This document shows, in pieces, positions 1-64,000 of a stretch of DNA of 64,000 nucleotides. The translations under genes were made by a program, and so were the position numbers. The stretch is taken from NCBI RefSeq assembly GCF_014202505.1, contig NZ_JACHGW010000002.1:186001-250000 (forward strand). Direction: 5' to 3'. The first letter of the stretch is position 1; each line of letters opens with the position of its first letter. The notes below the pieces were generated by a model, which did not search any database, was not told where the DNA came from, and saw nothing but the letters and a program-made list of their open reading frames with translations. The DNA comes from Armatimonas rosea. GTDB taxonomy: Bacteria; Armatimonadota; Armatimonadia; Armatimonadales; Armatimonadaceae.

Positions 1-3
1 CTC

Positions 4-1545
4 ATGCGGCAGGTCACCCAGCACTTTGGCTTTGTCTGGGAGCGCACGGGAGCGGAGCCGGAGTTTGTCTACCGCCTCAAGCAGCCGCTTCGCAACCAGT
101 TCCTCGAAGAAGAGCTTCGCAATAAAGATAAAAATGAGGCACTCCTGGCCCTCGACCGTGAGCTGGAGTCTCTCAAGAAGTACTTCGCGCTCTCCCCCGA
201 GCAGGCACGTGTCGCAGCAGAGAGTGCACAAGGAAAAGAAAAGGATCGTCTGGAGCTCATGGGGGGGATCGGCTGGGGACCGGCGCGGCTCTACGCGGGG
301 CTGGAGGCCGATGACCAAGCGGCACTGCAGGCGGGAAAGAACCTCTTCTATGGCCCCCAGGGCCGCGAGATCCCCAAGGGGCTTGCGGAGAACACGATCA
401 ACTCGCTCACCGGGCATGCCTATATCTTTTCTGATGGGGCGCTGACCATCAACTCCCAGCGCACTAAGAATAAGAGCGATGAGCCCAAGGGAGGCAAGTC
501 GCCCGCTGAGATGGGGGCTAAGCCGGTCATGATGCTCTCTCTACAGCACGATGAGCTGGGGCAGGTCTCACTCCTTGCCCACACCGGTTTTGTCGATGGA
601 GGAGGCTCTGCGATGAGCGGCGTGCCGCTGGCCACGGGCGTGAGCCCCAGTGCGAGCTCGCCCAAGAACGCGGAGGCCAATGCCGCCAAGAAAAACAAGC
701 CCGCCTTCCAGAAACCCACCACGCTCGAGGGCCAGCACCAGCCCCGGCAGATACAGAAAGACGGCCATGTTGAGCCGCAGGAGTCTTGGACCTCTGCCGA
801 TGTGCTGGAGGCGATCCACAAGGCCACGGGCAAGGACGTGATCGGGGACTACTTCACCCGGCTGGTGCCCTACCGTACGGAGAAGGCATCGCTCTTTGAC
901 GTTTTAGCCCACGCCTGCGACCCACTCCACCTGCGCTGGGACGAGCAAGACGGCTGGCTGACCTTCCGCTCGACCGACTTCTTCAACATGCGCCTCAAGG
1001 AGGTGCCGGGGCACTTGCTGGAAAAGTGGGCCGCGCTACGCAAGAAAAACGGACGGCTCTCTCCCGATGAGCTCCGTGAGATCGCGCGCCTCACCGATAA
1101 CCAGCTGGATGCACGCACGATGGGGGAGGGAGCGAAGGCTCTCTATGGCCTGGAAGAGTGGGACTGGGTCAGCAGCAGCAATCTTCGTCCCACGTGGCGC
1201 TTCTACGATAGCCTGACCACTTCCATGCGGACGAGCGTCCAGAGTGAGAAGGGGCTCTCGTTTGGCGCACTGGGCCTCGATGCACGGCAGAAGTTCCTCA
1301 CGGCTGCCTACCAGCACAACACCGAGCTGCTCGAAGGCATCCAAAAGGGGACGGTGCCGGATACCTTTCTCAAGAACCTGGAGCGTGTGGGGACCATGCG
1401 CCTCTCGATCCCCGCGGTCGATGCCCCCAAGAAACCAGGGGAGGCACCCTTTCTCTTCCTCTTTGACATGCTCGATAAGTCGGGGGAGAAGAAGGTCATG
1501 AAGCAACTGGGGCCGTGGGGAACGTCGCTGAGCTTCGAGAACTAG
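4..1545 (+). CDS. Hypothetical protein, possibly cut at the window edge
   Basis: I do not recognise this 513-residue protein. The frame is open to the first base of the window, so the ATG at 4 may not be the true start and a signal peptide could lie upstream. Residues 1-60 are charged and partly helical. The middle (about 200-250) is Pro/Ala/Lys-rich and low in complexity, like a linker. From about residue 261 a stretch containing SWTSADVLEAIHKATGKDVI, followed by a segment that ends in DGWLTFRS, resembles the short STN-like domains of secretin and TonB-receptor N-termini. That is only a resemblance by pattern. No catalytic motif is visible. The downstream cupin is convergent, so there is no operon context on this side. 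Confidence 0.6.
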   Translation: MRQVTQHFGFVWERTGAEPEFVYRLKQPLRNQFLEEELRNKDKNEALLALDRELESLKKYFALSPEQARVAAESAQGKEKDRLELMGGIGWGPARLYAGLEADDQAALQAGKNLFYGPQGREIPKGLAENTINSLTGHAYIFSDGALTINSQRTKNKSDEPKGGKSPAEMGAKPVMMLSLQHDELGQVSLLAHTGFVDGGGSAMSGVPLATGVSPSASSPKNAEANAAKKNKPAFQKPTTLEGQHQPRQIQKDGHVEPQESWTSADVLEAIHKATGKDVIGDYFTRLVPYRTEKASLFDVLAHACDPLHLRWDEQDGWLTFRSTDFFNMRLKEVPGHLLEKWAALRKKNGRLSPDELREIARLTDNQLDARTMGEGAKALYGLEEWDWVSSSNLRPTWRFYDSLTTSMRTSVQSEKGLSFGALGLDARQKFLTAAYQHNTELLEGIQKGTVPDTFLKNLERVGTMRLSIPAVDAPKKPGEAPFLFLFDMLDKSGEKKVMKQLGPWGTSLSFEN

Positions 1546-1552
1546 GGGCACC

Positions 1553-1882
1553 TCAGGCGGGAGGCGCGTCCTGCGCCTCGCCGCCCTCGGGGCCGTAGAA
1601 GAAGACCCAGGTCGCAAAGTCGTCGGTGAAGTCCTCGAAGCGGTGCACAACACCGGCGGGGACAAAGAGGAACGTGCCGGGGCCAAAGGGCTCGCGGGTC
1701 TCGCCGTTCACAAAAAAGCCCGTGCCCGCGATCACCACATAGACCTCGTCGCGCGTGTGCGGGGTCTGCAAGTCCACGCCAGTGGGCTTGTAGACCTCAA
1801 CCGAGAGCGAGCCGTGGGAGAAGACCTCCAAGAAGCGCTGGCCAGAGTGGGCGAGCTGGGAGAGAGTGTCTGAGGGGTGCAT
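1553..1882 (-). CDS. Cupin-domain protein
   Basis: This 109-residue protein is the size of a single cupin barrel. The two cupin motifs are visible: TPHTRDEVYVVIAGTG (about residues 40-55), with the metal-ligand pattern H..x..E, and VPAGVVHRFE (about 74-83), with the second His. Members of this family bind a divalent metal and act as small isomerases, dioxygenases or sugar sensors. The substrate cannot be read from the sequence. The start is supported by an AAAGG Shine-Dalgarno six bases upstream. The gene runs divergently from the glycosyltransferase at 1952, and a TATACT-like box lies about 18 bases before the start. Confidence 0.8.
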   Translation of the reverse strand: MHPSDTLSQLAHSGQRFLEVFSHGSLSVEVYKPTGVDLQTPHTRDEVYVVIAGTGFFVNGETREPFGPGTFLFVPAGVVHRFEDFTDDFATWVFFYGPEGGEAQDAPPA

Positions 1883-1911
1883 GCGTAGCCTTTAGAAGAG
1901 CAGTATACCGA

Positions 1912-1926
1912 TTAACGGGGCTTTAA
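1912..1926 (+). promoter_or_regulatory. 15-bp motif shared with position 5974
   Basis: The sequence TTAACGGGGCTTTAA occurs here, 25 bases before the ATG of the first glycosyltransferase. It recurs identically at 5974-5988, 24 bases before the ATG at 6013. Both copies have TTAA at each end. The same spacing before two genes of one polysaccharide cluster suggests an operator or promoter element. The factor that would bind it is unknown. Confidence 0.5.
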
Positions 1927-1951
1927 TGGTAGCTCAATATGCTGAAAGGCT

Positions 1952-2875
1952 ATGAACGAAAATAGGCCCAAAACCACGGTGGTTCTCCGCTGCAAGAACA
2001 ACGCGTGGGTGATCGATCGTATGCTGGCGGCACTCTTTTCGCAGACCTACCAGGACTTCGAGCTCCTTGTGGTGGACTCGGGCTCGACGGACTCGACGCT
2101 GCAGACCGTGGAGCAGTACCCCCACCGCCTGATCGAGGTCGCGCCTGAGGACTATATCCCCGGAACCGTCCTGAATCAGGCAATCTCCCAGACCGATACC
2201 CCGGTGGTCCTCTTTGTCAATGCCGACTGCGTCCTTGCCACCCCGGAGTCGCTGGGGAACTTGGTGGCGGCCTTCGATGATCCCGCGGTGATGGCGGCCT
2301 TTGGGCGTCAGGTCGTCCGCCCCGAGGCCGATACCTGGGTGCGCCGGGACTACGAGCAGAGCTTTCCCGAGAAAGGGGAGGCACCCCCTTGGATCACGCT
2401 CTCGCTGCCCGTGGCCGGGATGCGCCGGAGCGCCTGGGAGCAGCAGGCCTTCTACACCGATGCCTGGGGCTCCGAGGACTCGCACTGGGGTGTCCGGGCA
2501 CGCGAGCGCGGCTGGAAGATCGCCTATGTCCCCGATGCCGTCGCCATGCACTCCCACAACTACACGCTCAAGCAGCTCTACGGGCGGCGCTTTATCGAGG
2601 GGGAGGCGGACTCCTTTATCTACGGCGGCGGCGACACCATCCCCAAGCTCGTGGGACGTGCGGTGATGGATATCGTGCGGGATATTCCTGTGATGCTCCG
2701 TGCCCATGATGCCAGTGGGCTGGCCTGGGTGCTCCCACGCCGCGCGGTCTGCCAGTGGGCCTACTATGTCGGGCGACAGCACGGGGCACGCCGGCAGGCG
2801 GAGGGAAGCCGCGATGTCAAGCACGGTCAGCAGGTTGTTCTTGCACGCCACGAGTCCATCCGGGGGAAAGGCTAG
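1952..2875 (+). CDS. Family 2 glycosyltransferase (GT-A fold)
   Basis: This protein transfers a nucleotide-activated sugar to an acceptor, probably a lipid-linked oligosaccharide at the cytoplasmic face. It has 307 residues. The GT2 start is clear: TTVVLRCKNN (8-17), VVDSGSTDST (40-49), and the metal/nucleotide-binding N-A-D at 90-92 in place of a canonical DXD. The region near residue 175 (WGSEDSHWGVRARERG) corresponds to the ED acceptor-site motif of GT2 enzymes. It is the first gene of a six-gene polysaccharide cluster and follows the TTAACGGGG motif. The next gene starts 9 bases after its stop. The sugar donor and acceptor cannot be predicted. Confidence 0.88.
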   Translation: MNENRPKTTVVLRCKNNAWVIDRMLAALFSQTYQDFELLVVDSGSTDSTLQTVEQYPHRLIEVAPEDYIPGTVLNQAISQTDTPVVLFVNADCVLATPESLGNLVAAFDDPAVMAAFGRQVVRPEADTWVRRDYEQSFPEKGEAPPWITLSLPVAGMRRSAWEQQAFYTDAWGSEDSHWGVRARERGWKIAYVPDAVAMHSHNYTLKQLYGRRFIEGEADSFIYGGGDTIPKLVGRAVMDIVRDIPVMLRAHDASGLAWVLPRRAVCQWAYYVGRQHGARRQAEGSRDVKHGQQVVLARHESIRGKG

Positions 2876-2884
2876 CCTCGAAGA

Positions 2885-4132
2885 ATGCACGTGATTCAGG
2901 TTCCTCGTCGTTTTGTCCGCCATGAGTGGGGCGGCACCGAGACCGTGGTCTTGGAGACGGCACGCCGCCTCCCTGCCCACGGCTGCACCACCGCGATCTT
3001 CTGCCCCAATGCGCTCGCCAGCAGCAACCACGAGGTCCTAGAGGGCGTCGAGATCGAGCGCTTCCCCTACTTCTATCCCTACATTGGGCTCAAGCCCGGC
3101 GCGCGCGAGGCGATGGACAAGAAGGGAGGCAATCTCTTCTCGTTTCCGCTGCGACAGGCGCTCCTGCGGCTCCCCGAACTGGACCTGATCCATCTCCACA
3201 CCATGAAGCGCCTCGGGGGGATCGCGCGGCAGGTGGCACAGGCGCGGGGGATTCCCTACGTGGTCTCGCTCCATGGCGGTGCCTTCGATGTCCCACAAGA
3301 CGAGGCCGCGACCTGGACCGAGCCGACCAAGGGAGCGCTGGAGTGGGGAAAGGCACTGGGCTGGTGGGTGGGCTCCAACCGGGTGCTCGATGAAGCCGCG
3401 GCGATTCTTTGCGTGGGGGAGAACGAGCGCAAGGCAACCCAGCAGCGCTACCCCAACCAGCGGGTCGAGTGGCTCCCCAACGGAGTCGATACGCAGCGCT
3501 TCTCCCAGGGCGATGGCCCCGCGTTCCGTGCCCAGCAGGGGATCCCCTCCGATGCGTTTCTCTTGCTCAGTGTCGCGCGGATCGATGCCCAGAAAAACCA
3601 GCTTTTAGCGGTTCGTGCCCTGCCCGAGCTGCTCACCCTCAACCCCAAGACCCACTTGCTCCTGATCGGGGCGGTGACCACGCCAGCCTACCGCGAGGAG
3701 CTCCTGAGCGAGGCAAGGCGGCTGGGTGTGGAGGGGCGTCTCACCCTCATCCCTGGCCTGCCGCCCGCGGAGCTTCCCGATGCCTACCACGCCGCGGACC
3801 TCTTTTTGCTGACATCGCGCCACGAGCCCTTTGGCATTGTGCTGATCGAGGCCTGGGCGGCGGGGCTGCCCGTGGTCGCCAGCGCGGTGGGGGGCGTGCC
3901 GTATCTGATCGAGGAGGGCAAGACCGGATTTCTGTTCCCCAGCGACGAGCAAGCGGGGCTGGTGCAGGCAATCGGGCGCTACACAAGCCTCTGCCCCGAG
4001 CCACGCCAGGCGCTGATCGAGCACACGCGCACCCTCGCCTTTGAGCTCTACGACTGGGAAAAAATTACCGCAAGACTGGTAAAAATCTACAGCGAGTGCA
4101 CCTCAAAACCCCGGAAAAGTGTGGAACGTTAG
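2885..4132 (+). CDS. Family 4 glycosyltransferase (GT-B fold)
   Basis: This 415-residue retaining glycosyltransferase is full-length for GT4. The N-terminal acceptor domain opens with HEWGGTETVVLETARRL (about 13-29), the glycine-rich loop of GT4 enzymes. The donor domain has SVARIDAQKNQ (about 225-235) and the E-x7-E motif in HEPFGIVLIEAWAAGLPVV (about 312-330). It lies 9 bases behind the GT2 gene and is presumably co-transcribed. It probably adds one sugar to the repeat unit of an exopolysaccharide. No Shine-Dalgarno is obvious beyond GAAGA before the ATG. Confidence 0.88.
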   Translation: MHVIQVPRRFVRHEWGGTETVVLETARRLPAHGCTTAIFCPNALASSNHEVLEGVEIERFPYFYPYIGLKPGAREAMDKKGGNLFSFPLRQALLRLPELDLIHLHTMKRLGGIARQVAQARGIPYVVSLHGGAFDVPQDEAATWTEPTKGALEWGKALGWWVGSNRVLDEAAAILCVGENERKATQQRYPNQRVEWLPNGVDTQRFSQGDGPAFRAQQGIPSDAFLLLSVARIDAQKNQLLAVRALPELLTLNPKTHLLLIGAVTTPAYREELLSEARRLGVEGRLTLIPGLPPAELPDAYHAADLFLLTSRHEPFGIVLIEAWAAGLPVVASAVGGVPYLIEEGKTGFLFPSDEQAGLVQAIGRYTSLCPEPRQALIEHTRTLAFELYDWEKITARLVKIYSECTSKPRKSVER

Positions 4133-4157
4133 TAGGGTATAAGCAGGAATTTATCTC

Positions 4158-5318
4158 ATGAAGAAGCTTAAAATTGGAATCACAACCCTGGGCGCAGACG
4201 GCGGAAAATCCGGGATCAGCCGCTACGTCATGGCGATGGTTGCGGAGTACTCCCGGATGCAGCGGGAGGGGCTGGATGTGGAGTTCCAGGTGGTCTGCCA
4301 CGCGGATGAAGCCGAGATCTTTGTTCCCGCGGGGCTACACCTGGAGACCATTCTTGTCTCCAACGACCTGAAGGCGGCCAGTCGAAATCTCCTCTGGCAC
4401 CAGAGCACGCTCCCGCTCTTGGCCGCGAAGAACCGCTGGGATGCGCTCTTTCTTCCCGCAGGAAACCGGCGCTTGCCCTGGAGCTCTCCCTGCCCGACTG
4501 TCGGGACGGTCTTTGACTTCTCGATCAAGCATGTCCCCGGCAAGTACGATCGTGCGCACCACACCTACATCACCAAGGTCCTACCCGCCCTCGCACGGCG
4601 CCTGACCCGTGTGGTGACCCTGAGCGAGTGTAGCAAGAGCGATATTGTCCGCTACGCCCAGGTGCCTGCGGAGCGCATCCATGTCATCCCCGCGGGCGCC
4701 GACTCTCGCTTCCGGCCCCTCTCGCGAAGTGTGTGTATGCCGGTGATCCAGCGCTATGTGGCGGGGAAGCCCTACCTGCTCTATGTCTCGCGGATCGAGC
4801 ACCCGGGCAAGAACCACGTACGGCTGATCGAGGCCTTCACCCGCTTCAAGGCCGAGACCCAGCTCCCGCACCAGCTCCTCCTGGCGGGCAGCGACTGGAA
4901 CGGCGCCGAGGTGGTACACCAAGCGGCGGAGGCGTCCCCCTTCGCAAAAGAGATCCACTTCACTGGCTTCCTGCCCGATGTGGACCTGCCCCCGCTCTAC
5001 GCCGGTGCCGATGCGGTAATCTTTCCGTCGCTGTGGGAGGGCTTTGGGCTCCCGGTCCTGGAGGCGATGCAGGCGGGGATTCCCGTGGCCTGCTCCAATG
5101 TCGCCTCTCTCCCGGAGGTGGCGGGCGATACGGCGCTGCTCTTTGATCCCCTCGATAGCAACGCGATCGCCTGTAGCATGATCCAGCTGATGGAAGACCC
5201 TGCACGGCGCGAGGCGCTGGCACAGGCAGGGCGAGAGCGCTCCCTGGGATTCTCCTGGCGGCGCTCTGCCGAGGAGACACTTGCCGTGCTGCGCACGGTG
5301 GCGGAGAGACGAAAATGA
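4158..5318 (+). CDS. Family 4 glycosyltransferase (mannosyltransferase-like)
   Basis: This is a 386-residue GT-B enzyme. The start IGITTLGADGGKSGISRYV (about 6-24) is a GT4 glycine-rich loop. The donor side has YVSRIEHPGKNH (about 210-221) and FPSLWEGFGLPVLEAMQAG (about 290-308), which holds the E-x7-E pair. The sequence style is closest to mannosyltransferases of polysaccharide clusters (MtfB/WbaZ type), but that is memory of pattern and not proof of donor. The ATG overlaps nothing upstream (25-base gap). The stop overlaps the next start by four bases (ATGA), which indicates translational coupling to the phosphoglycosyl transferase. Confidence 0.86.
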   Translation: MKKLKIGITTLGADGGKSGISRYVMAMVAEYSRMQREGLDVEFQVVCHADEAEIFVPAGLHLETILVSNDLKAASRNLLWHQSTLPLLAAKNRWDALFLPAGNRRLPWSSPCPTVGTVFDFSIKHVPGKYDRAHHTYITKVLPALARRLTRVVTLSECSKSDIVRYAQVPAERIHVIPAGADSRFRPLSRSVCMPVIQRYVAGKPYLLYVSRIEHPGKNHVRLIEAFTRFKAETQLPHQLLLAGSDWNGAEVVHQAAEASPFAKEIHFTGFLPDVDLPPLYAGADAVIFPSLWEGFGLPVLEAMQAGIPVACSNVASLPEVAGDTALLFDPLDSNAIACSMIQLMEDPARREALAQAGRERSLGFSWRRSAEETLAVLRTVAERRK

Positions 5319-5962
5319 GCATGGTTTTACAGGCACGTAGCACCCCCATTCGGTCGGTAGAGCATCGGCTCAAGCGGCTGGTGGATGTCGTTGTCTCAGG
5401 GCTGGTGATCTTCTTACTGATGCCTTTCTTCCTGGTGCTGGCGGCGCTGATCCACTTCTACGACCGCGGCCCGGTCTTTTTCTGGCAGGACCGGGTGGGG
5501 CTGGAGGGGGCGGTCTTTCGCTTCCCGAAGTTCCGTAGCATGGTGGTCAATGCCGAGGCGATCCGCGCCCAGATCGAGGCACAGAACCAGCACGGCGCCG
5601 AGGGGGTGACCTTCAAGATGAAGAACGACCCGCGCATCACGCCCGTGGGCCGCTTCATGCGCCGGTTCTCCATCGACGAGCTCCCGCAGTTTCTCTGTGT
5701 CTTTAAGGGCGAGATGAGCCTGGTGGGGCCGCGCCCTGCCCTGCCCAAGGAGGTCGCCCGCTACACCGAAGAGGACCGCCGTCGCCTGGCATCGGTTCCG
5801 GGCCTGACCTGCCTCTGGCAGATCGAGGGCCGCGGCGATGTCCCCTTTCCCAAGCAGGTCGAGCTGGATGCCTGGTACATCGAGAACTGGACCTTCTGGC
5901 TCGATGTGAAGATCCTCCTCAAGACGATCCCAGCGGTGCTGGCAGGCCGCGGTGCGTATTAA
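5315..5962 (+). CDS. Short phosphoglycosyl transferase (initiating sugar transferase)
   Basis: This enzyme starts repeat-unit assembly by moving a sugar-phosphate from a nucleotide donor to undecaprenyl phosphate at the inner face of the membrane. The 215 residues match the minimal monotopic form (PglC/EpsL-like), without the four-helix N-terminal region of WbaP/WcaJ. One hydrophobic re-entrant segment spans about 24-48. The family motifs follow: KFRSM (72-76), the catalytic Asp-Glu in SIDELPQ (D121, E122), MSLVGPRPALP (134-144) and VPGLTCLWQIEGRG (about 161-174). It is coupled to the upstream GT4 by an ATGA overlap. All key residues are present, so it is predicted active, unlike the fused copy at 6013. 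Confidence 0.92.
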   Translation: MSMVLQARSTPIRSVEHRLKRLVDVVVSGLVIFLLMPFFLVLAALIHFYDRGPVFFWQDRVGLEGAVFRFPKFRSMVVNAEAIRAQIEAQNQHGAEGVTFKMKNDPRITPVGRFMRRFSIDELPQFLCVFKGEMSLVGPRPALPKEVARYTEEDRRRLASVPGLTCLWQIEGRGDVPFPKQVELDAWYIENWTFWLDVKILLKTIPAVLAGRGAY

Positions 5963-5973
5963 GCGTTTTCGAT

Positions 5974-5988
5974 TTAACGGGGCTTTAA
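5974..5988 (+). promoter_or_regulatory. Second copy of the 15-bp TTAACGGGGCTTTAA motif
   Basis: This copy is identical to 1912-1926 and ends 24 bases before the ATG at 6013. The 50-base gap in which it lies breaks the otherwise tight cluster. It may mark an internal promoter for the last two genes. Confidence 0.5.
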
Positions 5989-6012
5989 CGCCAACCGTAA
6001 AAAATAGAGATT

Positions 6013-7404
6013 ATGCTGGAAACGAAAGATGAGATCTCACTAGAGCAGCTGTGCGGAAAGTTCTCCCCCCAGGGAATCCTACAGCAGCGCTTCCAGCACC
6101 GCCGTCGCGTCATGGCCCGGGTGCTGGCACCATCGCAGTGGCTGGAGGCAAAACGCGCAACCGACCTGGCGCTCGCCGCAGCGCTTCTGGTGCCCTCCCT
6201 CCCGCTCTTTGCTCTGCTTCGTCTGTTCTGTGGCCCCGTTCAGCGCACCACGCGGGTGGGGCGCTGGGCGGAGACCTTCTCGGAGTACTCGTTTGATCCC
6301 AAGCGTGCCCGAGTCTTCTCCCGCCTGCCCTGCCTGCTGAATATCCTGGCCGGCCAGATGTCGTTTGTGGGGCCACGCGCCACGATACCGGGGGAGCTGA
6401 CCCCTAACCAGCGCACGGTACGCCGCCGCTACGATGTCCGCCCCGGCCTGCTCTGCACGTGGTGGATTCGCCAGCGTGCCAATATCGGCTACGACGGCGA
6501 GTCGCTGGCGGATGCGGAGTACGCGGAGAACCCCACCCTGGCGGGAGACGTGGCGATTGCGCTGCGGGCGATCCCTGCGGCGTTCTACGGCGAGGCGGTC
6601 GAGGAGGTGCCGGAGAAGGTCAGCCTGCTCGATATCCCTGTCGATAACCTGGCCATGACCGAGGCCGTGGAGGTGCTGGTAGACCTGACCGACTCGTACC
6701 GGACCCAGCAAGTGGCCTTTGTGAACGCGGACTGCGCCAATATCTCCTTTAAGAACGACGACTACCGCAAGACGCTACAAGAGGACGCGGACATGGTGCT
6801 AGCCGATGGGATTGGGATGAAGCTGGCGGGCAATGTCCTCAAGCGGCCCATCAAGCAAAATGTCAATGGCACCGACCTGTTCCCCCGGCTCTGCGCCGAG
6901 CTGGAGAACACGGGCAAGGGGCTCTTTCTCTTGGGAGCCAAGCCGGGAGTGGCCGAGGCCGTGGCAAACTGGGTGCGAGAGAACCACCCTGGGATGCTGA
7001 TCTCAGGAGTCCAGCACGGCTACTTCTCCGCCGACGAAGAGCCTGCGGTGCTGGAGAAGATCGCAAGCTCGGGCGCGAGCCTCTTGCTTGTCGCATTTGG
7101 TGCCCCGCGCCAAGACCAATGGATCGCGGCCCACAAGCACGAGCTGGGGAGCGTGAAGGTCGCCATTGGGGTGGGGGGGCTCTTTGACTTCTTCTCAGGG
7201 GAGAAGCAGCGCGCCCCGCTCTGGCTCCGGGAGATGGGGATGGAGTGGGCCTTCCGGCTCTATCTGGAGCCCGCCCGGCTCTGGAAGCGCTATGTCGTGG
7301 GCAATGGGCTGTTCTTGATGCGTGTTCTTTGGTGGCGCATCACCCACCGCGGGGGAGAGAGTGTGGCAATGGGCCAAGGTTGGACGGAGGAGAGACGGGT
7401 ATGA
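6013..7404 (+). CDS. Degenerate phosphoglycosyl transferase fused to GT26 (WecG/TagA/CpsF)
   Basis: Two domains are visible in 463 residues. Residues about 36-205 follow the phosphoglycosyl transferase pattern: a hydrophobic segment at 50-73, SFVGPRATIPGEL (117-129), and DVRPGLLCTWWI (141-152). The catalytic Asp-Glu pair is absent, because the aligned position reads VFSRLP (S103, R104). The KFRSM motif is also missing. Residues about 205-430 are a GT26 domain, with AFVNADCANI, VLADGIGMKLAG (D265 is the likely base), FLLGAKPGVAE and FGAPRQDQWI. GT26 enzymes add the second sugar, often ManNAcA or ManNAc, to a lipid-linked acceptor. I infer an active GT26 carried by a membrane-docking pseudo-transferase. 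The next gene starts within its stop codon. Confidence 0.87.
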   Translation: MLETKDEISLEQLCGKFSPQGILQQRFQHRRRVMARVLAPSQWLEAKRATDLALAAALLVPSLPLFALLRLFCGPVQRTTRVGRWAETFSEYSFDPKRARVFSRLPCLLNILAGQMSFVGPRATIPGELTPNQRTVRRRYDVRPGLLCTWWIRQRANIGYDGESLADAEYAENPTLAGDVAIALRAIPAAFYGEAVEEVPEKVSLLDIPVDNLAMTEAVEVLVDLTDSYRTQQVAFVNADCANISFKNDDYRKTLQEDADMVLADGIGMKLAGNVLKRPIKQNVNGTDLFPRLCAELENTGKGLFLLGAKPGVAEAVANWVRENHPGMLISGVQHGYFSADEEPAVLEKIASSGASLLLVAFGAPRQDQWIAAHKHELGSVKVAIGVGGLFDFFSGEKQRAPLWLREMGMEWAFRLYLEPARLWKRYVVGNGLFLMRVLWWRITHRGGESVAMGQGWTEERRV

Positions 7405-8267
7405 AAGCGGTAGTTTTTGTGACGGAGGTGGTGCCAGAGAGCCTGATGCCGGGGAAGCTGCCCTTGGTGCTCCTGCCCATGATCGACCGACCCCTGATCG
7501 AGCTTCAGGTGGAGGCGCTGGTGGAGCAGGGGGTGACCGAGATCCAGCTCTATGCGGTGGCGGGGCTGGAGCGGCTGCGCTCGTTGCTGGGAAATGGCGC
7601 TCGCTGGGGCTGTACCCTGACCATTCACCCGCTCCGCTCCGACCGCCCGCTCACGGCTTTCCACACCCTCCCCGAGACCCAGGAGCCCGTCTTGGTAGCC
7701 CTCGCCGAGGTCGTGCCCTTCCCCGAGATCTGCTGGCCGACCGCGACGATCTGGACCACGCCTTGGGACGAGTGGGCGGGGGTCTGTGTGGCATCGGCGG
7801 AGCTCTTGCGTCGCATCCCGGAGGAGGTCACGCTGGCCCAGCTCCCGGAGGTACTGCGCCCTCAGCTCACGCTGGATTTTATGGACCGCCATCCCATGCG
7901 CTCGCTGGGGGAGTTTATCGTGACCCAGCAGGCCGAGCTCGCCCGCCGTATCCAGAACGAGGTGCATGTGGCGCGCAGTGCCCGTGTCCACCCCCGAGCG
8001 CGGCTTGTAGGGCCGGCTTGGATTGGGCCGCAGTGCCGGGTGGGAGCGGGGGTGCAGCTTGGCCCCAATGTCTGTCTGGGAGCGGGGTGCATCGTGGAGC
8101 GGGGGACACGCCTACAAGATGCCCTGATCGCGCCGGGGAGCTACATCGGGGCGGACCTGGAGCTCGACCAAGTCTATGTGGACCGGAGCCGGCTGATCAA
8201 CCTGCGCCAGGAGATCGGCCTGACCATCGACGATGCCTTTCTCCTCGGCTCGGCGGCGAAGCTCTAA
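7401..8267 (+). CDS. Nucleotidyltransferase-like protein with left-handed beta-helix
   Basis: The frame is open further upstream, but I choose the ATG at 7401 because it overlaps the previous stop as ATGA and begins a typical Rossmann strand (MKAVVFVTEV). The protein has 288 residues. Residues 1-180 follow the sugar-phosphate nucleotidyltransferase layout (LPLVLLPMIDRPLIELQVEAL corresponds to the region after the signature). The GxGTR signature itself is not present, since it reads TEVVPESLM. Residues about 185-260 are hexapeptide repeats of a left-handed beta-helix. Active GlmU/RmlA-like enzymes need the glycine-rich signature, so catalysis is doubtful. A structural or regulatory role in nucleotide-sugar supply for this cluster is possible. 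Confidence 0.75.
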   Translation: MKAVVFVTEVVPESLMPGKLPLVLLPMIDRPLIELQVEALVEQGVTEIQLYAVAGLERLRSLLGNGARWGCTLTIHPLRSDRPLTAFHTLPETQEPVLVALAEVVPFPEICWPTATIWTTPWDEWAGVCVASAELLRRIPEEVTLAQLPEVLRPQLTLDFMDRHPMRSLGEFIVTQQAELARRIQNEVHVARSARVHPRARLVGPAWIGPQCRVGAGVQLGPNVCLGAGCIVERGTRLQDALIAPGSYIGADLELDQVYVDRSRLINLRQEIGLTIDDAFLLGSAAKL

Positions 8268-8273
8268 AAAACT

Positions 8274-8310
8274 AAAGCCCCCGGGAGGCCTGCGCCTCCC
8301 GGGGGCTTTT
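8274..8310. terminator. Bidirectional intrinsic terminator
   Basis: A perfect 15-bp stem (8274-8288 with 8295-8309) and a 6-base loop has A residues on its left side and T residues on its right. It sits between two convergent genes that end at 8267 and 8313 and would stop transcription from both sides. Confidence 0.93.
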
Positions 8311-8312
8311 GC

Positions 8313-9860
8313 TTACTTGCGCCGTCGCAGCCGCTGTGCGAGTGCGCCGCCTCCTAGGATCAGGAGCGCGATCGTGCCCGGCTCGGGGACCGAGCTGGGC
8401 GAGACCGTCCCCGGGTCCGGAGTCGGGTTCGGGTTAGGCACCGGGTTGGGAAGGGGCTCCGGGGTGGGCTCGGGAGTGGGTACCGGGTTGGGCACGGGCT
8501 CGGGAGTCGGTTCCGGGGTTGGTGCTGGTGTCGGAACGGGCTCCGGAGTCGGTTCCGGCGTCGGAGCGGGCGTTGGGATCGGCTCCGGCGTCGGCTCGGG
8601 TGTCGGGGCCGGGGTGGGAATCGGCTCCGGCGTGGGGGCCGGGGTCGGAAGGGGCGTGGGCTCCGGTGTCGGGATCGGTGTGGGGATGGGCGTGGGCACC
8701 GGTGTTGGAGCAGGAGTGGGGGCTGGGGGAGCCGGGGTAGGCGGCGTGGACGTGCCCGTCTCGAACTTGACCCGGAAGCCCTTCTTGACCCCATTGACGA
8801 TATAGTTGCCCGAGATGTAGCCCTGGCTATCGACCGCGGTCGCCTCCGAGCTGACATCCGCCCCGAAGCCGAGCTGGGTGTGCAGGTCGTAGAACTGGCC
8901 GTCTTTCCAGACCAGCGCGCGCTTCAGGCCATTGGTGCCGTCGCCGGCACCATCCCCGACAATCAAGTTCCCCGCGATGGCGCGTGCCTCCGACGTGCTA
9001 TTGCTGCCCAGGTAGCTGCCGGGGTGTAGGTTGACGCTCCCGGTAACGCCGGTCCAGAGGGTCGCCTGGCCGTCGGAGTATCCCACGGTGCGGGCGGCCG
9101 TCAGCCCTAGGTCGCCGTCGATCACCGCCAGCGCCTTGGACTCGCTGTTGCTGAGCCGGTAGCTGGTGATGCCATCCCAGAGGATCGCGCTGGTCTGGCT
9201 GGTGGTGTCGAAGAAGCCATTGCCCACGGCGATATTGCCACTGATCCCAAAGGCCGCGGCGGAGCTAATCACGCTGCCCGCATCGCTGAGGGTGCGCACG
9301 GGGAGCACGAACTGGAAGCCATTGTCCCAGCGCATCGCCACGGAGGCGAATCGGCCCCCGCTGTAGCCATTGCCGATCAGGTCCAGGGCAACCCCCGCGC
9401 CATAGCCGACAATCTTATCGCCGGTGGTATTGATCGCGGTCGCGGCGGAGTAGCCGGTGCCAAAGATCGTGTTGGAGTGAATGTCGGTGACCGCGCCATT
9501 GTCCCAGACCAGCGCGTGGGGATCGCCGCCCAGGTTGTCGCCGTAGCCCCAGCCCACAATACGATTTCCGGCGACTCCCAGAGCATACGAGGCCGAGTTG
9601 TCTCCCAGAAGCGCGGCGGGGTGGAGGTTGGTCGCGGTGCCACTGGCGTCCCAGTAGGTCGCCTGTGTCTGTGGACCATTCTCCCCGAACCCGACCGTCA
9701 CGCCTCCATCGGCGGCCCAGGCGTTGCTATCGGGCAGGCCACTGGTCAGGTCGGTAAAAAAGCTCGTCGCATGTGCTGCGGGCGCGAGGACGACCGGGGC
9801 GACTCCTAAGGATGCCAGCAGGGCGACTCGCCCCCAGAGGGGTGATACTCGGATAGACAT
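8313..9860 (-). CDS. PEP-CTERM sorted surface protein with HAF-like repeats
   Basis: This 515-residue exported protein has four parts. Residues 1-32 are a signal peptide ending AHA. Residues about 33-370 carry degenerate repeats of the HAF type (patterns such as [17 protein letters not shown] and TDIHS), expected to form a beta-propeller-like fold. Residues about 375-480 are Pro-Thr-Glu repeats (PTPEPTPEP). Residues about 487-515 are a PEP-CTERM signal: [15 protein letters not shown], then a basic tail RLRRRK. PEP-CTERM proteins are cut by an exosortase and are usually linked to exopolysaccharide production, which fits the adjacent cluster. No exosortase is in this window. An AAGGA Shine-Dalgarno lies about 6 bases before the ATG. 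Confidence 0.9.
8400..8735 (-). repeat. In-gene repeat array encoding PTPEP units
   Basis: Variable 12-, 18- and 24-base units of GC-rich sequence encode Pro-Thr-Pro-Glu and Pro-Ile-Pro-Thr runs in the PEP-CTERM protein. The opposite strand is also open (a Gly-Val/Gly-Ser array), but that is only a shadow of this repeat. The array is likely variable in length between strains. Confidence 0.85.
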
Positions 9861-10168
9861 TCGTTATTCCTTATTTCTCTCAAGAAAACGCACAATGGAC
9901 ACACTTGGGATGCATAAATCGCTAAATTTACACGCCCTTTTTGTTTTTAATGTTCTGTTTTTACTATACGGCATGAAAATAGCCACGATGAACGAGTCGG
10001 GTAAAAACCAGTATAAAGACGGGTGAGGTTATAAAGTGGCCGGCGAATAGTCCCGGACAGATTTGCCTGGACAACGAGAATCCCGGACAACGAGTCCTCG
10101 GGTCAACTCGTTCCTCGGGCTCTGGTGATTCCGGTATGGTTCTTCTGGGAAAACGCTATAATGAGGAC
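9861..10168. other. 308-base intergenic region
   Basis: The first about 170 bases are AT-rich and hold the upstream region of the PEP-CTERM gene. The right part holds two copies of TCCCGGACA (10051 and 10081) and two of GGACAACGAG (10069 and 10085), a short imperfect direct repeat. Near the right end is a TATAAT box (10157-10162) for the next gene. I see no RNA gene or convincing small ORF. Confidence 0.5.
10157..10162 (+). promoter_or_regulatory. -10 box TATAAT six bases before the start codon
   Basis: A consensus TATAAT ends 6 bases before the ATG at 10169. A transcription start 6-7 bases downstream of the box would fall on the start codon, which predicts a leaderless mRNA. No good -35 is visible. 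Confidence 0.6.
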
Positions 10169-10975
10169 ATGATTCAAACACCCCTTCGCGTCTCGGTTTC
10201 TACCTGGGCGCTTCATGAGCTCCTTGGCACGGTCGCCCCCGGCCGGCCCGGCGACCCTGAGGGCCGCCTGATGACCCCGCGTGAGAGCGGCTCGCTGGAC
10301 CTGCTGCATGTCCCGCGGGAGCTGGCACGGCGTGGGATCACGACCATGGAGCTCTGCCACTTCCATATCCCGGATGCCAGCGACTGCTACTTGGAGGAGT
10401 GGGCCGCGGCGCGGGAAGACGCGGGCGTGCAGCTCTGGAGCCTGCTGATCGACGATGGCGACCTCAACCACCCGGAGTTTGGGGACCGCGACCGGGACTG
10501 GATTATCGGCTGGATCGAGCGGGCATCGCGGCTGGGCGCACAGTGCGTCCGCGTGATCGGGGGAAAGCAGCCCCTCACCGATGAGTCGCTGGCGCGCTCG
10601 ATCGCGCAGTTTCGGATTCTGACGATGGAGGCCTATGTCCGTGGGCTCCATGTCCTCACCGAGAACTGGTTCCCAACCCTCTCCACCCCTGCGGCGGTCC
10701 AGGCTCTGCTGGAAGAGACGGGCGGCGCGGTGGGGCTGAACTTCGACTTTGGCAACTGGAGCGGCCCCGAGAAGTACACCAACCTAGCCCAGATCGCGGA
10801 GTACGCCGAGGGCTGCCACGCCAAGTGGGACAACGACGACGACTTCTTGCGCTGTTTAGAGATCACGCGCTCGGCGGAGTTCTCTGGCCCCTACACGCTG
10901 GTGCACGGTGAGCCCGGCAAGACCTGGGAGAGCCTGGAGCAGCAGAGAGCACTGGTGGCCCCCTATGTTGCCTAA
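10169..10975 (+). CDS. Sugar phosphate isomerase/epimerase family protein (TIM barrel)
   Basis: This protein belongs to the AP-endonuclease-2/xylose-isomerase-like TIM-barrel family. Its members isomerise or epimerise small sugars using a divalent metal. It has 268 residues from the ATG at 10169, which I prefer over 10136 because the shorter form begins with the barrel strand LRVSVSTWALHELL and follows TATAAT directly. Metal-site-like segments are ITTMELCHFHI (about 55-65), VLTENWFPT, VGLNFDFGNW and a late HGEPGKTWESL. The substrate is unknown. The next gene starts inside its last codons, so the two are probably co-translated. Confidence 0.82.
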   Translation: MIQTPLRVSVSTWALHELLGTVAPGRPGDPEGRLMTPRESGSLDLLHVPRELARRGITTMELCHFHIPDASDCYLEEWAAAREDAGVQLWSLLIDDGDLNHPEFGDRDRDWIIGWIERASRLGAQCVRVIGGKQPLTDESLARSIAQFRILTMEAYVRGLHVLTENWFPTLSTPAAVQALLEETGGAVGLNFDFGNWSGPEKYTNLAQIAEYAEGCHAKWDNDDDFLRCLEITRSAEFSGPYTLVHGEPGKTWESLEQQRALVAPYVA

Positions 10976-11723
10976 GGTCCTACCGAAAGACCGGCTCCTG
11001 GTAGTGGCAGGGGCGCTCAATGGAGAGAAGATCGCTCAGCTCTGGCGGATGAACCCCGATGGCTCCGGGCGCGTGCGCCTCACCCGCGAGCGCCAGCCCT
11101 GCGCCCAGCCGCGCTGGAGCAGCGATGGGAGCAGCATTGTCTACGGGGTCGAGACGGGAAAGACCAGCGAGACCACGGGCGAGACCGTCCTTGCCTGGCG
11201 ACGCTGCGCCCCCGATGGCTCCAAGCGCACCGCCATTCCCGCCCCGGAGCTGGGGAGCCCTCTGCCCAAGCTGGAGGTTGTCCTGAGCGGCGACTATGTC
11301 ACGGGCTTTCGCACCCCCGGTGGCCCGCTTCAGAAGATCCAGCTCAGCCCCGCTGCCGAGAAGTTCTGGGACGAGACGGGGATAAGCGGCGGCGCTCTGC
11401 GCCTGGTCAGCCTACCCGGCACCGACGCATTTGTGCTGGCGGTGCAGCTGGCGGGCGGCAACCGTGAGGGCAAGTGGCACACCGCGGTAAAAGTCGAGGT
11501 CGCCACCGGAAAGGCCGAGCCCTGGGGCGAGTACGGCTACAGCGGCTTTTGTACCTCGCCAGACAACCGGCAGTTTGTGACCTGCTTCAACCGCATGGTC
11601 AAGGGCAAGGAAGAGCACGTGGTCTGTATTGGAAATATGGACAATTCCCAGAAGCTCCGGCGCCTCCTGACCAGCCCTGAGCTGATCTTTGCGGACTGGT
11701 GCGGCGGCAAGCGGGTCGTCTAA
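10965..11723 (+). CDS. TolB-like PD40 beta-propeller protein
   Basis: A frame extends further upstream, but the ATG at 10965 lies inside the end of the epimerase gene and begins a natural sequence (MLPKVLPKDRLLVVAGALNG). The protein has 252 residues and no signal peptide. LWRMNPDGSGRVRLTRER and PRWSSDGSSIVYGV (about 25-60) are typical PD40/WD40-like TolB repeats, and a second repeat follows near LAWRRCAPDGSKR. Such propellers act as binding scaffolds. Its role beside a TIM-barrel epimerase is unknown. Confidence 0.75.
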   Translation: MLPKVLPKDRLLVVAGALNGEKIAQLWRMNPDGSGRVRLTRERQPCAQPRWSSDGSSIVYGVETGKTSETTGETVLAWRRCAPDGSKRTAIPAPELGSPLPKLEVVLSGDYVTGFRTPGGPLQKIQLSPAAEKFWDETGISGGALRLVSLPGTDAFVLAVQLAGGNREGKWHTAVKVEVATGKAEPWGEYGYSGFCTSPDNRQFVTCFNRMVKGKEEHVVCIGNMDNSQKLRRLLTSPELIFADWCGGKRVV

Positions 11724-11756
11724 AAAGTACCCTGCGAAAAAAGTAGCACCCAAGCC

Positions 11757-11795
11757 TTGACAGCGTCGCTTTTGTATGCGAAAATTTCCGCATGC
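11757..11795 (+). promoter_or_regulatory. Promoter with overlapping operator-like dyad for blaI-type gene
   Basis: TTGACA at 11757-11762, then 17 bases, then GAAAAT at 11780-11785, then 6 bases to the ATG at 11792. The transcript would be leaderless. An inverted repeat ATGCG-N8-CGCAT (11776-11780 and 11789-11793) overlaps the -10 box and start codon. It is placed where a BlaI-type repressor would block its own promoter. Confidence 0.65.
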
Positions 11796-12181
11796 AGTCT
11801 ACCGAGAAGCTCAGTCGCCGCGAGCGGCAGTTCATGGACATTATCTGGGAGCGTGGGCAGGCCAGTGTCGCGGAGGTGCTGGAGGCGCTCCCCGATCCCC
11901 CCGGCTACAACACGGTCCGCGCCCTGCTCGGGGTTTTAGAGAGAAAAGGACACCTCACGCACACCGAGGAAGACGGTCGCTATGTCTACCTGCCGGTCGC
12001 GCCGGCCCATGCGGTCGCCAAGACCGCGCTCGAGCGGGTGGTCACCACGTTCTTTGGCGGCTCGATCGAGCGCACGGTGATGACCCTGCTCCAGTCCCGC
12101 GAGCGCCACCTCAGCGACGACGAGCTCACGCGGCTCTCCGCCCTGATTGCTGAGGCGAAAGAGAGCGAGAAAGCGCCATGA
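11792..12181 (+). CDS. BlaI/MecI/CopY-family winged-helix repressor
   Basis: This 129-residue protein has the family layout. The N-terminal winged helix includes LSRRERQFMDIIWERGQASV (about 6-25), VLEALPDPPGYNTVRALLGV (about 28-47) and LERKGHLTHTEEDGRYVYLP (about 48-67). A helical dimerisation end follows. Members repress their own operon and are cleaved when the partner M56 membrane sensor is activated. The next gene overlaps by four bases and is such an M56 protein. Regulation is likely through the dyad over its -10 box. The natural ligand or target genes outside this operon are not visible, and no beta-lactamase is present nearby. Confidence 0.92.
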   Translation: MQSTEKLSRRERQFMDIIWERGQASVAEVLEALPDPPGYNTVRALLGVLERKGHLTHTEEDGRYVYLPVAPAHAVAKTALERVVTTFFGGSIERTVMTLLQSRERHLSDDELTRLSALIAEAKESEKAP

Positions 12182-12984
12182 GCCCCGCGCTGGAGCTGGT
12201 TCTCAAGGCCACGGTCTTGCTGGCACTAGCGCTCTTGTTGGAGGCCGTTGCCCTGCGCCGCGCCTCAGGCAAGCTCCGCCACGGGGTCTGGTGCGCCGCG
12301 CTCGCCGCCCTAGCGCTCATGCCCCTCACGCTCTTTCTACCCCCACTCCTCGCCGTGCCTGTGAGTACCCCAAGTCCCGCGTTGCCCACTTCCCCCCTAA
12401 CCCCCGCAGAGCGGGGGGACAAATCGGAAGGATCTGCTTGGATTCCCCCGCTTGCGGGGGCTAGGGGGCGGGCGGGGGTTAGGGGGGAAGGAATTGACTG
12501 GCAACGTACCCTCCTCCTCTGCTACGCCCTCGGTGTGGGTGGCCTCTTGCTACGCTTGCTGCTCGACCGTGCGGCTCTCTTCTCCCTGGCCCGCCGCGCC
12601 ACTCGTGCTAGCACCACGCTCTTTCCCTGCGCCTTTCCGGTTCACCTGAGCCCCGCCGTCCCGACGCCGCTAGCGGCTGGCGGCCGCACCGGGGTGCTCC
12701 TCCCCGAGAGCGCCACGCAGTGGGACGACGAGCGCCGCCACGTGATCCTGCTCCACGAAGCCGCCCACCTGCGCCGCCGGGACCACATCACGCTCCCCCT
12801 CGCGCTGGGCCTGCAAGCCGCCTGGTGGTTCCACCCGCTGGCCTGGCTCGCCCTCACCCGCTTCCGCGCCGCCGCTGAAGCCGCCTGCGACGAAGCCGTG
12901 GTCGCCGCGGGAGTCAGCCCCGCCACCTACGCCGAGCATCTCTTAGAAGCCGCAAAAACTCTCAAGCTGGAGGTCGCCAAGTGA
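12178..12984 (+). CDS. M56 (BlaR1/MecR1-type) membrane peptidase, C-terminally short
   Basis: This is the partner sensor-protease of the BlaI-type repressor. It has 268 residues, with hydrophobic segments at about 7-25, 36-60 and 110-128. The zinc motif is HEAAH (H193, E194, H197), followed by WWFHPLAWLAL and the family CDEAV motif. The protein stops soon after, with no sensor domain. Sequence resembling the usual continuation (LE.RLR.IL) begins in the next ORF, which overlaps this stop by four bases. Residues about 71-104 are encoded by a palindromic repeat element (12389-12490) and contain SPLTPAERGDKSEG. They sit in a loop between membrane helices. I infer a split or shortened sensor that still has an intact active site. 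Confidence 0.85.
   Translation: MSPALELVLKATVLLALALLLEAVALRRASGKLRHGVWCAALAALALMPLTLFLPPLLAVPVSTPSPALPTSPLTPAERGDKSEGSAWIPPLAGARGRAGVRGEGIDWQRTLLLCYALGVGGLLLRLLLDRAALFSLARRATRASTTLFPCAFPVHLSPAVPTPLAAGGRTGVLLPESATQWDDERRHVILLHEAAHLRRRDHITLPLALGLQAAWWFHPLAWLALTRFRAAAEAACDEAVVAAGVSPATYAEHLLEAAKTLKLEVAK
12389..12490. repeat. Palindromic element A, copy 1 (inside M56 gene)
   Basis: Perfect 19-bp inverted arms, CTTCCCCCCTAACCCCCGC at 12389-12407 and its complement at 12472-12490, enclose 64 bases. An inner hairpin lies at 12445-12460. The element is read through in frame with no stop. Its left about 45 bases are nearly identical to copy 2 (28254-28334, read on the minus strand), and both copies use the same reading frame. 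Confidence 0.9.
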
Positions 12985-13751
12985 AAACTCTTTACAGTGT
13001 CCCTGGAGCCGTCCGCGAAAACGGTCTGGAAGTTCGTCTGCGCACTATCTTATTGGTGCCTCAGAACAACCAGCAGTATCGAACAATCCTTTCCCTTACC
13101 TTGGGAGCCACCACATTAGCGTTGTTGCTTTCCCTACGTCCCTACACTGAACCTGTGATTGCTGCACCTTCACCGGCAAAGCATCACGACAAAAAGAAAT
13201 TCCCCACCAAGTCAGGAGAAAAAATGATTCCTTCCACTGCAATTATCATGAGTCAGGAAAAAGCAAACCTGGTTACCTTTGAGTTACGCTATCTCTCCGG
13301 TACTGAGCTCATCAAAAAGCTTGAAAGACAGATTCCAAAAGGGATCACGAAGTTGGAACCTGATGACTCCAAGAATATGCTTCAAGCCCAAGGAACCCCC
13401 GAGGCATTGAATGCACTTAAAATACTTATTAAACGCCTTGATGTCGAATATATAAATGTAGAATTAAAAATACGACGGGTTCAACAAGGAAAGACTGTCT
13501 CTGATGTACGAATACCAACTGCTGAGGGAACTAAAGGGACGATTACTATATCTCCTGATAGCCTTAGTGTTACTGTTAGCAAAGTCTCTCATGATAAGAA
13601 AAACATATCTCTTATTGTAGAATATAACCAGCTAAAAGCAGTCTCAAAGATAATTCCTTTGGGTAAAGAGACACAGATCGTTCTGCCGGATAATAGTGAG
13701 CTGTTTGTCACTGCCACAATTGCGAAAAATGGCTCTGTCGAAATCCGATGA
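12981..13751 (+). CDS. Unidentified membrane-anchored protein; likely detached C-terminal part of the M56 sensor
   Basis: It starts with GTG inside the stop of the M56 gene (GTGA), so it is translationally coupled. It has 256 residues. Residues 1-25 (LYSVPGAV...GLEVRLRTILL) resemble the segment that follows the catalytic region in M56 proteins, and a membrane helix follows at about 38-53. Residues about 85-155 (VTFELRYLSGTELIKKLERQ...LIKRLDVEYINVELKI) look like a secretin-type N domain. The last 100 residues are unassigned. Most of this gene is visibly AT-rich against its neighbours, which suggests foreign or relaxed sequence. Its function is unknown. It may act as the extracytoplasmic sensor of the BlaI/M56 pair. 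Confidence 0.65.
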   Translation: MKTLYSVPGAVRENGLEVRLRTILLVPQNNQQYRTILSLTLGATTLALLLSLRPYTEPVIAAPSPAKHHDKKKFPTKSGEKMIPSTAIIMSQEKANLVTFELRYLSGTELIKKLERQIPKGITKLEPDDSKNMLQAQGTPEALNALKILIKRLDVEYINVELKIRRVQQGKTVSDVRIPTAEGTKGTITISPDSLSVTVSKVSHDKKNISLIVEYNQLKAVSKIIPLGKETQIVLPDNSELFVTATIAKNGSVEIR

Positions 13752-13789
13752 AATCACTCTACCAACCTTGCAGTCCCTCTAAGGTGTAA
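13748..13789 (+). pseudogene. Remnant start of a duplicated coupled ORF
   Basis: ATG at 13748 overlaps the stop at 13751 (ATGA) and opens only 13 codons, MKSLYQPCSPSKV. The next real gene at 13794 begins MKNLYQPYSVPA. The first about 33 bases of both are near-identical, so this is probably the leftover start of a deleted or duplicated copy. Confidence 0.55.
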
Positions 13790-13793
13790 CCCT

Positions 13794-14321
13794 ATGAAAA
13801 ATCTCTACCAACCCTACAGTGTCCCCGCCATGGCCGATCCCGCGCCGCTGGAGAAGCGCCTGCGCCATATTCTCTTTGGCCGCGGTGGCTACACGATGCG
13901 CCACGCGGTGATCCCGCTGGTTCTGGGAGTGATCGCCCTCGGAGCCCTCCTGCCCCTGCGCTTTCACACCCGCTCACAAACCACTCTAGTCGAGGCGGTT
14001 GTAGCCCGTGATGTTGCGGTTGCCCAAGCGCCTACTGCCCCTATGGCCGCGACGGAGGCCGTGAAGGCAGAGTCCGCAGAGCCCGCCGTCCCTGCGGAGC
14101 CACTGCCCACTCAGGCCGAACTAGAGAGTGTGGAGGCGCTAAAACAACGCGAGATGCAGCTTGAGGCCGAGCTTGCTCAAACGCGCCTGGAGCGACAAAG
14201 TAAAGAAGTGCTCATCCAAAAGCTACGGCAAACGCATAAGGAGCTATTCCTGCAGCAAGTGAAGGTATACAACAAATTCCCTATGCCTCTCCCCGCCCAG
14301 CAGGTACGAATATCCAGATAA
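13794..14321 (+). CDS. Unidentified single-helix membrane protein with coiled coil, paralogous start to 12981
   Basis: This 175-residue protein begins MKNLYQPYSVPAMADPAPLE and continues KRLRHILFG. It is similar to the N-terminus of the ORF at 12981 and to the post-catalytic segment of M56 sensors. A membrane helix lies at about 38-54. An Ala/Pro/Glu-rich linker covers about 62-105 and a charged coiled coil about 108-155 (LKQREMQLEAELAQTRLERQ). No catalytic motif is seen. It probably belongs to the BlaI/M56 operon as an accessory or relic. The gene ends before a strong hairpin shared with the convergent oxidoreductase gene. Confidence 0.6.
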   Translation: MKNLYQPYSVPAMADPAPLEKRLRHILFGRGGYTMRHAVIPLVLGVIALGALLPLRFHTRSQTTLVEAVVARDVAVAQAPTAPMAATEAVKAESAEPAVPAEPLPTQAELESVEALKQREMQLEAELAQTRLERQSKEVLIQKLRQTHKELFLQQVKVYNKFPMPLPAQQVRISR

Positions 14322-14368
14322 AGTGAAGGCCCCGCACCCGTCCGTGAGGACGGGTGCGGGGCCCACTT
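14321..14368. terminator. Long hairpin between convergent genes
   Basis: A perfect 16-bp stem, 14328-14343 with 14348-14363, has a GTGA loop. AAGTG and CACTT pair outside it after a two-base bulge. There is no T tract, but the position between convergent stops at 14321 and 14381 suits transcription termination. Confidence 0.7.
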
Positions 14369-14380
14369 GGGGGACTGCTA

Positions 14381-15631
14381 CTACGCGGCGAGCGGGTTCC
14401 AGTCGCGGCCGTAGAGCGGGAGGAGGCGGAAGTTGGCGTCTCCTGCACCGTCGCCGTAGAACTGGCAGGCGTCGGCGTTGAAGCTCAGCACTTTTTTCGG
14501 CTGCCACGACGCGATATTGCCCATCAGGACGATCTCGGTGAGGGGGCCAGAGTAGCCAAAGTGGGTGCTACACTTGCCCGGTGTCGGGCCGTGGCCGGGG
14601 ATGCGGCCTAGCGCGACATCGACCCACTCGTGGTAGTGGCTCACGGACTCCACCTTGGGCGGGAGCTTCTCAACCCGCTTGCCGCTATTGTCCCAGACCG
14701 AGGGTGTCGCCCAGTGCGGGACCACCATCTTGCCGTACTCCCCGATCACCACCGAGCCCGTGTTGAGCTCCTCAAACAGCTCGGGGAGGAGGTTCTTGGC
14801 GGGGCGCGTGTCGCCGTGGTACCAGTGCAGCGCGACTGTCTTGGCCGTGTTGCGTGTCCCGGCAAGTTGCCAGGTGATGTGGGCGTTGTAGGGGAAGTTG
14901 AGCACGTTGGGCGGCGCATCGAGGTGGCTCACCACCGAGAGCGGCGTGCTCAGGCGCGTCCCCGAGAGCACCGGGTCGAGGATATGGCAGGCCATGTCCC
15001 CCAGGGTTCCCGTTCCAAAGTTCTGCCAGCGCCGCCAGTTGCCCGGATGGAACTCATCGGGGAGGTAGGGCACCTTGCGGCTGACCCCACAGTAGAGGCT
15101 CCAGTCAAGATTCGCCGGAGGAAACTCCGCCATGCGCGGCGGGCGTGCCCCGCCCCAGCCCTTGCCACAGAACGAGTGGATCTCCTGGATCTTGCCCAGG
15201 ACCCCCGCATTGAGCCAGGAGATCGCGGTGCGGTAGCTGCCCTCGCCGTGGATCTGGATACCCATCTGCGTGGCGGATTTCGGGTGCTTCTCGGCGGCCA
15301 GGCGCATCGCGCGCGCCTCACCCACTCCCCGGGTGAGGGGTTTCTGGACATAGGCATGGCGGCCCAGCGAGAGTGCCTTCAGGCCCACGGGGGCGTGCAT
15401 GTGGTCCGGGGTAGCGCAGAAGACCGCATCGCAGTCCACCGTGTCGAGGAGCTTGGTATAATCCGCAAACCGCGCCGACTCGGGGACACTGTAGCGGTCC
15501 CCAAAACGCGCCTGGGCCCCCTTATCCGGGTCGCACACCGCGACAATCTTCACATCCTTGTGTGAGGCGATATTGGGGACATCGCCCCCGGCTTGCCCGC
15601 CACACCCCACCAGTGCCAGACGAAATGGCAT
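14381..15631 (-). CDS. Gfo/Idh/MocA-family oxidoreductase
   Basis: This is an NAD(P)-dependent dehydrogenase of the glucose-fructose oxidoreductase family, probably acting on a sugar or inositol derivative. It has 416 residues. The start at 15631 is chosen because AGGAGGA lies 7 bases upstream and the Rossmann motif LALVGCGGQAGGD begins at residue 5. The EKP motif reads VQKPLT (about 97-102), so the catalytic Lys is kept. The C-terminal half includes WGGARPPR, NWRRWQNFGTGTLGDMACH and VIGEYGKMV. There is no Tat signal, unlike many relatives of this length in Planctomycetes-like bacteria. It stands alone between the BlaI operon and the peptidase gene. Confidence 0.88.
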   Translation of the reverse strand: MPFRLALVGCGGQAGGDVPNIASHKDVKIVAVCDPDKGAQARFGDRYSVPESARFADYTKLLDTVDCDAVFCATPDHMHAPVGLKALSLGRHAYVQKPLTRGVGEARAMRLAAEKHPKSATQMGIQIHGEGSYRTAISWLNAGVLGKIQEIHSFCGKGWGGARPPRMAEFPPANLDWSLYCGVSRKVPYLPDEFHPGNWRRWQNFGTGTLGDMACHILDPVLSGTRLSTPLSVVSHLDAPPNVLNFPYNAHITWQLAGTRNTAKTVALHWYHGDTRPAKNLLPELFEELNTGSVVIGEYGKMVVPHWATPSVWDNSGKRVEKLPPKVESVSHYHEWVDVALGRIPGHGPTPGKCSTHFGYSGPLTEIVLMGNIASWQPKKVLSFNADACQFYGDGAGDANFRLLPLYGRDWNPLAA

Positions 15632-15694
15632 AAAAAAATCCTCCTGACGCACCATTCGGTACGCACCGGAGGATTTCCTTTGTGGGAGTGCTGG

Positions 15695-17029
15695 CTACGG
15701 CGGCCCGGCGGCTAGGAAGCTCTGCCAGCTGCCCGCATCCTGGGCGAGCTTGAGCAGGCTGTAGCGCTGCCCAAAGCCATTGGCCTGCTCGATATCGATG
15801 ATCCGGTAGCGGTTGGGCGTGGGGATAAACGCCGCAATTCCCTGCGAGCTGGGGGTGAACTGCTTGGTCGTGACATTGTGAACAATCGCGGCCTTGGCAG
15901 CAGCGCGGACAGCAGCCGTTTTCTGTTTCAGCTCCGCATCGTTGACCCGGACCTCAAGGCGGTCGAGGAAGTGCAGGAGGTCCTTGTTCTCGGGGTACTC
16001 GTAGGACTGTGCCTCATCGCGCGCTAGGCCAATCTCGGTCGCAAAGCTTGTCTTGAGCGACATCAGGGTGGCTCCGAGGCTATTGAGCGCGGAGACAATC
16101 GGGGCTACCTTGGTGGTGTCGATAACGGACTGCGTGATACCGTATTGATTGGCAAAGCGCGTCCCGGCATCGTCGGCGTAGGCAATGCCAAGCGCCTTGC
16201 CGTCCATAGAGGGATTGGTCGCCAGCTTTCCGAGCGTGACATCGTAGATATAGCCCTCACCGGGCGGGGACTCCTCGGAGCCGACAATGTAGTCCGCGGT
16301 ATTGCGCCACTCGTAGAGCACCTCGATCATCTGCATCAGGGAGCAGTCGACCGTCAGCAGGTCCCATTTCTTGCCCTCGGGGTGGGCGATCGCGCTGGGT
16401 AGCGCGATCGTGTCGATATGGTTGCTCGTGGTATCGTCGTAGGAGACCCCACGGGTAGTCTTGGAGACCTTGACCGAGCGCCAGCCCGCGCCGTGGTTCC
16501 AGATCACGAGGTTGTAGTGCTCGGCGGGGAAGGTCTCGACTCCCCAGCTGATAAACTCCTGCAGGGTGGTCGGGTTGCCCATATCGACCCCTGTTCTCTG
16601 GGAGAGGAGGTAGGAGTTGATGGTTGCATCGTCGCCATCGCGCCGGACATAGAAGCGGCGTGTGTCGCTCCAGTCGCCGTTGGTGCTATCGTAGCGCCCC
16701 CCGATCCGCTTGAACTGGGTGATAATGTTGATATCCGCCGTGGAGCCGACTTTCTCCATCTGGTTCATGTTCAGGACCCCGTAGGTCTCCAGATCGTTGG
16801 CTCCATTGATGTAGACCAGCACTGTCCACTTCTTGCGTGGCTGCACCCCGACACTTTTCTGGACAGTCCAGCCGGGCTGGGCAACCACGCGCCCTCCGTC
16901 GATAGGCTCGACCGTTGGGGGAATGATCGTGCCCCCGCCACCACAGCCTGCCAGGGCCAGTGTCATCGTGCCAACTCCCAGCAGGGAGAGCAGCTCTCTT
17001 CGTGTCATGCTCAAAACCCGTCTCCTCAT
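15695..17029 (-). CDS. Clostripain-family (C11) cysteine peptidase, lipoprotein
   Basis: This is a secreted cysteine peptidase with Arg/Lys specificity in known relatives. I place the start at 17029 (AAGAGG upstream), giving 444 residues; 17008 is an alternative. The N-terminus MRRRVLSMTRRELLSLLG...LALAGCGGGG has a twin Arg pair and a lipobox (LAGC), so it is probably a lipoprotein. WTVLVYINGANDLE begins the C11 fold. The catalytic dyad is His179 in NHGAGW and Cys229 in TVDCSLMQ. The C-terminus has IAAFIPTPNRY. It is monocistronic. Confidence 0.88.
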   Translation of the reverse strand: MRRRVLSMTRRELLSLLGVGTMTLALAGCGGGGTIIPPTVEPIDGGRVVAQPGWTVQKSVGVQPRKKWTVLVYINGANDLETYGVLNMNQMEKVGSTADINIITQFKRIGGRYDSTNGDWSDTRRFYVRRDGDDATINSYLLSQRTGVDMGNPTTLQEFISWGVETFPAEHYNLVIWNHGAGWRSVKVSKTTRGVSYDDTTSNHIDTIALPSAIAHPEGKKWDLLTVDCSLMQMIEVLYEWRNTADYIVGSEESPPGEGYIYDVTLGKLATNPSMDGKALGIAYADDAGTRFANQYGITQSVIDTTKVAPIVSALNSLGATLMSLKTSFATEIGLARDEAQSYEYPENKDLLHFLDRLEVRVNDAELKQKTAAVRAAAKAAIVHNVTTKQFTPSSQGIAAFIPTPNRYRIIDIEQANGFGQRYSLLKLAQDAGSWQSFLAAGPP

Positions 17030-17180
17030 GATTGCCTCTTGCATCGTAAAAGAATGCAGTCTCTGCCCTCTCTGATACAGCCTATGCAAGAATCCTTCAA
17101 ATCGTCTTCTCTCGGGATTATCGGCAGAGTCCGCTTCACAGGCTATAATGCAGCAGGCAATTTCCATTCTACCGAAATAA

Positions 17181-17207
17181 AACCCGTAAAAATACTTTTT
17201 CCGGGTT
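17181..17207. promoter_or_regulatory. Inverted repeat upstream of a sigma factor gene
   Basis: AACCCG-t-AAAAA-tac-TTTTT-c-CGGGTT can fold into an 11-pair hairpin with one mismatch. It ends 26 bases before the ATG at 17233. It could be an operator or a terminator of upstream antisense transcription. A TATAAT at 17144-17149 lies upstream. Confidence 0.45.
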
Positions 17208-17232
17208 GAGAAAGTGCCCGACAGTATGCTCC

Positions 17233-18015
17233 ATGATTGATGTACAAAAAGCAGATCGCTGGGTCTACCGCGCTCTTACTCGGACGCGGAAAGACGATGG
17301 TAGCCTCTACCAGAGAGAGCGGCGTGCCGAGGAGGAGATTCACCGGCTCTGTGGGCTAGGCCAGCGGGCGCGGCGTGACGTGCTCTTGGCAAGGCACCCG
17401 GCAGGAGACCCTGCCCGGCTTCGGGAAGAGACCCTGGTCTATGCGCTCCGTGAGTGCGCGGCCCGGGGCGACGACGAGACGGCGTGGGGGATTGCGGAGC
17501 TCCTCACGGAGCGGGTGAGTGGGCATATCGCCCGGCAGCTAGCCAAGTGGCGGCTCCCAGAGGAAGATGCCGACGACGTAACGCGGGACTTGTTTGCGCT
17601 TCTCTTTGATGCGCTCTTCTCCCGTGAGGCGAGTGCGGAGTTCTGGGAGGTGCGCTTCTGGGTCTGTCTGGACCGACGGCTCTGGAACCTGGTGGAGAAG
17701 CGGCAGGCGAGCCTAGACGCACAGCTCAGTGAGGGAAGCGAGCCCACGGAGAACGAGGGAGGGGAGTCCACCCTCCTGCGCCTCCCCGAGGGCGGCCCAG
17801 GGCCGGAAGCGCTCGCGGAGTACGGTGAGGCGCTGACCGTTCTCGCAGAGCACGAGCGCTTGGCAGTCTACTTAAAGTACATCGAGGGGCTACCGGAGGA
17901 GAGCGACGATCCGAATCGCCAGAGCGTGGCCAAGATCTTGGGCGTGACGGGGCGGACGGTACGAAACTACCTGCGTCGGGCGGAGCAAAAACTGCGGGAG
18001 TGGAATGAAAAATGA
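17233..18015 (+). CDS. Sigma-70-like factor of unusual type
   Basis: This 260-residue protein looks like a divergent sigma factor. A region-2-like segment covers about 90-165 (LLTERVSGHIARQLAKW, DADDVTRDLFALLFDAL, FWVCLDRRLWNLVEKRQ). A region-4 helix-turn-helix ends the protein (RQSVAKILGVTGRTVRNYL). An 85-residue N-terminal extension is unlike ordinary ECF factors. The start is uncertain: ATG 17233 lacks a Shine-Dalgarno, and TTG 17206 is possible. The stop overlaps the next gene by four bases, as sigma/anti-sigma pairs often do. Its target promoters are unknown. Confidence 0.75.
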   Translation: MIDVQKADRWVYRALTRTRKDDGSLYQRERRAEEEIHRLCGLGQRARRDVLLARHPAGDPARLREETLVYALRECAARGDDETAWGIAELLTERVSGHIARQLAKWRLPEEDADDVTRDLFALLFDALFSREASAEFWEVRFWVCLDRRLWNLVEKRQASLDAQLSEGSEPTENEGGESTLLRLPEGGPGPEALAEYGEALTVLAEHERLAVYLKYIEGLPEESDDPNRQSVAKILGVTGRTVRNYLRRAEQKLREWNEK

Positions 18016-18557
18016 ACGAAGAGCTTAGCGATACAATTCTAGTCGAGTTTGCCGGCGACCCCGATGCGCGGGTGGCAGACTGGGCAGCGCGCTACCCGGC
18101 ACAGGCTCGGGAGTTCGCCTATCTTGCCACGGACCGCGCCTTCCCCGCTCCGATGGCCGACTCCACCCGTGTGCAGTCCCTCGCGCTCTCGGTGCTCCGT
18201 GAGAAGCGCCAGGCCTACAGCACGACCTTTGCGAGCCTGAAGTCGGTCGCGGAGGCCAAGGGCCACACCGCGGAGAGCCTAGCTACCGCGCTCAAGCTCC
18301 CGGTCGGGCTGTTCTGGAAGCTCCACCGACGCTTGGTGTCGTTTGAGACCATTCCGCAAACCCTGCTCACCCAGCTCGCCGCGACACTGGATCGTACGGT
18401 AGACGAGCTCGCTCGCTACCTGCGCCAGCCCCCGCAGCTCGCCGCCGGAGCTAGCTACCGCAGCGACACCGCGCCCGAGGCGCTACAAGAGTCGTTCGCC
18501 AGCGCCCTCCACAACGACCCCGACACCACCGACGAGATGCGCCAGAGCTGGGGGTAG
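18012..18557 (+). CDS. Unidentified protein coupled to the sigma factor
   Basis: This 181-residue soluble protein is translationally coupled to the sigma-like gene (ATGA). I see no membrane helix and no zinc-binding Cys/His set, so it is not a standard ZAS anti-sigma factor. Residues about 75-140 are helical (LKSVAEAKGHTAESLATALKLP, TLLTQLAATLDRTVDELARYL) and fit an XRE-like helix-turn-helix. The partner role, as anti-sigma factor or co-regulator, is inferred from position only. Confidence 0.65.
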   Translation: MNEELSDTILVEFAGDPDARVADWAARYPAQAREFAYLATDRAFPAPMADSTRVQSLALSVLREKRQAYSTTFASLKSVAEAKGHTAESLATALKLPVGLFWKLHRRLVSFETIPQTLLTQLAATLDRTVDELARYLRQPPQLAAGASYRSDTAPEALQESFASALHNDPDTTDEMRQSWG

Positions 18558-18567
18558 TTGTTTGGGG

Positions 18568-18588
18568 CGCCCCCGTTGGAGGGGGGCG
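18568..18588. terminator. GC hairpin between convergent genes, identical to one at 55334
   Basis: CGCCCCC and GGGGGCG arms form a short stem between stops at 18557 and 18589. The block 18568-18590 is identical to the reverse complement of 55332-55354, so this hairpin is also part of a dispersed repeat. Confidence 0.65.
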
Positions 18589-19191
18589 TCAGGGAACCGG
18601 CTTCTTGCCCTCAGTCGCAAGCGCGATTAGTTCGGTGAGGCGTTTCTGCCGCGTCTCGGGGCGCTTGGCGGCGGCGAGCTTGGTGAGGGCCAGCTTGAGC
18701 GTTGAAGGGCTGTAGGTTGCGAAAGTAGCCTGTGCGGCAGGACTTGCGGCGAGTGTGGCGGCTAAATCCTCGGGGATCACGAGGGCTTCGACTTCGTCCA
18801 GCGCCGTCCACGAGCCGTCGGCCTTAGCGGCGTCGATCTTGGCGATGCCTGCGGGCATGAGGAGCCCTTCGCGCTCCAGCTCTTCGATATAGCCTTTGTT
18901 GATTTTTGACCAGACACTCTTAGGCTTGCGCGGTGTGATCAGCTGCAGGTAGCGGGCTTCGTCGAGCTTGCTCACCCGGCTGTCGATCCAGCCAAAACAC
19001 AGACACTCCTTGACCATGTCCGGGTAGGCGATGGTGGGCATGCCGCTGCCCTTCTTGTAGTAGATCAGCCACACCCCCTTGGCGGTCGCATGGTGCGCCT
19101 CCAGCCACGCCCGCCATGCCGCACGGTCGGGGGGATAGACAGCACCATGGGGACCGGGACCAAGGTCGGGAACGGCTGTCCAGGTGCTCAT
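18589..19191 (-). CDS. YdeI/OmpD-associated family protein
   Basis: This 200-residue protein matches the YdeI family: WRAWLEAHHATAKGVWLIYYKKG, YPDMVKECLCFGWIDSRV, TPRKPKSVWSKINKGYIEELEREG and a C-terminal FATYSPSTLKLAL. Its biochemical role is poorly known; relatives are linked to resistance to cationic peptides and bacteriocins. Its ATG shares one base with the stop of the upstream SGNH gene (TAATG), so it appears to be the last gene of the acyltransferase operon. That is an unusual context for this family. Unlike its upstream partners it has normal high GC. Confidence 0.85.
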   Translation of the reverse strand: MSTWTAVPDLGPGPHGAVYPPDRAAWRAWLEAHHATAKGVWLIYYKKGSGMPTIAYPDMVKECLCFGWIDSRVSKLDEARYLQLITPRKPKSVWSKINKGYIEELEREGLLMPAGIAKIDAAKADGSWTALDEVEALVIPEDLAATLAASPAAQATFATYSPSTLKLALTKLAAAKRPETRQKRLTELIALATEGKKPVP

Positions 19192-20147
19192 TATTTTCCC
19201 AGAACGGGCTTGAGTGCTGTCGCGAGGGCATGGCTGTAGATGGCCGCCCCTTCTGGTGTAAGGTGGATTTCATCTGCATAGTGCTTTAGTTCCAGTCCGG
19301 CAACATGACGCAGATCAATAAACCCCATCCCTGCTTCCCGAATAAGCCTCTCCGCTTCAGGATCGAGAGAGTACGGCAGTGGGTCTGTCGTGGGTTGAGT
19401 AGGAAAAGCAATGAAACAGAAGTGGGATCCTTCTTGTTTTGCTTTATGAAGAAGCCTCTGGAGAGCTTCATAGCGCACAGGGGGGTGTTTTTGTGCTTGA
19501 TTTTTTTTGCCCATTCGGAAATTAACTCCGTTTGTCTCAGAGGTAAAGTCCTTATAGTGTGGGACGGCAATCCCTAAAATTCGCTCACGAAGACGTTCAC
19601 GGGCTGCAAATGTTGCCCAAAACGATGAGATTCCAAACTCAACTTGCTCCCCCGGATTCGTGATATCCAGCCGGAATAAATCAGGCCAGTCAGAAGGGGT
19701 TGTAAAGAACTGCGCTAGTCGTCCGGTTTCTATAGCATTGCCATCTTGTAAGTTTTTCTCATAGAAATGAACAAGAAAGTAATCAGGTTTTCTCTTTGGC
19801 TTCCAAAAGTAGTGATTGATCATGAAGTGCCAAGTATTAATTTTTGAAGCATCCGCAGTAAACATTTTTGCTGTGAAATTTTTCCCCTCTGATTGCTTGA
19901 GATCCTGGCTGAGAATATCAAGATTGATACCGCGTTGGGTGAGAGAATTGCCTACTAGGGCTATCTTTATACCTTCGGAATTAGTGAGGTCTCTAGATAG
20001 AGCTGGGTAGTTGTCAAATCGTGCAAAATCTTTTGATGCATGGAAAATAATTGTGCGGGTAAAGACCTCGATTGTTGAGAAGATTAAAAGTACTGCAAGT
20101 AGTAGCTTGATCTTGTTTTTTTTAGAATTGGAAGTAGATAAACTCAC
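19191..20147 (-). CDS. SGNH/GDSL-like membrane-anchored protein, partner of MBOAT
   Basis: This 318-residue protein has an N-terminal membrane helix (about 13-30), then an SGNH-hydrolase-like fold. Block I is ALVGNSLTQRG (S68), and the C-terminal Asp-His pair is in YADEIHLTPEG (D292, H295). Proteins of this type pair with MBOAT acyltransferases (AlgI/AlgJ/AlgX, DltB/DltD) and transfer acetyl groups to exported polysaccharides in the periplasm. The gene overlaps the MBOAT gene by 26 bases. The sequence is visibly AT-rich relative to flanks, suggesting acquisition together with the MBOAT gene. Confidence 0.8.
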   Translation of the reverse strand: MSLSTSNSKKNKIKLLLAVLLIFSTIEVFTRTIIFHASKDFARFDNYPALSRDLTNSEGIKIALVGNSLTQRGINLDILSQDLKQSEGKNFTAKMFTADASKINTWHFMINHYFWKPKRKPDYFLVHFYEKNLQDGNAIETGRLAQFFTTPSDWPDLFRLDITNPGEQVEFGISSFWATFAARERLRERILGIAVPHYKDFTSETNGVNFRMGKKNQAQKHPPVRYEALQRLLHKAKQEGSHFCFIAFPTQPTTDPLPYSLDPEAERLIREAGMGFIDLRHVAGLELKHYADEIHLTPEGAAIYSHALATALKPVLGK

Positions 20148-21717
20148 TCGACTGTCCTCCGTTTAAGATGATTGTAGTAATGATCAATGCGGAATAGATC
20201 ACTGATTTTTTAAGCCAGGTCTTTTCATAGAATCGGACATATTGTGATTCGTCTTTGGTGAGCGCCTCAAAAATAAGAATGGGGATGCAGTGGACGAGGA
20301 TCATCATTAAGCTGGAGAGTGCAAACGGGGGTATCTTTCCAGGCGTTACAATCCGCTTGAGCATTTGGAACGCAGCAGAGAGGGTATCTGCACGAAAAAA
20401 GAGCCAGCCGAGACAGACAAGATGAAACATCAGCACTCGTCGGAGCTGTATCGAAAACCAGCTTTTAGGGTCTGGCACCTTGAAGAAGCGAAAGAGACAC
20501 AGGATCATGCCATGGTAGAAGCCCCATGCGATAAAGGTTCCACTGGCACCGTGCCAGAGCCCACCTAAGACCATCGTCCATAACAGGTTTCCATAGGTTC
20601 TGGCAGTACCTTGGCGATTGCCGCCTAGGGGAATATAAAGGTAGTCACGGAGCCACGAGGAGAGGCTAATATGCCAGCGTTGCCAGAAATCGCTAGGGCT
20701 AACGGCAAGGTAGGGATTGCGGAAGTTAATGGCGAGCTCGAAACCTAACCAGCGGGAGATGCCACGAGCAATGCTAGAGTAGCCTGAAAAATCGCCGTAG
20801 ATCTGGAAGGCAAAGGCATAGACCCCGAGCAGGACCTCGCTACCGGAGAGCCCCGCGGCGGTTCCTTCCGTAAAACGATAGAAGACTGCATTTGCGATAG
20901 GGGCCATATTATCAGCGATAACTAGTTTTTTAAACATGCCTAATAAAACTAAGATTAGGCCTTCTTCCGTGTCGCCTTGACGTCTTGTACGCTCTTGGAT
21001 GACTTGAGGGAGAAGCGTATGGCCACGCATAATTGGACCCGCTACAAGGTGAGGAAAAAAGCAAACAAAGAGAGCGAAATCTTGAAAATTAGAAGTAGGC
21101 TCTATCTCTTTTCTCCATATGTCAATCGTATAGCTCATCGCTTGGAATGTGTAAAAACTAATTCCTGCAGGTAGTATGATGTTAAGTAGGGGTAAAGGGA
21201 TATCTGTTATTCCAAAAAGATGCAGTGCGGTCTGTAAGCTCGAAAGGAAAAAGTTGAAATACTTAAAAAATGCAAGAATTGCCAGGTTTGCAACCATACT
21301 GATGATCAAAAACGCACGGCGTCTCTTTGCCTCTGGAAGAGCGTAAAGGTAGGGTAGTAGCCCGCCATAGGCAAGCACTGCCACGAGAGTTCCAAGGGGG
21401 ATGGCAATATCGGAGAGCTGATGGGGGAGCCTCCCTCTAGAAAGGGGGGTGCACAGAACAAGAGCAGTGCCCACCAATAAGCCCCCCAAGCGATAGCGTT
21501 GGCGCGAGGGGATCTCCCTACCAGCCACGCCAAGCCCACCGATGAAATCAATAATGGTGGAGAGAAGGACGAGAAACAAGAAGCGATAGTCCCAGAAACC
21601 ATAAAAGATATAGCTGGCAACGAGCAGGAGCAGGTTTTGTTTTCTGTGATTTACTTTCCAATAAATCAGGTAGATAACCCCGAACATCACCCAGAAAATA
21701 AGGGAGTTGTAGTTCAT
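20122..21717 (-). CDS. MBOAT-family O-acyltransferase (AlgI-like)
   Basis: This 531-residue polytopic membrane protein is expected to move an acyl group, usually acetyl, across the membrane for O-acylation of a surface polymer. It has about ten hydrophobic helices, the family segments FPHLVAGPIMRG and DFSGYSSIARG, FRNPYLAVSPSDFWQRWHISLSSWLRD written here in two parts (FRNPYLAVSPSDFWQRW, then HISLSSWLRD), and the conserved His389 in GGLWHGASGTF. It is followed by its SGNH partner. There is no clear Shine-Dalgarno. The divergent gene at 21775 starts 57 bases away. Codon use is more AT-rich than the neighbourhood. Confidence 0.92.
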   Translation of the reverse strand: MNYNSLIFWVMFGVIYLIYWKVNHRKQNLLLLVASYIFYGFWDYRFLFLVLLSTIIDFIGGLGVAGREIPSRQRYRLGGLLVGTALVLCTPLSRGRLPHQLSDIAIPLGTLVAVLAYGGLLPYLYALPEAKRRRAFLIISMVANLAILAFFKYFNFFLSSLQTALHLFGITDIPLPLLNIILPAGISFYTFQAMSYTIDIWRKEIEPTSNFQDFALFVCFFPHLVAGPIMRGHTLLPQVIQERTRRQGDTEEGLILVLLGMFKKLVIADNMAPIANAVFYRFTEGTAAGLSGSEVLLGVYAFAFQIYGDFSGYSSIARGISRWLGFELAINFRNPYLAVSPSDFWQRWHISLSSWLRDYLYIPLGGNRQGTARTYGNLLWTMVLGGLWHGASGTFIAWGFYHGMILCLFRFFKVPDPKSWFSIQLRRVLMFHLVCLGWLFFRADTLSAAFQMLKRIVTPGKIPPFALSSLMMILVHCIPILIFEALTKDESQYVRFYEKTWLKKSVIYSALIITTIILNGGQSSEFIYFQF

Positions 21718-21762
21718 ACTCTGATAGATGCCAGGGTTTAGAATGGCGGTGCAGGTCTACGA

Positions 21763-21768
21763 TAAAAT
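21763..21768 (+). promoter_or_regulatory. -10 box TAAAAT six bases before ATG
   Basis: TAAAAT is separated from the ATG at 21775 by exactly six bases (GCCCTC). There is no Shine-Dalgarno between them, so the transcript would be leaderless. No clear -35 is seen. Confidence 0.55.
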
Positions 21769-21774
21769 GCCCTC

Positions 21775-22743
21775 ATGAAAGTCAACGCTGTGGTTGCGAC
21801 AAAGCCTTGGACCGTGGAGCTGCAAGAGCTCCGTGTCGCCGATCCGGGGCCGAGTGAGGTGGTGGTGAAGGTGACCCACTCCTGGATCAGCCCGGGGACC
21901 GAGGGCTCGTTTATTCGCGGAGAGCGCCTTGCGGGGGATACGCCCCTCGCCCCGACCGATCCCACGCCGTTTCCGCTGGTGACGGGCTATCAGAAAGTGG
22001 GCGTGGTGACGTGGGTCGGGGAGAGTGTCGAGAACTTCTCGGTCGGGGAGCGGGTCTTTGCTACCGTCTCGCGCACCGATGGGCTGTTTTTTCCCATGGG
22101 AGGCCATGTCTCGCCCGCGATCACACCCGCGCACCAGCTCTGGAAGCTTCCGGAGAGCACATTGCCGATTGAGGCGTTTTCGGGACTGGTGCTGACCCAA
22201 GTCGGCTACAACTGTGGCACTCGACCCCCCCTCCGCCCCGGTGAGGGCGCGATTGTGGTGGGCGATGGCCTCGTGGGGCAGTGGGCGGCGCAGACCCTCG
22301 CCGAGCGCGGCGCGACCGTCACCTTGTTGGGTCGGCACGCGGAGCGCCTCGCCAAGTTCACACGTGGCACAGCGACGACTGACCAGGAGAGTATTGCCAG
22401 TGGGCAGAGCGTTCTGGTCGATACGGTGGGGGACCTGGAGACGGTCTACGCACTCCTGCCCAAGCTGGGCCGCGACTCGCACTTTGTCTCCGCGGGCTTC
22501 TACGGCCATGCGGGAAAGATTGATCTCCAGCGCCTGCGGAACTACGAAATGACCGTCCATACGCCGTCGGGGTGGACCACACCGCGCATGGATGCAACCC
22601 GAGACTGGGTGGCGCAAGGAAAGCTCACGACGCTCCCTCTGGTCACGCACCGCTTCCCGGTCACCGACGCTACGGCGGCTTTTGACCTCTTCCTCCACCG
22701 CCGCGCACCATCGCTGGGGATTCTCCTGGAGTGGCCCTCATGA
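21775..22743 (+). CDS. MDR-superfamily dehydrogenase (alcohol dehydrogenase-like)
   Basis: This 322-residue member of the medium-chain dehydrogenase/reductase superfamily has a GroES-like N-terminal domain (SWISPGTEGSFIRGE, VTGYQKVGVVTWVGE, FSVGERVFATV). The NAD(P) Rossmann motif is VVGDGLVGQWAAQ (about 160-172), where a GxGxxG-like loop is kept. The zinc-site cysteines of classical alcohol dehydrogenases are not evident. The style resembles reductases that act on sugars or bacteriochlorophyllide-like compounds. A second MDR gene overlaps it by four bases, so the two likely act on the same compound. Confidence 0.85.
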   Translation: MKVNAVVATKPWTVELQELRVADPGPSEVVVKVTHSWISPGTEGSFIRGERLAGDTPLAPTDPTPFPLVTGYQKVGVVTWVGESVENFSVGERVFATVSRTDGLFFPMGGHVSPAITPAHQLWKLPESTLPIEAFSGLVLTQVGYNCGTRPPLRPGEGAIVVGDGLVGQWAAQTLAERGATVTLLGRHAERLAKFTRGTATTDQESIASGQSVLVDTVGDLETVYALLPKLGRDSHFVSAGFYGHAGKIDLQRLRNYEMTVHTPSGWTTPRMDATRDWVAQGKLTTLPLVTHRFPVTDATAAFDLFLHRRAPSLGILLEWPS

Positions 22744-23690
22744 AAATTCTACAAGTCACCGCCCCCGGCTCCGAGAGCGTGCTTCTCGAGGTGCCAACCC
22801 CCGAGCCCGGCCCCGGCGAGGCCCGTGTTCGGATCCTGGGAGTCGCGACCTGCCCGCAGTGGGACCTGCACCTGCGCCACAACGAGCCGATGTTTGTGGG
22901 GCACCAGTTCCACTACCCCTACACCCCCGGCCAGCCCGGCCATGAGGCCACGGGAGTGGTAGATGCCCTCGGCCCCAATGCCTTTCCTCTTGGCCTAAAA
23001 GATCGCGTGAGTGTCTGGCGCGACCCAGGGCACGACAAGCCCGGCTGCTACGCGGAGTTTGTGGTGCGCCCGGTCGAGCACCTGATCCGCGTCCCCGCCC
23101 ACCTGCCGCCCGCCGCCACCGCGCCCGTGGAGCTGGCGATGTGCGTGGGGGCGAGCTTCCTGCGCCTGCGCCAGCTCAGCGCCTTCCCCTGCCAGCGCTT
23201 TGGTATCAGTGGGCTTGGCCCTGCGGGCCTGATCGCCGCGCAGCTTGCACGCGCCGAGGGCGCAAAGGAAATTATCGCCTGGGACCTGAGTGAGGCGCGC
23301 CGCACCTACGTCCAGGAGCGCGGCCTCGTCGATCTTGCCCTCGACCCCCGCACCGACACGCCGCCCCCACCTGTCGAAGTGGCGCTGGACTGTGTGGGGG
23401 CGAAGGCGAGTGTCGAGCACCTGATGGACCACACGCACGGGCTCCTCGCTCTCTTCGGGGTCCAGCGCGAGCCCTACACCTTCGACGTGCGCCACTACAG
23501 CCGCCTGACCCTGGTCGGCTACCCCGGCCACTCCCGCGCCGCCGCCGAGTACGCCGTCCAGAAAATCACCGAGGGGACACTCGATCTTTCTTGCCTCATC
23601 ACCCACACGCTTCCCTTTAGCCGCTACGCGGAGGGGATCGCGCTGTTGGAGCGCCAGGAAGCGATAAAAATTCTCTTTGTGCCAGAATAA
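22740..23690 (+). CDS. MDR-superfamily zinc-dependent-type dehydrogenase
   Basis: The start at 22740 overlaps the previous stop (ATGA). The protein has 316 residues. The catalytic domain includes CPQWDLHL (Cys38 is at the position of the first zinc ligand), PGQPGHEATGVVDALG (about 65-80, with the GHE motif) and DRVSVW. The cofactor domain has GISGLGPAGLIAAQLA (about 158-173). The structural-zinc four-Cys lobe is absent. With the preceding MDR gene it forms a two-enzyme unit, possibly for polyol or sugar oxidation. That context also fits the downstream carbohydrate-active beta-helix gene. Confidence 0.86.
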   Translation: MKILQVTAPGSESVLLEVPTPEPGPGEARVRILGVATCPQWDLHLRHNEPMFVGHQFHYPYTPGQPGHEATGVVDALGPNAFPLGLKDRVSVWRDPGHDKPGCYAEFVVRPVEHLIRVPAHLPPAATAPVELAMCVGASFLRLRQLSAFPCQRFGISGLGPAGLIAAQLARAEGAKEIIAWDLSEARRTYVQERGLVDLALDPRTDTPPPPVEVALDCVGAKASVEHLMDHTHGLLALFGVQREPYTFDVRHYSRLTLVGYPGHSRAAAEYAVQKITEGTLDLSCLITHTLPFSRYAEGIALLERQEAIKILFVPE

Positions 23691-23704
23691 GGGCATCTCT
23701 CTGA

Positions 23705-23854
23705 GCCATCTCCCCGCGCCTTAGCGCGCGACCCTCTTCTCCTGGTCACTCGTACCTCGTTGGGAAGAGGGTTACCCGGAAGCCTCTCTTCCCGCGAGGC
23801 ACGAGCAGATAGGGGAAGAGAGGTGCCTGAGCTGTGCGAAGGCGGAGAGATGGC
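23705..23854. repeat. Palindromic element E, intergenic, forms the leader of the next gene
   Basis: Imperfect outer arms (23705-23725 with 23836-23854) enclose two perfect inner hairpins, 23731-23739 with 23764-23772 and 23783-23793 with 23813-23823. The predicted fold is a branched cruciform. The ribosome-binding GGAGAG of the gene at 23858 lies in the right arm, so folding could hide it. Confidence 0.75.
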
Positions 23855-23857
23855 AAC

Positions 23858-25774
23858 ATGAAAACCTACCCGAAATGTCCCGCGATTATCGATGTCACGC
23901 AGCCGCCCTACAACGCAAAGGGAGATGGCGTGACCGACTGCACGGAGGCGCTCCAGGCGGCGTTTAACGAGCACACCGGGCAGCACCGAGTGCTGTACTT
24001 TCCGCCGGGGACGTATCTGGTCAGCGCGACTCTTACCTGGCCCAAGCGCTGGAAAGACCATGAGAACTGGGGCTTTACCACCCTGCAAGGGGCCGATGAA
24101 AAACACACGGCGCTGCGACTCAAGGACGGTGTCTTTCGTGACCCGGCGCAGCCGCAGGCGATCTTGAACTGCGGCGGCTTTGGCTCGGCGGACTGGTTCC
24201 ACAACCATGTTCGGAATCTGACGTTCCACACGGGCTCGGGCAACCCCGGCGCGGTGGCACTGCAGTTCTATGCCAATAACTTTGGCGCTGTCCATGATTG
24301 CCACTTTATCTCTGGCGATGGGCAAGGGGTGATTGGGCTGGACCTGGCGCACCGGGACATGAACGGGCCATTGCTCGTGCGCAACGTGACCGTCCGTGGC
24401 TTTCGCCTTGGGGTGCGCACGGGCAACGCGGTCAATAGCCAGACGTTTGAGAACCTCACTCTGATTGGGCAGACGGAGCGTGGCTTCCAGAACGAGGGGC
24501 AGGCGATTACGATCCGGGGGCTCAAGAGCGACAGCGCCGTGACCGCGGTCTCCAGCTACGGGGTTCTGGCGCTCCTCGACGCAACCCTTACGGGGCGTGG
24601 GTCGGCAAGCCAGCTTCCTGCGGTCGTGAGCTTCAACGGTGGGCGGGTCTTTCTGCGCGATATCGTAGCGACCGGCTACAAGCGCGTGCTTGGTGATGTG
24701 GCGACCCCCGACTACGCCGCCGCGCTCCGCCTGCCCGCCGACCCAAAGACCAAGCTCCCCGAGTACTGCTCGCACCCGGCCACGAGTCCGTTCCCCTCCC
24801 CGAGCACGTCGTTGCGCCTGCCGGTCAAAGAAACCCCGACCGTGCCCTGGGACGCCCCCAAGACCTGGGCCAATGTCGATAGCTTCGGGGCCGATCCCAC
24901 CGCTACGCGGGACTCCTCAGCGGCGATTCAGAAAGCGATCGACTCGGGGGCCACCACGGTCTTCTTCCCGGGGACGTACCGTCTCACCAGCCCGGTGATT
25001 GTCCGCGGGAAGGTGCGCCGCCTGCTGGGAGTGGGGGCGCACGTGGACTACAAGCAAGAGGCCAAGCCGACCTTCCGGGTTGGCGAGGGCAGTGCGCCCG
25101 TCGTGGTCTTCGAGCACTTTGCGAGCCTGGGAAGCGCAGTCGAGCTGGCGACACGCCGCACCGTTGTCTTTCGCAGCCTGGAGGTGAAGACCGTGACGAG
25201 CCGATCCATCGGCGATGTCTTTTTTGAGGATGTCACCACCAATGCGCTGCACTTTCGTGGTCAGCAGGTCTGGGCACGGCAGCTCAATATCGAGAACGAA
25301 GGGACACACTTCATCAACGACGGTGGCTCGCTCTGGATTCTGGGCTACAAGACCGAGCGTGGGGGAACCCTGGTCGAGACACGCAACGGCGGCAAGACCG
25401 AGGTGCTGGGCGGCTTTAGCTACACGACCACCGCGGGCAAGCTTGCCCCGATGTTTGTGACGATCAACGCGTCGGTCTATGCCTTCTTTGGCGAGGTCTG
25501 CTACAGCGGCGACCCCTATGCGACCCTGATTCAAGAGACCCGCGGCTCCCAGACCAAGCAAATCAAGCGCGGCGAGGGCACGACTCTGCCGTATTCTGGG
25601 CATCAAGCCGGGCATCAAAATACCCGTCTCGGGGAGGGGAGCGTCCCGGGGACGCGGGAGGCGTGCCTAGGGGGGAGTATTCATTTTCTTTATTTTTTGC
25701 CTGAGGAAGCACGGCTCTTCGCCGAGGCTCTCAAGCGCTTCGGCCACCTCGGGGAGGAGGTTTGGCGTCTTTAA
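23858..25774 (+). CDS. Pectate-lyase-superfamily right-handed beta-helix protein, with an altered C-terminus
   Basis: The start at 23858 has GGAGAG upstream; an in-frame ATG at 23834 is less likely. The 638 residues contain two similar N-cap units typical of the pectate lyase 3 / GH28-like fold. The first is DVTQPPYNAKGDGVTDCTEA and then YFPPGTYLVSATL (about 9-55). The second is VDSFGADPTATRDSSAAIQKA and FFPGTYRLTSPV (about 341-385). Each starts a beta-helix. It probably binds or cleaves a polysaccharide, but catalytic residues are not identifiable. No signal peptide is visible. The last about 54 residues are encoded by repeat D2 and by sequence antisense to the convergent HEAT gene, so the native C-terminus was probably replaced. 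Confidence 0.82.
   Translation: MKTYPKCPAIIDVTQPPYNAKGDGVTDCTEALQAAFNEHTGQHRVLYFPPGTYLVSATLTWPKRWKDHENWGFTTLQGADEKHTALRLKDGVFRDPAQPQAILNCGGFGSADWFHNHVRNLTFHTGSGNPGAVALQFYANNFGAVHDCHFISGDGQGVIGLDLAHRDMNGPLLVRNVTVRGFRLGVRTGNAVNSQTFENLTLIGQTERGFQNEGQAITIRGLKSDSAVTAVSSYGVLALLDATLTGRGSASQLPAVVSFNGGRVFLRDIVATGYKRVLGDVATPDYAAALRLPADPKTKLPEYCSHPATSPFPSPSTSLRLPVKETPTVPWDAPKTWANVDSFGADPTATRDSSAAIQKAIDSGATTVFFPGTYRLTSPVIVRGKVRRLLGVGAHVDYKQEAKPTFRVGEGSAPVVVFEHFASLGSAVELATRRTVVFRSLEVKTVTSRSIGDVFFEDVTTNALHFRGQQVWARQLNIENEGTHFINDGGSLWILGYKTERGGTLVETRNGGKTEVLGGFSYTTTAGKLAPMFVTINASVYAFFGEVCYSGDPYATLIQETRGSQTKQIKRGEGTTLPYSGHQAGHQNTRLGEGSVPGTREACLGGSIHFLYFLPEEARLFAEALKRFGHLGEEVWRL
25609..25660 (+). repeat. Repeat D, partial copy 2 (3-prime end of beta-helix gene)
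   Basis: CGGGCATCAAAATACCCG starts a block of about 50 bases that matches 31467-31515 with scattered differences. The matching right arm seen in copy 1 is absent here, so this is a half element. It is translated as the tail of the beta-helix protein. Confidence 0.7.
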
Positions 25775-26995
25775 GAAGAGGCCGATCAGGGGTGAGCGTA
25801 GGCTGACGTCGTAGTGATGGGCGGCGCTGCCTGTCGGGTTGGCTTGGATTTCGTCGGGGGGCGAGATAAGGTGGGGCAGGAGGCGGCGCTGTCGCTCCTC
25901 ACTCAGGGTCGGGAGCTTGCAGAGCACTTGCAGGGCGAGATGCGCGGGCCAGAGATTGGTGGGGGAGAGAACCGCCAGGGCAGTCTCCGCGGCGGGCTCT
26001 TGGTATTCGGGAAGCACCACAAGCAGGTAGGCCGCAGAGATACGAAGCCCGTCGTCGGCTGCCTGCAAGAGCGGCGCACAGGCAAGGGCAACCTCGGGGA
26101 CACTTGTGATCCAGGGCTCTAGTTTGGAGAGAATAACGCTCTTTTCTTTCTCGTCTAGTGCCTCCAGCGCCACCAGGAGCATCTGGCAGACCTCAAGCTC
26201 TTGGACACCGTGCTCTGCGAGGATCAGCGCCGCCGCGGTCGATTCCGGCAAGACTCGTGACCGAAGTTTTTTCTGGAGAAATCCCCGGACATGGCCCTGT
26301 GTTGCTAGCTTCACCAGGGCTCGGCGTGCGCTGCCTATCTCCGTCCCATAGGAAATAGCGGAGCTTGCAAGAGCAAAGAGCCCCTGCGTGACCTCTGGGG
26401 TCGCCTTGCCCAGCTCCCCGAGAGCCACTGCCGCCTGGCTACGCAGGTGCTGAGGGTCGCGCTGGAGCGCTTGGACAAGGGCTTCCAGTGCTTTGGGATC
26501 GGTGAGCTGGTGCACCGCGAGGGCATCGGCGGCCCCTGCTTCCCCCGCCTCCAGCGCCTTCAGCAAGACAGGGAGCAGACGCGGGTGCTCTAGCTTCGTG
26601 CGCTTGAGCTGGTTGACCGCCTCGTAGCGGACGTAGCTGCTGGGGTCGTCGCACGCACGCAGGACGGCCTCGAGGGCGCGTGTCTCGGGGAGGGCCGCAC
26701 GGGCGATTGCCTCAACCAGCCAGCGGCGCACCAGCTCCTGTGGGTGCGACTGGGCGACAATCAGCGCCGAGACCACTGCTGGGTTAGCCTGTCCGAGCGC
26801 CACCAGGGTATCGGTGGCGACAACGCGCACCCAGCGCTCCTGATCCGCAAGGGCCTCGATCAGGAGCGCGACCACGCTCGCCGATGGTGGGGAGAAAGCG
26901 GCAAGGCCCATGGCACCGCGTTGGCGGTCCTGGGCGTCTGGGCTTCGTAGCAGCGCAACCGCTTCCGCCACCGTTGCAGGCTGGGGGATAGGCAT
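25667..26995 (-). CDS. HEAT-repeat protein
   Basis: This 442-residue alpha-solenoid has repeated motifs such as LLIEALADQERWVRVVATDTL, VLRACDDPSSYVRYEAVNQL and VQALQRDPQHLRSQAAVAL, each with the Pro/Asp-x-Val-Arg turn of HEAT repeats. It probably mediates protein contacts. The ATG lies 2 bases after the DUF1501 stop, so it is the third gene of the cytochrome/DUF1501 operon. Its 3-prime end overlaps the convergent beta-helix gene by 108 bases. Its own C-terminal sequence looks continuous, so I believe the overlap comes from extension of the other gene. Confidence 0.85.
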   Translation of the reverse strand: MPIPQPATVAEAVALLRSPDAQDRQRGAMGLAAFSPPSASVVALLIEALADQERWVRVVATDTLVALGQANPAVVSALIVAQSHPQELVRRWLVEAIARAALPETRALEAVLRACDDPSSYVRYEAVNQLKRTKLEHPRLLPVLLKALEAGEAGAADALAVHQLTDPKALEALVQALQRDPQHLRSQAAVALGELGKATPEVTQGLFALASSAISYGTEIGSARRALVKLATQGHVRGFLQKKLRSRVLPESTAAALILAEHGVQELEVCQMLLVALEALDEKEKSVILSKLEPWITSVPEVALACAPLLQAADDGLRISAAYLLVVLPEYQEPAAETALAVLSPTNLWPAHLALQVLCKLPTLSEERQRRLLPHLISPPDEIQANPTGSAAHHYDVSLRSPLIGLFLKTPNLLPEVAEALESLGEEPCFLRQKIKKMNTPP

Positions 26996-26997
26996 GC

Positions 26998-28455
26998 CTA
27001 CGCCAGGATGCTCTTGATGACCTGCGCGCCCTCAACTCCGGTGAGCTTGGCATCGAGCCCCTGGAACTTGTAGGTAAAGGCCTCGTGGTTGATCCCGAGC
27101 TGGTGGAGCATGGTCGCGTGGAGGTCGTGGACCGTCGTGATATTCTCGACCGCGGCGTAGCCCAGCTCATCGGAGGCTCCGTGCACCATTCCCCCATGAA
27201 TCCCCGCGCCCGCCAGCCAGACCGTCATGGCCTTGTTGTGGTGGTCGCGCCCATTGCCCTGCGACATCGGGGTGCGCCCAAACTCTCCCGCCCACACGAT
27301 GAGGGTATCGTCGAGCATCCCGCGCCGCTTCAAGTCCGTGATCAGCGCCATGCACGCCCGGTCGATCTCCTTGGCCTTGAGGGTCACACCGTTTTTAATA
27401 TCGCCGTGGTGGTCCCAGTCCTTGTGGTAGAGCTGGATAAAGCGCACGCCCTTCTCCGCCAGCCGCCGCGCTAGCAGGCAGTTGCTGGCAAAGCTACCAT
27501 CGCCGGGCTGGCACCCGTAGAGCTCCAGGGTCTCTTTTTTCTCCTGGGAGATGTCCATTAAGTCCGGCACCGACGCCTGCATCTGAAAGGCTAGCTCGTA
27601 CTGCGCGATTCTTGTGGCGATCTCGGGATCGTCCACGAGGGAGTTGTACTCTTTATTGAGCGCATTGATCGCCGCGATATCGGTTCCTTGCCGCCCACGT
27701 GTCACACCGCCCGGATTAGTCAGGTAGAGCACTGGGTCGCCCTTGCTACGCAACTGGACGCCTTGGTACTTGCTCGGCAGAAAGCCACTGCTCCACTGGC
27801 GTGCCGCGATCGGCTGGTTCTGCCCGCCCTGGCCCAGCGAGGTCAGCACGACAAACCCCGGCAGGTCCTTGGCAAGGCTTCCCAGGCCATAGGTAATCCA
27901 CGAGCCCATGCTCGGCCTGCCTGCGATCTGCGAGCCCGTGTTCATGAACATGTGCGCGGGGTCGTGGTTGATCGCATCGGTGGTCATCGAGCGGATAAAG
28001 CAGATCTCGTCGATCACCGAGCCGATTTGGGGGAAGAGCCCACAGATCTCGATCTGGTTTTTCCCAAACTTCTCAAACGGGAGCTGTGGCCCAAAACAGG
28101 TGAGCTTCTGCCCCTGGAGCTGCGCGATCTGCTGGCCCTTGGTCATGCTCTCGGGCATGGGCTGGCCGTTCATCTGCGCGAGCTTGGGCTTGGGGTCGAA
28201 GGTCTCTAGGTGCGACGGTCCCCCCGCCATGCTGAGCCAGATCACGCGCTTGGCCCCCCTAACCCCCGCCCGGCGGGGGGAATATAAGGAATCTCCTTCA
28301 GATTTGTCCCCCCGCTCGGCGGGGGTTAGGGGGGAAGCCTTCGCTTCTAGCGATGCGAGCGCCAGTGCGCCAAGACCCTGGGTGGCCTTGCCTAGCAGTG
28401 CCCGGCGGGTGAGCTGCTGTGCGCGGAATTGCTTGAGTTCGTCTTCCGTTGTCAT
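26998..28455 (-). CDS. DUF1501 protein (sulfatase-like, Tat-type signal)
   Basis: This 485-residue protein starts at 28455, where ATGA overlaps the stop of the DUF1549/DUF1553 gene. A Tat-like signal (LTRRALLGKATQGLGALALA) spans about 15-34. DUF1501 motifs follow: VIWLSMAGGPSHLETFDPKP, FIRSMTTDAINHDPAHMFMNTG, LDDTLIVWAGEFGRTPMSQG and GRDHHNKAMTVWLAGAG. The family is related to alkaline-phosphatase-fold sulfatases and is almost always paired with DUF1549/DUF1553 cytochromes. Residues about 41-67 are encoded by palindromic element A copy 2 (SPLTPAERGDKSEG), inserted just after the signal peptide, where it should not disturb the fold. Confidence 0.92.
   Translation of the reverse strand: MTTEDELKQFRAQQLTRRALLGKATQGLGALALASLEAKASPLTPAERGDKSEGDSLYSPRRAGVRGAKRVIWLSMAGGPSHLETFDPKPKLAQMNGQPMPESMTKGQQIAQLQGQKLTCFGPQLPFEKFGKNQIEICGLFPQIGSVIDEICFIRSMTTDAINHDPAHMFMNTGSQIAGRPSMGSWITYGLGSLAKDLPGFVVLTSLGQGGQNQPIAARQWSSGFLPSKYQGVQLRSKGDPVLYLTNPGGVTRGRQGTDIAAINALNKEYNSLVDDPEIATRIAQYELAFQMQASVPDLMDISQEKKETLELYGCQPGDGSFASNCLLARRLAEKGVRFIQLYHKDWDHHGDIKNGVTLKAKEIDRACMALITDLKRRGMLDDTLIVWAGEFGRTPMSQGNGRDHHNKAMTVWLAGAGIHGGMVHGASDELGYAAVENITTVHDLHATMLHQLGINHEAFTYKFQGLDAKLTGVEGAQVIKSILA
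28254..28334. repeat. Palindromic element A, copy 2 (inside DUF1501 gene)
   Basis: Perfect 16-bp arms at 28254-28269 and 28319-28334. Read on the minus strand, the first about 43 bases match copy 1 at 12389 with only one or two differences. The same frame encodes SPLTPAERGDKSEG in an unrelated protein. The two copies differ in the middle and in length (81 against about 100 bases). Confidence 0.9.
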
Positions 28456-31421
28456 GGTCGTGTTATGGTCTCGTGGAGGTTGAGGAGCACGCGGGCGACA
28501 TGGGTCCAGGCCGCGAGCTCGGGCTTGTCGAGGTTGGTGGGGAGCGGGGCGTAGCCGGTCTTGAGGAGCGCATCGGAGGCGGCTTGGTCGGCCTTGTACC
28601 CGGCGAGCTGCTGGCTGTAGACCGCAAGCAGGGTCTTCTGCTCGCTTGCTGTGGGGTTGCGCTGGAGCGCTTGCTGAAACGCCCAGGTGAGCTTCTGCTC
28701 CGGCGTGCCGCTGGCCTGGGTCAGGATCCCCACCCCAAAGGCGCGTGCGGCCTCGACATAGGTCGGGTCGTTGAGGAGCACCAGGGCCTGCTGGGGGATA
28801 TTGGAGCGGTTGCGCTCGGCGGTGCACTCCTCGCGGCTGGGGGCATCGAAGGCCAGGAGCGACGGGTGTAAGAAGCTGCGCTGCCACCAGGTGTAGAGCC
28901 CGCGCCGGTACTGACTCTCGCCCTTATCGGCGGTCCAGTCGCGCACGGGGAAGTTCAGGTTCTCCCAGTAGCGCTCCGGCTGGTAAGGCTTGACCGACGG
29001 CCCCCCGAGCTTGAGGGAGAGCAGCCCGGAGATAGCGAGGGCGTTGTCGCGCACCTCCTCGGCCTCCAGACGGAAGCGGCTCTGGCGGGCGTACTCACGG
29101 TTGTAGGGATCGGCGGCAAGGAGTGCCTTGCTTGCCGTTGAGGTTTGCTTGTAGGTATTGCTATTTACCATCAATCGCACTAGGTGCTTCACGTCCCAGC
29201 CACTGTCCACAAACTCACAGGCTAGCCAGTCCAGTAGCGCCGGGTTGGTGGGCGGCTCCCCCTGCGCGCCCAGGTCTTCGAGCACCTTGCTAATGCCGTT
29301 GCCAAAGAACTGCTTCCAGAAGCGATTCACCACCGTCCGCGCCGTCAGCGGGTTCTCCCGAGAGACCAGCCAGTTGGCAAGCTCGAGGCGTGATTGCCCC
29401 AGGCTCAACCTCTCCCCAACCCCTCTCCCGGGCGCTCCTTCGTCGCTGGGAAAGGGGCTATCTAATCTCGGGCCCCCTCCTTTCCCAGTGAGGGACGAAC
29501 GCCCGGGAGAGGAGGGCTGGGGAGGAGAGGTTAAAAACGCCGGAATCGCCGCCGTGACCACCTCGCCGGTCTCGTTGAGAAAGTCGCCGCGGGGGAGAAT
29601 GCGCACCGTGCGTGGTTTGGTGTTTTGGACGGTTACCAGGCAGCGCCCGATACCGGCCTCATAGTCCGACTTCGCTTTGCGTGCATCGGCGAGGTCTTTC
29701 TTGAGCGTCTCCGGCACCTCGGTTCCCGTCAGGGCGGTGAGGCGGAACTTACCCAGGTTGTGGTTCGTGCCATGGTTCTGCACCAAGGTAATGCGGAGCG
29801 TCTCCCCATCAGTCAGCGTGAGTGGCTCGGCGAGGGTGGCGACCAGCTCGTGGGGCTTGCCGGCATCGGGGAGGATCGCCCAGCCGAAGCTATCGGGGGT
29901 GAGGGCAGACGCGGCGCTCCAGCGCTTGTCGGGGTGGGCCTCGGCAAACGAGGCCTGCTCAATCGATGCCTGCGCCTTGGAGAAAGTTAGCTTTTGCGGC
30001 TCCGCACCCGGCTTGAGGCGCTCTGCGACAAGCTCACTAAGGACAAAGTTTCCGTTGCCCGCGCGGCCGGGGCCACGTGCCGGTAGCGACGGATCGGGGA
30101 GGACTTCGAGCCGCACCCCCGTGAGTGTCCCCGAGGCCGCCAGCTCCAGTGTGTAGGTGTTCTTGTCCGGGTTGGGGCCGCTGGCAAGGACCGCATTATC
30201 GGGCTGTACGGTCAATACGGTGCCACCGAGCGCCACGGATTTGACGGGCTTGAGCGGCCTCCAGATCGCCTCGTAGCGCCTCTGAAGCTCCGTGACACGC
30301 GCCTCGCGGCTCGCCAGCTCACGGGCTTGCTCGGGCGTGGGAACCAGCATCCCCGGCTCGCGGGCGGCGATAATCCCCTCCTCGATATCGGCAAAGTAGG
30401 CCCCGAGGCGGAAGAAGTCCTTTTGCGTGATCGGGTCGAACTTATGGTCGTGGCAGTTGGCGCAGCCCGTTGTCTGCCCCAGCCAGACCGTCCCCACGGC
30501 CCGCACCCGGTCGGTGAGATAGCGCGCCTCGTAGTCCTTGGCCTGCGCGCCTCCCTCCTCCGTGGTGAGGAGTAGCCGGTTAAACGCCGACCCGACTCGG
30601 GTCTCCTGGTTGGCATCGGGGAGCAAGTCGCCGGCGAGCTGCTCGCGGGTGAACCGATCGAAGCGCTTGTTGGTGTTGAAGGCACTGATCACATAGTCTC
30701 GGTAGGGCCAGATATTGCGCGGGGTGTCGCTATGATAGCCGATGGTATCGGCAAAGCGGGTCACGTCCAGCCAGCTCTGGGCCATGCGCTCGCCGTAGTG
30801 GGGGCTTGCCAGCAGCCGCTCGACCAGCTTCGCGTAGGCATCGGGCGCTTTATCACTGACAAAGGCGGCCACTTCCTGCGGCGACGGCGGCAGGCCCAGC
30901 AGGTCGAAGCTCAGGCGGCGGATCAGTGTCCGGCGGTCCGCGGTGGGCGACGGCTTGAGGCCGCGCTCCGCGAGGCGCTTCTGCACCAGAAAGTCAATCG
31001 CATTCTTGCCCGCGGGGATCGCCGGCTTGACAGGCATTTCGTAGGCCCAGTGCTTCTGGTACTTAGCCCCCTCCCCGATCCAGCGCATCAGGAGCTGTTT
31101 CTGCGCCGCTGTGAGCTTCTTGTGGTAGTCCGCGGGTGGCATCGCGCCGCTACGCACCTCCTGCACCAGCGCACTCGCCAGGATATCGCCCGGCACGACC
31201 GCTCGGTTTGGCCCATCGAGCCGTAGATTGGCCTGGCGCTTGTTCTTATCCGGGCCGTGGCAGGCAAAGCAGTTGTCGGAGAGGATCGGGCGAATGTCCC
31301 GGTTGAAGACAATTGCCCCCCCAGCCCTCGTCGAATGGGGGAGAGGCGGCGGCGTTGCCAGGCTCATCCCAATACACACAGCGCTAAGGAGCGCACACGA
31401 AGCAAGTCTTAGAGCGTTCAT
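28452..31421 (-). CDS. PSCyt1/DUF1549/DUF1553 cytochrome-domain protein
   Basis: This 989-residue exported protein has a signal peptide (about 1-22), then a Planctomycete-type cytochrome c domain with C51-F-A-C54-H55 (ILSDNCFACHGPDKN). The DUF1549 domain (about 115-325) contains SWLDVTRFADTIGYHSD and a second haem-like CANCH (C320, C323, H324). The DUF1553 domain (about 680-960) has NRFWKQFFGNGI and SFLHPSLLAFDAPSREECTA. The start at 31421 is chosen because earlier codons run into repeat D1. Residues about 630-671 are encoded by palindromic element B in the linker before DUF1553. The DUF1501 gene is coupled downstream. The pair is thought to act in extracytoplasmic polysaccharide or sulfated-compound metabolism. 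Confidence 0.92.
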   Translation of the reverse strand: MNALRLASCALLSAVCIGMSLATPPPLPHSTRAGGAIVFNRDIRPILSDNCFACHGPDKNKRQANLRLDGPNRAVVPGDILASALVQEVRSGAMPPADYHKKLTAAQKQLLMRWIGEGAKYQKHWAYEMPVKPAIPAGKNAIDFLVQKRLAERGLKPSPTADRRTLIRRLSFDLLGLPPSPQEVAAFVSDKAPDAYAKLVERLLASPHYGERMAQSWLDVTRFADTIGYHSDTPRNIWPYRDYVISAFNTNKRFDRFTREQLAGDLLPDANQETRVGSAFNRLLLTTEEGGAQAKDYEARYLTDRVRAVGTVWLGQTTGCANCHDHKFDPITQKDFFRLGAYFADIEEGIIAAREPGMLVPTPEQARELASREARVTELQRRYEAIWRPLKPVKSVALGGTVLTVQPDNAVLASGPNPDKNTYTLELAASGTLTGVRLEVLPDPSLPARGPGRAGNGNFVLSELVAERLKPGAEPQKLTFSKAQASIEQASFAEAHPDKRWSAASALTPDSFGWAILPDAGKPHELVATLAEPLTLTDGETLRITLVQNHGTNHNLGKFRLTALTGTEVPETLKKDLADARKAKSDYEAGIGRCLVTVQNTKPRTVRILPRGDFLNETGEVVTAAIPAFLTSPPQPSSPGRSSLTGKGGGPRLDSPFPSDEGAPGRGVGERLSLGQSRLELANWLVSRENPLTARTVVNRFWKQFFGNGISKVLEDLGAQGEPPTNPALLDWLACEFVDSGWDVKHLVRLMVNSNTYKQTSTASKALLAADPYNREYARQSRFRLEAEEVRDNALAISGLLSLKLGGPSVKPYQPERYWENLNFPVRDWTADKGESQYRRGLYTWWQRSFLHPSLLAFDAPSREECTAERNRSNIPQQALVLLNDPTYVEAARAFGVGILTQASGTPEQKLTWAFQQALQRNPTASEQKTLLAVYSQQLAGYKADQAASDALLKTGYAPLPTNLDKPELAAWTHVARVLLNLHETITRP
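29407..29532. repeat. Palindromic element B (inside DUF1549/DUF1553 gene)
   Basis: Imperfect outer arms (29407-29434 with about 29500-29532) and an inner pair around CTGGGAAAGG and CCTTTCCCAG. It is read in frame without a stop and encodes a Pro/Ser/Gly-rich linker containing SPPQPSSPGRSS. The sequence differs from family A, but the design is the same. Confidence 0.75.
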
Positions 31422-31466
31422 GATGATTACGGCTACACTTCGACACTGTTGCGGGTTTCCCCTTTG

Positions 31467-31581
31467 CGGGCATTGGAAATACCCGCCTGAGGGAAGGGAG
31501 CATCCCGAGGACGCGCAGAAAGAAGCGCTCTCCGCGCCCACGGGGCGCTCCCTCTCCCCAGCCGGGTATTTCCAATGCCCG
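31467..31581. repeat. Palindromic element D, copy 1 (intergenic)
   Basis: Perfect 19-bp arms, CGGGCATTGGAAATACCCG at 31467-31485 and its complement at 31563-31581, enclose 77 bases with an inner GGGAGC / GCTCCC pair. It lies between the cytochrome gene start and the stop of the TPR-like gene. A half copy lies at 25609. Confidence 0.85.
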
Positions 31582-31610
31582 GCGCATGCCCGCGCACGCC
31601 CGGCGGTAGG

Positions 31611-32738
31611 TTACCGGTCGCGCTTGCCGCCGGTGACGATGCTCTCGATCAGGCTGGCGGTGAGGACGAGCCGCTTGTCCCCGAAGGTCTTATCGTCGGT
31701 GATGCGCTTGCGGGCCTGCTCCAGGGTGGCACTTGCTCCAGTGGTATCTCCCGCCTTGGCCTGTGCTGCGGCGATCGCTCCCAGCAGGCGAATGGGCTCG
31801 TCCTGCATGGTCGTGCTACCGGGATCGGCGAGGACCCGCTCGGCCTCTTTCTGCGCATCTGCCACTTTTCCCTTACTTGCGAGCGCGTAGACCAGCGCCG
31901 CCGACGGCTCCGAGGAGAGCGCCTTGGCACCGTCGGTGTCGCCCGTCTCCGCGAGTGCCTCGGCCACGGACTGACGCGCCTTGGGATCGGTGCCCGCGAG
32001 CTTCTTGGCACTGGCGGCATCACCGACCTGGACCGCGTAGCCCAGCAGGATCGACTGGGTCATGCGCCGCTCCAGCTCGCTCTTGATGGTCTGGTTGCGC
32101 TTCATCGCCTCTGCCAGGGTGGCCTTAGCTCCTGCTTTATCGCCCGTCTTTGCCTGCTTGGTCGCGAGGTTGCCAAGCGATAAGATCGTGTTGGCCGGGT
32201 CGCGCTTGCTGGCGAGCAGGCGCGCCTTCGCCGCCGCAAACGCCCCCACCTCCCCGAGCAGGCTGGTCTGCATAAACTGCCCATCGGGGCTCGCGGCGAC
32301 TGCGGGGGCGGACTTCACGGCCAGCGCCATCGTGGCCTTGGCGGCGGCGGCGTTCTTCGGGCTTGCCTGGTAGAGCGCCAGCCATGCGAGGCCGTAGAAG
32401 CGCCGCTCGGCCTCCTTGAGCTTCTGTGCGCGCGAGACTCCCTCGGCAAAGAGCGCCTTGGCAGTGGCCGAGTCACCGGCGTCTTCGTGGGCAATCGCAA
32501 CGGACGGCCAGAGCATCGGGCTGAGCTTGGGATCACTCGCCGGCAGGGTCCGCGCCAGCGCAACCGCCTCGGCGCGGGTCTTCTTGGCGGCATCGGGCTG
32601 ACCGAGAGTGGCCTCCGCGCGTGCGATTCTCAGGAGTACCCCCACACGCTCCTCAATCCCTGGCTCGCTCGCCAGTAAGCCTCGTGCCTCGGTGAGAAGC
32701 GGCTCCAAAACAGGCCGCAGGACATCTTTGTTTTGCAT
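31611..32738 (-). CDS. TPR-like alpha-helical repeat protein
   Basis: This 375-residue protein is built of Ala-rich helical pairs of about 34 residues (for example AAAKATMALAVKSAPAVAAS, KAGAKATLAEAMKRNQTIKS, AQAKAGDTTGASATLEQARK), which resemble degenerate TPR units. It has no signal peptide and no catalytic motif. It is probably a scaffold. A TACAAT box sits six bases before its ATG, so it can be transcribed separately from the NRAMP-like gene 34 bases upstream. Confidence 0.75.
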   Translation of the reverse strand: MQNKDVLRPVLEPLLTEARGLLASEPGIEERVGVLLRIARAEATLGQPDAAKKTRAEAVALARTLPASDPKLSPMLWPSVAIAHEDAGDSATAKALFAEGVSRAQKLKEAERRFYGLAWLALYQASPKNAAAAKATMALAVKSAPAVAASPDGQFMQTSLLGEVGAFAAAKARLLASKRDPANTILSLGNLATKQAKTGDKAGAKATLAEAMKRNQTIKSELERRMTQSILLGYAVQVGDAASAKKLAGTDPKARQSVAEALAETGDTDGAKALSSEPSAALVYALASKGKVADAQKEAERVLADPGSTTMQDEPIRLLGAIAAAQAKAGDTTGASATLEQARKRITDDKTFGDKRLVLTASLIESIVTGGKRDR

Positions 32739-32744
32739 ACTGGG

Positions 32745-32750
32745 ATTGTA
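32745..32750 (-). promoter_or_regulatory. -10 box TACAAT six bases before ATG
   Basis: On the minus strand TACAAT, then CCCAGT, then the ATG at 32738. The spacing is the same as at 10157, 21763 and 38837. Confidence 0.55.
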
Positions 32751-32772
32751 CCGCTTTCAAGTCCCGACGAAA

Positions 32773-34122
32773 CTAGCTTGCTTTTCTGGTTAGCAGGCCC
32801 CAGAGCAGGAGCAGGATCGCGACCGTCATCGTGACCACGGCCAGACCGCCCAGGAGGTTGGAGAGCCGGCTGTTGCGCCGTTCTCCGACAATCTTGGGGT
32901 TGTTGCAGATGCGCATCAGCAGGACGATTAGCGGCGGCGCGACCGCTCCATTGAGCACGGCGGCGTAGAGGAGTGCCTTGACGGGGCTGACACCGGGAAT
33001 GAAGTTTAGGAGATACCCTAGGACAATCACCGCAGCGATGGTGAGGTAGAACCCCCGGGCGCGGCTGAAGCGCCGGTAGAGCCCGTAGCGCCACCCGAAG
33101 GTCTCTGAGAGCGCGTAGGCCGCCGAGCCCGCCAGGGTGGGAATCCCAAGCAGGCCCGCGCCGAGGATGCCGATCGTGAAGAGCCAGTACGCCGACTTGC
33201 CCAGCGGCAGGAGCGCTCGGGCGGCGTCTTGAGCCGTATTGATATCGGTCTGGCCCTTGGCATGGAGGGTCGCGGCGGTGCAGATAATGATGAAGAAGGC
33301 GATCACCTGCGAGATCACCATGCCGGTCACCGTGTCGGCGCGGACGGCACGAATCTCCGCCTCGTTGACCGGGAAGAGCCGGTGTCCGGGCTCGGTCTCA
33401 ACCCCATGTGAGATCTCTTCCTCGACCGTCTCCCCCGCCTGCCAGAAGAAGCAGTAGGGCGAGATCGTGGTTCCGAGGTAGCCCACCACCGCCATGAGAT
33501 AGCCAAACCCGGACTGCCAGCGCGGGAGCACGAGGTTCTGGGCAATCGCGCCCCAGTCGTGCTTGACACCGGGGAGCAGGGCGGTCACGACGTAGGCCAG
33601 GAGCGCCAGGCAGAGCCACTTGAGGTAGCGGACATAGCTCCGGTAGGGAATCGCGATCAGCAAGACAATCGTCCCCAGGGCGATCACGCTCAGCCAGAGC
33701 GTGAACGAGAGCCCAAAGAGCATCTGCGCCGACGCCGCCATGACATTGAGATCGGCCCAGACATTGATGACATTGGCCAGAAAGAGGAGCGCAACGGTCC
33801 CCAGGAGAACCGGGCGGGAGTAGTGCTTCTTGATCACGGCCGCCAGACCCTCGCCGGTGATCGAGCCAATGCGCCCCGCCATCTCCTGCACCGCGATCAC
33901 AAGGGGGATGGTGAAGGGGGCCAGCCAGACCAGGCCATAGCCGAACTGCGCCCCTGCGACCGAGTAGGTACCAATCCCGGAGGGGTCATCGTCGGCGACC
34001 CCCGTGATTAGCCCCGGCCCGAGGTGCTTCCAGAAGGGGGTGTTGGCCGGTACCTCTTCCGGTCCTTCTTGCGCTCCCTGGAGGTCGGCGGTATCGTCGC
34101 TGGCAGCGGATTTGTTTTGCAT
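32773..34122 (-). CDS. NRAMP-family divalent cation transporter with non-canonical metal motifs
   Basis: This membrane transporter of 449 residues has eleven or so hydrophobic helices. The longer frame start at 34452 is rejected because it lies inside the divergent helicase gene. MQNKSAASDD at 34122 is the natural N-terminus. In helix 1 the canonical DPGN motif reads DDDPSGIGTYS (D46-P-S-G49). In helix 6 the canonical MPH reads TTISPYCFFWQ (S221-P-Y223). Loss of the Met suggests a substrate other than Mn/Fe, as in the NRMT-like magnesium clade. A TACAAT box lies 9 bases before the ATG. Confidence 0.87.
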   Translation of the reverse strand: MQNKSAASDDTADLQGAQEGPEEVPANTPFWKHLGPGLITGVADDDPSGIGTYSVAGAQFGYGLVWLAPFTIPLVIAVQEMAGRIGSITGEGLAAVIKKHYSRPVLLGTVALLFLANVINVWADLNVMAASAQMLFGLSFTLWLSVIALGTIVLLIAIPYRSYVRYLKWLCLALLAYVVTALLPGVKHDWGAIAQNLVLPRWQSGFGYLMAVVGYLGTTISPYCFFWQAGETVEEEISHGVETEPGHRLFPVNEAEIRAVRADTVTGMVISQVIAFFIIICTAATLHAKGQTDINTAQDAARALLPLGKSAYWLFTIGILGAGLLGIPTLAGSAAYALSETFGWRYGLYRRFSRARGFYLTIAAVIVLGYLLNFIPGVSPVKALLYAAVLNGAVAPPLIVLLMRICNNPKIVGERRNSRLSNLLGGLAVVTMTVAILLLLWGLLTRKAS

Positions 34123-34131
34123 CGCTAGCCG

Positions 34132-34137
34132 ATTGTA
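34132..34137 (-). promoter_or_regulatory. -10 box TACAAT for the NRAMP-like gene
   Basis: TACAAT on the minus strand, nine bases before the ATG at 34122. It is one of two divergent boxes in the 70-base gap to the helicase gene. Confidence 0.5.
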
Positions 34138-34181
34138 TCGGGCTTTCCGCGGGAAGGGCGGCAAACGGGCGTTTTTCGGCC

Positions 34182-34187
34182 TACAAT
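34182..34187 (+). promoter_or_regulatory. -10 box TACAAT five bases before the GTG start
   Basis: TACAAT followed by AGCGC and the GTG at 34193. No Shine-Dalgarno fits between them. It supports the GTG as the start and a leaderless transcript. Confidence 0.55.
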
Positions 34188-34192
34188 AGCGC

Positions 34193-37100
34193 GTGACCTC
34201 TGACTGGAGCCGTGCCCGTGCCCATGCCCGCACCGACCGCGAAGCCCTTCCCCCCTCCCTCGATGCCGATGCGCTACTGGAGGCCGCCTTCGCCGCTGCT
34301 GGGCTGGCTGTCAAGCCGCGCCCGCCCCGCGATCCGCTGCTCTTCACCGCCCACGCCGTTCTGGATGTCGAGGCGGCGGCGGTCTGGGTGCGGGACAATG
34401 CGAGCCCGCAAGACCGACGCCTGATCCTGGCGCATGAGCTGGGGCACCTCAAGCTCCACCACAGCCCCGAGGAGTGCCGCTGCGACGAAGGCGACCTGGC
34501 GGAGACTCCCGAGAGTGCCGGCCACGGCTACGGCCCCCGCCAGCGCCGGGAGACCGAGGCCAATGTCTACGCCCGGGAGTTTCTCCTGCCCGCCCCCGAG
34601 GCGCAGCGGCTCTTTCAGGAAGAGAAGCTCGATGCTGCGCAGCTCGCAGAAAAAGTGGGCCTGCCGCTTGCAACCGTGATCGCGCAGCTCACCGCGCCGC
34701 TGGTGCTACCGACCCTGGAGAAGACCCCTGTGGAGAAGAGCCTGGCGGCAGGCCTCGACGAGTCTCAGGAGGCCGCTGCCAAGGCCGACTACGGGCCGCT
34801 GCTGGTGGGGGCGGGGCCAGGCACGGGCAAGACACGCACGCTCACGGCGCGGGTTTTGTTTTTGGTACGGGAGAAGCATGTCCGCCCGGAGAATATCCTC
34901 GCCCTCACTTTTTCCCGTAAGGCCGCCGAGGAGATGCGCGAGCGGATCGCTAGCGAGGATGAGACGATCGCGGCGCGGGCCGCCATCACCACGTTCCACT
35001 CCTACGGCCTGGACCTCTTGCGGCGCCACTGGAAGCTCGCCGGGCTCCCGCCGCGCCCGCTCATGCTCACCGAGGCCGAGGCCTTTGCCCTGCTCGAGCG
35101 CCGGATCGCGTCGCTGGAGCTGGGGCCCCTGCGCTACCTCCACGACCCCGCCTACCCGCTCCCCGAGGCACTCCGCGCAATTGCAAAAGTCAAGGAGAGC
35201 GGGATCACCCCCGAGGAGCTAGCAAGCCGCGCCGAGGCGAGCAGCGATGAGCTCTGGGCCGATATCGCCCGGCTCTATGCTGCCTACGAGGGGCTCCTGC
35301 GCGAGCACGGGGCCCTGGACTTCGCGGACTTGGTCGTGCGGCCCCTGCGCCTCCTGGAGAGCTACTCCGATGTGCTGGCGGGGGAGCGGGCCAAGTGGCG
35401 GCAGGTGCTGGTCGATGAGTACCAGGACATCAACCGCTCCGGGGCGCGGCTGGTACAGCTCCTCACCGGCCCGGATGGAACGGCGCTCTGGGCGGTGGGC
35501 GACCTGCGGCAGGCGATCTATGCGTTTCGTGGGGCCTCGCCCGCCAATGTGGCCCGCTTTGCCGATGACTTCCCCGGGGGGCGGCGCATGGACCTGGCGG
35601 TGAACTACCGGTCGCGGCCCGGCCTTGTCTCGCTCTTTGGGCAGGCCAGCGGCGAGGGCGCGGAGGTCTGGGAGCCACGGCGTGAGGGGCTCGCCTCGAC
35701 CACGCTGGCGATCGCCTCGCACGATGCCGCCCAAGCGGAGGGGATGGCGAGCGCGATGCAGGCCTACGTGGCCGATGGCTACACCTGGAAGGAGCTGGCG
35801 GTGCTCTGCCGCACCCGCTCGCAGGCACGCAACCTCAAGAAGGCGCTGGTGGCGCGGGGCGTCCCGGTCGGGCCCGGCCCCGACGAAGGCGGCCTTCTCA
35901 CCCGCCCCGATATCCGCAAGCTCCTGGCACGGCTCGATGAGCACCCTGAGACGGCGCTGGATGCCTACGACACCCTGATCGAGATGCTCTACGGCGCGGA
36001 GGGGCTGGCACGCACCCTCGCCGAGCCGGAGGCAGTGACGAGCCTGCTGATGCTGGCGCTCAACTTCCGGGAGCGCGAGGCCATCCTGCGCCTCGGGGAG
36101 ACCCGGCCCCTGCGCGCCTTTCTGGAGCACCTGCGCCGCCTCACCCGCCTGGGAACGGCACCGTCGGCACCGGCCAACGAGAGCGAGGATGCGGTGCGCC
36201 TCCTGACGGTCCACGGGGCCAAGGGGCTGGAGTTTCCCGTGGTCTTTGTGCCCAATCTTGCTGTGGGCCGCTTCCCCCCGCGCCCCATGCCCGGCCTACT
36301 CACGCCCCTCCCCGACGATGCCGAGGACGAGACCGAGGCCAAAGAAGAGCCCGGCGCGGTGGCGTCGGATGAAGAGGCGCGGCTGTTCTTTGTCGCCCTG
36401 ACGCGTGCTCGTGACCACCTGGTGCTCTCGCGCGCGGTCAAGCACGGGCGCATGAGCGCGCGGCCCTCGCCCTTGCTGGACTGCCTCGACGATATCAACG
36501 GGGTGGAGACGGTCTTCTGGCGCAGCAGCGATACGTGGGAGGAGCCGCCGGTGCGTGAGCTTCCGGAGACGCGCCCGGAGGTGAAGGCCCCCGATGCCGA
36601 GCTCTACCTGCGCTGCCCCAAGCGCTACGAGCTACAGGTCATCCAGGAGAAGCCCACCGAGAACCCGTCGCCCTACGAGAGCTTCAAGCGCACGGTCTTG
36701 GCTGCGCTCTCGTCGCCCAAGCCCAGCGAGGCGCTCCCGCTGCTCTGGCGCGAGCACGGCCCCGCTGAGAGTGAGCCGTCGTACGCGCTCTACGACAAGC
36801 TGGCGCGGGAGATTGTCGCCAAGAGCGCGCCCGCCTGTCCACCCGGCCAGCGCCCGCTGATGGCGCTTCCTTTAGAGAACGGCACGATCCTGGTCCGCCC
36901 CGACGACTACTCCGACACGTCGCGCCAGGCTGAGCGCCGCACCCTGCGCAAGCCGCCCGCCCCCGATGCCGAAAAGGCCGACCCGGATATTCGTCTCTCG
37001 CTCCTACAAGAGACCTTCGGTCCCGATCAGGTCTTCGTGCGCTTCCTCCAAGATGGCCGCCGCCTGCCGGTCGCAGACCGCCCCCGCATCCGTGAGCGCC

Positions 37101-37234
37101 ACTTGGATGACTACGACCGCGCGCTGCGTGGCATCGCCCTGAAAAACTTCCCTGCCGCCCCCACGGAGCGCGACGAGTGCCCGTCGTGCCCCTACTTCTT
37201 CTCCTGCCCCCGTGACGGCGGCGGCGAGGGCTAG
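34193..37234 (+). CDS. M78 (ImmA/IrrE-type) peptidase fused to UvrD/Rep helicase with an Fe-S, nuclease-dead-like C-terminus
   Basis: This 1013-residue fusion starts at GTG. Residues about 45-165 are an M78 metallopeptidase: HELGHLKLHH (H81, E82, H85) and ETEANVYAREFLLP (E120/E122 as third ligand). Residues about 185-770 are an SF1A helicase: motif I GAGPGTGKTRT (about 206-216), motif Ia ALTFSRKAAEEM, motif II DEYQD (408-412), motif III GDLRQAIYAFRG, motif IV-like VNYRSRPGL, motif V TVHGAKGLEFPVV (about 672-684) and motif VI FVALTRARDHL. Residues about 800-1013 match the RecB/Cas4-like PD-(D/E)XK layout with four Fe-S cysteines (C808 in RCPKRYEL; C996, C999, C1005 in CPSCPYFFSCP). The expected D...DYKTG catalytic residues are not seen. 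IrrE-type proteases cleave XRE-type repressors after DNA damage, so this protein could join damage sensing to derepression. Confidence 0.87.
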   Translation: MTSDWSRARAHARTDREALPPSLDADALLEAAFAAAGLAVKPRPPRDPLLFTAHAVLDVEAAAVWVRDNASPQDRRLILAHELGHLKLHHSPEECRCDEGDLAETPESAGHGYGPRQRRETEANVYAREFLLPAPEAQRLFQEEKLDAAQLAEKVGLPLATVIAQLTAPLVLPTLEKTPVEKSLAAGLDESQEAAAKADYGPLLVGAGPGTGKTRTLTARVLFLVREKHVRPENILALTFSRKAAEEMRERIASEDETIAARAAITTFHSYGLDLLRRHWKLAGLPPRPLMLTEAEAFALLERRIASLELGPLRYLHDPAYPLPEALRAIAKVKESGITPEELASRAEASSDELWADIARLYAAYEGLLREHGALDFADLVVRPLRLLESYSDVLAGERAKWRQVLVDEYQDINRSGARLVQLLTGPDGTALWAVGDLRQAIYAFRGASPANVARFADDFPGGRRMDLAVNYRSRPGLVSLFGQASGEGAEVWEPRREGLASTTLAIASHDAAQAEGMASAMQAYVADGYTWKELAVLCRTRSQARNLKKALVARGVPVGPGPDEGGLLTRPDIRKLLARLDEHPETALDAYDTLIEMLYGAEGLARTLAEPEAVTSLLMLALNFREREAILRLGETRPLRAFLEHLRRLTRLGTAPSAPANESEDAVRLLTVHGAKGLEFPVVFVPNLAVGRFPPRPMPGLLTPLPDDAEDETEAKEEPGAVASDEEARLFFVALTRARDHLVLSRAVKHGRMSARPSPLLDCLDDINGVETVFWRSSDTWEEPPVRELPETRPEVKAPDAELYLRCPKRYELQVIQEKPTENPSPYESFKRTVLAALSSPKPSEALPLLWREHGPAESEPSYALYDKLAREIVAKSAPACPPGQRPLMALPLENGTILVRPDDYSDTSRQAERRTLRKPPAPDAEKADPDIRLSLLQETFGPDQVFVRFLQDGRRLPVADRPRIRERHLDDYDRALRGIALKNFPAAPTERDECPSCPYFFSCPRDGGGEG

Positions 37235-37506
37235 GGGCAACTGCTGAACTTCCAGCAACTGAAGATAAGTCCCCAAGCGATCCAGAGGACGGACATCAGC
37301 AGTAAGTAGAGCATCCCGAATAACAGCCGTTTGAGCCAGCTATCAAGGAGGGCGAGGCAACAGACAAGCCCGACGACGAGAGGAAACCAATAAATGGCAT
37401 CATTGCGGGGATCGAGTAGCTTCCAGCCGTGGCTTGCAAAGAGCCCCAGTGTCCCGAGCCCCAGCGGAGCAAAGAGCGCCCCAAACCCCAGTAGCCACTT
37501 TCTCAT
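37231..37506 (-). CDS. Small membrane protein of unknown function
   Basis: The 91 residues contain about three hydrophobic helices (LLGFGALFAPLGLGTLGLFA, WFPLVVGLVCCLALL, LLFGMLYLLLMSVLWIAWGL). The start overlaps the stop of the upstream membrane-protein gene (ATGA), which supports it as a real coupled gene. The stop shares a CTAG palindrome with the stop of the convergent helicase gene. No family is recognised. Confidence 0.65.
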   Translation of the reverse strand: MRKWLLGFGALFAPLGLGTLGLFASHGWKLLDPRNDAIYWFPLVVGLVCCLALLDSWLKRLLFGMLYLLLMSVLWIAWGLIFSCWKFSSCP

Positions 37507-38822
37507 GACGTAGGTTTACGGCTTGCGTTGCGCCTTTGTTCCCAAGCCAGCCACAGCCAGAGACCAAGCGCGACGAGCAAGTACTCCACTAAGGCGACAA
37601 GCTGAATGCGGCGCTCGGCTTGGTAGGACCAGAGGTCGGGGTACTGGCAGGTGCTCGTGGGTGGGGTGAAGAGGGGCAATGGGGAGCTACCCGTGCTGGG
37701 AAAGTCCGGGAGGAGCCAGAAAATGCGGTGTGAGAGGAGCTGAAGCGCGACCAAGGCGATGAGAAAGCCACGGGGGAGCGCGTGTTTCTCCAAGATCACC
37801 CCGATCAGTGCGTAGACTACCGGCATCGCCCAGTAGACGATGCGCTCCGTGTCCGAGCCACCCACCCAGCCCAGCACGAGAAAGATCCCCAGTGTCCACG
37901 CGAGCACGGGTTGCCCCTTGAGCCACGCTCCTGCCGTGCGCCAGAAGAAGATCGGGAGCACGAGTGCGGGGCCAAAGGCGATAAAGAGGCCGTGCAGATA
38001 GACTGGAAGCGGCTTATTGTAGGCCCACTGCCCGACGGTCCGCGCAAAGCTGTAGCTATCGCTCTGGTGTGCCAGCAGATGGGTCGCGACAATCCCCAGC
38101 CCCCCCGCCAAGAGCGGCAACCAAGCCCGCCCCCGGCTCGCCAGGAGCAGCGCCAGAGGCACCACCACCACACTCTCCCGAAACAGCCCCCCCACAAAGC
38201 AGAGCCCCACAAACCACCAGCTCTGCACTCCCCCGTACACTCCCCCATACACTCCCCCGCCTCGTCCCTCGGCACCCCCTCTCCTCCCGCGGAACGCGGA
38301 ACCAGAGGGAGAGGGGGTCGCAGGGGCCCCACTCGTGGGGTATGCGGGGGGAGTGCCAGTGCCCCAAGGGAGTGCCAACAATCCCCCCAGCAAGAACACG
38401 AAGAGCCACGGGTCGGTGTAGGCGGCGTAGTGCGCGGTGAACCGAAGCGGCGCGTGCCACTGCGTGAGAGAGCCCACCACCAGCGCCAGGCGCAGCCACG
38501 AGCTCGCCACGAAGCGCCGTAGCCAGAACGTCAGCAATACAGTTGATAGTAGGCAGCCGATAAGATTGACGAGCTTGAAGCCGAGCAGGAGCTTGCCGGG
38601 AAAGAGCACCCCGACCAGCACGGGTGTCCCGAGCCGGAACGCAAAGGGACCGATGGCACGGAGTGGCTCGTGCTGAGCCACTTGCTGGGCGAGCTGGTAG
38701 TACGCAACCCCGTCCCATCCCTGGCCGTCGTGGTAGGTCAGCGGCTTCTGGAAGACGAGGCTGAGCCCCGCCACCAGCGCAAAGAGCACTAGGGCAAAAA
38801 ACAGCTCGCTTTTCTTGGTCAC
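37503..38822 (-). CDS. Polytopic membrane protein, possibly a GT-C-type glycosyltransferase
   Basis: I choose the GTG at 38822 (AAGG a few bases upstream), giving 439 residues; the longer frame would run into the divergent ilvA gene. About ten hydrophobic helices are seen. An early acidic loop HDGQGWDGVAYYQLAQQ (about 30-46) is like the first-loop Asp motif of GT-C mannosyl- or glucosyltransferases, and AAYTDPWLFVFLLGGL follows. Identity beyond that is unclear. Residues about 165-205 lie in a loop and are encoded by palindromic repeat C and a 12-base tandem repeat (GVYGGVYGGV). The small membrane gene downstream is coupled. Confidence 0.68.
   Translation of the reverse strand: MTKKSELFFALVLFALVAGLSLVFQKPLTYHDGQGWDGVAYYQLAQQVAQHEPLRAIGPFAFRLGTPVLVGVLFPGKLLLGFKLVNLIGCLLSTVLLTFWLRRFVASSWLRLALVVGSLTQWHAPLRFTAHYAAYTDPWLFVFLLGGLLALPWGTGTPPAYPTSGAPATPSPSGSAFRGRRGGAEGRGGGVYGGVYGGVQSWWFVGLCFVGGLFRESVVVVPLALLLASRGRAWLPLLAGGLGIVATHLLAHQSDSYSFARTVGQWAYNKPLPVYLHGLFIAFGPALVLPIFFWRTAGAWLKGQPVLAWTLGIFLVLGWVGGSDTERIVYWAMPVVYALIGVILEKHALPRGFLIALVALQLLSHRIFWLLPDFPSTGSSPLPLFTPPTSTCQYPDLWSYQAERRIQLVALVEYLLVALGLWLWLAWEQRRNASRKPTS
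38226..38261. repeat. 12-bp tandem repeat, three units, in a membrane-protein gene
   Basis: Units CACTCCCCCGTA, CACTCCCCCATA and CACTCCCCCGCC encode GGVY-type repeats on the minus strand. They lie 12 bases from palindromic element C. Twelve bases keep the frame, so unit number can change without harm. Confidence 0.8.
38274..38318. repeat. Palindromic element C (inside membrane-protein gene)
   Basis: Arms ACCCCCTCTCC at 38274-38284 and its complement at 38308-38318 around a GC-rich centre. It is read in frame on the minus strand as part of a Gly/Arg/Ser-rich loop. It is the fourth palindrome in this window that lies inside a coding sequence. Confidence 0.65.
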
Positions 38823-38842
38823 TCCCTTGTTTTCGGTACAAT
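38815..38842 (+). promoter_or_regulatory. Promoter of ilvA, predicted leaderless
   Basis: TTGGTC at 38815-38820, then 16 bases, then TACAAT at 38837-38842, then 6 bases to the ATG at 38849. The -35 overlaps the first codons of the divergent membrane-protein gene (GTG at 38822), so the two genes share a gap of only 26 bases. Confidence 0.6.
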
Positions 38843-38848
38843 GGGCGC

Positions 38849-40063
38849 ATGGTCTCACCAGAAATGATCCGCCACGCCTACGAGAGCTGCGTGCGGGAGC
38901 GTGTGCGGCGGACGCCGCTCTATACATCGGGGGCGGTCTCGGCCCAGACGGGGTGCGTGGGGCTCCACTTGAAGATGGAGAACCTCCAGGCGACCGGCTC
39001 GTTTAAGATCCGGGGCGCGACTTGGCGGATCGCGACCATGACCGACGACGAGAAGGCGCGGGGGGTGATCGCAGCGTCGGCGGGCAACCATGCCCAGGGA
39101 GTCGCGCTGGCGGCACGCATGGCCGATATCCCCGCGACCATCTTCATGCCGGAGCGGGCGAGTATCGCCAAGGTGAAGGCCACCGAGGGCTACGGCGCGA
39201 CGGTCGTGCTGGAGGGAGCCAACTTCGACGAGGCCGTGGCGGCGGCAAAGGCGCGTGCCCAAGAGACCGGCGCGGTCTTTATCTCGGCCTACGACGACGA
39301 CGACATTATCACGGGGCAGGGCTCGCTGGGGCTGGAGCTCCTCGATGAGCTGCCCGAGCTAGACACGGTGATCATTCCCATCGGCGGCGGCGGGCTGTTC
39401 TCGGGGGTGGCACGGGCGGTGAAGGCCGCGCGACCGAGCTGCCGAATCATCGGGGTGCAGGCTGCGGGGGCCAATGCCGCGGCGCAGTCGTTCCATGCGG
39501 GCAAGCTCGTCCCACGCCTCACCCCCTGCGAGACAATCGCCGATGGGATCGCGATCAAGGCCCCGAGCGAGCGGACCTTTGAGTACATCAAGTCCCTCGC
39601 CGACGATGTGGTGACGGTCAGTGATGAGCGGATTGCGGAGGCGATCTTGCTGCTCCTTACCCGCATGAAGGTCCTGGTCGAGCCATCGGGGGCGGCAGGG
39701 CTCGCGGCGCTCCTCTCGCACCCGGGGCTGGGCGTGGGGCAGACCGCCTGCATCCTCTGCGGCGGCAATATCGACCTCAAGCTCCTCTCGGACCTGATCG
39801 AGCGCGGGATGATCCGCAGTAGCCGCTACTTCCACTTCTTCACATCGTGCCCGGATCGCCCGGGCGGCCTTGCGGCGCTCCTGGACACCATCGCCAAGGC
39901 CGGCGGCAATGTCATGGAGGTGACCCACAACCGCATCAGCGCCGAGATCCCCTACGGCCGCACGGGAGTCGAGATGCTGATCGAGGTACGCGGCGAGGAG
40001 CATATCGCCCGCATTGAAGAGCGCCTCCAGGTCGGCGGCTACCCCGTCCGGCGGCTGGACTGA
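38849..40063 (+). CDS. ilvA: Threonine ammonia-lyase, medium form with C-terminal ACT domain
   Basis: This PLP enzyme deaminates threonine to 2-oxobutanoate, the first step towards isoleucine or threonine breakdown. The 404 residues match the medium form (about 400), with one ACT domain. PLP-binding Lys53 is in ATGSFKIRGA. The phosphate-binding Gly loop is IPIGGGGLFSG (about 176-186), and SAGNHAQGVALAA (about 75-87) is the substrate loop. The ACT domain (about 330-404) begins YFHFFTSCPDRPGGLAALLD and may bind an effector amino acid. It stands alone with a predicted leaderless promoter. Confidence 0.93.
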   Translation: MVSPEMIRHAYESCVRERVRRTPLYTSGAVSAQTGCVGLHLKMENLQATGSFKIRGATWRIATMTDDEKARGVIAASAGNHAQGVALAARMADIPATIFMPERASIAKVKATEGYGATVVLEGANFDEAVAAAKARAQETGAVFISAYDDDDIITGQGSLGLELLDELPELDTVIIPIGGGGLFSGVARAVKAARPSCRIIGVQAAGANAAAQSFHAGKLVPRLTPCETIADGIAIKAPSERTFEYIKSLADDVVTVSDERIAEAILLLLTRMKVLVEPSGAAGLAALLSHPGLGVGQTACILCGGNIDLKLLSDLIERGMIRSSRYFHFFTSCPDRPGGLAALLDTIAKAGGNVMEVTHNRISAEIPYGRTGVEMLIEVRGEEHIARIEERLQVGGYPVRRLD

Positions 40064-40067
40064 GCGC

Positions 40068-41270
40068 CTAGGGCACGCCGGGGGGGAGGGTGAGGCGGTA
40101 GTGCGCTGGCTTTCCTTGGTAGGTTCCCTCCCCGATCACAAAGCGCCCATTGACTCGGCTGGCCGAGAGTAGCTTCCAGCCCGAGCGGCGTGGCACGAGG
40201 GTCTGGAGGTCCAGGTAGCGTCCCGCCTTCCAGAGATACGGGGTAGACTCGCCCGTGAGCTTGCTGGTCATCAGCCCTACCACCTTGCCGTCGTCGTCGA
40301 TATCCTCACAGGAGCTGCAGGTATGTCCCAGAGGCGAGGCGCTCTCCCAGAGAGTCTGTGGCGGCGTGCTCGGCGACAGCCAGATCGCCCCCACCGGGAC
40401 ATCGTCCTTGAGCATGCGGCCCACCAGCATCCGACCCTTGCCAATCCGTAGGGGTGTCGCACTGGACGGCAGCGCAACCGCAGTGGTGGTGTTTCCTGAG
40501 AGCACTTGGTAGCCTGGTGAGCCATCCACCAGCTGCTCTCCTTGGGCGTTTTCATCGAGCACGGAGAGGGGAGAGCGCGGCGGTGAAAGGGACTCCGACG
40601 ATGGCTCGGGCTTGCCATTACGCCAGAGAGTGGGCTGTACCTGGGCTTGCTTGGAGGGCGGCACCCGCTCCTTTTCGCTGTAGCCCCAGGGGCCTTGTGT
40701 GGAGTAGGTACTGCAAGAGGCGGAGGCATACCCAGGAAGCGGGGGGAGCGCGAGCCACTGCCCGTGTCGGTAGAGAACCCCCCAGGTGACTCCGTTGTGG
40801 AGCGAGATAGTGCCGACAAGAGCATCATCGGCGATAACCCCACTTGGGGAAAACGGCTTGAGCCGGAAGCGTGTGGGCGGGAAGACACTCACCGGGGGGA
40901 CGAGGGGCTCGGGTTGGGTGTGGCTGGGCCGCCAGAGCTTCATCTGGTTTTCTATCTTGCCAAGTACCGTCCCATCCTGCGCGAGGCTCAGCATAGCGGA
41001 CTGCGCTGGGACGCTGGGGTTGAGGAGGAGGAGCGGCTCGAGCTGGGCGGGTTGACGTGGAACGAGGCCCCCCCCAAGCACCGCGGTGATACCGCTCACG
41101 GGGAGACCTACCGCAACCAGCACGAGGGCACCCAGTCGCCCGACACGTCTTGCGCGCGCCCGTGGCAGTGCCTGGGTGAGAGCCTCCTGGAGGCGCTGGG
41201 TCTTCTCCGCATCCAGCGTGCTCTCGACATGCCAGAGACGTGCCTGGTGCTCTAGTTCTGTATCCGTCAC
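40068..41270 (-). CDS. Putative transmembrane anti-sigma factor with propeller-like sensor
   Basis: The start overlaps the stop of the ECF sigma gene (ATGA), the usual sigma/anti-sigma arrangement. It has 400 residues. Residues 1-43 are cytoplasmic and helical and would contact the sigma factor, although no ZAS zinc motif is seen. One membrane helix spans about 44-66. The outer part (about 90-400) holds HAF-like repeats (GVIADDALVGTISLHNG, GKVVGLMTSKLTG, NGRFVIGEGTYQG) similar in style to those in the PEP-CTERM protein. I infer a membrane anti-sigma factor with an extracytoplasmic sensor domain. The signal is unknown. Confidence 0.72.
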   Translation of the reverse strand: MTDTELEHQARLWHVESTLDAEKTQRLQEALTQALPRARARRVGRLGALVLVAVGLPVSGITAVLGGGLVPRQPAQLEPLLLLNPSVPAQSAMLSLAQDGTVLGKIENQMKLWRPSHTQPEPLVPPVSVFPPTRFRLKPFSPSGVIADDALVGTISLHNGVTWGVLYRHGQWLALPPLPGYASASCSTYSTQGPWGYSEKERVPPSKQAQVQPTLWRNGKPEPSSESLSPPRSPLSVLDENAQGEQLVDGSPGYQVLSGNTTTAVALPSSATPLRIGKGRMLVGRMLKDDVPVGAIWLSPSTPPQTLWESASPLGHTCSSCEDIDDDGKVVGLMTSKLTGESTPYLWKAGRYLDLQTLVPRRSGWKLLSASRVNGRFVIGEGTYQGKPAHYRLTLPPGVP

Positions 41271-41746
41271 TTAATGGTCTCCTCCGAAAGCTGCTCGCGT
41301 AGGCGGCGGGTGGCCTCAAAGACACGGGCTTGGACGGTTCCCTGAGGGACTCCTAGGATCTTGGCGGCCTCCTTGTGGGTCCAACCCTCGGCCTTGACCA
41401 GAACAAACGCCTCGCGCTGGGCTACCGGGAGGGTGCTGAGGGCTCGGTCGAGGTCGAGGCGCAGGGCGGTGTCCTCCGAGCGCGTGCCTCCCTCGCCCTC
41501 CACGAGCGGCACCGTCTCCAGACGGGAGCGTTTTTGGTGCGCTCGCCAGGTGCGAACCGTGACCGTGTAGAGCCACGTGGTGAGCCTTGCTTTTCCGAGA
41601 AAGAGTGGCAGCGTTTTTAGGGCTGCCACCAGGGCTTCCTGTGTGATATCCTCCGCCTCTGCCACACTGCCGGAGCACAGCCGTAAGGCCAACCGGTAGA
41701 TCCGGTCTTTGTGCTCCAGGAGCTGCTGGGGGTCCAGTGAAAGCAT
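41267..41746 (-). CDS. ECF-family RNA polymerase sigma factor
   Basis: This 159-residue protein has the two ECF domains. Region 2 is about 12-75 (RIYRLALRLCSGSVAEAEDITQEALVAA, written here as YRLALRLCSGSVAEAEDI then TQEALVAA; TTWLYTVTVRTWRAHQKR). Region 4 is about 100-155 (LSTLPVAQREAFVLVKAEG, HKEAAKILGVPQGTVQARVF). It is coupled to the membrane anti-sigma gene. The likely targets include the two genes with the shared promoter block (42919 and 45473), one of which starts only about 1.1 kb upstream. That link is inference. No copy of the block is seen before this gene itself. Confidence 0.92.
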   Translation of the reverse strand: MLSLDPQQLLEHKDRIYRLALRLCSGSVAEAEDITQEALVAALKTLPLFLGKARLTTWLYTVTVRTWRAHQKRSRLETVPLVEGEGGTRSEDTALRLDLDRALSTLPVAQREAFVLVKAEGWTHKEAAKILGVPQGTVQARVFEATRRLREQLSEETIK

Positions 41747-41794
41747 AGTCTCAGAGAGTTAGTGGGTATTGTGAACCACTTTGTTGTCTTGAGA

Positions 41795-42880
41795 CTAGCT
41801 TTTTTTGAAGACCATCGTGTCTTGGTTGGCACTGACCACGCGGAGATTAAAGCTCTTGAGAGACTCCTCGGCGAGCAAGAGGCTGGCGATACCACGAAGC
41901 ACCTTGGCGCTACCTTTGACGGTGAGCTCGGTGAGCTCTGGCGTGTAGTTTTTGATCTCCGCGCTGGCAACTCCCTTGAGCTTGCCCAAGACATCGGTGA
42001 GCTGGGTCGCCTCGCTGTAGTCGCCGAGTCCCTGGAACTGGAGAGCATAGACTTTCATGTCCTCAAAATCATTCTCCGTCGCGACCGGAATCTTGTCCAT
42101 CAGGCGAACCACGAGCTGCTGCACGGCACGCTGGGCACACTGCCCCACCTTGGTCTCATTCCAGGCTGAGTTCTTATCGGTGGGCGGCGGCGCTGTCTGC
42201 TGGGGAGCGTTCTTCCCCAGCACCGAGTTGAGCCCTAGTTTGAGTAGCTCTCCGCCCCCGAAGCTCTTGCTCAAGAGGGAGTTGATATCGCTCTCGTCGG
42301 TGCCCTCGGTAACTAAAGTACTGGAGGTGGCCAGAATATCCCCCGTCTCCACACTCACGAGGCGCACATCAATCGCCACCCGCAGTTCGTAGGCCTTGGC
42401 GGAGGGATTGGGGACGTTATTCCGATTGCCTCCAAACCGGCCCAGCACGGACTTGGCGACCTCTGTGCCCTGGTTTGTCGGCCTCTCGACGATATTGAAC
42501 TCGGTGATCTTACCCATCACGGCGACGGCAGCTCCTTTCAGGCGAGCAAGCTCTTGGATGCCGCCCTTATCCGCCGTTCCCGCGCTCATTCCCCGCTCTT
42601 TCTCCAAGACAGCCAGCTCCGCACGCTCGACAACACGGGCACCTTGTTGCACGAGACGCTGGGTAAACATATCGGCGATCTCCTGGCCGAGGGGCATGCT
42701 GTCCTTGACTTTTCGATCGAGCTGAAGAAAGGTCGATACCATGACCCGCTTGGTCTTGGGGGCCTCAGGAGCTGCCTGCGTAGCGCCTGTCGGCTCTTGG
42801 GCAAAGCTGGCCTTAGGAGTGGCCACGAGGAGGGTTGCGAGCGCGGTGAGCGCAAAGAGAGTGTTGTTGTTGAGATTCAT
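41795..42880 (-). CDS. CsgG-domain exported protein
   Basis: This 361-residue protein has a signal peptide (about 1-27, ending SFAQ). CsgG-like segments follow: RVMVSTFLQLDRKVKD, GQEIADMFTQRLVQQGARVVER, AELAVLEKERGMSAG, LKGAAVAVMGKITEF and RLVSVETGDILATSS. CsgG family members form or support outer-membrane export pores or bind cell-envelope polymers. No lipobox Cys is seen at the processing site, so it is not a classic CsgG lipoprotein. The C-terminal 120 residues (about 240-361) are outside the CsgG core. An AAGGA Shine-Dalgarno is present, and the conserved promoter block lies 39 bases upstream. Confidence 0.85.
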   Translation of the reverse strand: MNLNNNTLFALTALATLLVATPKASFAQEPTGATQAAPEAPKTKRVMVSTFLQLDRKVKDSMPLGQEIADMFTQRLVQQGARVVERAELAVLEKERGMSAGTADKGGIQELARLKGAAVAVMGKITEFNIVERPTNQGTEVAKSVLGRFGGNRNNVPNPSAKAYELRVAIDVRLVSVETGDILATSSTLVTEGTDESDINSLLSKSFGGGELLKLGLNSVLGKNAPQQTAPPPTDKNSAWNETKVGQCAQRAVQQLVVRLMDKIPVATENDFEDMKVYALQFQGLGDYSEATQLTDVLGKLKGVASAEIKNYTPELTELTVKGSAKVLRGIASLLLAEESLKSFNLRVVSANQDTMVFKKS

Positions 42881-42918
42881 TGTCGGTTCCTTATCACTAG
42901 GTTTTACGTTATCCCCAT

Positions 42919-42979
42919 CTTAGGCGTCGTCCGTAAAGGGCTAGTGAACCTAGCGTGAGAAAACCGTGAAATCGAAAAA
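42919..42979 (-). promoter_or_regulatory. Conserved promoter block, copy 1 (upstream of CsgG-like gene)
   Basis: On the plus strand it reads CTTAGGC, then CGTCCGTAAAGGG, AGTGA, and AGCGTGAGAAAACCGTGAAA with a following CGAAAAA. The same string of motifs with few differences lies at 45473-45533. Both copies end 39-40 bases from the start codon of a secreted-protein gene. Spacing of about 17 between the CTCACGCT and CGGACGA parts (minus strand) would fit an ECF-type promoter. Confidence 0.7.
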
Positions 42980-42983
42980 TGTG

Positions 42984-43017
42984 AAAAAAAAGTCCGCTGG
43001 CAGGTCTGCCAGCGGAC
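42984..43017 (-). terminator. Intrinsic terminator of the lipase gene
   Basis: On the minus strand, an 11-bp stem (GTCCGCTGGCA and its complement) with a 4-base loop is followed by eight T residues. It lies 17 bases after the stop at 43034. Confidence 0.95.
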
Positions 43018-43033
43018 GGCTTGAGAGGGGAGA

Positions 43034-45433
43034 CTAGTTGCCCGTGATACGGAACTTCAGCCGGACCCGGTTGTAGACTGCCTCGCGGTTTTTGATGTTA
43101 TTGGTGAGCTTTCCGTAGCCTGCGACCGTGAGCTCCTCACCTGCGGCTCCATTGGCATCGCCATAGATACGCTGGGTGCGGGTGTCGAAGTAGACATAGA
43201 CATTGTCCCGCCCCACCACCGAGGAGATCGCACAGTCATCGTCGGGGTTGGGCCCCCCCAGGTCACGGTCGATCACCGAGATGCAGATAGGAATCACGGA
43301 CTGTGGCAGGTTGCTGAGGCTGTGGCTCTTGGTACCCTTTGTCGTACGCATACCATCGTCCCACTTCAGGGTCTCTGCCTTATCCGCAATGCGGACCGTC
43401 ACCGAGAAATCCGCCTGAGTGCCTATCTCTGCACCGAGGAAATTGATCTTATCCAAGGTGCCATCCACATCGTGGACCTCCAGAACATCCACCTTGACAC
43501 TGTGCGTTGGAGCGATGTTCTTGGTCGCGCCGGGTGTCCAGACACTCAGGTCGGAGTTTTGGACCGCCGTGGGGCCAGCGTTGCGGATCAGCTCGTTGTG
43601 GATCCAGAGCCCGCTGCCGACATTGAACATCTCGGAGCCGTGGTTGTCCATGTCCCAGGGCATCTGGGAACCAAAGCGGCTCCCGTAGAGCCCCTTCCAC
43701 CACCAGGGCTTGCTCACCCCACCGGTCACGCCTAGGCCACTGTAGGAGTCAAAGCCACAGAAGCCATCGGTATCGTTCTCGCCGTCGGGGGTTCGGGTGT
43801 ACTCGTCCGCTGTCAGGATATCCAGCACGGTTCCGGCCACCAAGCTCGGCCAGACCACCGTGACTCCCTGAGCACGGGAGATATTCGAGCCTACCCCTTT
43901 ATTGGGCGAGCCAAAGATATCCGCCTCCGGGATCGCGGTCCGTCCCCAGGGCCTGGTGTTCTCCGGACCGTAGCCCATCCGGTGGAGGAGCGACTCGATG
44001 ATATAGAGCGACCCGGCATCTGTGGCGAAGCGCTCACCGTCCATGATGTCGAAGAAGTTGTGAGGGCGCATCTTCCCTCCGGTGAGCCATGGAGCACGCT
44101 TTCGGTCAAAGAACAGCCCGCCGGGGTTTCGTCCTCCCATCGTGTAGAACGGCACCACGCTGCCATCGACGCGGACCGCTTTCTCGGGGGAGAGGATCCC
44201 CTTGTTGTACTCCGCCATACGGGTGATATCCACCAGCGAGTCGCGGTCTCCTCCCGCCGACTTCACGGCATCGGTGAGCGCCTCTTGGAGGCCCACGAGG
44301 TTGCTGGTGATCAGATCGGGAGTGATGGCATTGAGAACGGGGTGCTTCTTCAGGCTGTTCTCATTGGGCAGGATCGCCGCGCCCAGCTTAAGGACCTTGT
44401 CCATGTCGGGGCACATGTTGGCAATCGGGGTGCCGGTGTGGGGTGTTCCCATCGTGGTGACATGCACCACGCGGCGGCGGATAAAGTCTGCTCGTCGGCG
44501 CTGCTCGGCAGTCAGCTTGCCGCCAAAGAGATCGGGGCCCTCGGGGTTGGTCAGGATGGCACGCGCCACGATCCCTCCGAAGCTATGACCGACAAGATAG
44601 AGCTGGGGCTGGTTTTCCTCTTTGAGGTGTCCAAAGGTGCGCTCGTAGGTATCGTAGATCTGGTCAATCGCCTCGGCCACCTGCGACATCAGGTGCTTGG
44701 AGCCATCGCGGAAGGTGACCATCACTCCGGTCGTAGGGTTGTCCGACTGGCGGAAGAGCGCCTCCACGTAGCGCACAGGGTCTTTCTGTGCGGAGGGCCG
44801 GGCCGCCTCGGGCTGGACCATGAGGAGCTTGCTGTAGGGCAGGATCACGGGGGCAAAGTTGGTCTTGGGGAGCGCTGGGGGAGTGGGCGTGTTCTTGGGA
44901 GCGGGAGTCTCCTTCGGATCTGGCTCCTCGTCGGGCTCCACGGGGATCTTGTGCTTCGGGCCAAACTCCAGCTCGACCAGAGGGTCATGGGCAGGGGGAT
45001 AGACCTTCCCGCCGAGGACCCGGCCCGCGTAGGACCAGTTTGCGGGATTGAAGTTCTCAAAGGTGGTGGTGCCCGAGTCCAGCGTGACACCGCAGTCTCC
45101 GGCAAGGGCGTGTGCCGGGTCTGGGTAGTGCTGAAGGACCTTGACTTGCTCTCGTCCAGGGACACCCATCAGGGCCTGGATCAGGTCCATTCCCCAGTAC
45201 CAGCGGGCATGGGTGGGGGTGTCGATATTCTCGTAGGGGGCGCTGGCCGGTCGGTTGGTCACACCGTGCATGAGGATGACCAAGCGGGGGCGCTTGGGGG
45301 AGAAGGCAAAGGACTTGGGCTCGTTGAGGTTGAGCGTGATCTGAGGGCGGGTATTCTGTACCGTGGGGGTCTGGGCCGCGGCAAGGGTGCCGGTACCGAG
45401 GGTCAGAGCAAGGCAAAGGGAGAGAGTTTTCAT
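43034..45433 (-). CDS. Secreted alpha/beta-hydrolase (lipase/esterase-like)
   Basis: This 799-residue exported enzyme has a signal peptide (about 1-20, ending AAAQT). RLVILMHGVTNRPASAPYEN (about 48-67) is the oxyanion-hole strand of an alpha/beta hydrolase. LYLVGHSFGGIVARA (about 278-292) holds the nucleophile Ser284. The later catalytic Asp and His are likely near GTPHTGTPIANMCPD or the HNFFDIMDGE segment but are not certain. Residues about 640-799 form a separate beta-rich domain (KVDVLEVHDVDGTLDK, NVYVYFDTRTQRIYGD). It is probably a lipase or esterase with a carbohydrate- or calcium-binding tail. It has its own conserved promoter block and a terminator. Confidence 0.83.
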   Translation of the reverse strand: MKTLSLCLALTLGTGTLAAAQTPTVQNTRPQITLNLNEPKSFAFSPKRPRLVILMHGVTNRPASAPYENIDTPTHARWYWGMDLIQALMGVPGREQVKVLQHYPDPAHALAGDCGVTLDSGTTTFENFNPANWSYAGRVLGGKVYPPAHDPLVELEFGPKHKIPVEPDEEPDPKETPAPKNTPTPPALPKTNFAPVILPYSKLLMVQPEAARPSAQKDPVRYVEALFRQSDNPTTGVMVTFRDGSKHLMSQVAEAIDQIYDTYERTFGHLKEENQPQLYLVGHSFGGIVARAILTNPEGPDLFGGKLTAEQRRRADFIRRRVVHVTTMGTPHTGTPIANMCPDMDKVLKLGAAILPNENSLKKHPVLNAITPDLITSNLVGLQEALTDAVKSAGGDRDSLVDITRMAEYNKGILSPEKAVRVDGSVVPFYTMGGRNPGGLFFDRKRAPWLTGGKMRPHNFFDIMDGERFATDAGSLYIIESLLHRMGYGPENTRPWGRTAIPEADIFGSPNKGVGSNISRAQGVTVVWPSLVAGTVLDILTADEYTRTPDGENDTDGFCGFDSYSGLGVTGGVSKPWWWKGLYGSRFGSQMPWDMDNHGSEMFNVGSGLWIHNELIRNAGPTAVQNSDLSVWTPGATKNIAPTHSVKVDVLEVHDVDGTLDKINFLGAEIGTQADFSVTVRIADKAETLKWDDGMRTTKGTKSHSLSNLPQSVIPICISVIDRDLGGPNPDDDCAISSVVGRDNVYVYFDTRTQRIYGDANGAAGEELTVAGYGKLTNNIKNREAVYNRVRLKFRITGN

Positions 45434-45472
45434 TTTCGTTTTCCTTAGGTGAGGGTGTATCGTTGTCCCTAG

Positions 45473-45533
45473 CTTAGGCCTCGTCCGTAAAGGGGCAGTG
45501 AGCTAAGCGTGAGAAAACCGTGAAAACGAAAAA
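45473..45533 (-). promoter_or_regulatory. Conserved promoter block, copy 2 (upstream of lipase gene)
   Basis: It matches 42919-42979 across about 60 bases (CTTAGGC, CGTCCGTAAAGGG, AGTGA, AGCGTGAGAAAACCGTGAAA, CGAAAAA), 40 bases before the ATG at 45433. The coding sequences downstream are unrelated, so the similarity is in the control region only. Confidence 0.7.
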
Positions 45534-45553
45534 AACGAAGATTTCTTTTTTGC

Positions 45554-45979
45554 CTACCCCGACTCGGCCGCCTCCTGCATGATGAGTGAGAGTAGGTTGT
45601 AGAACTCGTTCCAGGCCGCACGCACCTCCTCGGTGAGGGACTCGGGGCCGAGCTTCTCGCCCAGGGCCCAGAGAAGCACCTCCCCGACAACCTCGTAGTG
45701 GGCACTCTCGGCGCCGTAGAGCTTGTGGTTGCGCCCCGACTGCCAGACGGTCGGGACAAGATGATCGAGGCGGTCGAGGCTATTGTGGAGCATCACGAGC
45801 ATCTGGGTGAACTTCTCCTCCTGGATGCTGAGCCGGTTGTGAAAGAGAGGGCGAACCCCAGGAGCGACCGTGAAAAGGCGGTCGTAGAAGAGGCTCGCTA
45901 GGGTCTCCTCCCCTGCAGGAGGCTCGGCGAGCGCGGCCTCGAGGACAGTGCGAAGGAGCTGTTTTTGTGTCTCAGTCAT
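45554..45979 (-). CDS. Single-domain globin
   Basis: This 141-residue protein matches bacterial haemoglobins of the flavohaemoglobin globin-domain type: SLFYDRLFTVAPGVRPLFHN (about 27-46), FTQMLVMLHNSLDRLDHL (E helix region) and SGRNHKLYGAESAHYEVVGE (about 81-100), with the proximal His in GRNHKLYG. It lacks the reductase domain. Likely roles are oxygen or nitric oxide binding. The ATG overlaps the stop of the BTAD regulator gene (ATGA), so it is made from the same transcript. Confidence 0.88.
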   Translation of the reverse strand: MTETQKQLLRTVLEAALAEPPAGEETLASLFYDRLFTVAPGVRPLFHNRLSIQEEKFTQMLVMLHNSLDRLDHLVPTVWQSGRNHKLYGAESAHYEVVGEVLLWALGEKLGPESLTEEVRAAWNEFYNLLSLIMQEAAESG

Positions 45980-48900
45980 GGGGCGATGTTCTCCGGGTAG
46001 AGAAGAAAGACTTGGAGTGCGGCACCACGGTCGTAGTGCAGGGCGCGGTCTCGCTCTCGGGCGAAATCCAGAGGACCCAATGCGCTCTTAATGGGCTCCA
46101 GAGCGTTTTCGAGTGGTTCGTCGAAGTCATAGGATTGCTCTGGCTGGAGAACTTGCTCCAAGCGTTGCAAGCTCCCCCAGAGATGGGCCGTGAGTCGTTG
46201 TCGGTGTGGCAGAGGCTCCACAAGAGCTTCTTTAAGCACGAGACGTACCAGCTGGTTGGCACAGTTGAGCAGCTCCGATACATCGTCGGTGGCATCGGCC
46301 TGTTGCAGGCCTTGTCGTAACCACTCACGCGCCAGCTCTACTTGGTCACGCGCGGTGTACACCAGCCCCATTCCCACTAGAAAAACCGTCTCTCTGCTAC
46401 GCATTCCGAGCTGACGTGTTAGAGTTAGTCCCTCCCGGACGCAGGTTTCCGCTTCCTCCAGGTCGTTTAGCTTCAGGTAGATCCCACACAGATTCCAGAG
46501 AACCGTTGCCACAGCAAAGTCATCTCCGATCTGCTGGACCATTATCAGGGCTTCACGCTCCAGTGCCGCGGCGGCTCGCAGATCCCCACAGCAACGCTCG
46601 GCATGCCCTAGGAGAAAGAGTCCAACAAAGGTACTACGCTGGTTGCCGATGATTCTATTGAGAGCAAGGCTATGCTCCAGATAACGGCGTGCTTGTTCAA
46701 GGTTACCCAAGCGAGTATAGAAGGTACCACAGTGAAGGGAAGCCACCGCCCGCTGCGGTAGGGTTCCATGATGCTCCAGATAGGCGTATCCTTCGAGGCA
46801 ATCAGCTAGTAGCGCACTCATATCCTCGTTAGGTCTGGAGTGGGCCTCCCGCTGCGAGGCGGCAGCCTGACACTGAACCTGTGCTGCGCAAGAAAGCTCT
46901 CCTGCCTGCTTGTAGCTCTCATAGGCCTGCCGATGGTAGTTCAGTGAACGCGCATAACGCATCTGGGAATAAAGGATTCTTCCGAGAGCCTCTTGAACCC
47001 CGCCTTGGAGAGCAACCTCGTGAGCAGGAAGAGCCTCTAAAAGACTCTCCATCAGGCTTACACCCAAGTCATGTTGACCACGACGATCCCAGTAGCGCCA
47101 GAACGCCGTGGCCAGCCGTGCCCCTTGGAGGGGCTCACTCTGTTGGGCGTACTCCAGTGCTCCCTGAAGGTTCTCCGACTCTTGTGCGATCCCCTCAAAG
47201 TAACAGTACTGTTTGGGCGATTCATAGAGAGCGTAGTGCTCCTCAGCGTAGCGACAGAAGTAGCGCAGGTGGCTCTCTTGTGCCTGCTGAAGCCCCTCGG
47301 GGGTCTGGCGCTGCTGGGCGTAGGTGCGCACGGTCTCCAGCATCTTAAAGCGGAGCTCACCATCGGGCTGGGTGTAGGCACTGATGAGCGAGGCGGTGCG
47401 CAGTGCCTCTAGATCCATCAGAACCACGGGGCTGAGGTCCTCACAGACCTGCTCCGCGGCCTCCAGAGTCCACCCGCCCCGGAACACGGCGAGGCGCATC
47501 AGGATCGCCTGCTGGGCACCGGTGAGGCGCTTGATGCTCTCCTCAAGGGCGGCATGGAGGCTACTGTGGCGTGCCCCAGCCTCGCTACTGCGCCGCACGA
47601 GGAGACGCTGGTCCCTCTTCAGGCGGCTGCGGGTCTGCTCGGGGGAGAGCATTCCCAGCCAGGCGGCGGCGAGCTCTAGGGCCAGAGGGAGGCCATCAAG
47701 GTCCTGGCAGAGCGCAAGGAGCTCCGCCGTGTTCTGCGGGGTGAGGCTCAGGTTGGGCCGGATCTGTCGGGCGCGGTCGAGCAAGAGCGCCAGCGCGGCA
47801 TCGTCGGGGCCAAGCGCCAGCGGCTCCAAGACCACTTCCTGCTCTCCAGGCACCTGGAGGGTGTGTTGCGAGGTGACCAGGCAGCGCAGGGAGGGCACAC
47901 CCTGGAGCAGGCGCTGTAGGAGCTCGGTCAGCCCGGCCACCCCCTCGGCATTGTCTAGCAGAAGAAAGAGCTGTGGCTGGAGCTGGAGGCGCTGGATAAG
48001 AGTGGGCAAGAGAGCCCCTTGCGCCCGCTGCCCTCCCATCGCTTCGTAGATCGCCTGGAGGGTCTCTTCACCCGATGCGACCCGCTCCAGGGAGACATAG
48101 AGCACGGTGAGCCCTGTACTCGTGCTCTCCAAGCGGTGCCCCACCTCCAGCGCAAGCCGTGTCTTCCCCACGCCGGGAGGGCCGGTGAGGGTGACGAGGC
48201 GGGCGGTGCCTTGGGCGGAGAGGAGTGTCAGGAGGCGCTCCTGCTCGGCGAAGCGCCCCACGAAGCGGTCCAGCGGGGTGGGAAGGGTACGAGTGAGCGC
48301 GGGGGGCGTGGCCGCGGATGGCTCTTGAGCGGGCTCCAAGGGGGCGCTCGTGACTGTCCGCGCGACCGGCGCCTCGAGGGCGGCCTTCAGGGAGCTGGGG
48401 GGCTGTGTGCGTAGCTCTTTCCAGAACAGGCGCTCCAGGTCTTTCCAGTGGCGCGCCGCATCCGCGGGACGTCCGATCTGCACCAGGAGCTTGAGGAGCT
48501 GCTCCTGGGCGACCTCACTGAGGGGGTTGAGTGCCACAGCTGCCCGTGCATAGGCGAGTGCCGCCTCGGGCTCACTGGTGGCAAGCGAGGCGGCGAGCGA
48601 GAGCAGGGCACTGCGCAGGCGGTCCTCGAGGCGGTCCCGCTCGCTGAGCACCCAGGTCTCGTAGAAGCCGGGGAGGAGGTGGTGGTCGTAGAGCTCCAGT
48701 GCCCTGTCGAGTGCCTCGCGCCGTAGCTCCGGGTTCACACTGGCTCGTCGCAGACAGGACTCCAGCTCCACGACATCGCTCATTACCTGCTCGACCTCAA
48801 GGCCGACACTGGCGCGGCTGGCGCGGAGCACCTCTTCCTCCGAGGTTCCCACTTCATCGAGGGCACGGCGCAGGCTCGCGAGGGTCTGGCGGAAGCGGGT

Positions 48901-49101
48901 GCGGGTGACACCGGGGTCTTCATCGGGCCAGAGGAGCTCGATCAGCTCTTCACGGGGCCACTCTCGGAGGGGAGGGAGCGCGAGGCGAGCCAGCAGTAGC
49001 GCGGTTCGCCGCGTCTCAAAGCGTGTGGTGGCGCGCGTCCCTGCGCTTAATCGTAGCTTGCCTAAGAGATCAACCCGGAGCTTTGGTAAGGAGGCCGACA
49101 T
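45976..49101 (-). CDS. BTAD/NB-ARC/TPR transcriptional regulator (SARP/AfsR-like)
   Basis: This large regulator of 1041 residues starts at ATG 49101 (MSASLPKLRVDLLGKLRL). The winged-helix DNA-binding part is about 5-100 (RTALLLARLALPPLREWPRE, LIELLWPDEDPGVTRTRFRQ). The BTAD part is about 100-255, with TPR-like helices. An NTPase of NB-ARC type follows: Walker A TLTGPPGVGKTRLALE (Lys313), LFLLLDNAEG as Walker B, and GLPLALELAAAWLG as the GLPL motif. The C-terminal third is TPR repeats. Such proteins bind ATP and switch on target operons. The globin gene is coupled downstream, and the isomerase gene starts one base away on the other strand. Confidence 0.9.
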   Translation of the reverse strand: MSASLPKLRVDLLGKLRLSAGTRATTRFETRRTALLLARLALPPLREWPREELIELLWPDEDPGVTRTRFRQTLASLRRALDEVGTSEEEVLRASRASVGLEVEQVMSDVVELESCLRRASVNPELRREALDRALELYDHHLLPGFYETWVLSERDRLEDRLRSALLSLAASLATSEPEAALAYARAAVALNPLSEVAQEQLLKLLVQIGRPADAARHWKDLERLFWKELRTQPPSSLKAALEAPVARTVTSAPLEPAQEPSAATPPALTRTLPTPLDRFVGRFAEQERLLTLLSAQGTARLVTLTGPPGVGKTRLALEVGHRLESTSTGLTVLYVSLERVASGEETLQAIYEAMGGQRAQGALLPTLIQRLQLQPQLFLLLDNAEGVAGLTELLQRLLQGVPSLRCLVTSQHTLQVPGEQEVVLEPLALGPDDAALALLLDRARQIRPNLSLTPQNTAELLALCQDLDGLPLALELAAAWLGMLSPEQTRSRLKRDQRLLVRRSSEAGARHSSLHAALEESIKRLTGAQQAILMRLAVFRGGWTLEAAEQVCEDLSPVVLMDLEALRTASLISAYTQPDGELRFKMLETVRTYAQQRQTPEGLQQAQESHLRYFCRYAEEHYALYESPKQYCYFEGIAQESENLQGALEYAQQSEPLQGARLATAFWRYWDRRGQHDLGVSLMESLLEALPAHEVALQGGVQEALGRILYSQMRYARSLNYHRQAYESYKQAGELSCAAQVQCQAAASQREAHSRPNEDMSALLADCLEGYAYLEHHGTLPQRAVASLHCGTFYTRLGNLEQARRYLEHSLALNRIIGNQRSTFVGLFLLGHAERCCGDLRAAAALEREALIMVQQIGDDFAVATVLWNLCGIYLKLNDLEEAETCVREGLTLTRQLGMRSRETVFLVGMGLVYTARDQVELAREWLRQGLQQADATDDVSELLNCANQLVRLVLKEALVEPLPHRQRLTAHLWGSLQRLEQVLQPEQSYDFDEPLENALEPIKSALGPLDFARERDRALHYDRGAALQVFLLYPENIAP

Positions 49102-49102
49102 A

Positions 49103-49726
49103 GTGTTCTCTAATTCTCTAGAGCAGCCCGCTCCTCCTGCATGGATAAAGTGGCTAGATAGCGAAAGTGGGAACCTGGTGGGGCTTGTCTCCGTTACTAA
49201 GGGCGTGCAAGAGACAGTGATCTTGGTGGACGAGGCAGATAATGCGGTGGGGAGCTGTGAGAAGCTCGCGGCGCACCTTGATGGTGGCCAGCTCCACCGG
49301 GCATTCTCAGTCTTTGTCTTCGATGCGGCAGGCAGGCTCTTGCTCCAGCAGCGGGCGCGGGAGAAGTACCACTTCGGGGAGCTCTGGACCAATACCTGCT
49401 GCAGCCATCCCCGTCCCGGTGAGACCACCCTCGCCGCAGCGCAGCGCCGGCTCACCGAGGAGCTGGGCTTTACGGTTCCCCTCACGGAGAAGGGGAGCTT
49501 TCTCTACCGTGCCCACGACCCGATCAGCGGCCTCACCGAGCACGAGCTCGACCATGTCTTTGTCGGGCACTTTGAGAGCGCACCGACTCCCAACCCTGCT
49601 GAGGTAATGGACTGGCGCTGGCAGGCGATCCCTGAGATAGAGGCCGAGCTGACCGCACACCCCGAGCGCTTCACCCCCTGGTTTCCTCTGGCACTGAACC
49701 AATTTAAAAACTACTCGTCTGGCTAG
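49103..49726 (+). CDS. idi: Isopentenyl-diphosphate delta-isomerase, type I
   Basis: This Nudix-fold enzyme converts isopentenyl diphosphate to dimethylallyl diphosphate for isoprenoid synthesis. The start is GTG 49103, because TAAGGAGG ends 8 bases before it. The 207 residues include an N-terminal extension of about 37 that typical type I enzymes lack. The core begins TVILVDEADNAVGSCEKLAAH. Active-site Cys is in TNTCCSHPRPGE (C99/C100), and the acidic metal motif is EHELDHVFVG (E146, E148). The start codon lies one base from the divergent BTAD start, so its Shine-Dalgarno is inside the regulator gene. Confidence 0.92.
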   Translation: MFSNSLEQPAPPAWIKWLDSESGNLVGLVSVTKGVQETVILVDEADNAVGSCEKLAAHLDGGQLHRAFSVFVFDAAGRLLLQQRAREKYHFGELWTNTCCSHPRPGETTLAAAQRRLTEELGFTVPLTEKGSFLYRAHDPISGLTEHELDHVFVGHFESAPTPNPAEVMDWRWQAIPEIEAELTAHPERFTPWFPLALNQFKNYSSG

Positions 49727-49783
49727 TAGGTATTTTGGTGCCTGCTGGTGAATTTTTCAACAGATAAGGAAGGCCATTTTTCT

Positions 49784-50476
49784 ATGCACTCGTCACGACG
49801 CTCTGCGTTTACGCTCATCGAGCTCCTTGTGGTGATCGCGATTATCGCGATTCTAGCCGCCATTCTCTTCCCCGTTTTTGCCCAGGCCCGCGAGAAAGCG
49901 CGCCAGACCTCCTGCCTCTCGAATCTAAAACAGTACTCTCTGGCGAACCTGATGTATGTGCAGGACTACGACGAGACCTTTCCCATGTCGGCCTATCTCA
50001 ATGTCTCGTGTGTGGCGACTTTCTACTGGGCAGTGGCTCCCTATGTCAAGAACGACCAGATCACGCAGTGCCCGAGTGAGAAAGACGCGATGAATGTCCA
50101 GCTGCTCACCGGTGCGCCCTGTCCCAACACGCCCCCCATGAACAGCTACGTGGTCAACCCGGCGCTCTACGCCAGCGGGTTTGTCCCCAATGTTGCCACC
50201 CTCAGCCTGGCGTCGGTGAGTCGCCCTGCCGAGACCGTGATGCACTACGATGGCAATACCAACACCACGCAGCAGCAGATTGTCCAGGCCCGCCACCAGA
50301 ACATGTTCGATGCGAGCTTTGTCGATGGCCACGCCAAGGCGATGCAGGCCACCCAGACCGGCACGACCCAGCAGTTCACGGTGATGGGCCCTGGCAAGCA
50401 GCTCAAGGTCTACCGAGTGGGTGCTAACGGCGGCTTCTATGCCGGCCAGAGCGAGTGCAACGGCATCCCCCAGTAA
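49784..50476 (+). CDS. DUF1559-type prepilin-like protein
   Basis: The 230-residue protein starts at 49784 (AAGGAAGG upstream). It has a type IV prepilin-like N-terminus: [20 protein letters not shown], with cleavage expected before the Phe, and the E5-equivalent Glu. The following segment [19 protein letters not shown] is a signature of Armatimonadota and Planctomycetes proteins. The C-terminal [10 protein letters not shown] is the usual H-x-G-type end. It may be a pseudopilin-like surface protein. Tens of such paralogs are common per genome in these phyla. It is followed by the PQQ-like operon, from which it is separated by a leader with hairpins. Confidence 0.9.
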
Positions 50477-50566
50477 CTAAAAGATCGTTTTTAGGCCCAT
50501 TTATGGGTCTTGCCGACCACCCAGAGGGTACCCGGCGGGCTACTTTAGCCGCCCAGGAGAAATCGA
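50477..50566 (+). promoter_or_regulatory. Structured leader before the PQQ-propeller operon
   Basis: Two hairpins: GCCCAT / ATGGGT at about 50495-50508, and GGCGGGCTA / TAGCCGCC at 50534-50553, the latter ending just before the GGAG ribosome site. I do not recognise a known riboswitch class. It could end transcription of the prepilin gene or control translation of the next gene. Confidence 0.4.
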
Positions 50567-51799
50567 ATGAAAGCAGCGCGTTTCGTATTCAGTGTGGTAG
50601 CGTTAGGCGTCGTCTCGGCCGCCCTCGCGGCGGACTGGCCGCAGTTCCGTGGTCCCGAGCGGACCGGGCTCTCCAAAGAGACCGGGCTCCTGAAGGCATG
50701 GCCCGACGGCGGCCCCAAGCTCGCGTGGAAGGCCACCGGCCTCGGGGAGAGCCACACAACTGTCTCCATTGCCAAGGGCAAGGTCTTTGGCATGGGGCTG
50801 GTGGGAGAAGACGAAAAAGTCTGGGCGCTGGACGAGAAGACCGGCAAGCAGCTCTGGAGCGTCAAGATCGCCAACAAGATCGAGCTACAGGCACGCCAAG
50901 GCGGCTACGGCTCCCGCGCAACCCCCACGGTGGAGGGAGACTTCCTCTACACGATCGGGGTGGCGGGCGATGTGCTGTGCATGAAGGTCAGTGACGGTAG
51001 CATTGTCTGGCGGAAGCACCTTGTCACCGACTTTGGCGGCCAGGTTCCGGTTTGGGGCTATAGTGAGAGTCCGCTTGTGGATGGCAACAAGCTGATTGTC
51101 ACGCCCGGTGGACAGAGTGCGATGGTTGCCCTCAATAAAACGACCGGGGCGACTATCTGGAAGTCGCCGCTAAGAAATCGCGCCTCGTACTCGTCGGCGC
51201 AGACCGCCATTGTCAATGGGCAGAAGCAGTACATTCAGTTTCTCGCCACGGGAGTCTTTGGGGTCTCGGCCACCGACGGAGCGCCGGTCTGGAACTACAC
51301 CAACCCGGGCGGCGGCGAGTGGCGCGATATCAACTGCTCCATGCCGCTCTACCGCGATGGGATGGTCTTCGCCGCGACCGCCTACCAGAAGGGCGGCGGC
51401 CTGGTCAAGCCCGGAGCGGGAGCCGCACAGGAGCAGTACTTCCTGCGCGAGATGCAGAACCACCACGGCGGTATGGTCTTGGTGGGGGACTACATCTACG
51501 GCACGGGCAACAATAGCCTGATGTGTGTGGAGTTCAAGACCGGCAAGATTGTCTGGGAGAGCCGCGCACCGGGCAAGGGCTCAATCACCTACGCCGATGG
51601 CCTGCTCTATGTTCGCAACGAGCGTGGCCCGGTCACGCTGGTTGAGGCAAACCCGAAAGAGTATGTCCAGCGAGGGCAGTTTGAGCAGCCGGATCGAACC
51701 CGTGAGCCCGCGTGGGCCTACCCCGTGGTGGCCAATGGGAAGCTCTATATCCACGATATGGACACGCTTCTCTGCTACGACATCAAGGGTGGAAGGTAG
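50567..51799 (+). CDS. Exported PQQ-like beta-propeller protein 1
   Basis: The 410 residues begin with a signal peptide (about 1-21, ending LAA), followed by the standard mature start DWPQFRGPERTGLSKETG. Repeats carry the PQQ-enzyme tryptophan-docking pattern: ALDEKTGKQLWSVKI, MKVSDGSIVWRKHL, ALNKTTGATIWKSP and CVEFKTGKIVWESR. It lacks the calcium and active-site residues expected of quinoprotein dehydrogenases. These are binding or scaffold propellers, often of unknown function. The next paralog starts 2 bases after the stop. It is probably the first gene of a seven-gene operon that runs to 58968. Confidence 0.88.
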   Translation: MKAARFVFSVVALGVVSAALAADWPQFRGPERTGLSKETGLLKAWPDGGPKLAWKATGLGESHTTVSIAKGKVFGMGLVGEDEKVWALDEKTGKQLWSVKIANKIELQARQGGYGSRATPTVEGDFLYTIGVAGDVLCMKVSDGSIVWRKHLVTDFGGQVPVWGYSESPLVDGNKLIVTPGGQSAMVALNKTTGATIWKSPLRNRASYSSAQTAIVNGQKQYIQFLATGVFGVSATDGAPVWNYTNPGGGEWRDINCSMPLYRDGMVFAATAYQKGGGLVKPGAGAAQEQYFLREMQNHHGGMVLVGDYIYGTGNNSLMCVEFKTGKIVWESRAPGKGSITYADGLLYVRNERGPVTLVEANPKEYVQRGQFEQPDRTREPAWAYPVVANGKLYIHDMDTLLCYDIKGGR

Positions 51800-51801
51800 C
51801 G

Positions 51802-52893
51802 ATGGCGGACTGGCCCCAGTGGCGGGGCGCACTACGCAATGGAACGAGCCCGGAGACAGTCGGCTGGCGCGGGGGAAAGCCGCGCCCGCTCTGGCAGGCC
51901 GCGATTGGGCAGGGGTTTTCGTCGGTGGCCGTTGTCGGGGGCAAGCTCTACACCCTCGGTAATGCTGGGGGCACAGACTGGGTGCACTGCCTCAACGCGG
52001 CGACCGGAAAGCCTGTCTGGCAGTACAAGTACACCTGCGGCGCAGGCGACTACGGCGGCCCCCGCGCCACCCCGACTGTCCATAATGGCAATGTCTACAC
52101 GCTCAGCCGCGAGGGGCTCGCGCTCTGCCTCAACGCCGCCACGGGGAAGCTCGTCTGGCAGCAGCGGCTGAGCGGTGCCGTGCCACAGTGGGGCTTTGCG
52201 GGCTCGCCGCTGGTTCAGGGAAGCCGCGTGATCTACAATGTCGGCACCAGTGGCACCGCGCTCGACAAGCTCACGGGGAAGATCCTCTGGAAGACGGGTG
52301 AGGGGCCGGCGGGCTACGCCGCGCCGGTGGCCTTCGACGGTGGCATCGCGATCTTCTCCGCCAAGGCGCTGGTCGCGGTCAGCGCCGCTACGGGCAAGAC
52401 CCTCTGGCAGTACCCCTGGGAGACCAGCTACGATGTCAATGCCGCCGACCCGATCTTCTCGGGCGGCCAGGTCTTTATCTCCTCGAACTACGGCAAGGGG
52501 GGGGCGCTGCTCCGGCTGGGAAGCGGCGCGCCGCAGCCAGTCTGGCAGACCCGTGCGATGAAGAACCACTTCAACACCTGCGTGCTGCACAACGGCTTCC
52601 TCTACGGCAACGACGAGAACACGCTACGGTGCCTGGAGTGGGGCACGGGACGAGAGCGCTGGAGCCTGCGAGGAATCGATAAAGGCGGACTGATCTTAGC
52701 GGGCAACCAGCTGGTGGTGATGGGCGGCCGCGGCGAGCTGATCTTGCTGGCCGCCGACCCCAACAGGCTCACCGAGCAAGCGCGGGGGACGGTGCTCAGC
52801 GGCACCTGCTGGACCCATCCTGTACTTGCCAATGGCACGCTCTACTGCCGGAACCAAGAGGGCACGCTTGTCGCTTTAAACATGCGAGGGTAG
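51802..52893 (+). CDS. PQQ-like beta-propeller protein 2, without signal peptide
   Basis: The start at 51802 (GGAAGG upstream) gives 363 residues that begin directly with MADWPQWRGALRNGTS. That corresponds to the mature N-terminus of its neighbour. No hydrophobic leader precedes it, and upstream codons in frame are inside the previous gene. Propeller units include CLNAATGKPVWQYKY, CLNAATGKLVWQQRL and AVSAATGKTLWQYPW. Either it stays in the cytoplasm or it is exported with a partner. It is 12 bases from the next gene. Confidence 0.85.
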   Translation: MADWPQWRGALRNGTSPETVGWRGGKPRPLWQAAIGQGFSSVAVVGGKLYTLGNAGGTDWVHCLNAATGKPVWQYKYTCGAGDYGGPRATPTVHNGNVYTLSREGLALCLNAATGKLVWQQRLSGAVPQWGFAGSPLVQGSRVIYNVGTSGTALDKLTGKILWKTGEGPAGYAAPVAFDGGIAIFSAKALVAVSAATGKTLWQYPWETSYDVNAADPIFSGGQVFISSNYGKGGALLRLGSGAPQPVWQTRAMKNHFNTCVLHNGFLYGNDENTLRCLEWGTGRERWSLRGIDKGGLILAGNQLVVMGGRGELILLAADPNRLTEQARGTVLSGTCWTHPVLANGTLYCRNQEGTLVALNMRG

Positions 52894-52905
52894 TTTCGAG
52901 AACCT

Positions 52906-55206
52906 ATGAAAACGAGAACAATTGCGCTTGCGGTGGGGCTCACCGCACTGATGGGGAGTAGTGTCGCTCTGGCGGATGTCCAGGGCTGGCTGAACTGGCG
53001 AGGACCGGCAGGAACCGGCATCTCGCAGGAGAAGGGCCTACCGACAAGCCTGGCCGCGCCACTCTGGAGCATCAAGCTCGCTGGGGGCGGGACGCCGGTG
53101 ATCGCCAATGGCAAGGTCTACGCGCTGGGCTACGATGGAGTCGGGCCGGACCTGCAGGAGGTGCTGCTCTGCGCCGATGCCGAGACGGGCAAGAAGCTCT
53201 GGGAAAAGCGCTTCTCGGACTACCTCTCGGATATCACCTACGACCGCTACGCGATTGGAAGCCCTACCGTGGACCCGGAGACGGGAAATGTCTACATCCT
53301 GACATCGGCGGGGGTCTTTGCCTGCTTCACCGCCGACGGCAAGCCGGTCTTCCAGCACGCGATGATGGAGGAGCTGGGCCGCTTGACCTTCACCAATGGC
53401 CGCACGGGTGCCCCGACCATCCTCGACGACCTCGTGATTGTCCGTGGCATCACCAGTAACTGGGGCGGCGATGGCGCGGCGATGGATAGGCTCTACGCCT
53501 ACGATAAGAAATCCGGCCAGCTGGTCTGGTCGTGTAGCCCTGGAGTCGCGCCCAAGGACAATACGTTTGGACGCCCGATCTTCTCCTGGCGCGAGGGCAA
53601 GCAGGTCTTCTACAGCGGCGCGGGCGATGGGAGCCTGATCTGTGTCAATGCGCGCACGGGCGAGCCGCTCTGGCGCTACCCGATCTCCGCGGGAGGGATG
53701 AACGCGACTGTCGTGCTCTACAAGCAGGGTACCCCCGACGAGACCGCGATCTGTATCCACGCCGATGAGAATATCGATGCCAGCAACGCCGGCCGCATGA
53801 CCTCGGTGAAGACCGCGTCCGTGCCCAAGCCCCCGCCGCCCCCTGCGGTTGCCGGAGCTGCCGCCGGACCGCCCGTGCTGGACAAGAGCAACGAGGCGTG
53901 GCGCAACGACGATCTCGCGGCGGTCTCTAGCACACCCGTGCTGGTGGGGAAAAATCTCTACCAGACCGACAAGACCGGCTACCTCAACTGTATCGATGTG
54001 GAGACCGGCAAGATTCTCTGGAAGCAGAAGTTCGCCCCCGACCAGCTCCACGCATCACCTACCTACGCCGACGGCAAGCTCTACGTGCCGTTCCAGAACG
54101 GGACGTTCTGTATTCTCCAGCCCAACACCACCGGGGCTAAGGAGCTGGCGCGCACGCAGCTCGCGGGGCGCTGTATTGGCGCACCGGCGGTCTACAACGG
54201 GAAAGTCTTTGTCTTCTCCACCGAGCGGCTCTACTGCTTTGGCAAGAAGGGCGGCGCTCCCCAGGCGGCGGTGACATCGGTTGGCGCGATGAAGCCCAAG
54301 GCCGGCCCGACGGTCGCGCTGCAGGTGGTGCCCTCCGAGGTCATCCTTCGGCCTGGTGAGAAGGTCAAGCTCACGGTGCGGGGGATCGATGCCAATGGCT
54401 TTGTGACCGAGACCTTCGATGCCAGCAAGGCGACCTACGAGCAGTATGTCCCCCCCACCGCAAAAGTGCGTGCGCTCCTAGATGCCAAGTTCGAGAACGG
54501 GGAGATTATCGGTGGCACCAAGAGCTCCGCGGGGGCCTACCAGGTGACGGTCAATGGCTTCAAGGGGATCATGCGGGGGCGTGTCTTAACGGCGCTACCC
54601 TACACTGAGAACTTCGAGAGCTTCACCCCCACCGAGCCCGACCCGCTCGACCCAACCGCCAAGTTCGCCTACCCGCCGCTGCCTTGGATCGGGGCGCGCT
54701 TCAAGTTCGATGTGCGCGAGCTCGATGGCAACAAGGTCTTTGCCAAGACCCTGGACAATATCGCCTTCCAGCGCGCGACGGTCTTCTTCGGCCACCCCGA
54801 CGAGAAGAACTACACGCTGGAGGCGGACCTGATGGTGGATGGCAACCGCCGCACCAAGTCCACGATTGGGCTGATCAACCAGCGCTACTACATCATCCTG
54901 AGCGGCAACGCCGATGAGGTCGAGGTCAACTCCAACCAGGAGCGCATCAAGGTCACGGTTCCCTTCAAGGTCCAGACCAAGACCTGGTACCGTATGAAGA
55001 CACGCGTGGATGTCAACCCTGATGGCGTCTCGGGCGTGGTTCGTGCCAAGGTCTGGAAAAAAGACGAAGCCGAGCCCGCGGCGTGGACCATCGAGGTGCC
55101 GCATAAGAACGTCCATAAGCAAGGCGCTCCGGGGATGTTTGGCTACGCCCCGCAGGCACTGTTTAAAGCCTATATCGACAATATCTCGGTGAAGCCGAAC
55201 GGATAG
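52906..55206 (+). CDS. Exported PQQ-like beta-propeller protein 3 with C-terminal extension
   Basis: This 766-residue protein has a signal peptide (about 1-23, ending ALA), then a propeller (about 24-450) with CADAETGKKLWEKRF, YDKKSGQLVWSC and CIDVETGKILWKQKF. A Pro/Ala-rich linker occurs near residue 305. Residues about 465-545 look like an Ig-like domain (VVPSEVILRPGEKVKLTVRG). The last about 200 residues are a beta-sandwich, like concanavalin/LamG or DUF1080 families (NYTLEADLMVDGNRRTKSTI). It may bind a polysaccharide or peptide on the outside. It belongs to the same operon as its neighbours. Confidence 0.86.
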   Translation: MKTRTIALAVGLTALMGSSVALADVQGWLNWRGPAGTGISQEKGLPTSLAAPLWSIKLAGGGTPVIANGKVYALGYDGVGPDLQEVLLCADAETGKKLWEKRFSDYLSDITYDRYAIGSPTVDPETGNVYILTSAGVFACFTADGKPVFQHAMMEELGRLTFTNGRTGAPTILDDLVIVRGITSNWGGDGAAMDRLYAYDKKSGQLVWSCSPGVAPKDNTFGRPIFSWREGKQVFYSGAGDGSLICVNARTGEPLWRYPISAGGMNATVVLYKQGTPDETAICIHADENIDASNAGRMTSVKTASVPKPPPPPAVAGAAAGPPVLDKSNEAWRNDDLAAVSSTPVLVGKNLYQTDKTGYLNCIDVETGKILWKQKFAPDQLHASPTYADGKLYVPFQNGTFCILQPNTTGAKELARTQLAGRCIGAPAVYNGKVFVFSTERLYCFGKKGGAPQAAVTSVGAMKPKAGPTVALQVVPSEVILRPGEKVKLTVRGIDANGFVTETFDASKATYEQYVPPTAKVRALLDAKFENGEIIGGTKSSAGAYQVTVNGFKGIMRGRVLTALPYTENFESFTPTEPDPLDPTAKFAYPPLPWIGARFKFDVRELDGNKVFAKTLDNIAFQRATVFFGHPDEKNYTLEADLMVDGNRRTKSTIGLINQRYYIILSGNADEVEVNSNQERIKVTVPFKVQTKTWYRMKTRVDVNPDGVSGVVRAKVWKKDEAEPAAWTIEVPHKNVHKQGAPGMFGYAPQALFKAYIDNISVKPNG

Positions 55207-55235
55207 GATCGCTCGTGTTTGAATCGCTCCCATGA

Positions 55236-55354
55236 ACGGGAGCGTCTTGCTGTCGTCGCAGGCTCCGACACAAAGGGCGCTACGCGCCCCTATGGCCGAA
55301 GACCTTCGTGTCCGAGGCACGAGGACAGCAAGACGCCCCCCTCCAACGGGGGCG
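55236..55354. repeat. Palindromic element F between PQQ genes
   Basis: Perfect 13-bp arms GCGTCTTGCTGTC (55242-55254) and its complement (55324-55336), with further pairing inside (CTCCGACAC / GTGTCCGAG) and a central 6-bp hairpin (55275-55280 with 55284-55289). Outer hairpins at 55225-55244 and 55334-55354 complete it; the right one is identical to the hairpin at 18568. Confidence 0.8.
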
Positions 55355-55386
55355 GTTCAACGGGGGCGATGTGATGGAATCAAACG

Positions 55387-56904
55387 ATGAAACGAAACGC
55401 ACTACTTGCAACGACTCTGCTGGTGCTCAGCGCGGGCGCACTGGCCACACGCGCGGCGGACTGGCCCTTCTGGGGCGGTGGCCCCTCGCGCAACATGGTC
55501 TCCAACGAGAAGAATGTCCCCACCAGCTGGGACCCCGGCCGCTACAAAGGCAACACGGAAGAGATCGATCCCGCCACTACCAAGAACATCAAGTGGGTCG
55601 CCAAGATGGGCTCCCAGACCTACGGAAACCCCACTGTCGCGGGGGGGAAGGTCTTTATCGGCACCAACAACGAGAGTCCACGTGATGAGAAGCTTAAGGG
55701 CGATAGAGCCGTCTTGCTCTGTCTTGATGAGAAGACCGGCGAGATGCTCTGGCAGCTTGCGATTCCCAAGCTAGGCACGGGGAAGGTGAGTGACTGGGAG
55801 TTTCTCGGGCTCTGTTCCTCGCCCGCGGTGGATGGCGACAAGGTCTATATTGTCACCAACCGCTGCGAGGTGATCTGTCTGGATGTCAATGGTATGACCA
55901 ATGGCAACCAAGGGGACCAAGACGAGGGCAAGTACCTGACGGATAAGGGTAAGCCGCTACACACGCCGGGAGCCAAGGACGCCGATATCCTCTGGCGCTT
56001 CTCCATGCGTGAGGAGCTAGGGGTCTTCCCACACAACATCACCAACTGTGGCCCGCTGATTATCGGCAACACGGTCACCGTGACCACATCCAATGGGGTG
56101 GACTGGACCCACACCAACATCCCCAATCCCAAGGCCCCTGCACTCTGCGTCTTGGACAAGAACACGGGCAAGTACCTCGGGGAGGAAGGCAGCGGGGTCT
56201 CCAGCCGCACACTGCACTCCAACTGGTCCTCGCCCGCCGGCGGTCCCGTCAATGGCAAGGACACCGTGATCTTTGGGGGGGGCGATGGCATCTGCTACGC
56301 CTTCGATCTGGCCAGTGCGGTGGGCGGCGACCAGAGTGTCCTAAAGGAGCTCTGGAAGCTGGACTGCAACCCGCCTGAGTACCGGATGAAGAACGGCAAG
56401 CCTCTCAAGTACGCCACGTTTGATGGACCCAGTGAGGTGATTGCGACTCCCGTGCTCTACAACAACCGTGTCTATGTTCCCATTGGGCAAGACCCGGAGC
56501 ATGGTGAGGGGATCGGGCAGATGCTCTGTATCGATGCGGTCACTGGCAAGACGATCTGGACCAACAAGAGCATCCACCGCTCGCTCTCCACTCCGTCGGT
56601 TGTCGGAAACCTGGTCTTTGTCAACGACTACTCCGGCTTTATCCACTGCTTCGACACCGAGACCGGCAAGCTCTACTGGAGCTTCGACACCAAGAGCCAC
56701 ATCTGGGGCTCCACCATGGTCGCCGATGGCAAGATCTATGTGGGCACAGAAGATGGCGATATCGTGATCCTAGCCGCAAGCAAGACCCTTAAAGAAGTGG
56801 GGCGGATCGACATGCGCGCTCCGGTCTACGCCACCCCGGTGATCGCCAATGGGGTGCTCTATATCGGCACGCCCACGCATCTCTATGCGATTGGAACCAA
56901 GTAG
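55387..56904 (+). CDS. Exported PQQ-like beta-propeller protein 4
   Basis: This 505-residue protein has a signal peptide (about 1-23, ending TRA), then DWPFWGGGPSRNMVSNEKN. Propeller units include CLDEKTGEMLWQLAI, CFDTETGKLYWSFD and CIDAVTGKTIWTNKS. Longer insertions than in the other three paralogs hold a KGKPLHTPGAKDADILWRFS segment. The next gene begins on the base after the stop. Palindromic element F separates it from paralog 3, so the upper and lower halves of the operon may be uncoupled. Confidence 0.87.
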   Translation: MKRNALLATTLLVLSAGALATRAADWPFWGGGPSRNMVSNEKNVPTSWDPGRYKGNTEEIDPATTKNIKWVAKMGSQTYGNPTVAGGKVFIGTNNESPRDEKLKGDRAVLLCLDEKTGEMLWQLAIPKLGTGKVSDWEFLGLCSSPAVDGDKVYIVTNRCEVICLDVNGMTNGNQGDQDEGKYLTDKGKPLHTPGAKDADILWRFSMREELGVFPHNITNCGPLIIGNTVTVTTSNGVDWTHTNIPNPKAPALCVLDKNTGKYLGEEGSGVSSRTLHSNWSSPAGGPVNGKDTVIFGGGDGICYAFDLASAVGGDQSVLKELWKLDCNPPEYRMKNGKPLKYATFDGPSEVIATPVLYNNRVYVPIGQDPEHGEGIGQMLCIDAVTGKTIWTNKSIHRSLSTPSVVGNLVFVNDYSGFIHCFDTETGKLYWSFDTKSHIWGSTMVADGKIYVGTEDGDIVILAASKTLKEVGRIDMRAPVYATPVIANGVLYIGTPTHLYAIGTK

Positions 56905-57147
56905 ATGAAAAACTATGCGCTGGCCCTGCTGGTAGCCGCAGTCTATGTGGCCCATCAGGACTTCTGGAACTGGAACGATAGGGGCCTTGTGCTGGGGGTC
57001 TTGCCGGTTGGGCTGGCGTACCATGCCTTCTATGCTTGCCTTGCCGCAGTGATGATGTTTATCCTGGTCAAGTTCGCCTGGCCCACGCGGCTAGAGGCGG
57101 AGATTGAGGCCCTCGGCGATGCCGCCATTCAGGTGGAAGGACACTAA
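56905..57147 (+). CDS. DUF3311-like small membrane protein
   Basis: The 80 residues contain two hydrophobic helices (ALALLVAAVYVAHQDFWNW and LPVGLAYHAFYACLAAVMMF), matching the layout of DUF3311 accessory proteins. These are typically encoded directly before sodium:solute symporters. It starts on the base after the previous stop and ends on the base before the symporter start. The family's role is not known; it is presumably a small subunit or assembly factor for the transporter. Confidence 0.78.
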   Translation: MKNYALALLVAAVYVAHQDFWNWNDRGLVLGVLPVGLAYHAFYACLAAVMMFILVKFAWPTRLEAEIEALGDAAIQVEGH

Positions 57148-58968
57148 ATGGGACCGTTAATCGTCATCCTGATCTACCTGGCGGTGGTCACCTACATCGG
57201 TAGCGTGGCTGTCCGTCGGGGCAAGAACAACACCGAAGACTTCTTCCTGGCAGGCCGCTCGATCGGCCCGATGGTCTTCTTCCTCTCGCTCTTTGCCACC
57301 AATATGACGGCATTTGCGATTCTGGGAAGCTCAGGAGCGGCCTATAAACAAGGCGTCGGTATCTTCGGCATGATGGCCAGCTCGTCGGGGTTCATGATCC
57401 CCCTGACCATCTTCCTGATCGGCACCCGCCTCTGGGCGTTGGGCAAGCGCTTTGGCCACATGACCCAGGTTGCCTTCTTCCGCGACCGCTGGGAGTGCTC
57501 CGGGATCGGAACCTTTATCTTCGCCCTCAGCGCCGCGATGATCGTCCCCTACATGATTATCTCGATCATCGGGGGCGGGACGGTCCTAGAGGAGATGTCC
57601 AAGGGGCTCGTTCCCTACTGGCTGGGCTGCTTGCTCGTGACCCTTGTGGTGACCCTGACGGTCTTTCTGGGGGGGATGCGTGGGACGGTCTGGGTCAATG
57701 TCTTTCAGACCATCTTGTTCATGCTCTTTGGTACCCTGGCGCTACTGGTCATCAGCAGCAACCTCCCTGATGGCGGCTTTGGCGCGGTACTCAGCAAGCT
57801 CGGGGCCTCGCCCAAGGGCTTTCTCCTGAGCCGGGAGAAGATGCCCGCGGAGGTCTTCTGGAGCTACTCACTGATCCCACTGAGCTCGATCATGTTCCCG
57901 CACATGTCGATCATGTGTCTGTCGGCCAAGAAGATGTCGGCGTTTAAGAACACGGTTGTCGCCTACCCTCTGGCAATCATGGCGGTCTGGCTCCCGAGTG
58001 TCTTTCTGGGGATTATCGGGGCGGGTGTCTTCCCCACGCTAAAGGGCACGGAGACGGACGGGGTCCTGCTGAAGCTCCTGACCGAGTACGCTCCGGTCTG
58101 GGTCTCCGGGATCCTGGGGGCAGGAATTATCTCGGTGGTGATGGGGAGCGATGCGCACCAGGTGCTCGCGCTCTCGACCATGTTCACCAAGGATATCTTC
58201 GACTACTACGGGGGACGTCAAAAGTTCGGGGAGAAGAGTAGCATTCTCTTTGCCCGTGGCTTTATCGTGGTCCTGACCGTGGTGGCCTACCTGATCGCTC
58301 TTGCCAAACCGCAGAGCATCTTCGAGCTCGCGGTCCGCTTTGCCTTCACCGGCTTTGCCGCACTCGCTCCGGTCATGGTGGCCGCGCTCTTCTGGAAGCG
58401 TAGCACCAAGTGGGGGGCGCTGGCCGCGACCCTCTGGGTGACCTTCTGGCTCTTCTTGACGGGCTACCTCACCACCATCTCTGAGCCGATTGGCCAAGAG
58501 CTCGCGAAGGCGCAAGCAGCGGCGCAGGGGGGCAAGAAACCCGGCGGCAAGCCCGGTGCGGGGCCTGTGGAGGGCGGCAAGCCCGCAGGGGCACCCGAGG
58601 TCCAAGCCAGCCCCGCAGCCCCGGCGAGCCCGGGTGTTGAGCCCACGCCTGCGGCTGCTCCGGCAAGCCCTAGTATCGAGCCCACGCCTCCCGCCCCGAC
58701 CGAGAAGCCGGCGGGTGCGCCGGAGGCCGGCAAGCCCGGACCTGGAGGGAAGCCTGGTGGCAAGAAACCCGTGACTGCCAAGCCCATCTTCCCTGAGCTT
58801 GGTGGGCTCTTCATGCGCTCCGCCGCTCAGGTGACGGTCTATGGCTACCTGCCGGTTGTGCCGATGGTGGTCGGCTCCGCGCTCCTGATGATTCTCTTCT
58901 CGCTGGCGACCAAGCCTCCGAGCAAGGAGACAATCGAGAAGTACTTCCCGGGTAAGGCCGAGAAGTAG
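57148..58968 (+). CDS. Sodium:solute symporter (SSS family) with long proline/glycine-rich insert
   Basis: This 606-residue SSS transporter has a GGAAGG Shine-Dalgarno. Helices begin VILIYLAVVTYIGSVAVRRG (about 5-24), and the family segments DFFLAGRSIGPMVFFLSLFA and TNMTAFAILGSSGAAYKQGV follow. Thirteen or so helices are expected. A low-complexity insert of about 90 residues (about 456-545: KPGGKPGAGP, GGKPAGAPEV, PAAPASPGVEPTP repeats) precedes the last two helices and is unusual for the family. The substrate is unknown. The link to four PQQ-like propellers suggests uptake of the compound they capture. A terminator follows. Confidence 0.9.
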   Translation: MGPLIVILIYLAVVTYIGSVAVRRGKNNTEDFFLAGRSIGPMVFFLSLFATNMTAFAILGSSGAAYKQGVGIFGMMASSSGFMIPLTIFLIGTRLWALGKRFGHMTQVAFFRDRWECSGIGTFIFALSAAMIVPYMIISIIGGGTVLEEMSKGLVPYWLGCLLVTLVVTLTVFLGGMRGTVWVNVFQTILFMLFGTLALLVISSNLPDGGFGAVLSKLGASPKGFLLSREKMPAEVFWSYSLIPLSSIMFPHMSIMCLSAKKMSAFKNTVVAYPLAIMAVWLPSVFLGIIGAGVFPTLKGTETDGVLLKLLTEYAPVWVSGILGAGIISVVMGSDAHQVLALSTMFTKDIFDYYGGRQKFGEKSSILFARGFIVVLTVVAYLIALAKPQSIFELAVRFAFTGFAALAPVMVAALFWKRSTKWGALAATLWVTFWLFLTGYLTTISEPIGQELAKAQAAAQGGKKPGGKPGAGPVEGGKPAGAPEVQASPAAPASPGVEPTPAAAPASPSIEPTPPAPTEKPAGAPEAGKPGPGGKPGGKKPVTAKPIFPELGGLFMRSAAQVTVYGYLPVVPMVVGSALLMILFSLATKPPSKETIEKYFPGKAEK

Positions 58969-58973
58969 GCAAG

Positions 58974-59007
58974 AAAAGCCCGGAGAGCCCCTCTCCGGGC
59001 TTTTTTC
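58974..59007 (+). terminator. Intrinsic terminator after the symporter operon
   Basis: A 14-bp stem AAAAGCCCGGAGAG (58974-58987) with its complement (58991-59004), 3-base loop, followed by T residues. It lies 6 bases after the symporter stop. Confidence 0.95.
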
Positions 59008-59067
59008 TTTTAGCTCCCGTAGTTCTACTTGCTTCAGTCGGGGCAGGCACCAACCGAGAATAAGCCT

Positions 59068-59718
59068 ATGACTCGCGTTAACTTTCCTGATCATAAGCTC
59101 TCGTTCGAGGCTCCGGTTGGTTTTCGGCGCACTGCGGCGCCGGGATTTCTCTGGTGTGGCCGAAGTGCCGCGGGGGAGCGGGTGACCGTGCAGCTCTGGA
59201 AGCGCAATACAGGGCTGAGCCAGCTCGCCCCCAGCTCCTCGGCGCTGGCCTATGCCCACCTCCACAAAAAGACCCCACTGAAGTCGTTTATGCGTGGCCC
59301 TGCGGAGGGGATGCAGGTAGGGGGCGCGGTTGCCTCCTTTGCGGGGATCGAGCGGAAAGAGTTTGGCAAGCCCGTACGAAGCTACCAGATGCTGATACTC
59401 TTTGCGGGTAATCTCTACTTATTTGAGTACATGGCACCCGCACCCCTCGCGGAGAAGGGGGCGAAGGGCTTTAGCCGGATGCTGGATAGTGTCCGCTGGG
59501 AGGGGCTAACCGGGCGCATCGCCCCCGCTAAGACCTTACCTGCGGCCGCAAAGCCGGGAGGACCACTGCCGATACCGGGCGCACCGACGGCGAAGGCACC
59601 GGCCGTGCCACCTGGGCGGCCCAGTGTCAGCCCGACCCAGCCCCCGCAGATGCCCCGCATCCCCCGCTCCCGTGCGACCTCGACACAGGGTGGGGGCGTG
59701 CTCGGCACGGGCCTCTAG
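59068..59718 (+). CDS. Unidentified protein with Pro-rich tail
   Basis: The start at 59068 is supported by natural sequence (MTRVNFPDHKLSFEAPVGFR). The 216 residues have an N-terminal mixed alpha/beta part of about 140 residues that resembles the DUF1795/PsbP-like style (LSFEAPVGFRR, FAGNLYLFEYMAP, FSRMLDSVRWEG). A Pro/Ala-rich tail of about 70 residues follows. There is no signal peptide. I do not assign a function. It is separated from the symporter operon by its terminator. Confidence 0.62.
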   Translation: MTRVNFPDHKLSFEAPVGFRRTAAPGFLWCGRSAAGERVTVQLWKRNTGLSQLAPSSSALAYAHLHKKTPLKSFMRGPAEGMQVGGAVASFAGIERKEFGKPVRSYQMLILFAGNLYLFEYMAPAPLAEKGAKGFSRMLDSVRWEGLTGRIAPAKTLPAAAKPGGPLPIPGAPTAKAPAVPPGRPSVSPTQPPQMPRIPRSRATSTQGGGVLGTGL

Positions 59719-59746
59719 CCCTAGAGCGCTCCCGCGGAGCGTCGGC

Positions 59747-60283
59747 CTACTTTTGGTGAGGAAGAAGTGTCTCCGCTTTGTCGAGATGGTAGTCGGTGTG
59801 AACTAGCATGGCGGCAAACCAGGCACCCAGCGAGAGCTTCAGGAGGGGGATTGCCGCTGAGGGCACCCGAATCCGCTTGAGGTCTGCCGCCTGTGTCTGC
59901 TCCACCACGGCAATCAGCCGGGCGTGGGCGGCGGCGTAGCGCGTGAGGACGGCGTCTTTTTCCAGACGCGCCTCGCTGGGCTCGAAGCCCTTGGGAACCG
60001 GGTTCATCCGCCCCCCCGGCTGCGCCCCGACCATCGTGATAAACTTACGCTCCAGGAAATTGGGCTTCCAGGCCGTGGGATCGCCCGCGGGGATCGGCCC
60101 ATTAGCCAGGACACTCTCCATCTCCCCCGTTGCCTTCTCCAGCACCACACTCACGTGGTCGAGCTGCATCCCTAGTGACCAGGTGTCGGTGTCGGGGCGG
60201 GCATTGAGCTGGTCGTCGGTGAGGCCCTCCGCGAGCGCTCTGCCTCGTGCGGCCTGGGCTTGAAGTCTCTCTTGTGTTGTCAT
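59747..60283 (-). CDS. DinB-family protein
   Basis: This 178-residue four-helix-bundle protein of the DinB/YfiT superfamily starts at 60283 (MTTQERLQAQAARGRAL). Its metal site is built from the usual His residues: LGMQLDHVSVVLEK (about 46-59) and ALVHTDYHLDKA-like HTDYHLDKAETLL near the C-terminus. Such proteins act as metal-dependent thiol transferases or have unknown roles. It lies 7 bases after the glycosidase stop and is likely co-transcribed with it. Confidence 0.87.
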   Translation of the reverse strand: MTTQERLQAQAARGRALAEGLTDDQLNARPDTDTWSLGMQLDHVSVVLEKATGEMESVLANGPIPAGDPTAWKPNFLERKFITMVGAQPGGRMNPVPKGFEPSEARLEKDAVLTRYAAAHARLIAVVEQTQAADLKRIRVPSAAIPLLKLSLGAWFAAMLVHTDYHLDKAETLLPHQK

Positions 60284-60290
60284 GATGGCT

Positions 60291-62162
60291 CTATTTTCGC
60301 ACAAGAGAGGCCGCGATGTCACGGGTAAAGGCGGGAATCGGGAGGGTGAGTTGGCCGCTGGCCGTGGCACTCAGAGCCTCCTCACGTAGGACCGTGCCCG
60401 CAGTGGTGTCCCACCAGGTGAGCTTGTAGCGTCCCACCCGCAGCCCGCTCAGGGTGACCGTCCCGCCACCGGGGTGGGCACCGCGGGCGGTCCGCCGTAG
60501 CCAGAGCGCAGCGCGTGTGCCGTCGGACTTAGCGAGGGCGGCAACCGACGACCCCACAGGCCCGACAGTGAGCTTGTGGAGGGTCACCCAGTCCGCGCCG
60601 GGGTTCTCGAGGGTGATTGTGTGCGAGCCCGCCGGAATCGCCGCCGTGAGGGTCTCATTGACCGTGGTGTCGCGGGCACTGGCGGGCCAGGCTTTCTGGG
60701 TGACCGTCTTTCCGTCGACTTTGATCACCAGGCTCCCTCCGGCACGGGCGACTGTCTGCACCTCCACCACGACTGTCCCGGGCTGGCGCAGGGTGACAGG
60801 AAGGTCGGCCTTGAGGAACATCTCACGGTGGGCGCTGCCTTGGAGGAAGCTGGGCATCTCCCCGATCCCCTCGATCGTGCCCTCCGCACCGATAGGAAAC
60901 TCCGTCCGCTTGGTCTCGCCCCAGCCCTTGCCCGGACCCGATGAGGCCACGCCGCCATCGGGGGTGCTGACACGGACACTCACGCGGCGCAGCGCTGTCA
61001 CCCCAGAGAGCCGTACAAAGCCCGTGGCGGCCTTAAAGAGCCCGTAGAGGTTGCGCCGCTCGACCTGGTCCCAGGTCCAGTACTGCGCAGCCCCAGAGGC
61101 ATCGGAGAAGAGGCTCGCCCAGAGACCCGCCTTGAGGGAGTTGCCATCGTCGCTGTTCAGATCGCCCGAGGGGCCAATCTCGCCGTAGAAAATCGGCTTT
61201 GTGGTGGGCTTCACGGCCAGCGCGGTCGCCGCGAGATCCGGGGGGTAGGCGTGCGGCTGCTCGTAGTCCATGGCGGTGTAGAGCTCCGCGCCGCTCAGGT
61301 GGGAGCTGGTGGTGATGAGATGCTGGTGGATGTCGAGACCGCGCAGGTAGGCTGCCATGGTCTTATGCCACTCCTCGACTGTCTTGGGGGCACTCTTGGC
61401 TCCCTCGGTCCACTCCACCTCGTTGAAGAGCTCCCAAGCCAGGATACTCGGGGAGTAGCCCCAGCGTGCGACACTGTAGCGGAGCTTGTTCTTGGTGCGC
61501 CGGAGCGCCTCGGGGTGGGTGAAGAACTCCGCGGTGGTGCTTAAGAAACCACCGTTCTTCACGTTCCAGGGGTTCTCTCCCCAGTTGGAGTTGACGTTGA
61601 GCGCGTAGGGGCCGTGGTGCTGCAAGACTAGCTGGAAGTGAATCCCGTACTTCTGCGCTGCCGCCACAATCGCGTCCCAGCGCCGCGCGACCGTCAGGCT
61701 CAGGGTATCGTCTTTGGTCTCCCAGTCTAGGTTCTTGCCGTCCCAGTGGCACATCCAGACCCGTGACCAGTTCTCGCCGGCCGCCCCCAGCTTTGCAAAG
61801 GCAGCGGCCACATCAAAGCTCCCCGAGCGCCACGCGACGTTGTGCCCCAGCGGCCAGTAGAGCGCACCGTCGTCGTAGACAAACCCCGTTCCCTTGCGTC
61901 GGACAAAGCGCAGGGGCTGCGGCTGTGCGGTCGTGGTGAGCTTGGCGCGTACGGGCACGCCATTGCGTGTCACGCCTACTGCTTGCCAAGAGCCCTCTGC
62001 TGTCAGCCGTGCCCTCCAGGTCGTCCCGCCATCGAAGAACGCGAGCTGGTTTTTGGTCTTTCCCCCGGGCCCACGGAAGAGAACACGAACATCGTTTTTC
62101 TCGGGGTCAAAGGGATTTCCCAGCGCACTGGGCAAGGGAAACAAAGTTTCATAGGTCGTCAT
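60291..62162 (-). CDS. DUF5060-containing glycoside hydrolase (TIM barrel)
   Basis: This 623-residue protein has an N-terminal DUF5060-type beta domain (about 1-90: GNPFDPEKNDVRVLFRGPGG, TTWRARLTAEG). A TIM barrel follows (about 95-385), with acid/base Glu248 in ELFNEVEW and nucleophile Glu328 in FYGEIG, as in clan GH-A. A C-terminal beta-sandwich pair covers about 440-623 (carbohydrate-binding-like, SLVIKVDGKTV, LWLRRTARG). No signal peptide is visible, so it may act on imported oligosaccharides. A TAAAAT box sits six bases before the ATG. Confidence 0.87.
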   Translation of the reverse strand: MTTYETLFPLPSALGNPFDPEKNDVRVLFRGPGGKTKNQLAFFDGGTTWRARLTAEGSWQAVGVTRNGVPVRAKLTTTAQPQPLRFVRRKGTGFVYDDGALYWPLGHNVAWRSGSFDVAAAFAKLGAAGENWSRVWMCHWDGKNLDWETKDDTLSLTVARRWDAIVAAAQKYGIHFQLVLQHHGPYALNVNSNWGENPWNVKNGGFLSTTAEFFTHPEALRRTKNKLRYSVARWGYSPSILAWELFNEVEWTEGAKSAPKTVEEWHKTMAAYLRGLDIHQHLITTSSHLSGAELYTAMDYEQPHAYPPDLAATALAVKPTTKPIFYGEIGPSGDLNSDDGNSLKAGLWASLFSDASGAAQYWTWDQVERRNLYGLFKAATGFVRLSGVTALRRVSVRVSTPDGGVASSGPGKGWGETKRTEFPIGAEGTIEGIGEMPSFLQGSAHREMFLKADLPVTLRQPGTVVVEVQTVARAGGSLVIKVDGKTVTQKAWPASARDTTVNETLTAAIPAGSHTITLENPGADWVTLHKLTVGPVGSSVAALAKSDGTRAALWLRRTARGAHPGGGTVTLSGLRVGRYKLTWWDTTAGTVLREEALSATASGQLTLPIPAFTRDIAASLVRK

Positions 62163-62168
62163 GAAAAT

Positions 62169-62174
62169 ATTTTA
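62169..62174 (-). promoter_or_regulatory. -10 box TAAAAT six bases before ATG
   Basis: Minus strand TAAAAT, then ATTTTC, then the ATG at 62162. There is no Shine-Dalgarno in the spacer, so the message is predicted leaderless. Confidence 0.55.
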
Positions 62175-62234
62175 GCTGATTTTTATCAGATTTGGCCTTG
62201 CTCACCCGTTCTAGGGGCGGAGGAAGACAACCTG

Positions 62235-62918
62235 ATGTACCACACACGAATCCGCGAGCTCCCGACCGAAGAGCGGCCCCGGGAGCGCCTGATCCACTAC
62301 GGCGCCGATGCGCTCTCGGTCTCGGAGCTCCTGGCGATCTTGCTACGAACCGGCACGGAGAAGTATAGCGCGGTCGGGCTGGCGGACCATCTGTTGGCCC
62401 AGTTTGGCAACCTGCGTGGGCTGGCCCACGCCACCATTGAGGAGCTTGCGGGCGTCCATGGGATTGGGCCCGCGAAGGCGGCGCAGCTCAAGGCGGCGAT
62501 CGAGCTAGGACGGCGGCTCGTGGCGGCGAGCCCGGAGGAGCGCACCAAGATCCGCTCCCCACGCGATGTCTATAACTTGCTGGGGCCGATGCTACGGGAG
62601 GAGAAGCGGGAGCACTTTATGGCGCTTCTCTTGGACACGAAGAACGGGGTCCTACGGAGCCGGACGGTCTCCGTGGGCGATCTCTCTAGTAGTATTGTCC
62701 ATCCACGTGAGGTCTTTGCGGAGGCGATCCGGCACTCCGCGGCGAGCCTGATTGTCGCCCACAACCATCCGTCAGGCGATCCGGCTCCCAGTCCGGAGGA
62801 TATCGCGGTCACCAAGCGCCTCGCGGAGGCAGGGGAGCTGCTTGGGATCGAAGTGCTAGATCATATTGTCTTGGGGGACAACCGCTGGGTCTCACTCAAG
62901 GAGAAGGGGCTCTTCTAG
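62235..62918 (+). CDS. radC: RadC-family JAB-domain protein
   Basis: The 227-residue protein starts at 62235; GGAGGAAG lies 8 bases upstream. The long upstream extension of the frame overlaps the divergent glycosidase and is rejected. A helix-hairpin-helix-like part (HGIGPAKAAQLKAAIELGRR, about 76-95) is followed by the MPN/JAB domain. Its metal motif is HNHPSGDPAPSPED (H176, H178, D189), with the upstream Glu in EHFMALLLDTKNG. RadC is widely kept but its role in repair is disputed. The stop shares CTAG with the stop of the convergent gene. Confidence 0.93.
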   Translation: MYHTRIRELPTEERPRERLIHYGADALSVSELLAILLRTGTEKYSAVGLADHLLAQFGNLRGLAHATIEELAGVHGIGPAKAAQLKAAIELGRRLVAASPEERTKIRSPRDVYNLLGPMLREEKREHFMALLLDTKNGVLRSRTVSVGDLSSSIVHPREVFAEAIRHSAASLIVAHNHPSGDPAPSPEDIAVTKRLAEAGELLGIEVLDHIVLGDNRWVSLKEKGLF

Positions 62919-64000
62919 AACTTCACCCCGAGCTTGGCCTCGGCCTTGTAGTCGGTGCGCTGGGTGCTGGAGGCGACCGCAAGGTTCGAGGTCATGGTTC
63001 CGCCCATGGTGAAGTTGACTGCAGAGCCCACATTATGGGTTACCCCGAGGGTGTAGACCTGCAAGCCCTTTGGCCCGGCACCGTAGAAGAATGTATTTTT
63101 GTACGAGCCATTGAAGTTGGTGTAGCGGTTGAAACGCAGCCCCAGGGTGAGCTGGTACTCTCCGAAGGTGGGGGCTCCGGCTTTAATGGCCTCGGGGTTC
63201 TTGGCATCGTACTCGTTCATGGCGTAGGTGCCGCCCAGCTGGATCGCGCCGAGGTTGGCCGCGAGCCCGTACTCACGCCGGGTCAATGCGGTGATCTGGT
63301 TCTGCTTGGCGGGATCCTCAGGGTTGAGGACATAGGCCCCGGTCACCTGAAAACCGGAGAAGGGCCGGAGTGCGAGCTTTGCATTGGCGGTATCCAGGTT
63401 CGCGGCGACATTGGGGGTTGGAGTTCCTAGAGCAAAGCGATCCTTAAGGTTTCCGGTAAACTGAAAGGCGCTCTTGTCGGTGCCCAGCGCTGCGCCGTAC
63501 TGTGTTGTCCCCACACGTGTCGTCCCATCGTCGGTGGACTGCCAGGCACCGGTGAGCTTGGTACCCGGAGCTGGCATGAGCTCTGCCCCTGTGGTGAGGC
63601 TCGATATATTTTTTGTGGTTCCCGTGCTCTTATCGGGCATGATCGGGGTGATGTACTGGTCTTTTTGCTCCGCAGAGAGCACGACTTTCGGCGAGGGCTG
63701 GAGCTTGACTCCGACACCTTGCTTTTGCTCGGTCGCGGCGCCTGTCTCAGCCTGCCCAGTCGTCAGGGTGATGGTGGCTCCCGTTCCCTTGGTGCCTCCT
63801 GGAGCGGCAAGCGAGAGCGCGGTCTCCTGGGAGACACCCGTTGTCTTGGGATCGGGGGTATTGATCTCTGCTTGGGTGGTGCGGACAATGGCATCGGCCG
63901 CTCCAAGCTTGCTGGTGAGCTCCGTCTTATTGGTAACCAGCTCCGTCTTACGGGCAGCAGGGTCGGTTTTATCGTCTTCGGTGCGGATAAAGGCAAGGGT
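62915..64000 (-). CDS. Outer-membrane beta-barrel protein, 5-prime truncated at the window edge
   Basis: The frame is open without a stop to the last base of the window, so the start lies beyond 64000. At least 361 residues are seen. The first about 105 are Thr/Lys/Glu-rich and coiled-coil-like (RKTELVTNKTELTSKLGAA). The rest alternates polar and hydrophobic residues in beta-strand pattern (GEYQLTLGLRFNRYTNFNGS, LQVYTLGVTHNVGSAVNFT). It ends in an aromatic residue (KLGVKF), as outer-membrane barrels do. It is probably a porin-like or adhesin-like protein. A GTG at 63682 is an unlikely internal start. Confidence 0.72.
   Translation of the reverse strand, partial: TLAFIRTEDDKTDPAARKTELVTNKTELTSKLGAADAIVRTTQAEINTPDPKTTGVSQETALSLAAPGGTKGTGATITLTTGQAETGAATEQKQGVGVKLQPSPKVVLSAEQKDQYITPIMPDKSTGTTKNISSLTTGAELMPAPGTKLTGAWQSTDDGTTRVGTTQYGAALGTDKSAFQFTGNLKDRFALGTPTPNVAANLDTANAKLALRPFSGFQVTGAYVLNPEDPAKQNQITALTRREYGLAANLGAIQLGGTYAMNEYDAKNPEAIKAGAPTFGEYQLTLGLRFNRYTNFNGSYKNTFFYGAGPKGLQVYTLGVTHNVGSAVNFTMGGTMTSNLAVASSTQRTDYKAEAKLGVKF

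Follow-up and report, generated by a model that had tools for sequence, protein, structure and literature searches.

The 64,000-nt stretch of Armatimonas rosea analyzed here (the window; positions 186,001 to 250,000 of contig NZ_JACHGW010000002.1) contains two related palindromes that are translated in frame within two otherwise unrelated proteins, which poses the question of whether they are mobile elements that write peptides into proteins and, if so, what moves them. Both palindromes, designated family A, were found at the positions where a preliminary description of the window had placed them:

12178..12984, plus strand: M56 host gene, coding for a BlaR1-type peptidase of 268 aa, with the insert in the linker that precedes the peptidase domain match (aa 148-259).
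12389..12490: family A element in the M56 gene, 102 bp, comprising a CTTC lead, a full element and an extra partial right arm.
26998..28455, minus strand: DUF1501 host gene, 485 aa.
28251..28337: family A element in the DUF1501 gene, 87 bp including four terminal bases on each side, in frame and immediately past the signal sequence.

Comparison of the translations confirmed that one frame is used by both elements, giving ...SPLTPAERGDKSEGSAWIPPLAGARGRAG... in the M56 protein and ...SPLTPAERGDKSEGDSLYSPRRAGVRG... in the DUF1501 protein. This agreement is less remarkable than it appears, because at the common core lengths of 76 and 79 bp the other two frames are shut by stop codons, TAA in the left arm and TAG in the right.

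A search of the whole genome (G000; 6.33 Mb, 98 % complete) gave 87 matches to the core 14-mer CCCCCTAACCCCCG, versus one for the pattern read backwards. The copies of family A are thus not due to chance, and the objection that only two fortuitous copies might exist does not hold. Among relatives, the same 14-mer was found 69 times in the congener G001, five times in G007, a member of the same family, and not at all in the other 58. A full element contains two hairpin halves, inverted around a short and roughly palindromic linker (often GGAATCnGATTCC), according to the formula CYTC-CCCCCTAA-[CCCCCG..CGGGGG]-GACAA-linker-(inverse). Core lengths peak at 76 and 79 bp (23 copies each, n = 84), and a further CYTC common to both ends, read outwards, brings the whole lengths to 84 and 87 bp, each a multiple of three. 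The sequence of one half hardly varies (TTGTCCCCCCGCnnnGCGGGGGTTAGGGGG) and the other is variable, with TAA, TAG, CAT, CTG or CAG between its two C-tracts; nearly all copies contain CGGGGG-TTA-GGGGG in one half, and solitary halves and short mini-hairpins are also present. No consistent target-site duplication of 2–9 bp was found in 76 copies. We had considered a MITE of a DDE transposon, which was rejected for the absence from these copies of a target-site duplication of fixed length.

The halves of family A are laid out like the G/C-rich intrastrand triplex motifs, in which a hairpin is followed by a TTA or CCG loop and a third G-tract (Holder et al., 2015; PMC4666352). These motifs reach many copies per genome and are abundant in Cyanobacteria, and five cases of the TM_ECO motifs of E. 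coli are inverted pairs of unlike type (PMC4666352). A family A half likewise comprises a hairpin, a 3-nt TTA loop (type A) and a third G-tract on one strand, and its two unlike halves are inverted; however, the TM_ECO motifs are reported to be always intergenic in E. coli and not to lie beside mobility genes (PMC4666352), whereas many copies of family A are in frame in genes and the family is linked to a DUF559 gene (see below). The family is undescribed, as far as we could find, in its sequence, as had been proposed, but not in its layout, which is that of the described triplex motifs.

Gene context was examined in regions of up to 20 kb around nearly all the G000 copies and most of the G001 copies, using approximate gene calls from a simple home-made codon-usage caller; the regions were picked by the family A core 14-mer, so that all counts for other palindrome families are lower bounds. 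We placed 78 loci from G000 and 50 from G001, of which 13 and 10, respectively, are inside called genes, and the rest between genes or over gene ends. With 23 of 128 loci internal to genes, versus a coding fraction of 0.93, gene copies are strongly under-represented, and family A is mainly an extragenic repeat with a sizeable minority of copies in genes. This bears on the likeness to the Rickettsia palindromic elements (RPE) drawn in the preliminary description. As characterized in the literature (Ogata et al. 2000, 2002, in PMC6649704), RPEs are mobile palindromes inserted in frame in unrelated genes, sparing the host protein, and mainly located inside coding sequences. Family A behaves like an RPE in that it inserts in frame and the host gene stays open, but its mainly extragenic distribution brings it nearer to REP/REPIN and triplex-motif repeats. 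It is also set apart from the RPEs, by their description in that source, in belonging to another phylum, in its two triplex-type hairpins and in having a candidate nuclease partner. The enterobacterial RU repeats (Delihas 2007, PMC2759123) are, according to their abstract, also small mobile repeats with open frames that lie inside some genes, but they are longer (103-168 bp) and from another group, and the abstract mentions no linked nuclease.

In the regions retrieved from G000 and G001, about 16 proteins from 12 unrelated families contain, in frame, the peptide SPLTPAxRGDxKE....SPRRAGVRG or a close variant. Apart from the M56 protein, the carriers include four DUF1501 proteins (that of the window, its paralog in L042, a further paralog in L075 and the G001 ortholog in L101), five enzymes (cobalamin-dependent MetH, L043; PutA, L109; 2-oxoacid dehydrogenase E2, L118; aldehyde dehydrogenase, L125; and QueG, L069), a DUF1549/DUF1553 protein (L031), a PKS/NRPS (L068), a Wzi-like (L079) and a WD40 protein (L097), and bpX5 proteins in both species (L087, L112). 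Two further internal full copies, in L053 and L055, are doubtful, being in another frame or diverged. The DUF1501 family shows a very large expansion in both genomes (62 matches in G000 and 52 in G001), and several of its genes hold an internal family A copy.

Where the domains are known, the insertion sites tend towards linkers or turns. The PutA insert occupies residues 449-477, between the Pro_dh (132-437) and Aldedh (522-985) domains, the E2 insert (residues 79-107) separates the lipoyl domain (6-77) from the catalytic one (166-376), and that of MetH is at a turn of the activation domain. Among non-coding full copies, the allowed frame is open in 32 of 46 in forward and 31 of 46 in reverse orientation, and the other frames in 6 to 14. 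Since a readable frame is already open in around 70 % of the non-coding copies on either strand, the element is readable in itself and pre-fitted for tolerance in genes, which mainly filter the site and the frame. A filter for length in genes was discarded, because lengths of 3n are no commoner in genes than elsewhere (13 of 18 gene copies and 38 of 64 others; Fisher p 0.41). These data also allow us to weigh the idea that selection maintains the peptide as a useful module, serving as a flexible linker or a tag. The location of the inserts in linkers and past signal sequences, and the retention of the peptide in both species in the DUF1501 and bpX5 proteins, would agree with it, but the scarcity of gene copies relative to the coding fraction and the like distribution of length modulo 3 in coding and other copies make such selection highly improbable. 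The inserted peptide is most likely a tolerated by-product, and the insertions surviving in genes would be mostly those in linkers, loops or post-signal stretches, in the one open frame.

Orthologs lacking the insert were found in several cases. The MetH insert is missing from the G001 ortholog (92 % identical) and from four more relatives, and that of the window DUF1501 gene is missing from the ortholog in the related genus G007 (86 % identical), which dispels for this protein the concern that distant orthologs might carry the same peptide at the same place; its G001 ortholog holds an inverted insert. For the M56 gene, an empty site could not be shown, because the congener G001 has lost most of the gene: it is gone after ca. 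30 codons, although its upstream repressor-type neighbor is retained (L101:15767, contig C64), and the linker is variable among M56 paralogs and distant homologs. A palindrome of a second family lies next to the DUF1501 gene, also in frame:

28452..31541, minus strand: host gene for a PSCyt1/DUF1549-DUF1553-type protein, neighbor of the DUF1501 gene; ORF as listed, the true start may be further in.
29391..29531: palindrome of the second family, in frame in this gene (TSPPQPSSPGRSSLTGKGGG...GRGVGER).

This second insert is absent from the 90 % identical G001 ortholog, leaving an empty site, and clean absences also occur at intergenic sites. With 128 loci in the regions retrieved from two genomes, 12 unrelated protein families and insert-free orthologs, the proposal of a mobile palindrome that writes peptides into proteins was borne out, with the addition that family A does not reside mainly in genes: about four fifths of the copies sit between genes or at gene ends.

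It might be argued that the palindromes are old immobile hairpins, such as terminators or mRNA ends, that were spread only by recombination and reached genes by fusion or read-through. Most copies are indeed between genes, some sites are common to both species, with the element in the same or in inverted orientation, and the DUF1501 paralogs share an insert site; however, clean empty sites exist in otherwise ca. 90 % identical genes (MetH and DUF1553), and inserts deep in PutA, E2, MetH and QueG cannot stem from read-through, so that we give this explanation very little credence. Simple insertion does not account for everything either. At several orthologous sites, PutA among them, family A is present in one species and a different palindrome in the other (L042:10012 versus L192, L109:9939 versus L358, L039:7772 versus L107, and L126:10001 versus L085), sometimes in frame in both. 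These swaps suggest hot spots or palindrome-for-palindrome replacement, and count against a simple insertion model, which does not predict them.

A candidate for the mobilizing enzyme, which the preliminary description had not noticed, is found between two halves of family A. A small gene is bracketed by two single inverted halves in both G000 (C2:614.5 kb) and G001 (C69), and the two units occupy the same place beside argG, but in inverted orientation. A DUF559-type gene bracketed by similar arms is also present in G007 (C55), so that this arrangement occurs in the three genomes that hold family A. The bracketed gene codes for a DUF559 protein (PF04480, E-value 1.1e-30). A profile of 26 DUF559 proteins matched the solved structures 3hrl (1.2e-34) and 3r3p, the homing endonuclease I-Bth0305I (1.9e-4), and the model of the G000 protein (mean pLDDT 90.3) matched 3hrl (5e-9), 3r3p (3e-4) and, weakly, Vsr (1vsr; 0.055); the 26 proteins, when aligned, were too divergent to be scanned for a pattern. 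The partner is thus predicted to have a Vsr-type fold, the same catalytic fold as I-Bth0305I (3r3p), Vsr (1vsr) and Caulobacter VsrA, a protein with a DUF559 domain that is described in passages of PMC12907096 as a Vsr-like, DNA-damage-induced nuclease with a proposed role in mismatch repair. I-Bth0305I differs in being the protein of a mobile intron, and those passages tie VsrA to no palindromes. The bracketing of a DUF559 nuclease gene by halves of a palindromic repeat is reported here as new; of the papers found to mention DUF559, none connects it with palindromic repeats in its title or abstract, and this novelty is provisional, subscription papers being outside the search.

The G000 copy of the DUF559 gene appears intact, and that of G001 is degenerate and lacks the N-terminal part. 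In G001 (C69; L104:5920-7596), the degenerate frame runs without a stop through the right arm into the gene for argininosuccinate synthase, possibly a gene fusion made by the element.

Links between palindromes and nuclease genes were also apparent for the rest of the window, when its palindromes were matched against the sequences flanking 19 nuclease genes from G000 and G001. Both family A elements match the two flanks of the family A DUF559 gene (G000, C2:614k), and the second family, at 29391..29531, those of a DUF559 gene of G001 (C151). The remaining palindromes are the following:

38274..38318: hairpin of a third DUF559-linked family; the DUF559 gene at C1:1181k of G000 has flanks 98 % and 89 % identical to it over 55 bp.
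31470-31578: REPIN-like palindrome, with counterparts on both sides of a RAYT (Y1_Tnp) gene of the genome.
55242-55336: REPIN-like palindrome, with counterparts on both sides of another RAYT (Y1_Tnp) gene of the genome.
23783-23823: C/T-rich hairpin, with no match among the 19 nuclease flanks.

All six matched repeat-type palindromes of the window, therefore, fit both flanks of one nuclease gene each, either DUF559 or RAYT. The palindrome in the DUF1501 paralog of G001 matches another DUF559 gene of this genome, over 47 bp on one side and only 22 bp on the other. When the arms of the nuclease genes were used as queries, dispersed copies were found in most cases, and the only cases in which another nuclease gene was reached were the two family A genes and a single hit linking two RAYTs. 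These comparisons show that each nuclease gene has a private palindrome family of its own.

The same comparisons bear on the possibility that family A consists of ordinary REPINs moved by a RAYT, a Y1 HUH transposase. As in the REP/REPIN and RAYT systems (PMC3116915, PMC2817692, PMC8266576), family A shows inverted hairpin doublets, solitary halves, high copy number, a mainly extragenic location, no target duplication and a bracketed partner gene, and the genome contains seven Y1_Tnp matches. Nevertheless, in G000 and G001 the RAYT genes have palindromes of their own on both sides, never family A, for which a RAYT was rejected as partner. Neither the GTAG nor the CGTC tag is present at the hairpin foot of family A, whose ends are CYTC-CCCCC; moreover, its partner is a Vsr/EDxHD-type nuclease instead of a HUH transposase, and many of its copies are in frame. 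We thus regard a RAYT-driven origin as improbable.

In the main rival explanation, the palindromes are spread by other means and would be only the target of DUF559, a homing endonuclease gene that inserts itself into them. The intron homing endonuclease I-Bth0305I is the closest solved relative besides 3hrl, the DUF559 gene occupies the position of the linker between the two halves, and G000 and G001 have the DUF559 unit at one common site by argG, all of which would fit a homing gene. However, this leaves the spread of the palindromes unexplained, and does not sit well with a private, dispersed palindrome family for each nuclease, as occurs with the RAYTs; we consider it unlikely, although less so than the other alternatives. 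We favor instead, as the probable explanation, that the elements are mobile palindromes, short and non-autonomous, which depend for their movement on the DUF559 endonuclease encoded between two such halves, with host repair completing the process. Their dispersal, the existence of pairs, halves and mini forms, the empty sites, the lack of target duplication, the in-frame reading, the DUF559 bracketing and the private palindrome family of each nuclease gene are all read from the sequences; the role of DUF559 as mobilizer, its action on folded DNA and the finishing of insertion by host repair are what we infer from them. The scheme is modeled on RAYTs serving REP/REPIN palindromes and on homing endonucleases: the DUF559 protein would recognize its own folded half and then cut, and host repair would join or copy the element into a new site without target duplication. 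We know of no joining activity in DUF559 proteins, and insertion at new sites would hence need host factors. The degenerate state of the family A DUF559 gene in G001, versus 69 core matches in this genome, counts against this mobilizer model.

The association of DUF559 genes with hairpins extends beyond this genus. Defining bracketing as inverted repeats scoring >22 within 450 bp of the gene, 27 of 49 DUF559 loci from relatives were bracketed, versus 3 of 305 small control genes, including one RAYT, and 0 of 25 loci from other families; in the known palindrome-linked case, that of RAYT genes, the figure was 17 of 23. We also scanned GTDB genomes to obtain a wide sample of 70 DUF559 loci from Cyanobacteria, Chloroflexota, Planctomycetota, Armatimonadota and others. 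A first cross-phylum inverted-repeat null, with 11 of 70 loci above the 99 % level, was contaminated, because unrelated DUF559 loci have similar hairpins, and was replaced by hairpin density versus distance. Of the 70 loci, 46 had a perfect stem (≥9 bp) on each side at a distance of up to 300 bp, versus 0 of 65 control windows situated 900-1200 bp away; about a third of the sample is without two-sided hairpins, which counts against DUF559 as mobilizer. When stems of ≥9 bp with loops of ≤20 were required on both sides, only 10 of 42 Armatimonadota DUF559 loci scored, together with 1 of 25 negative loci and 1 of 16 RAYTs; this low score is due to the arms being often bulged or longer in Armatimonadota, where the inverted-repeat score is the better measure. 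Nine of ten genomes of the wide sample each have a recurring hairpin motif of this type (1 to 90 copies, versus 0 for the reversed control). Further copies of the DUF559-locus arm occur elsewhere in G016, in inverted pairs, and in G020 the exact arm pattern was found at its own locus only.

A promoter-like motif, TTTDTCAGA-N15-CCGTTNTA, is present with fixed spacing at 17 sites in the genome (reversed control 0). These are positions 62182-62213 of the window, upstream of radC, C1:1015611, C2:819907, C3:834778 and C4:312911 of G000, and 12 more. The motif precedes recA, the rpsF/ssb operon, radC, two genes for ComEA-like HhH proteins, a ComM-like gene, a few other genes, and several of the RAYT and DUF559 genes. 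Such a set resembles a competence or DNA-damage regulon, which would include the palindrome-linked nucleases, and the presence of the motif before recA, ssb, radC, com-like, RAYT and DUF559 genes suggests that the DUF559 and RAYT nucleases might be made upon DNA damage or uptake.

The link between DUF559 and palindromes may extend to E. coli. In strain K-12 MG1655, the motif TM_ECO 9 (1,351,204-1,351,239; PMC4666352) is situated 168 bp from ycjD (1,351,407-1,351,760), annotated as DUF559; the chance of such proximity is ca. 0.4 %, by simple arithmetic from 18 sites, 4.64 Mb and a window of ca. 950 bp. Gene ycjD has a triplex motif on one side only, which counts against DUF559 as mobilizer.

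Taken more broadly, DUF559 proteins might be the partner enzymes of triplex-type palindromic repeats across bacteria, a second and independent counterpart of the RAYT/REP pairs in which each nuclease would mobilize its private family. In this genus, the promoter motif common with recA, the ssb operon and competence-type genes would then point to spread during the handling of single-stranded DNA, with some copies landing in frame and lengthening proteins. We advance this wider proposition tentatively, as one whose chances are nearly balanced. In-frame mobile palindromes are best known from Rickettsia, and they are now found in another phylum and in core enzymes, together with empty-site orthologs. 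The DUF559 link provides a concrete candidate for what spreads hairpin repeats in many genomes, which may include the triplex motifs of E. coli, and by way of ycjD the question of their spread becomes testable in E. coli K-12.
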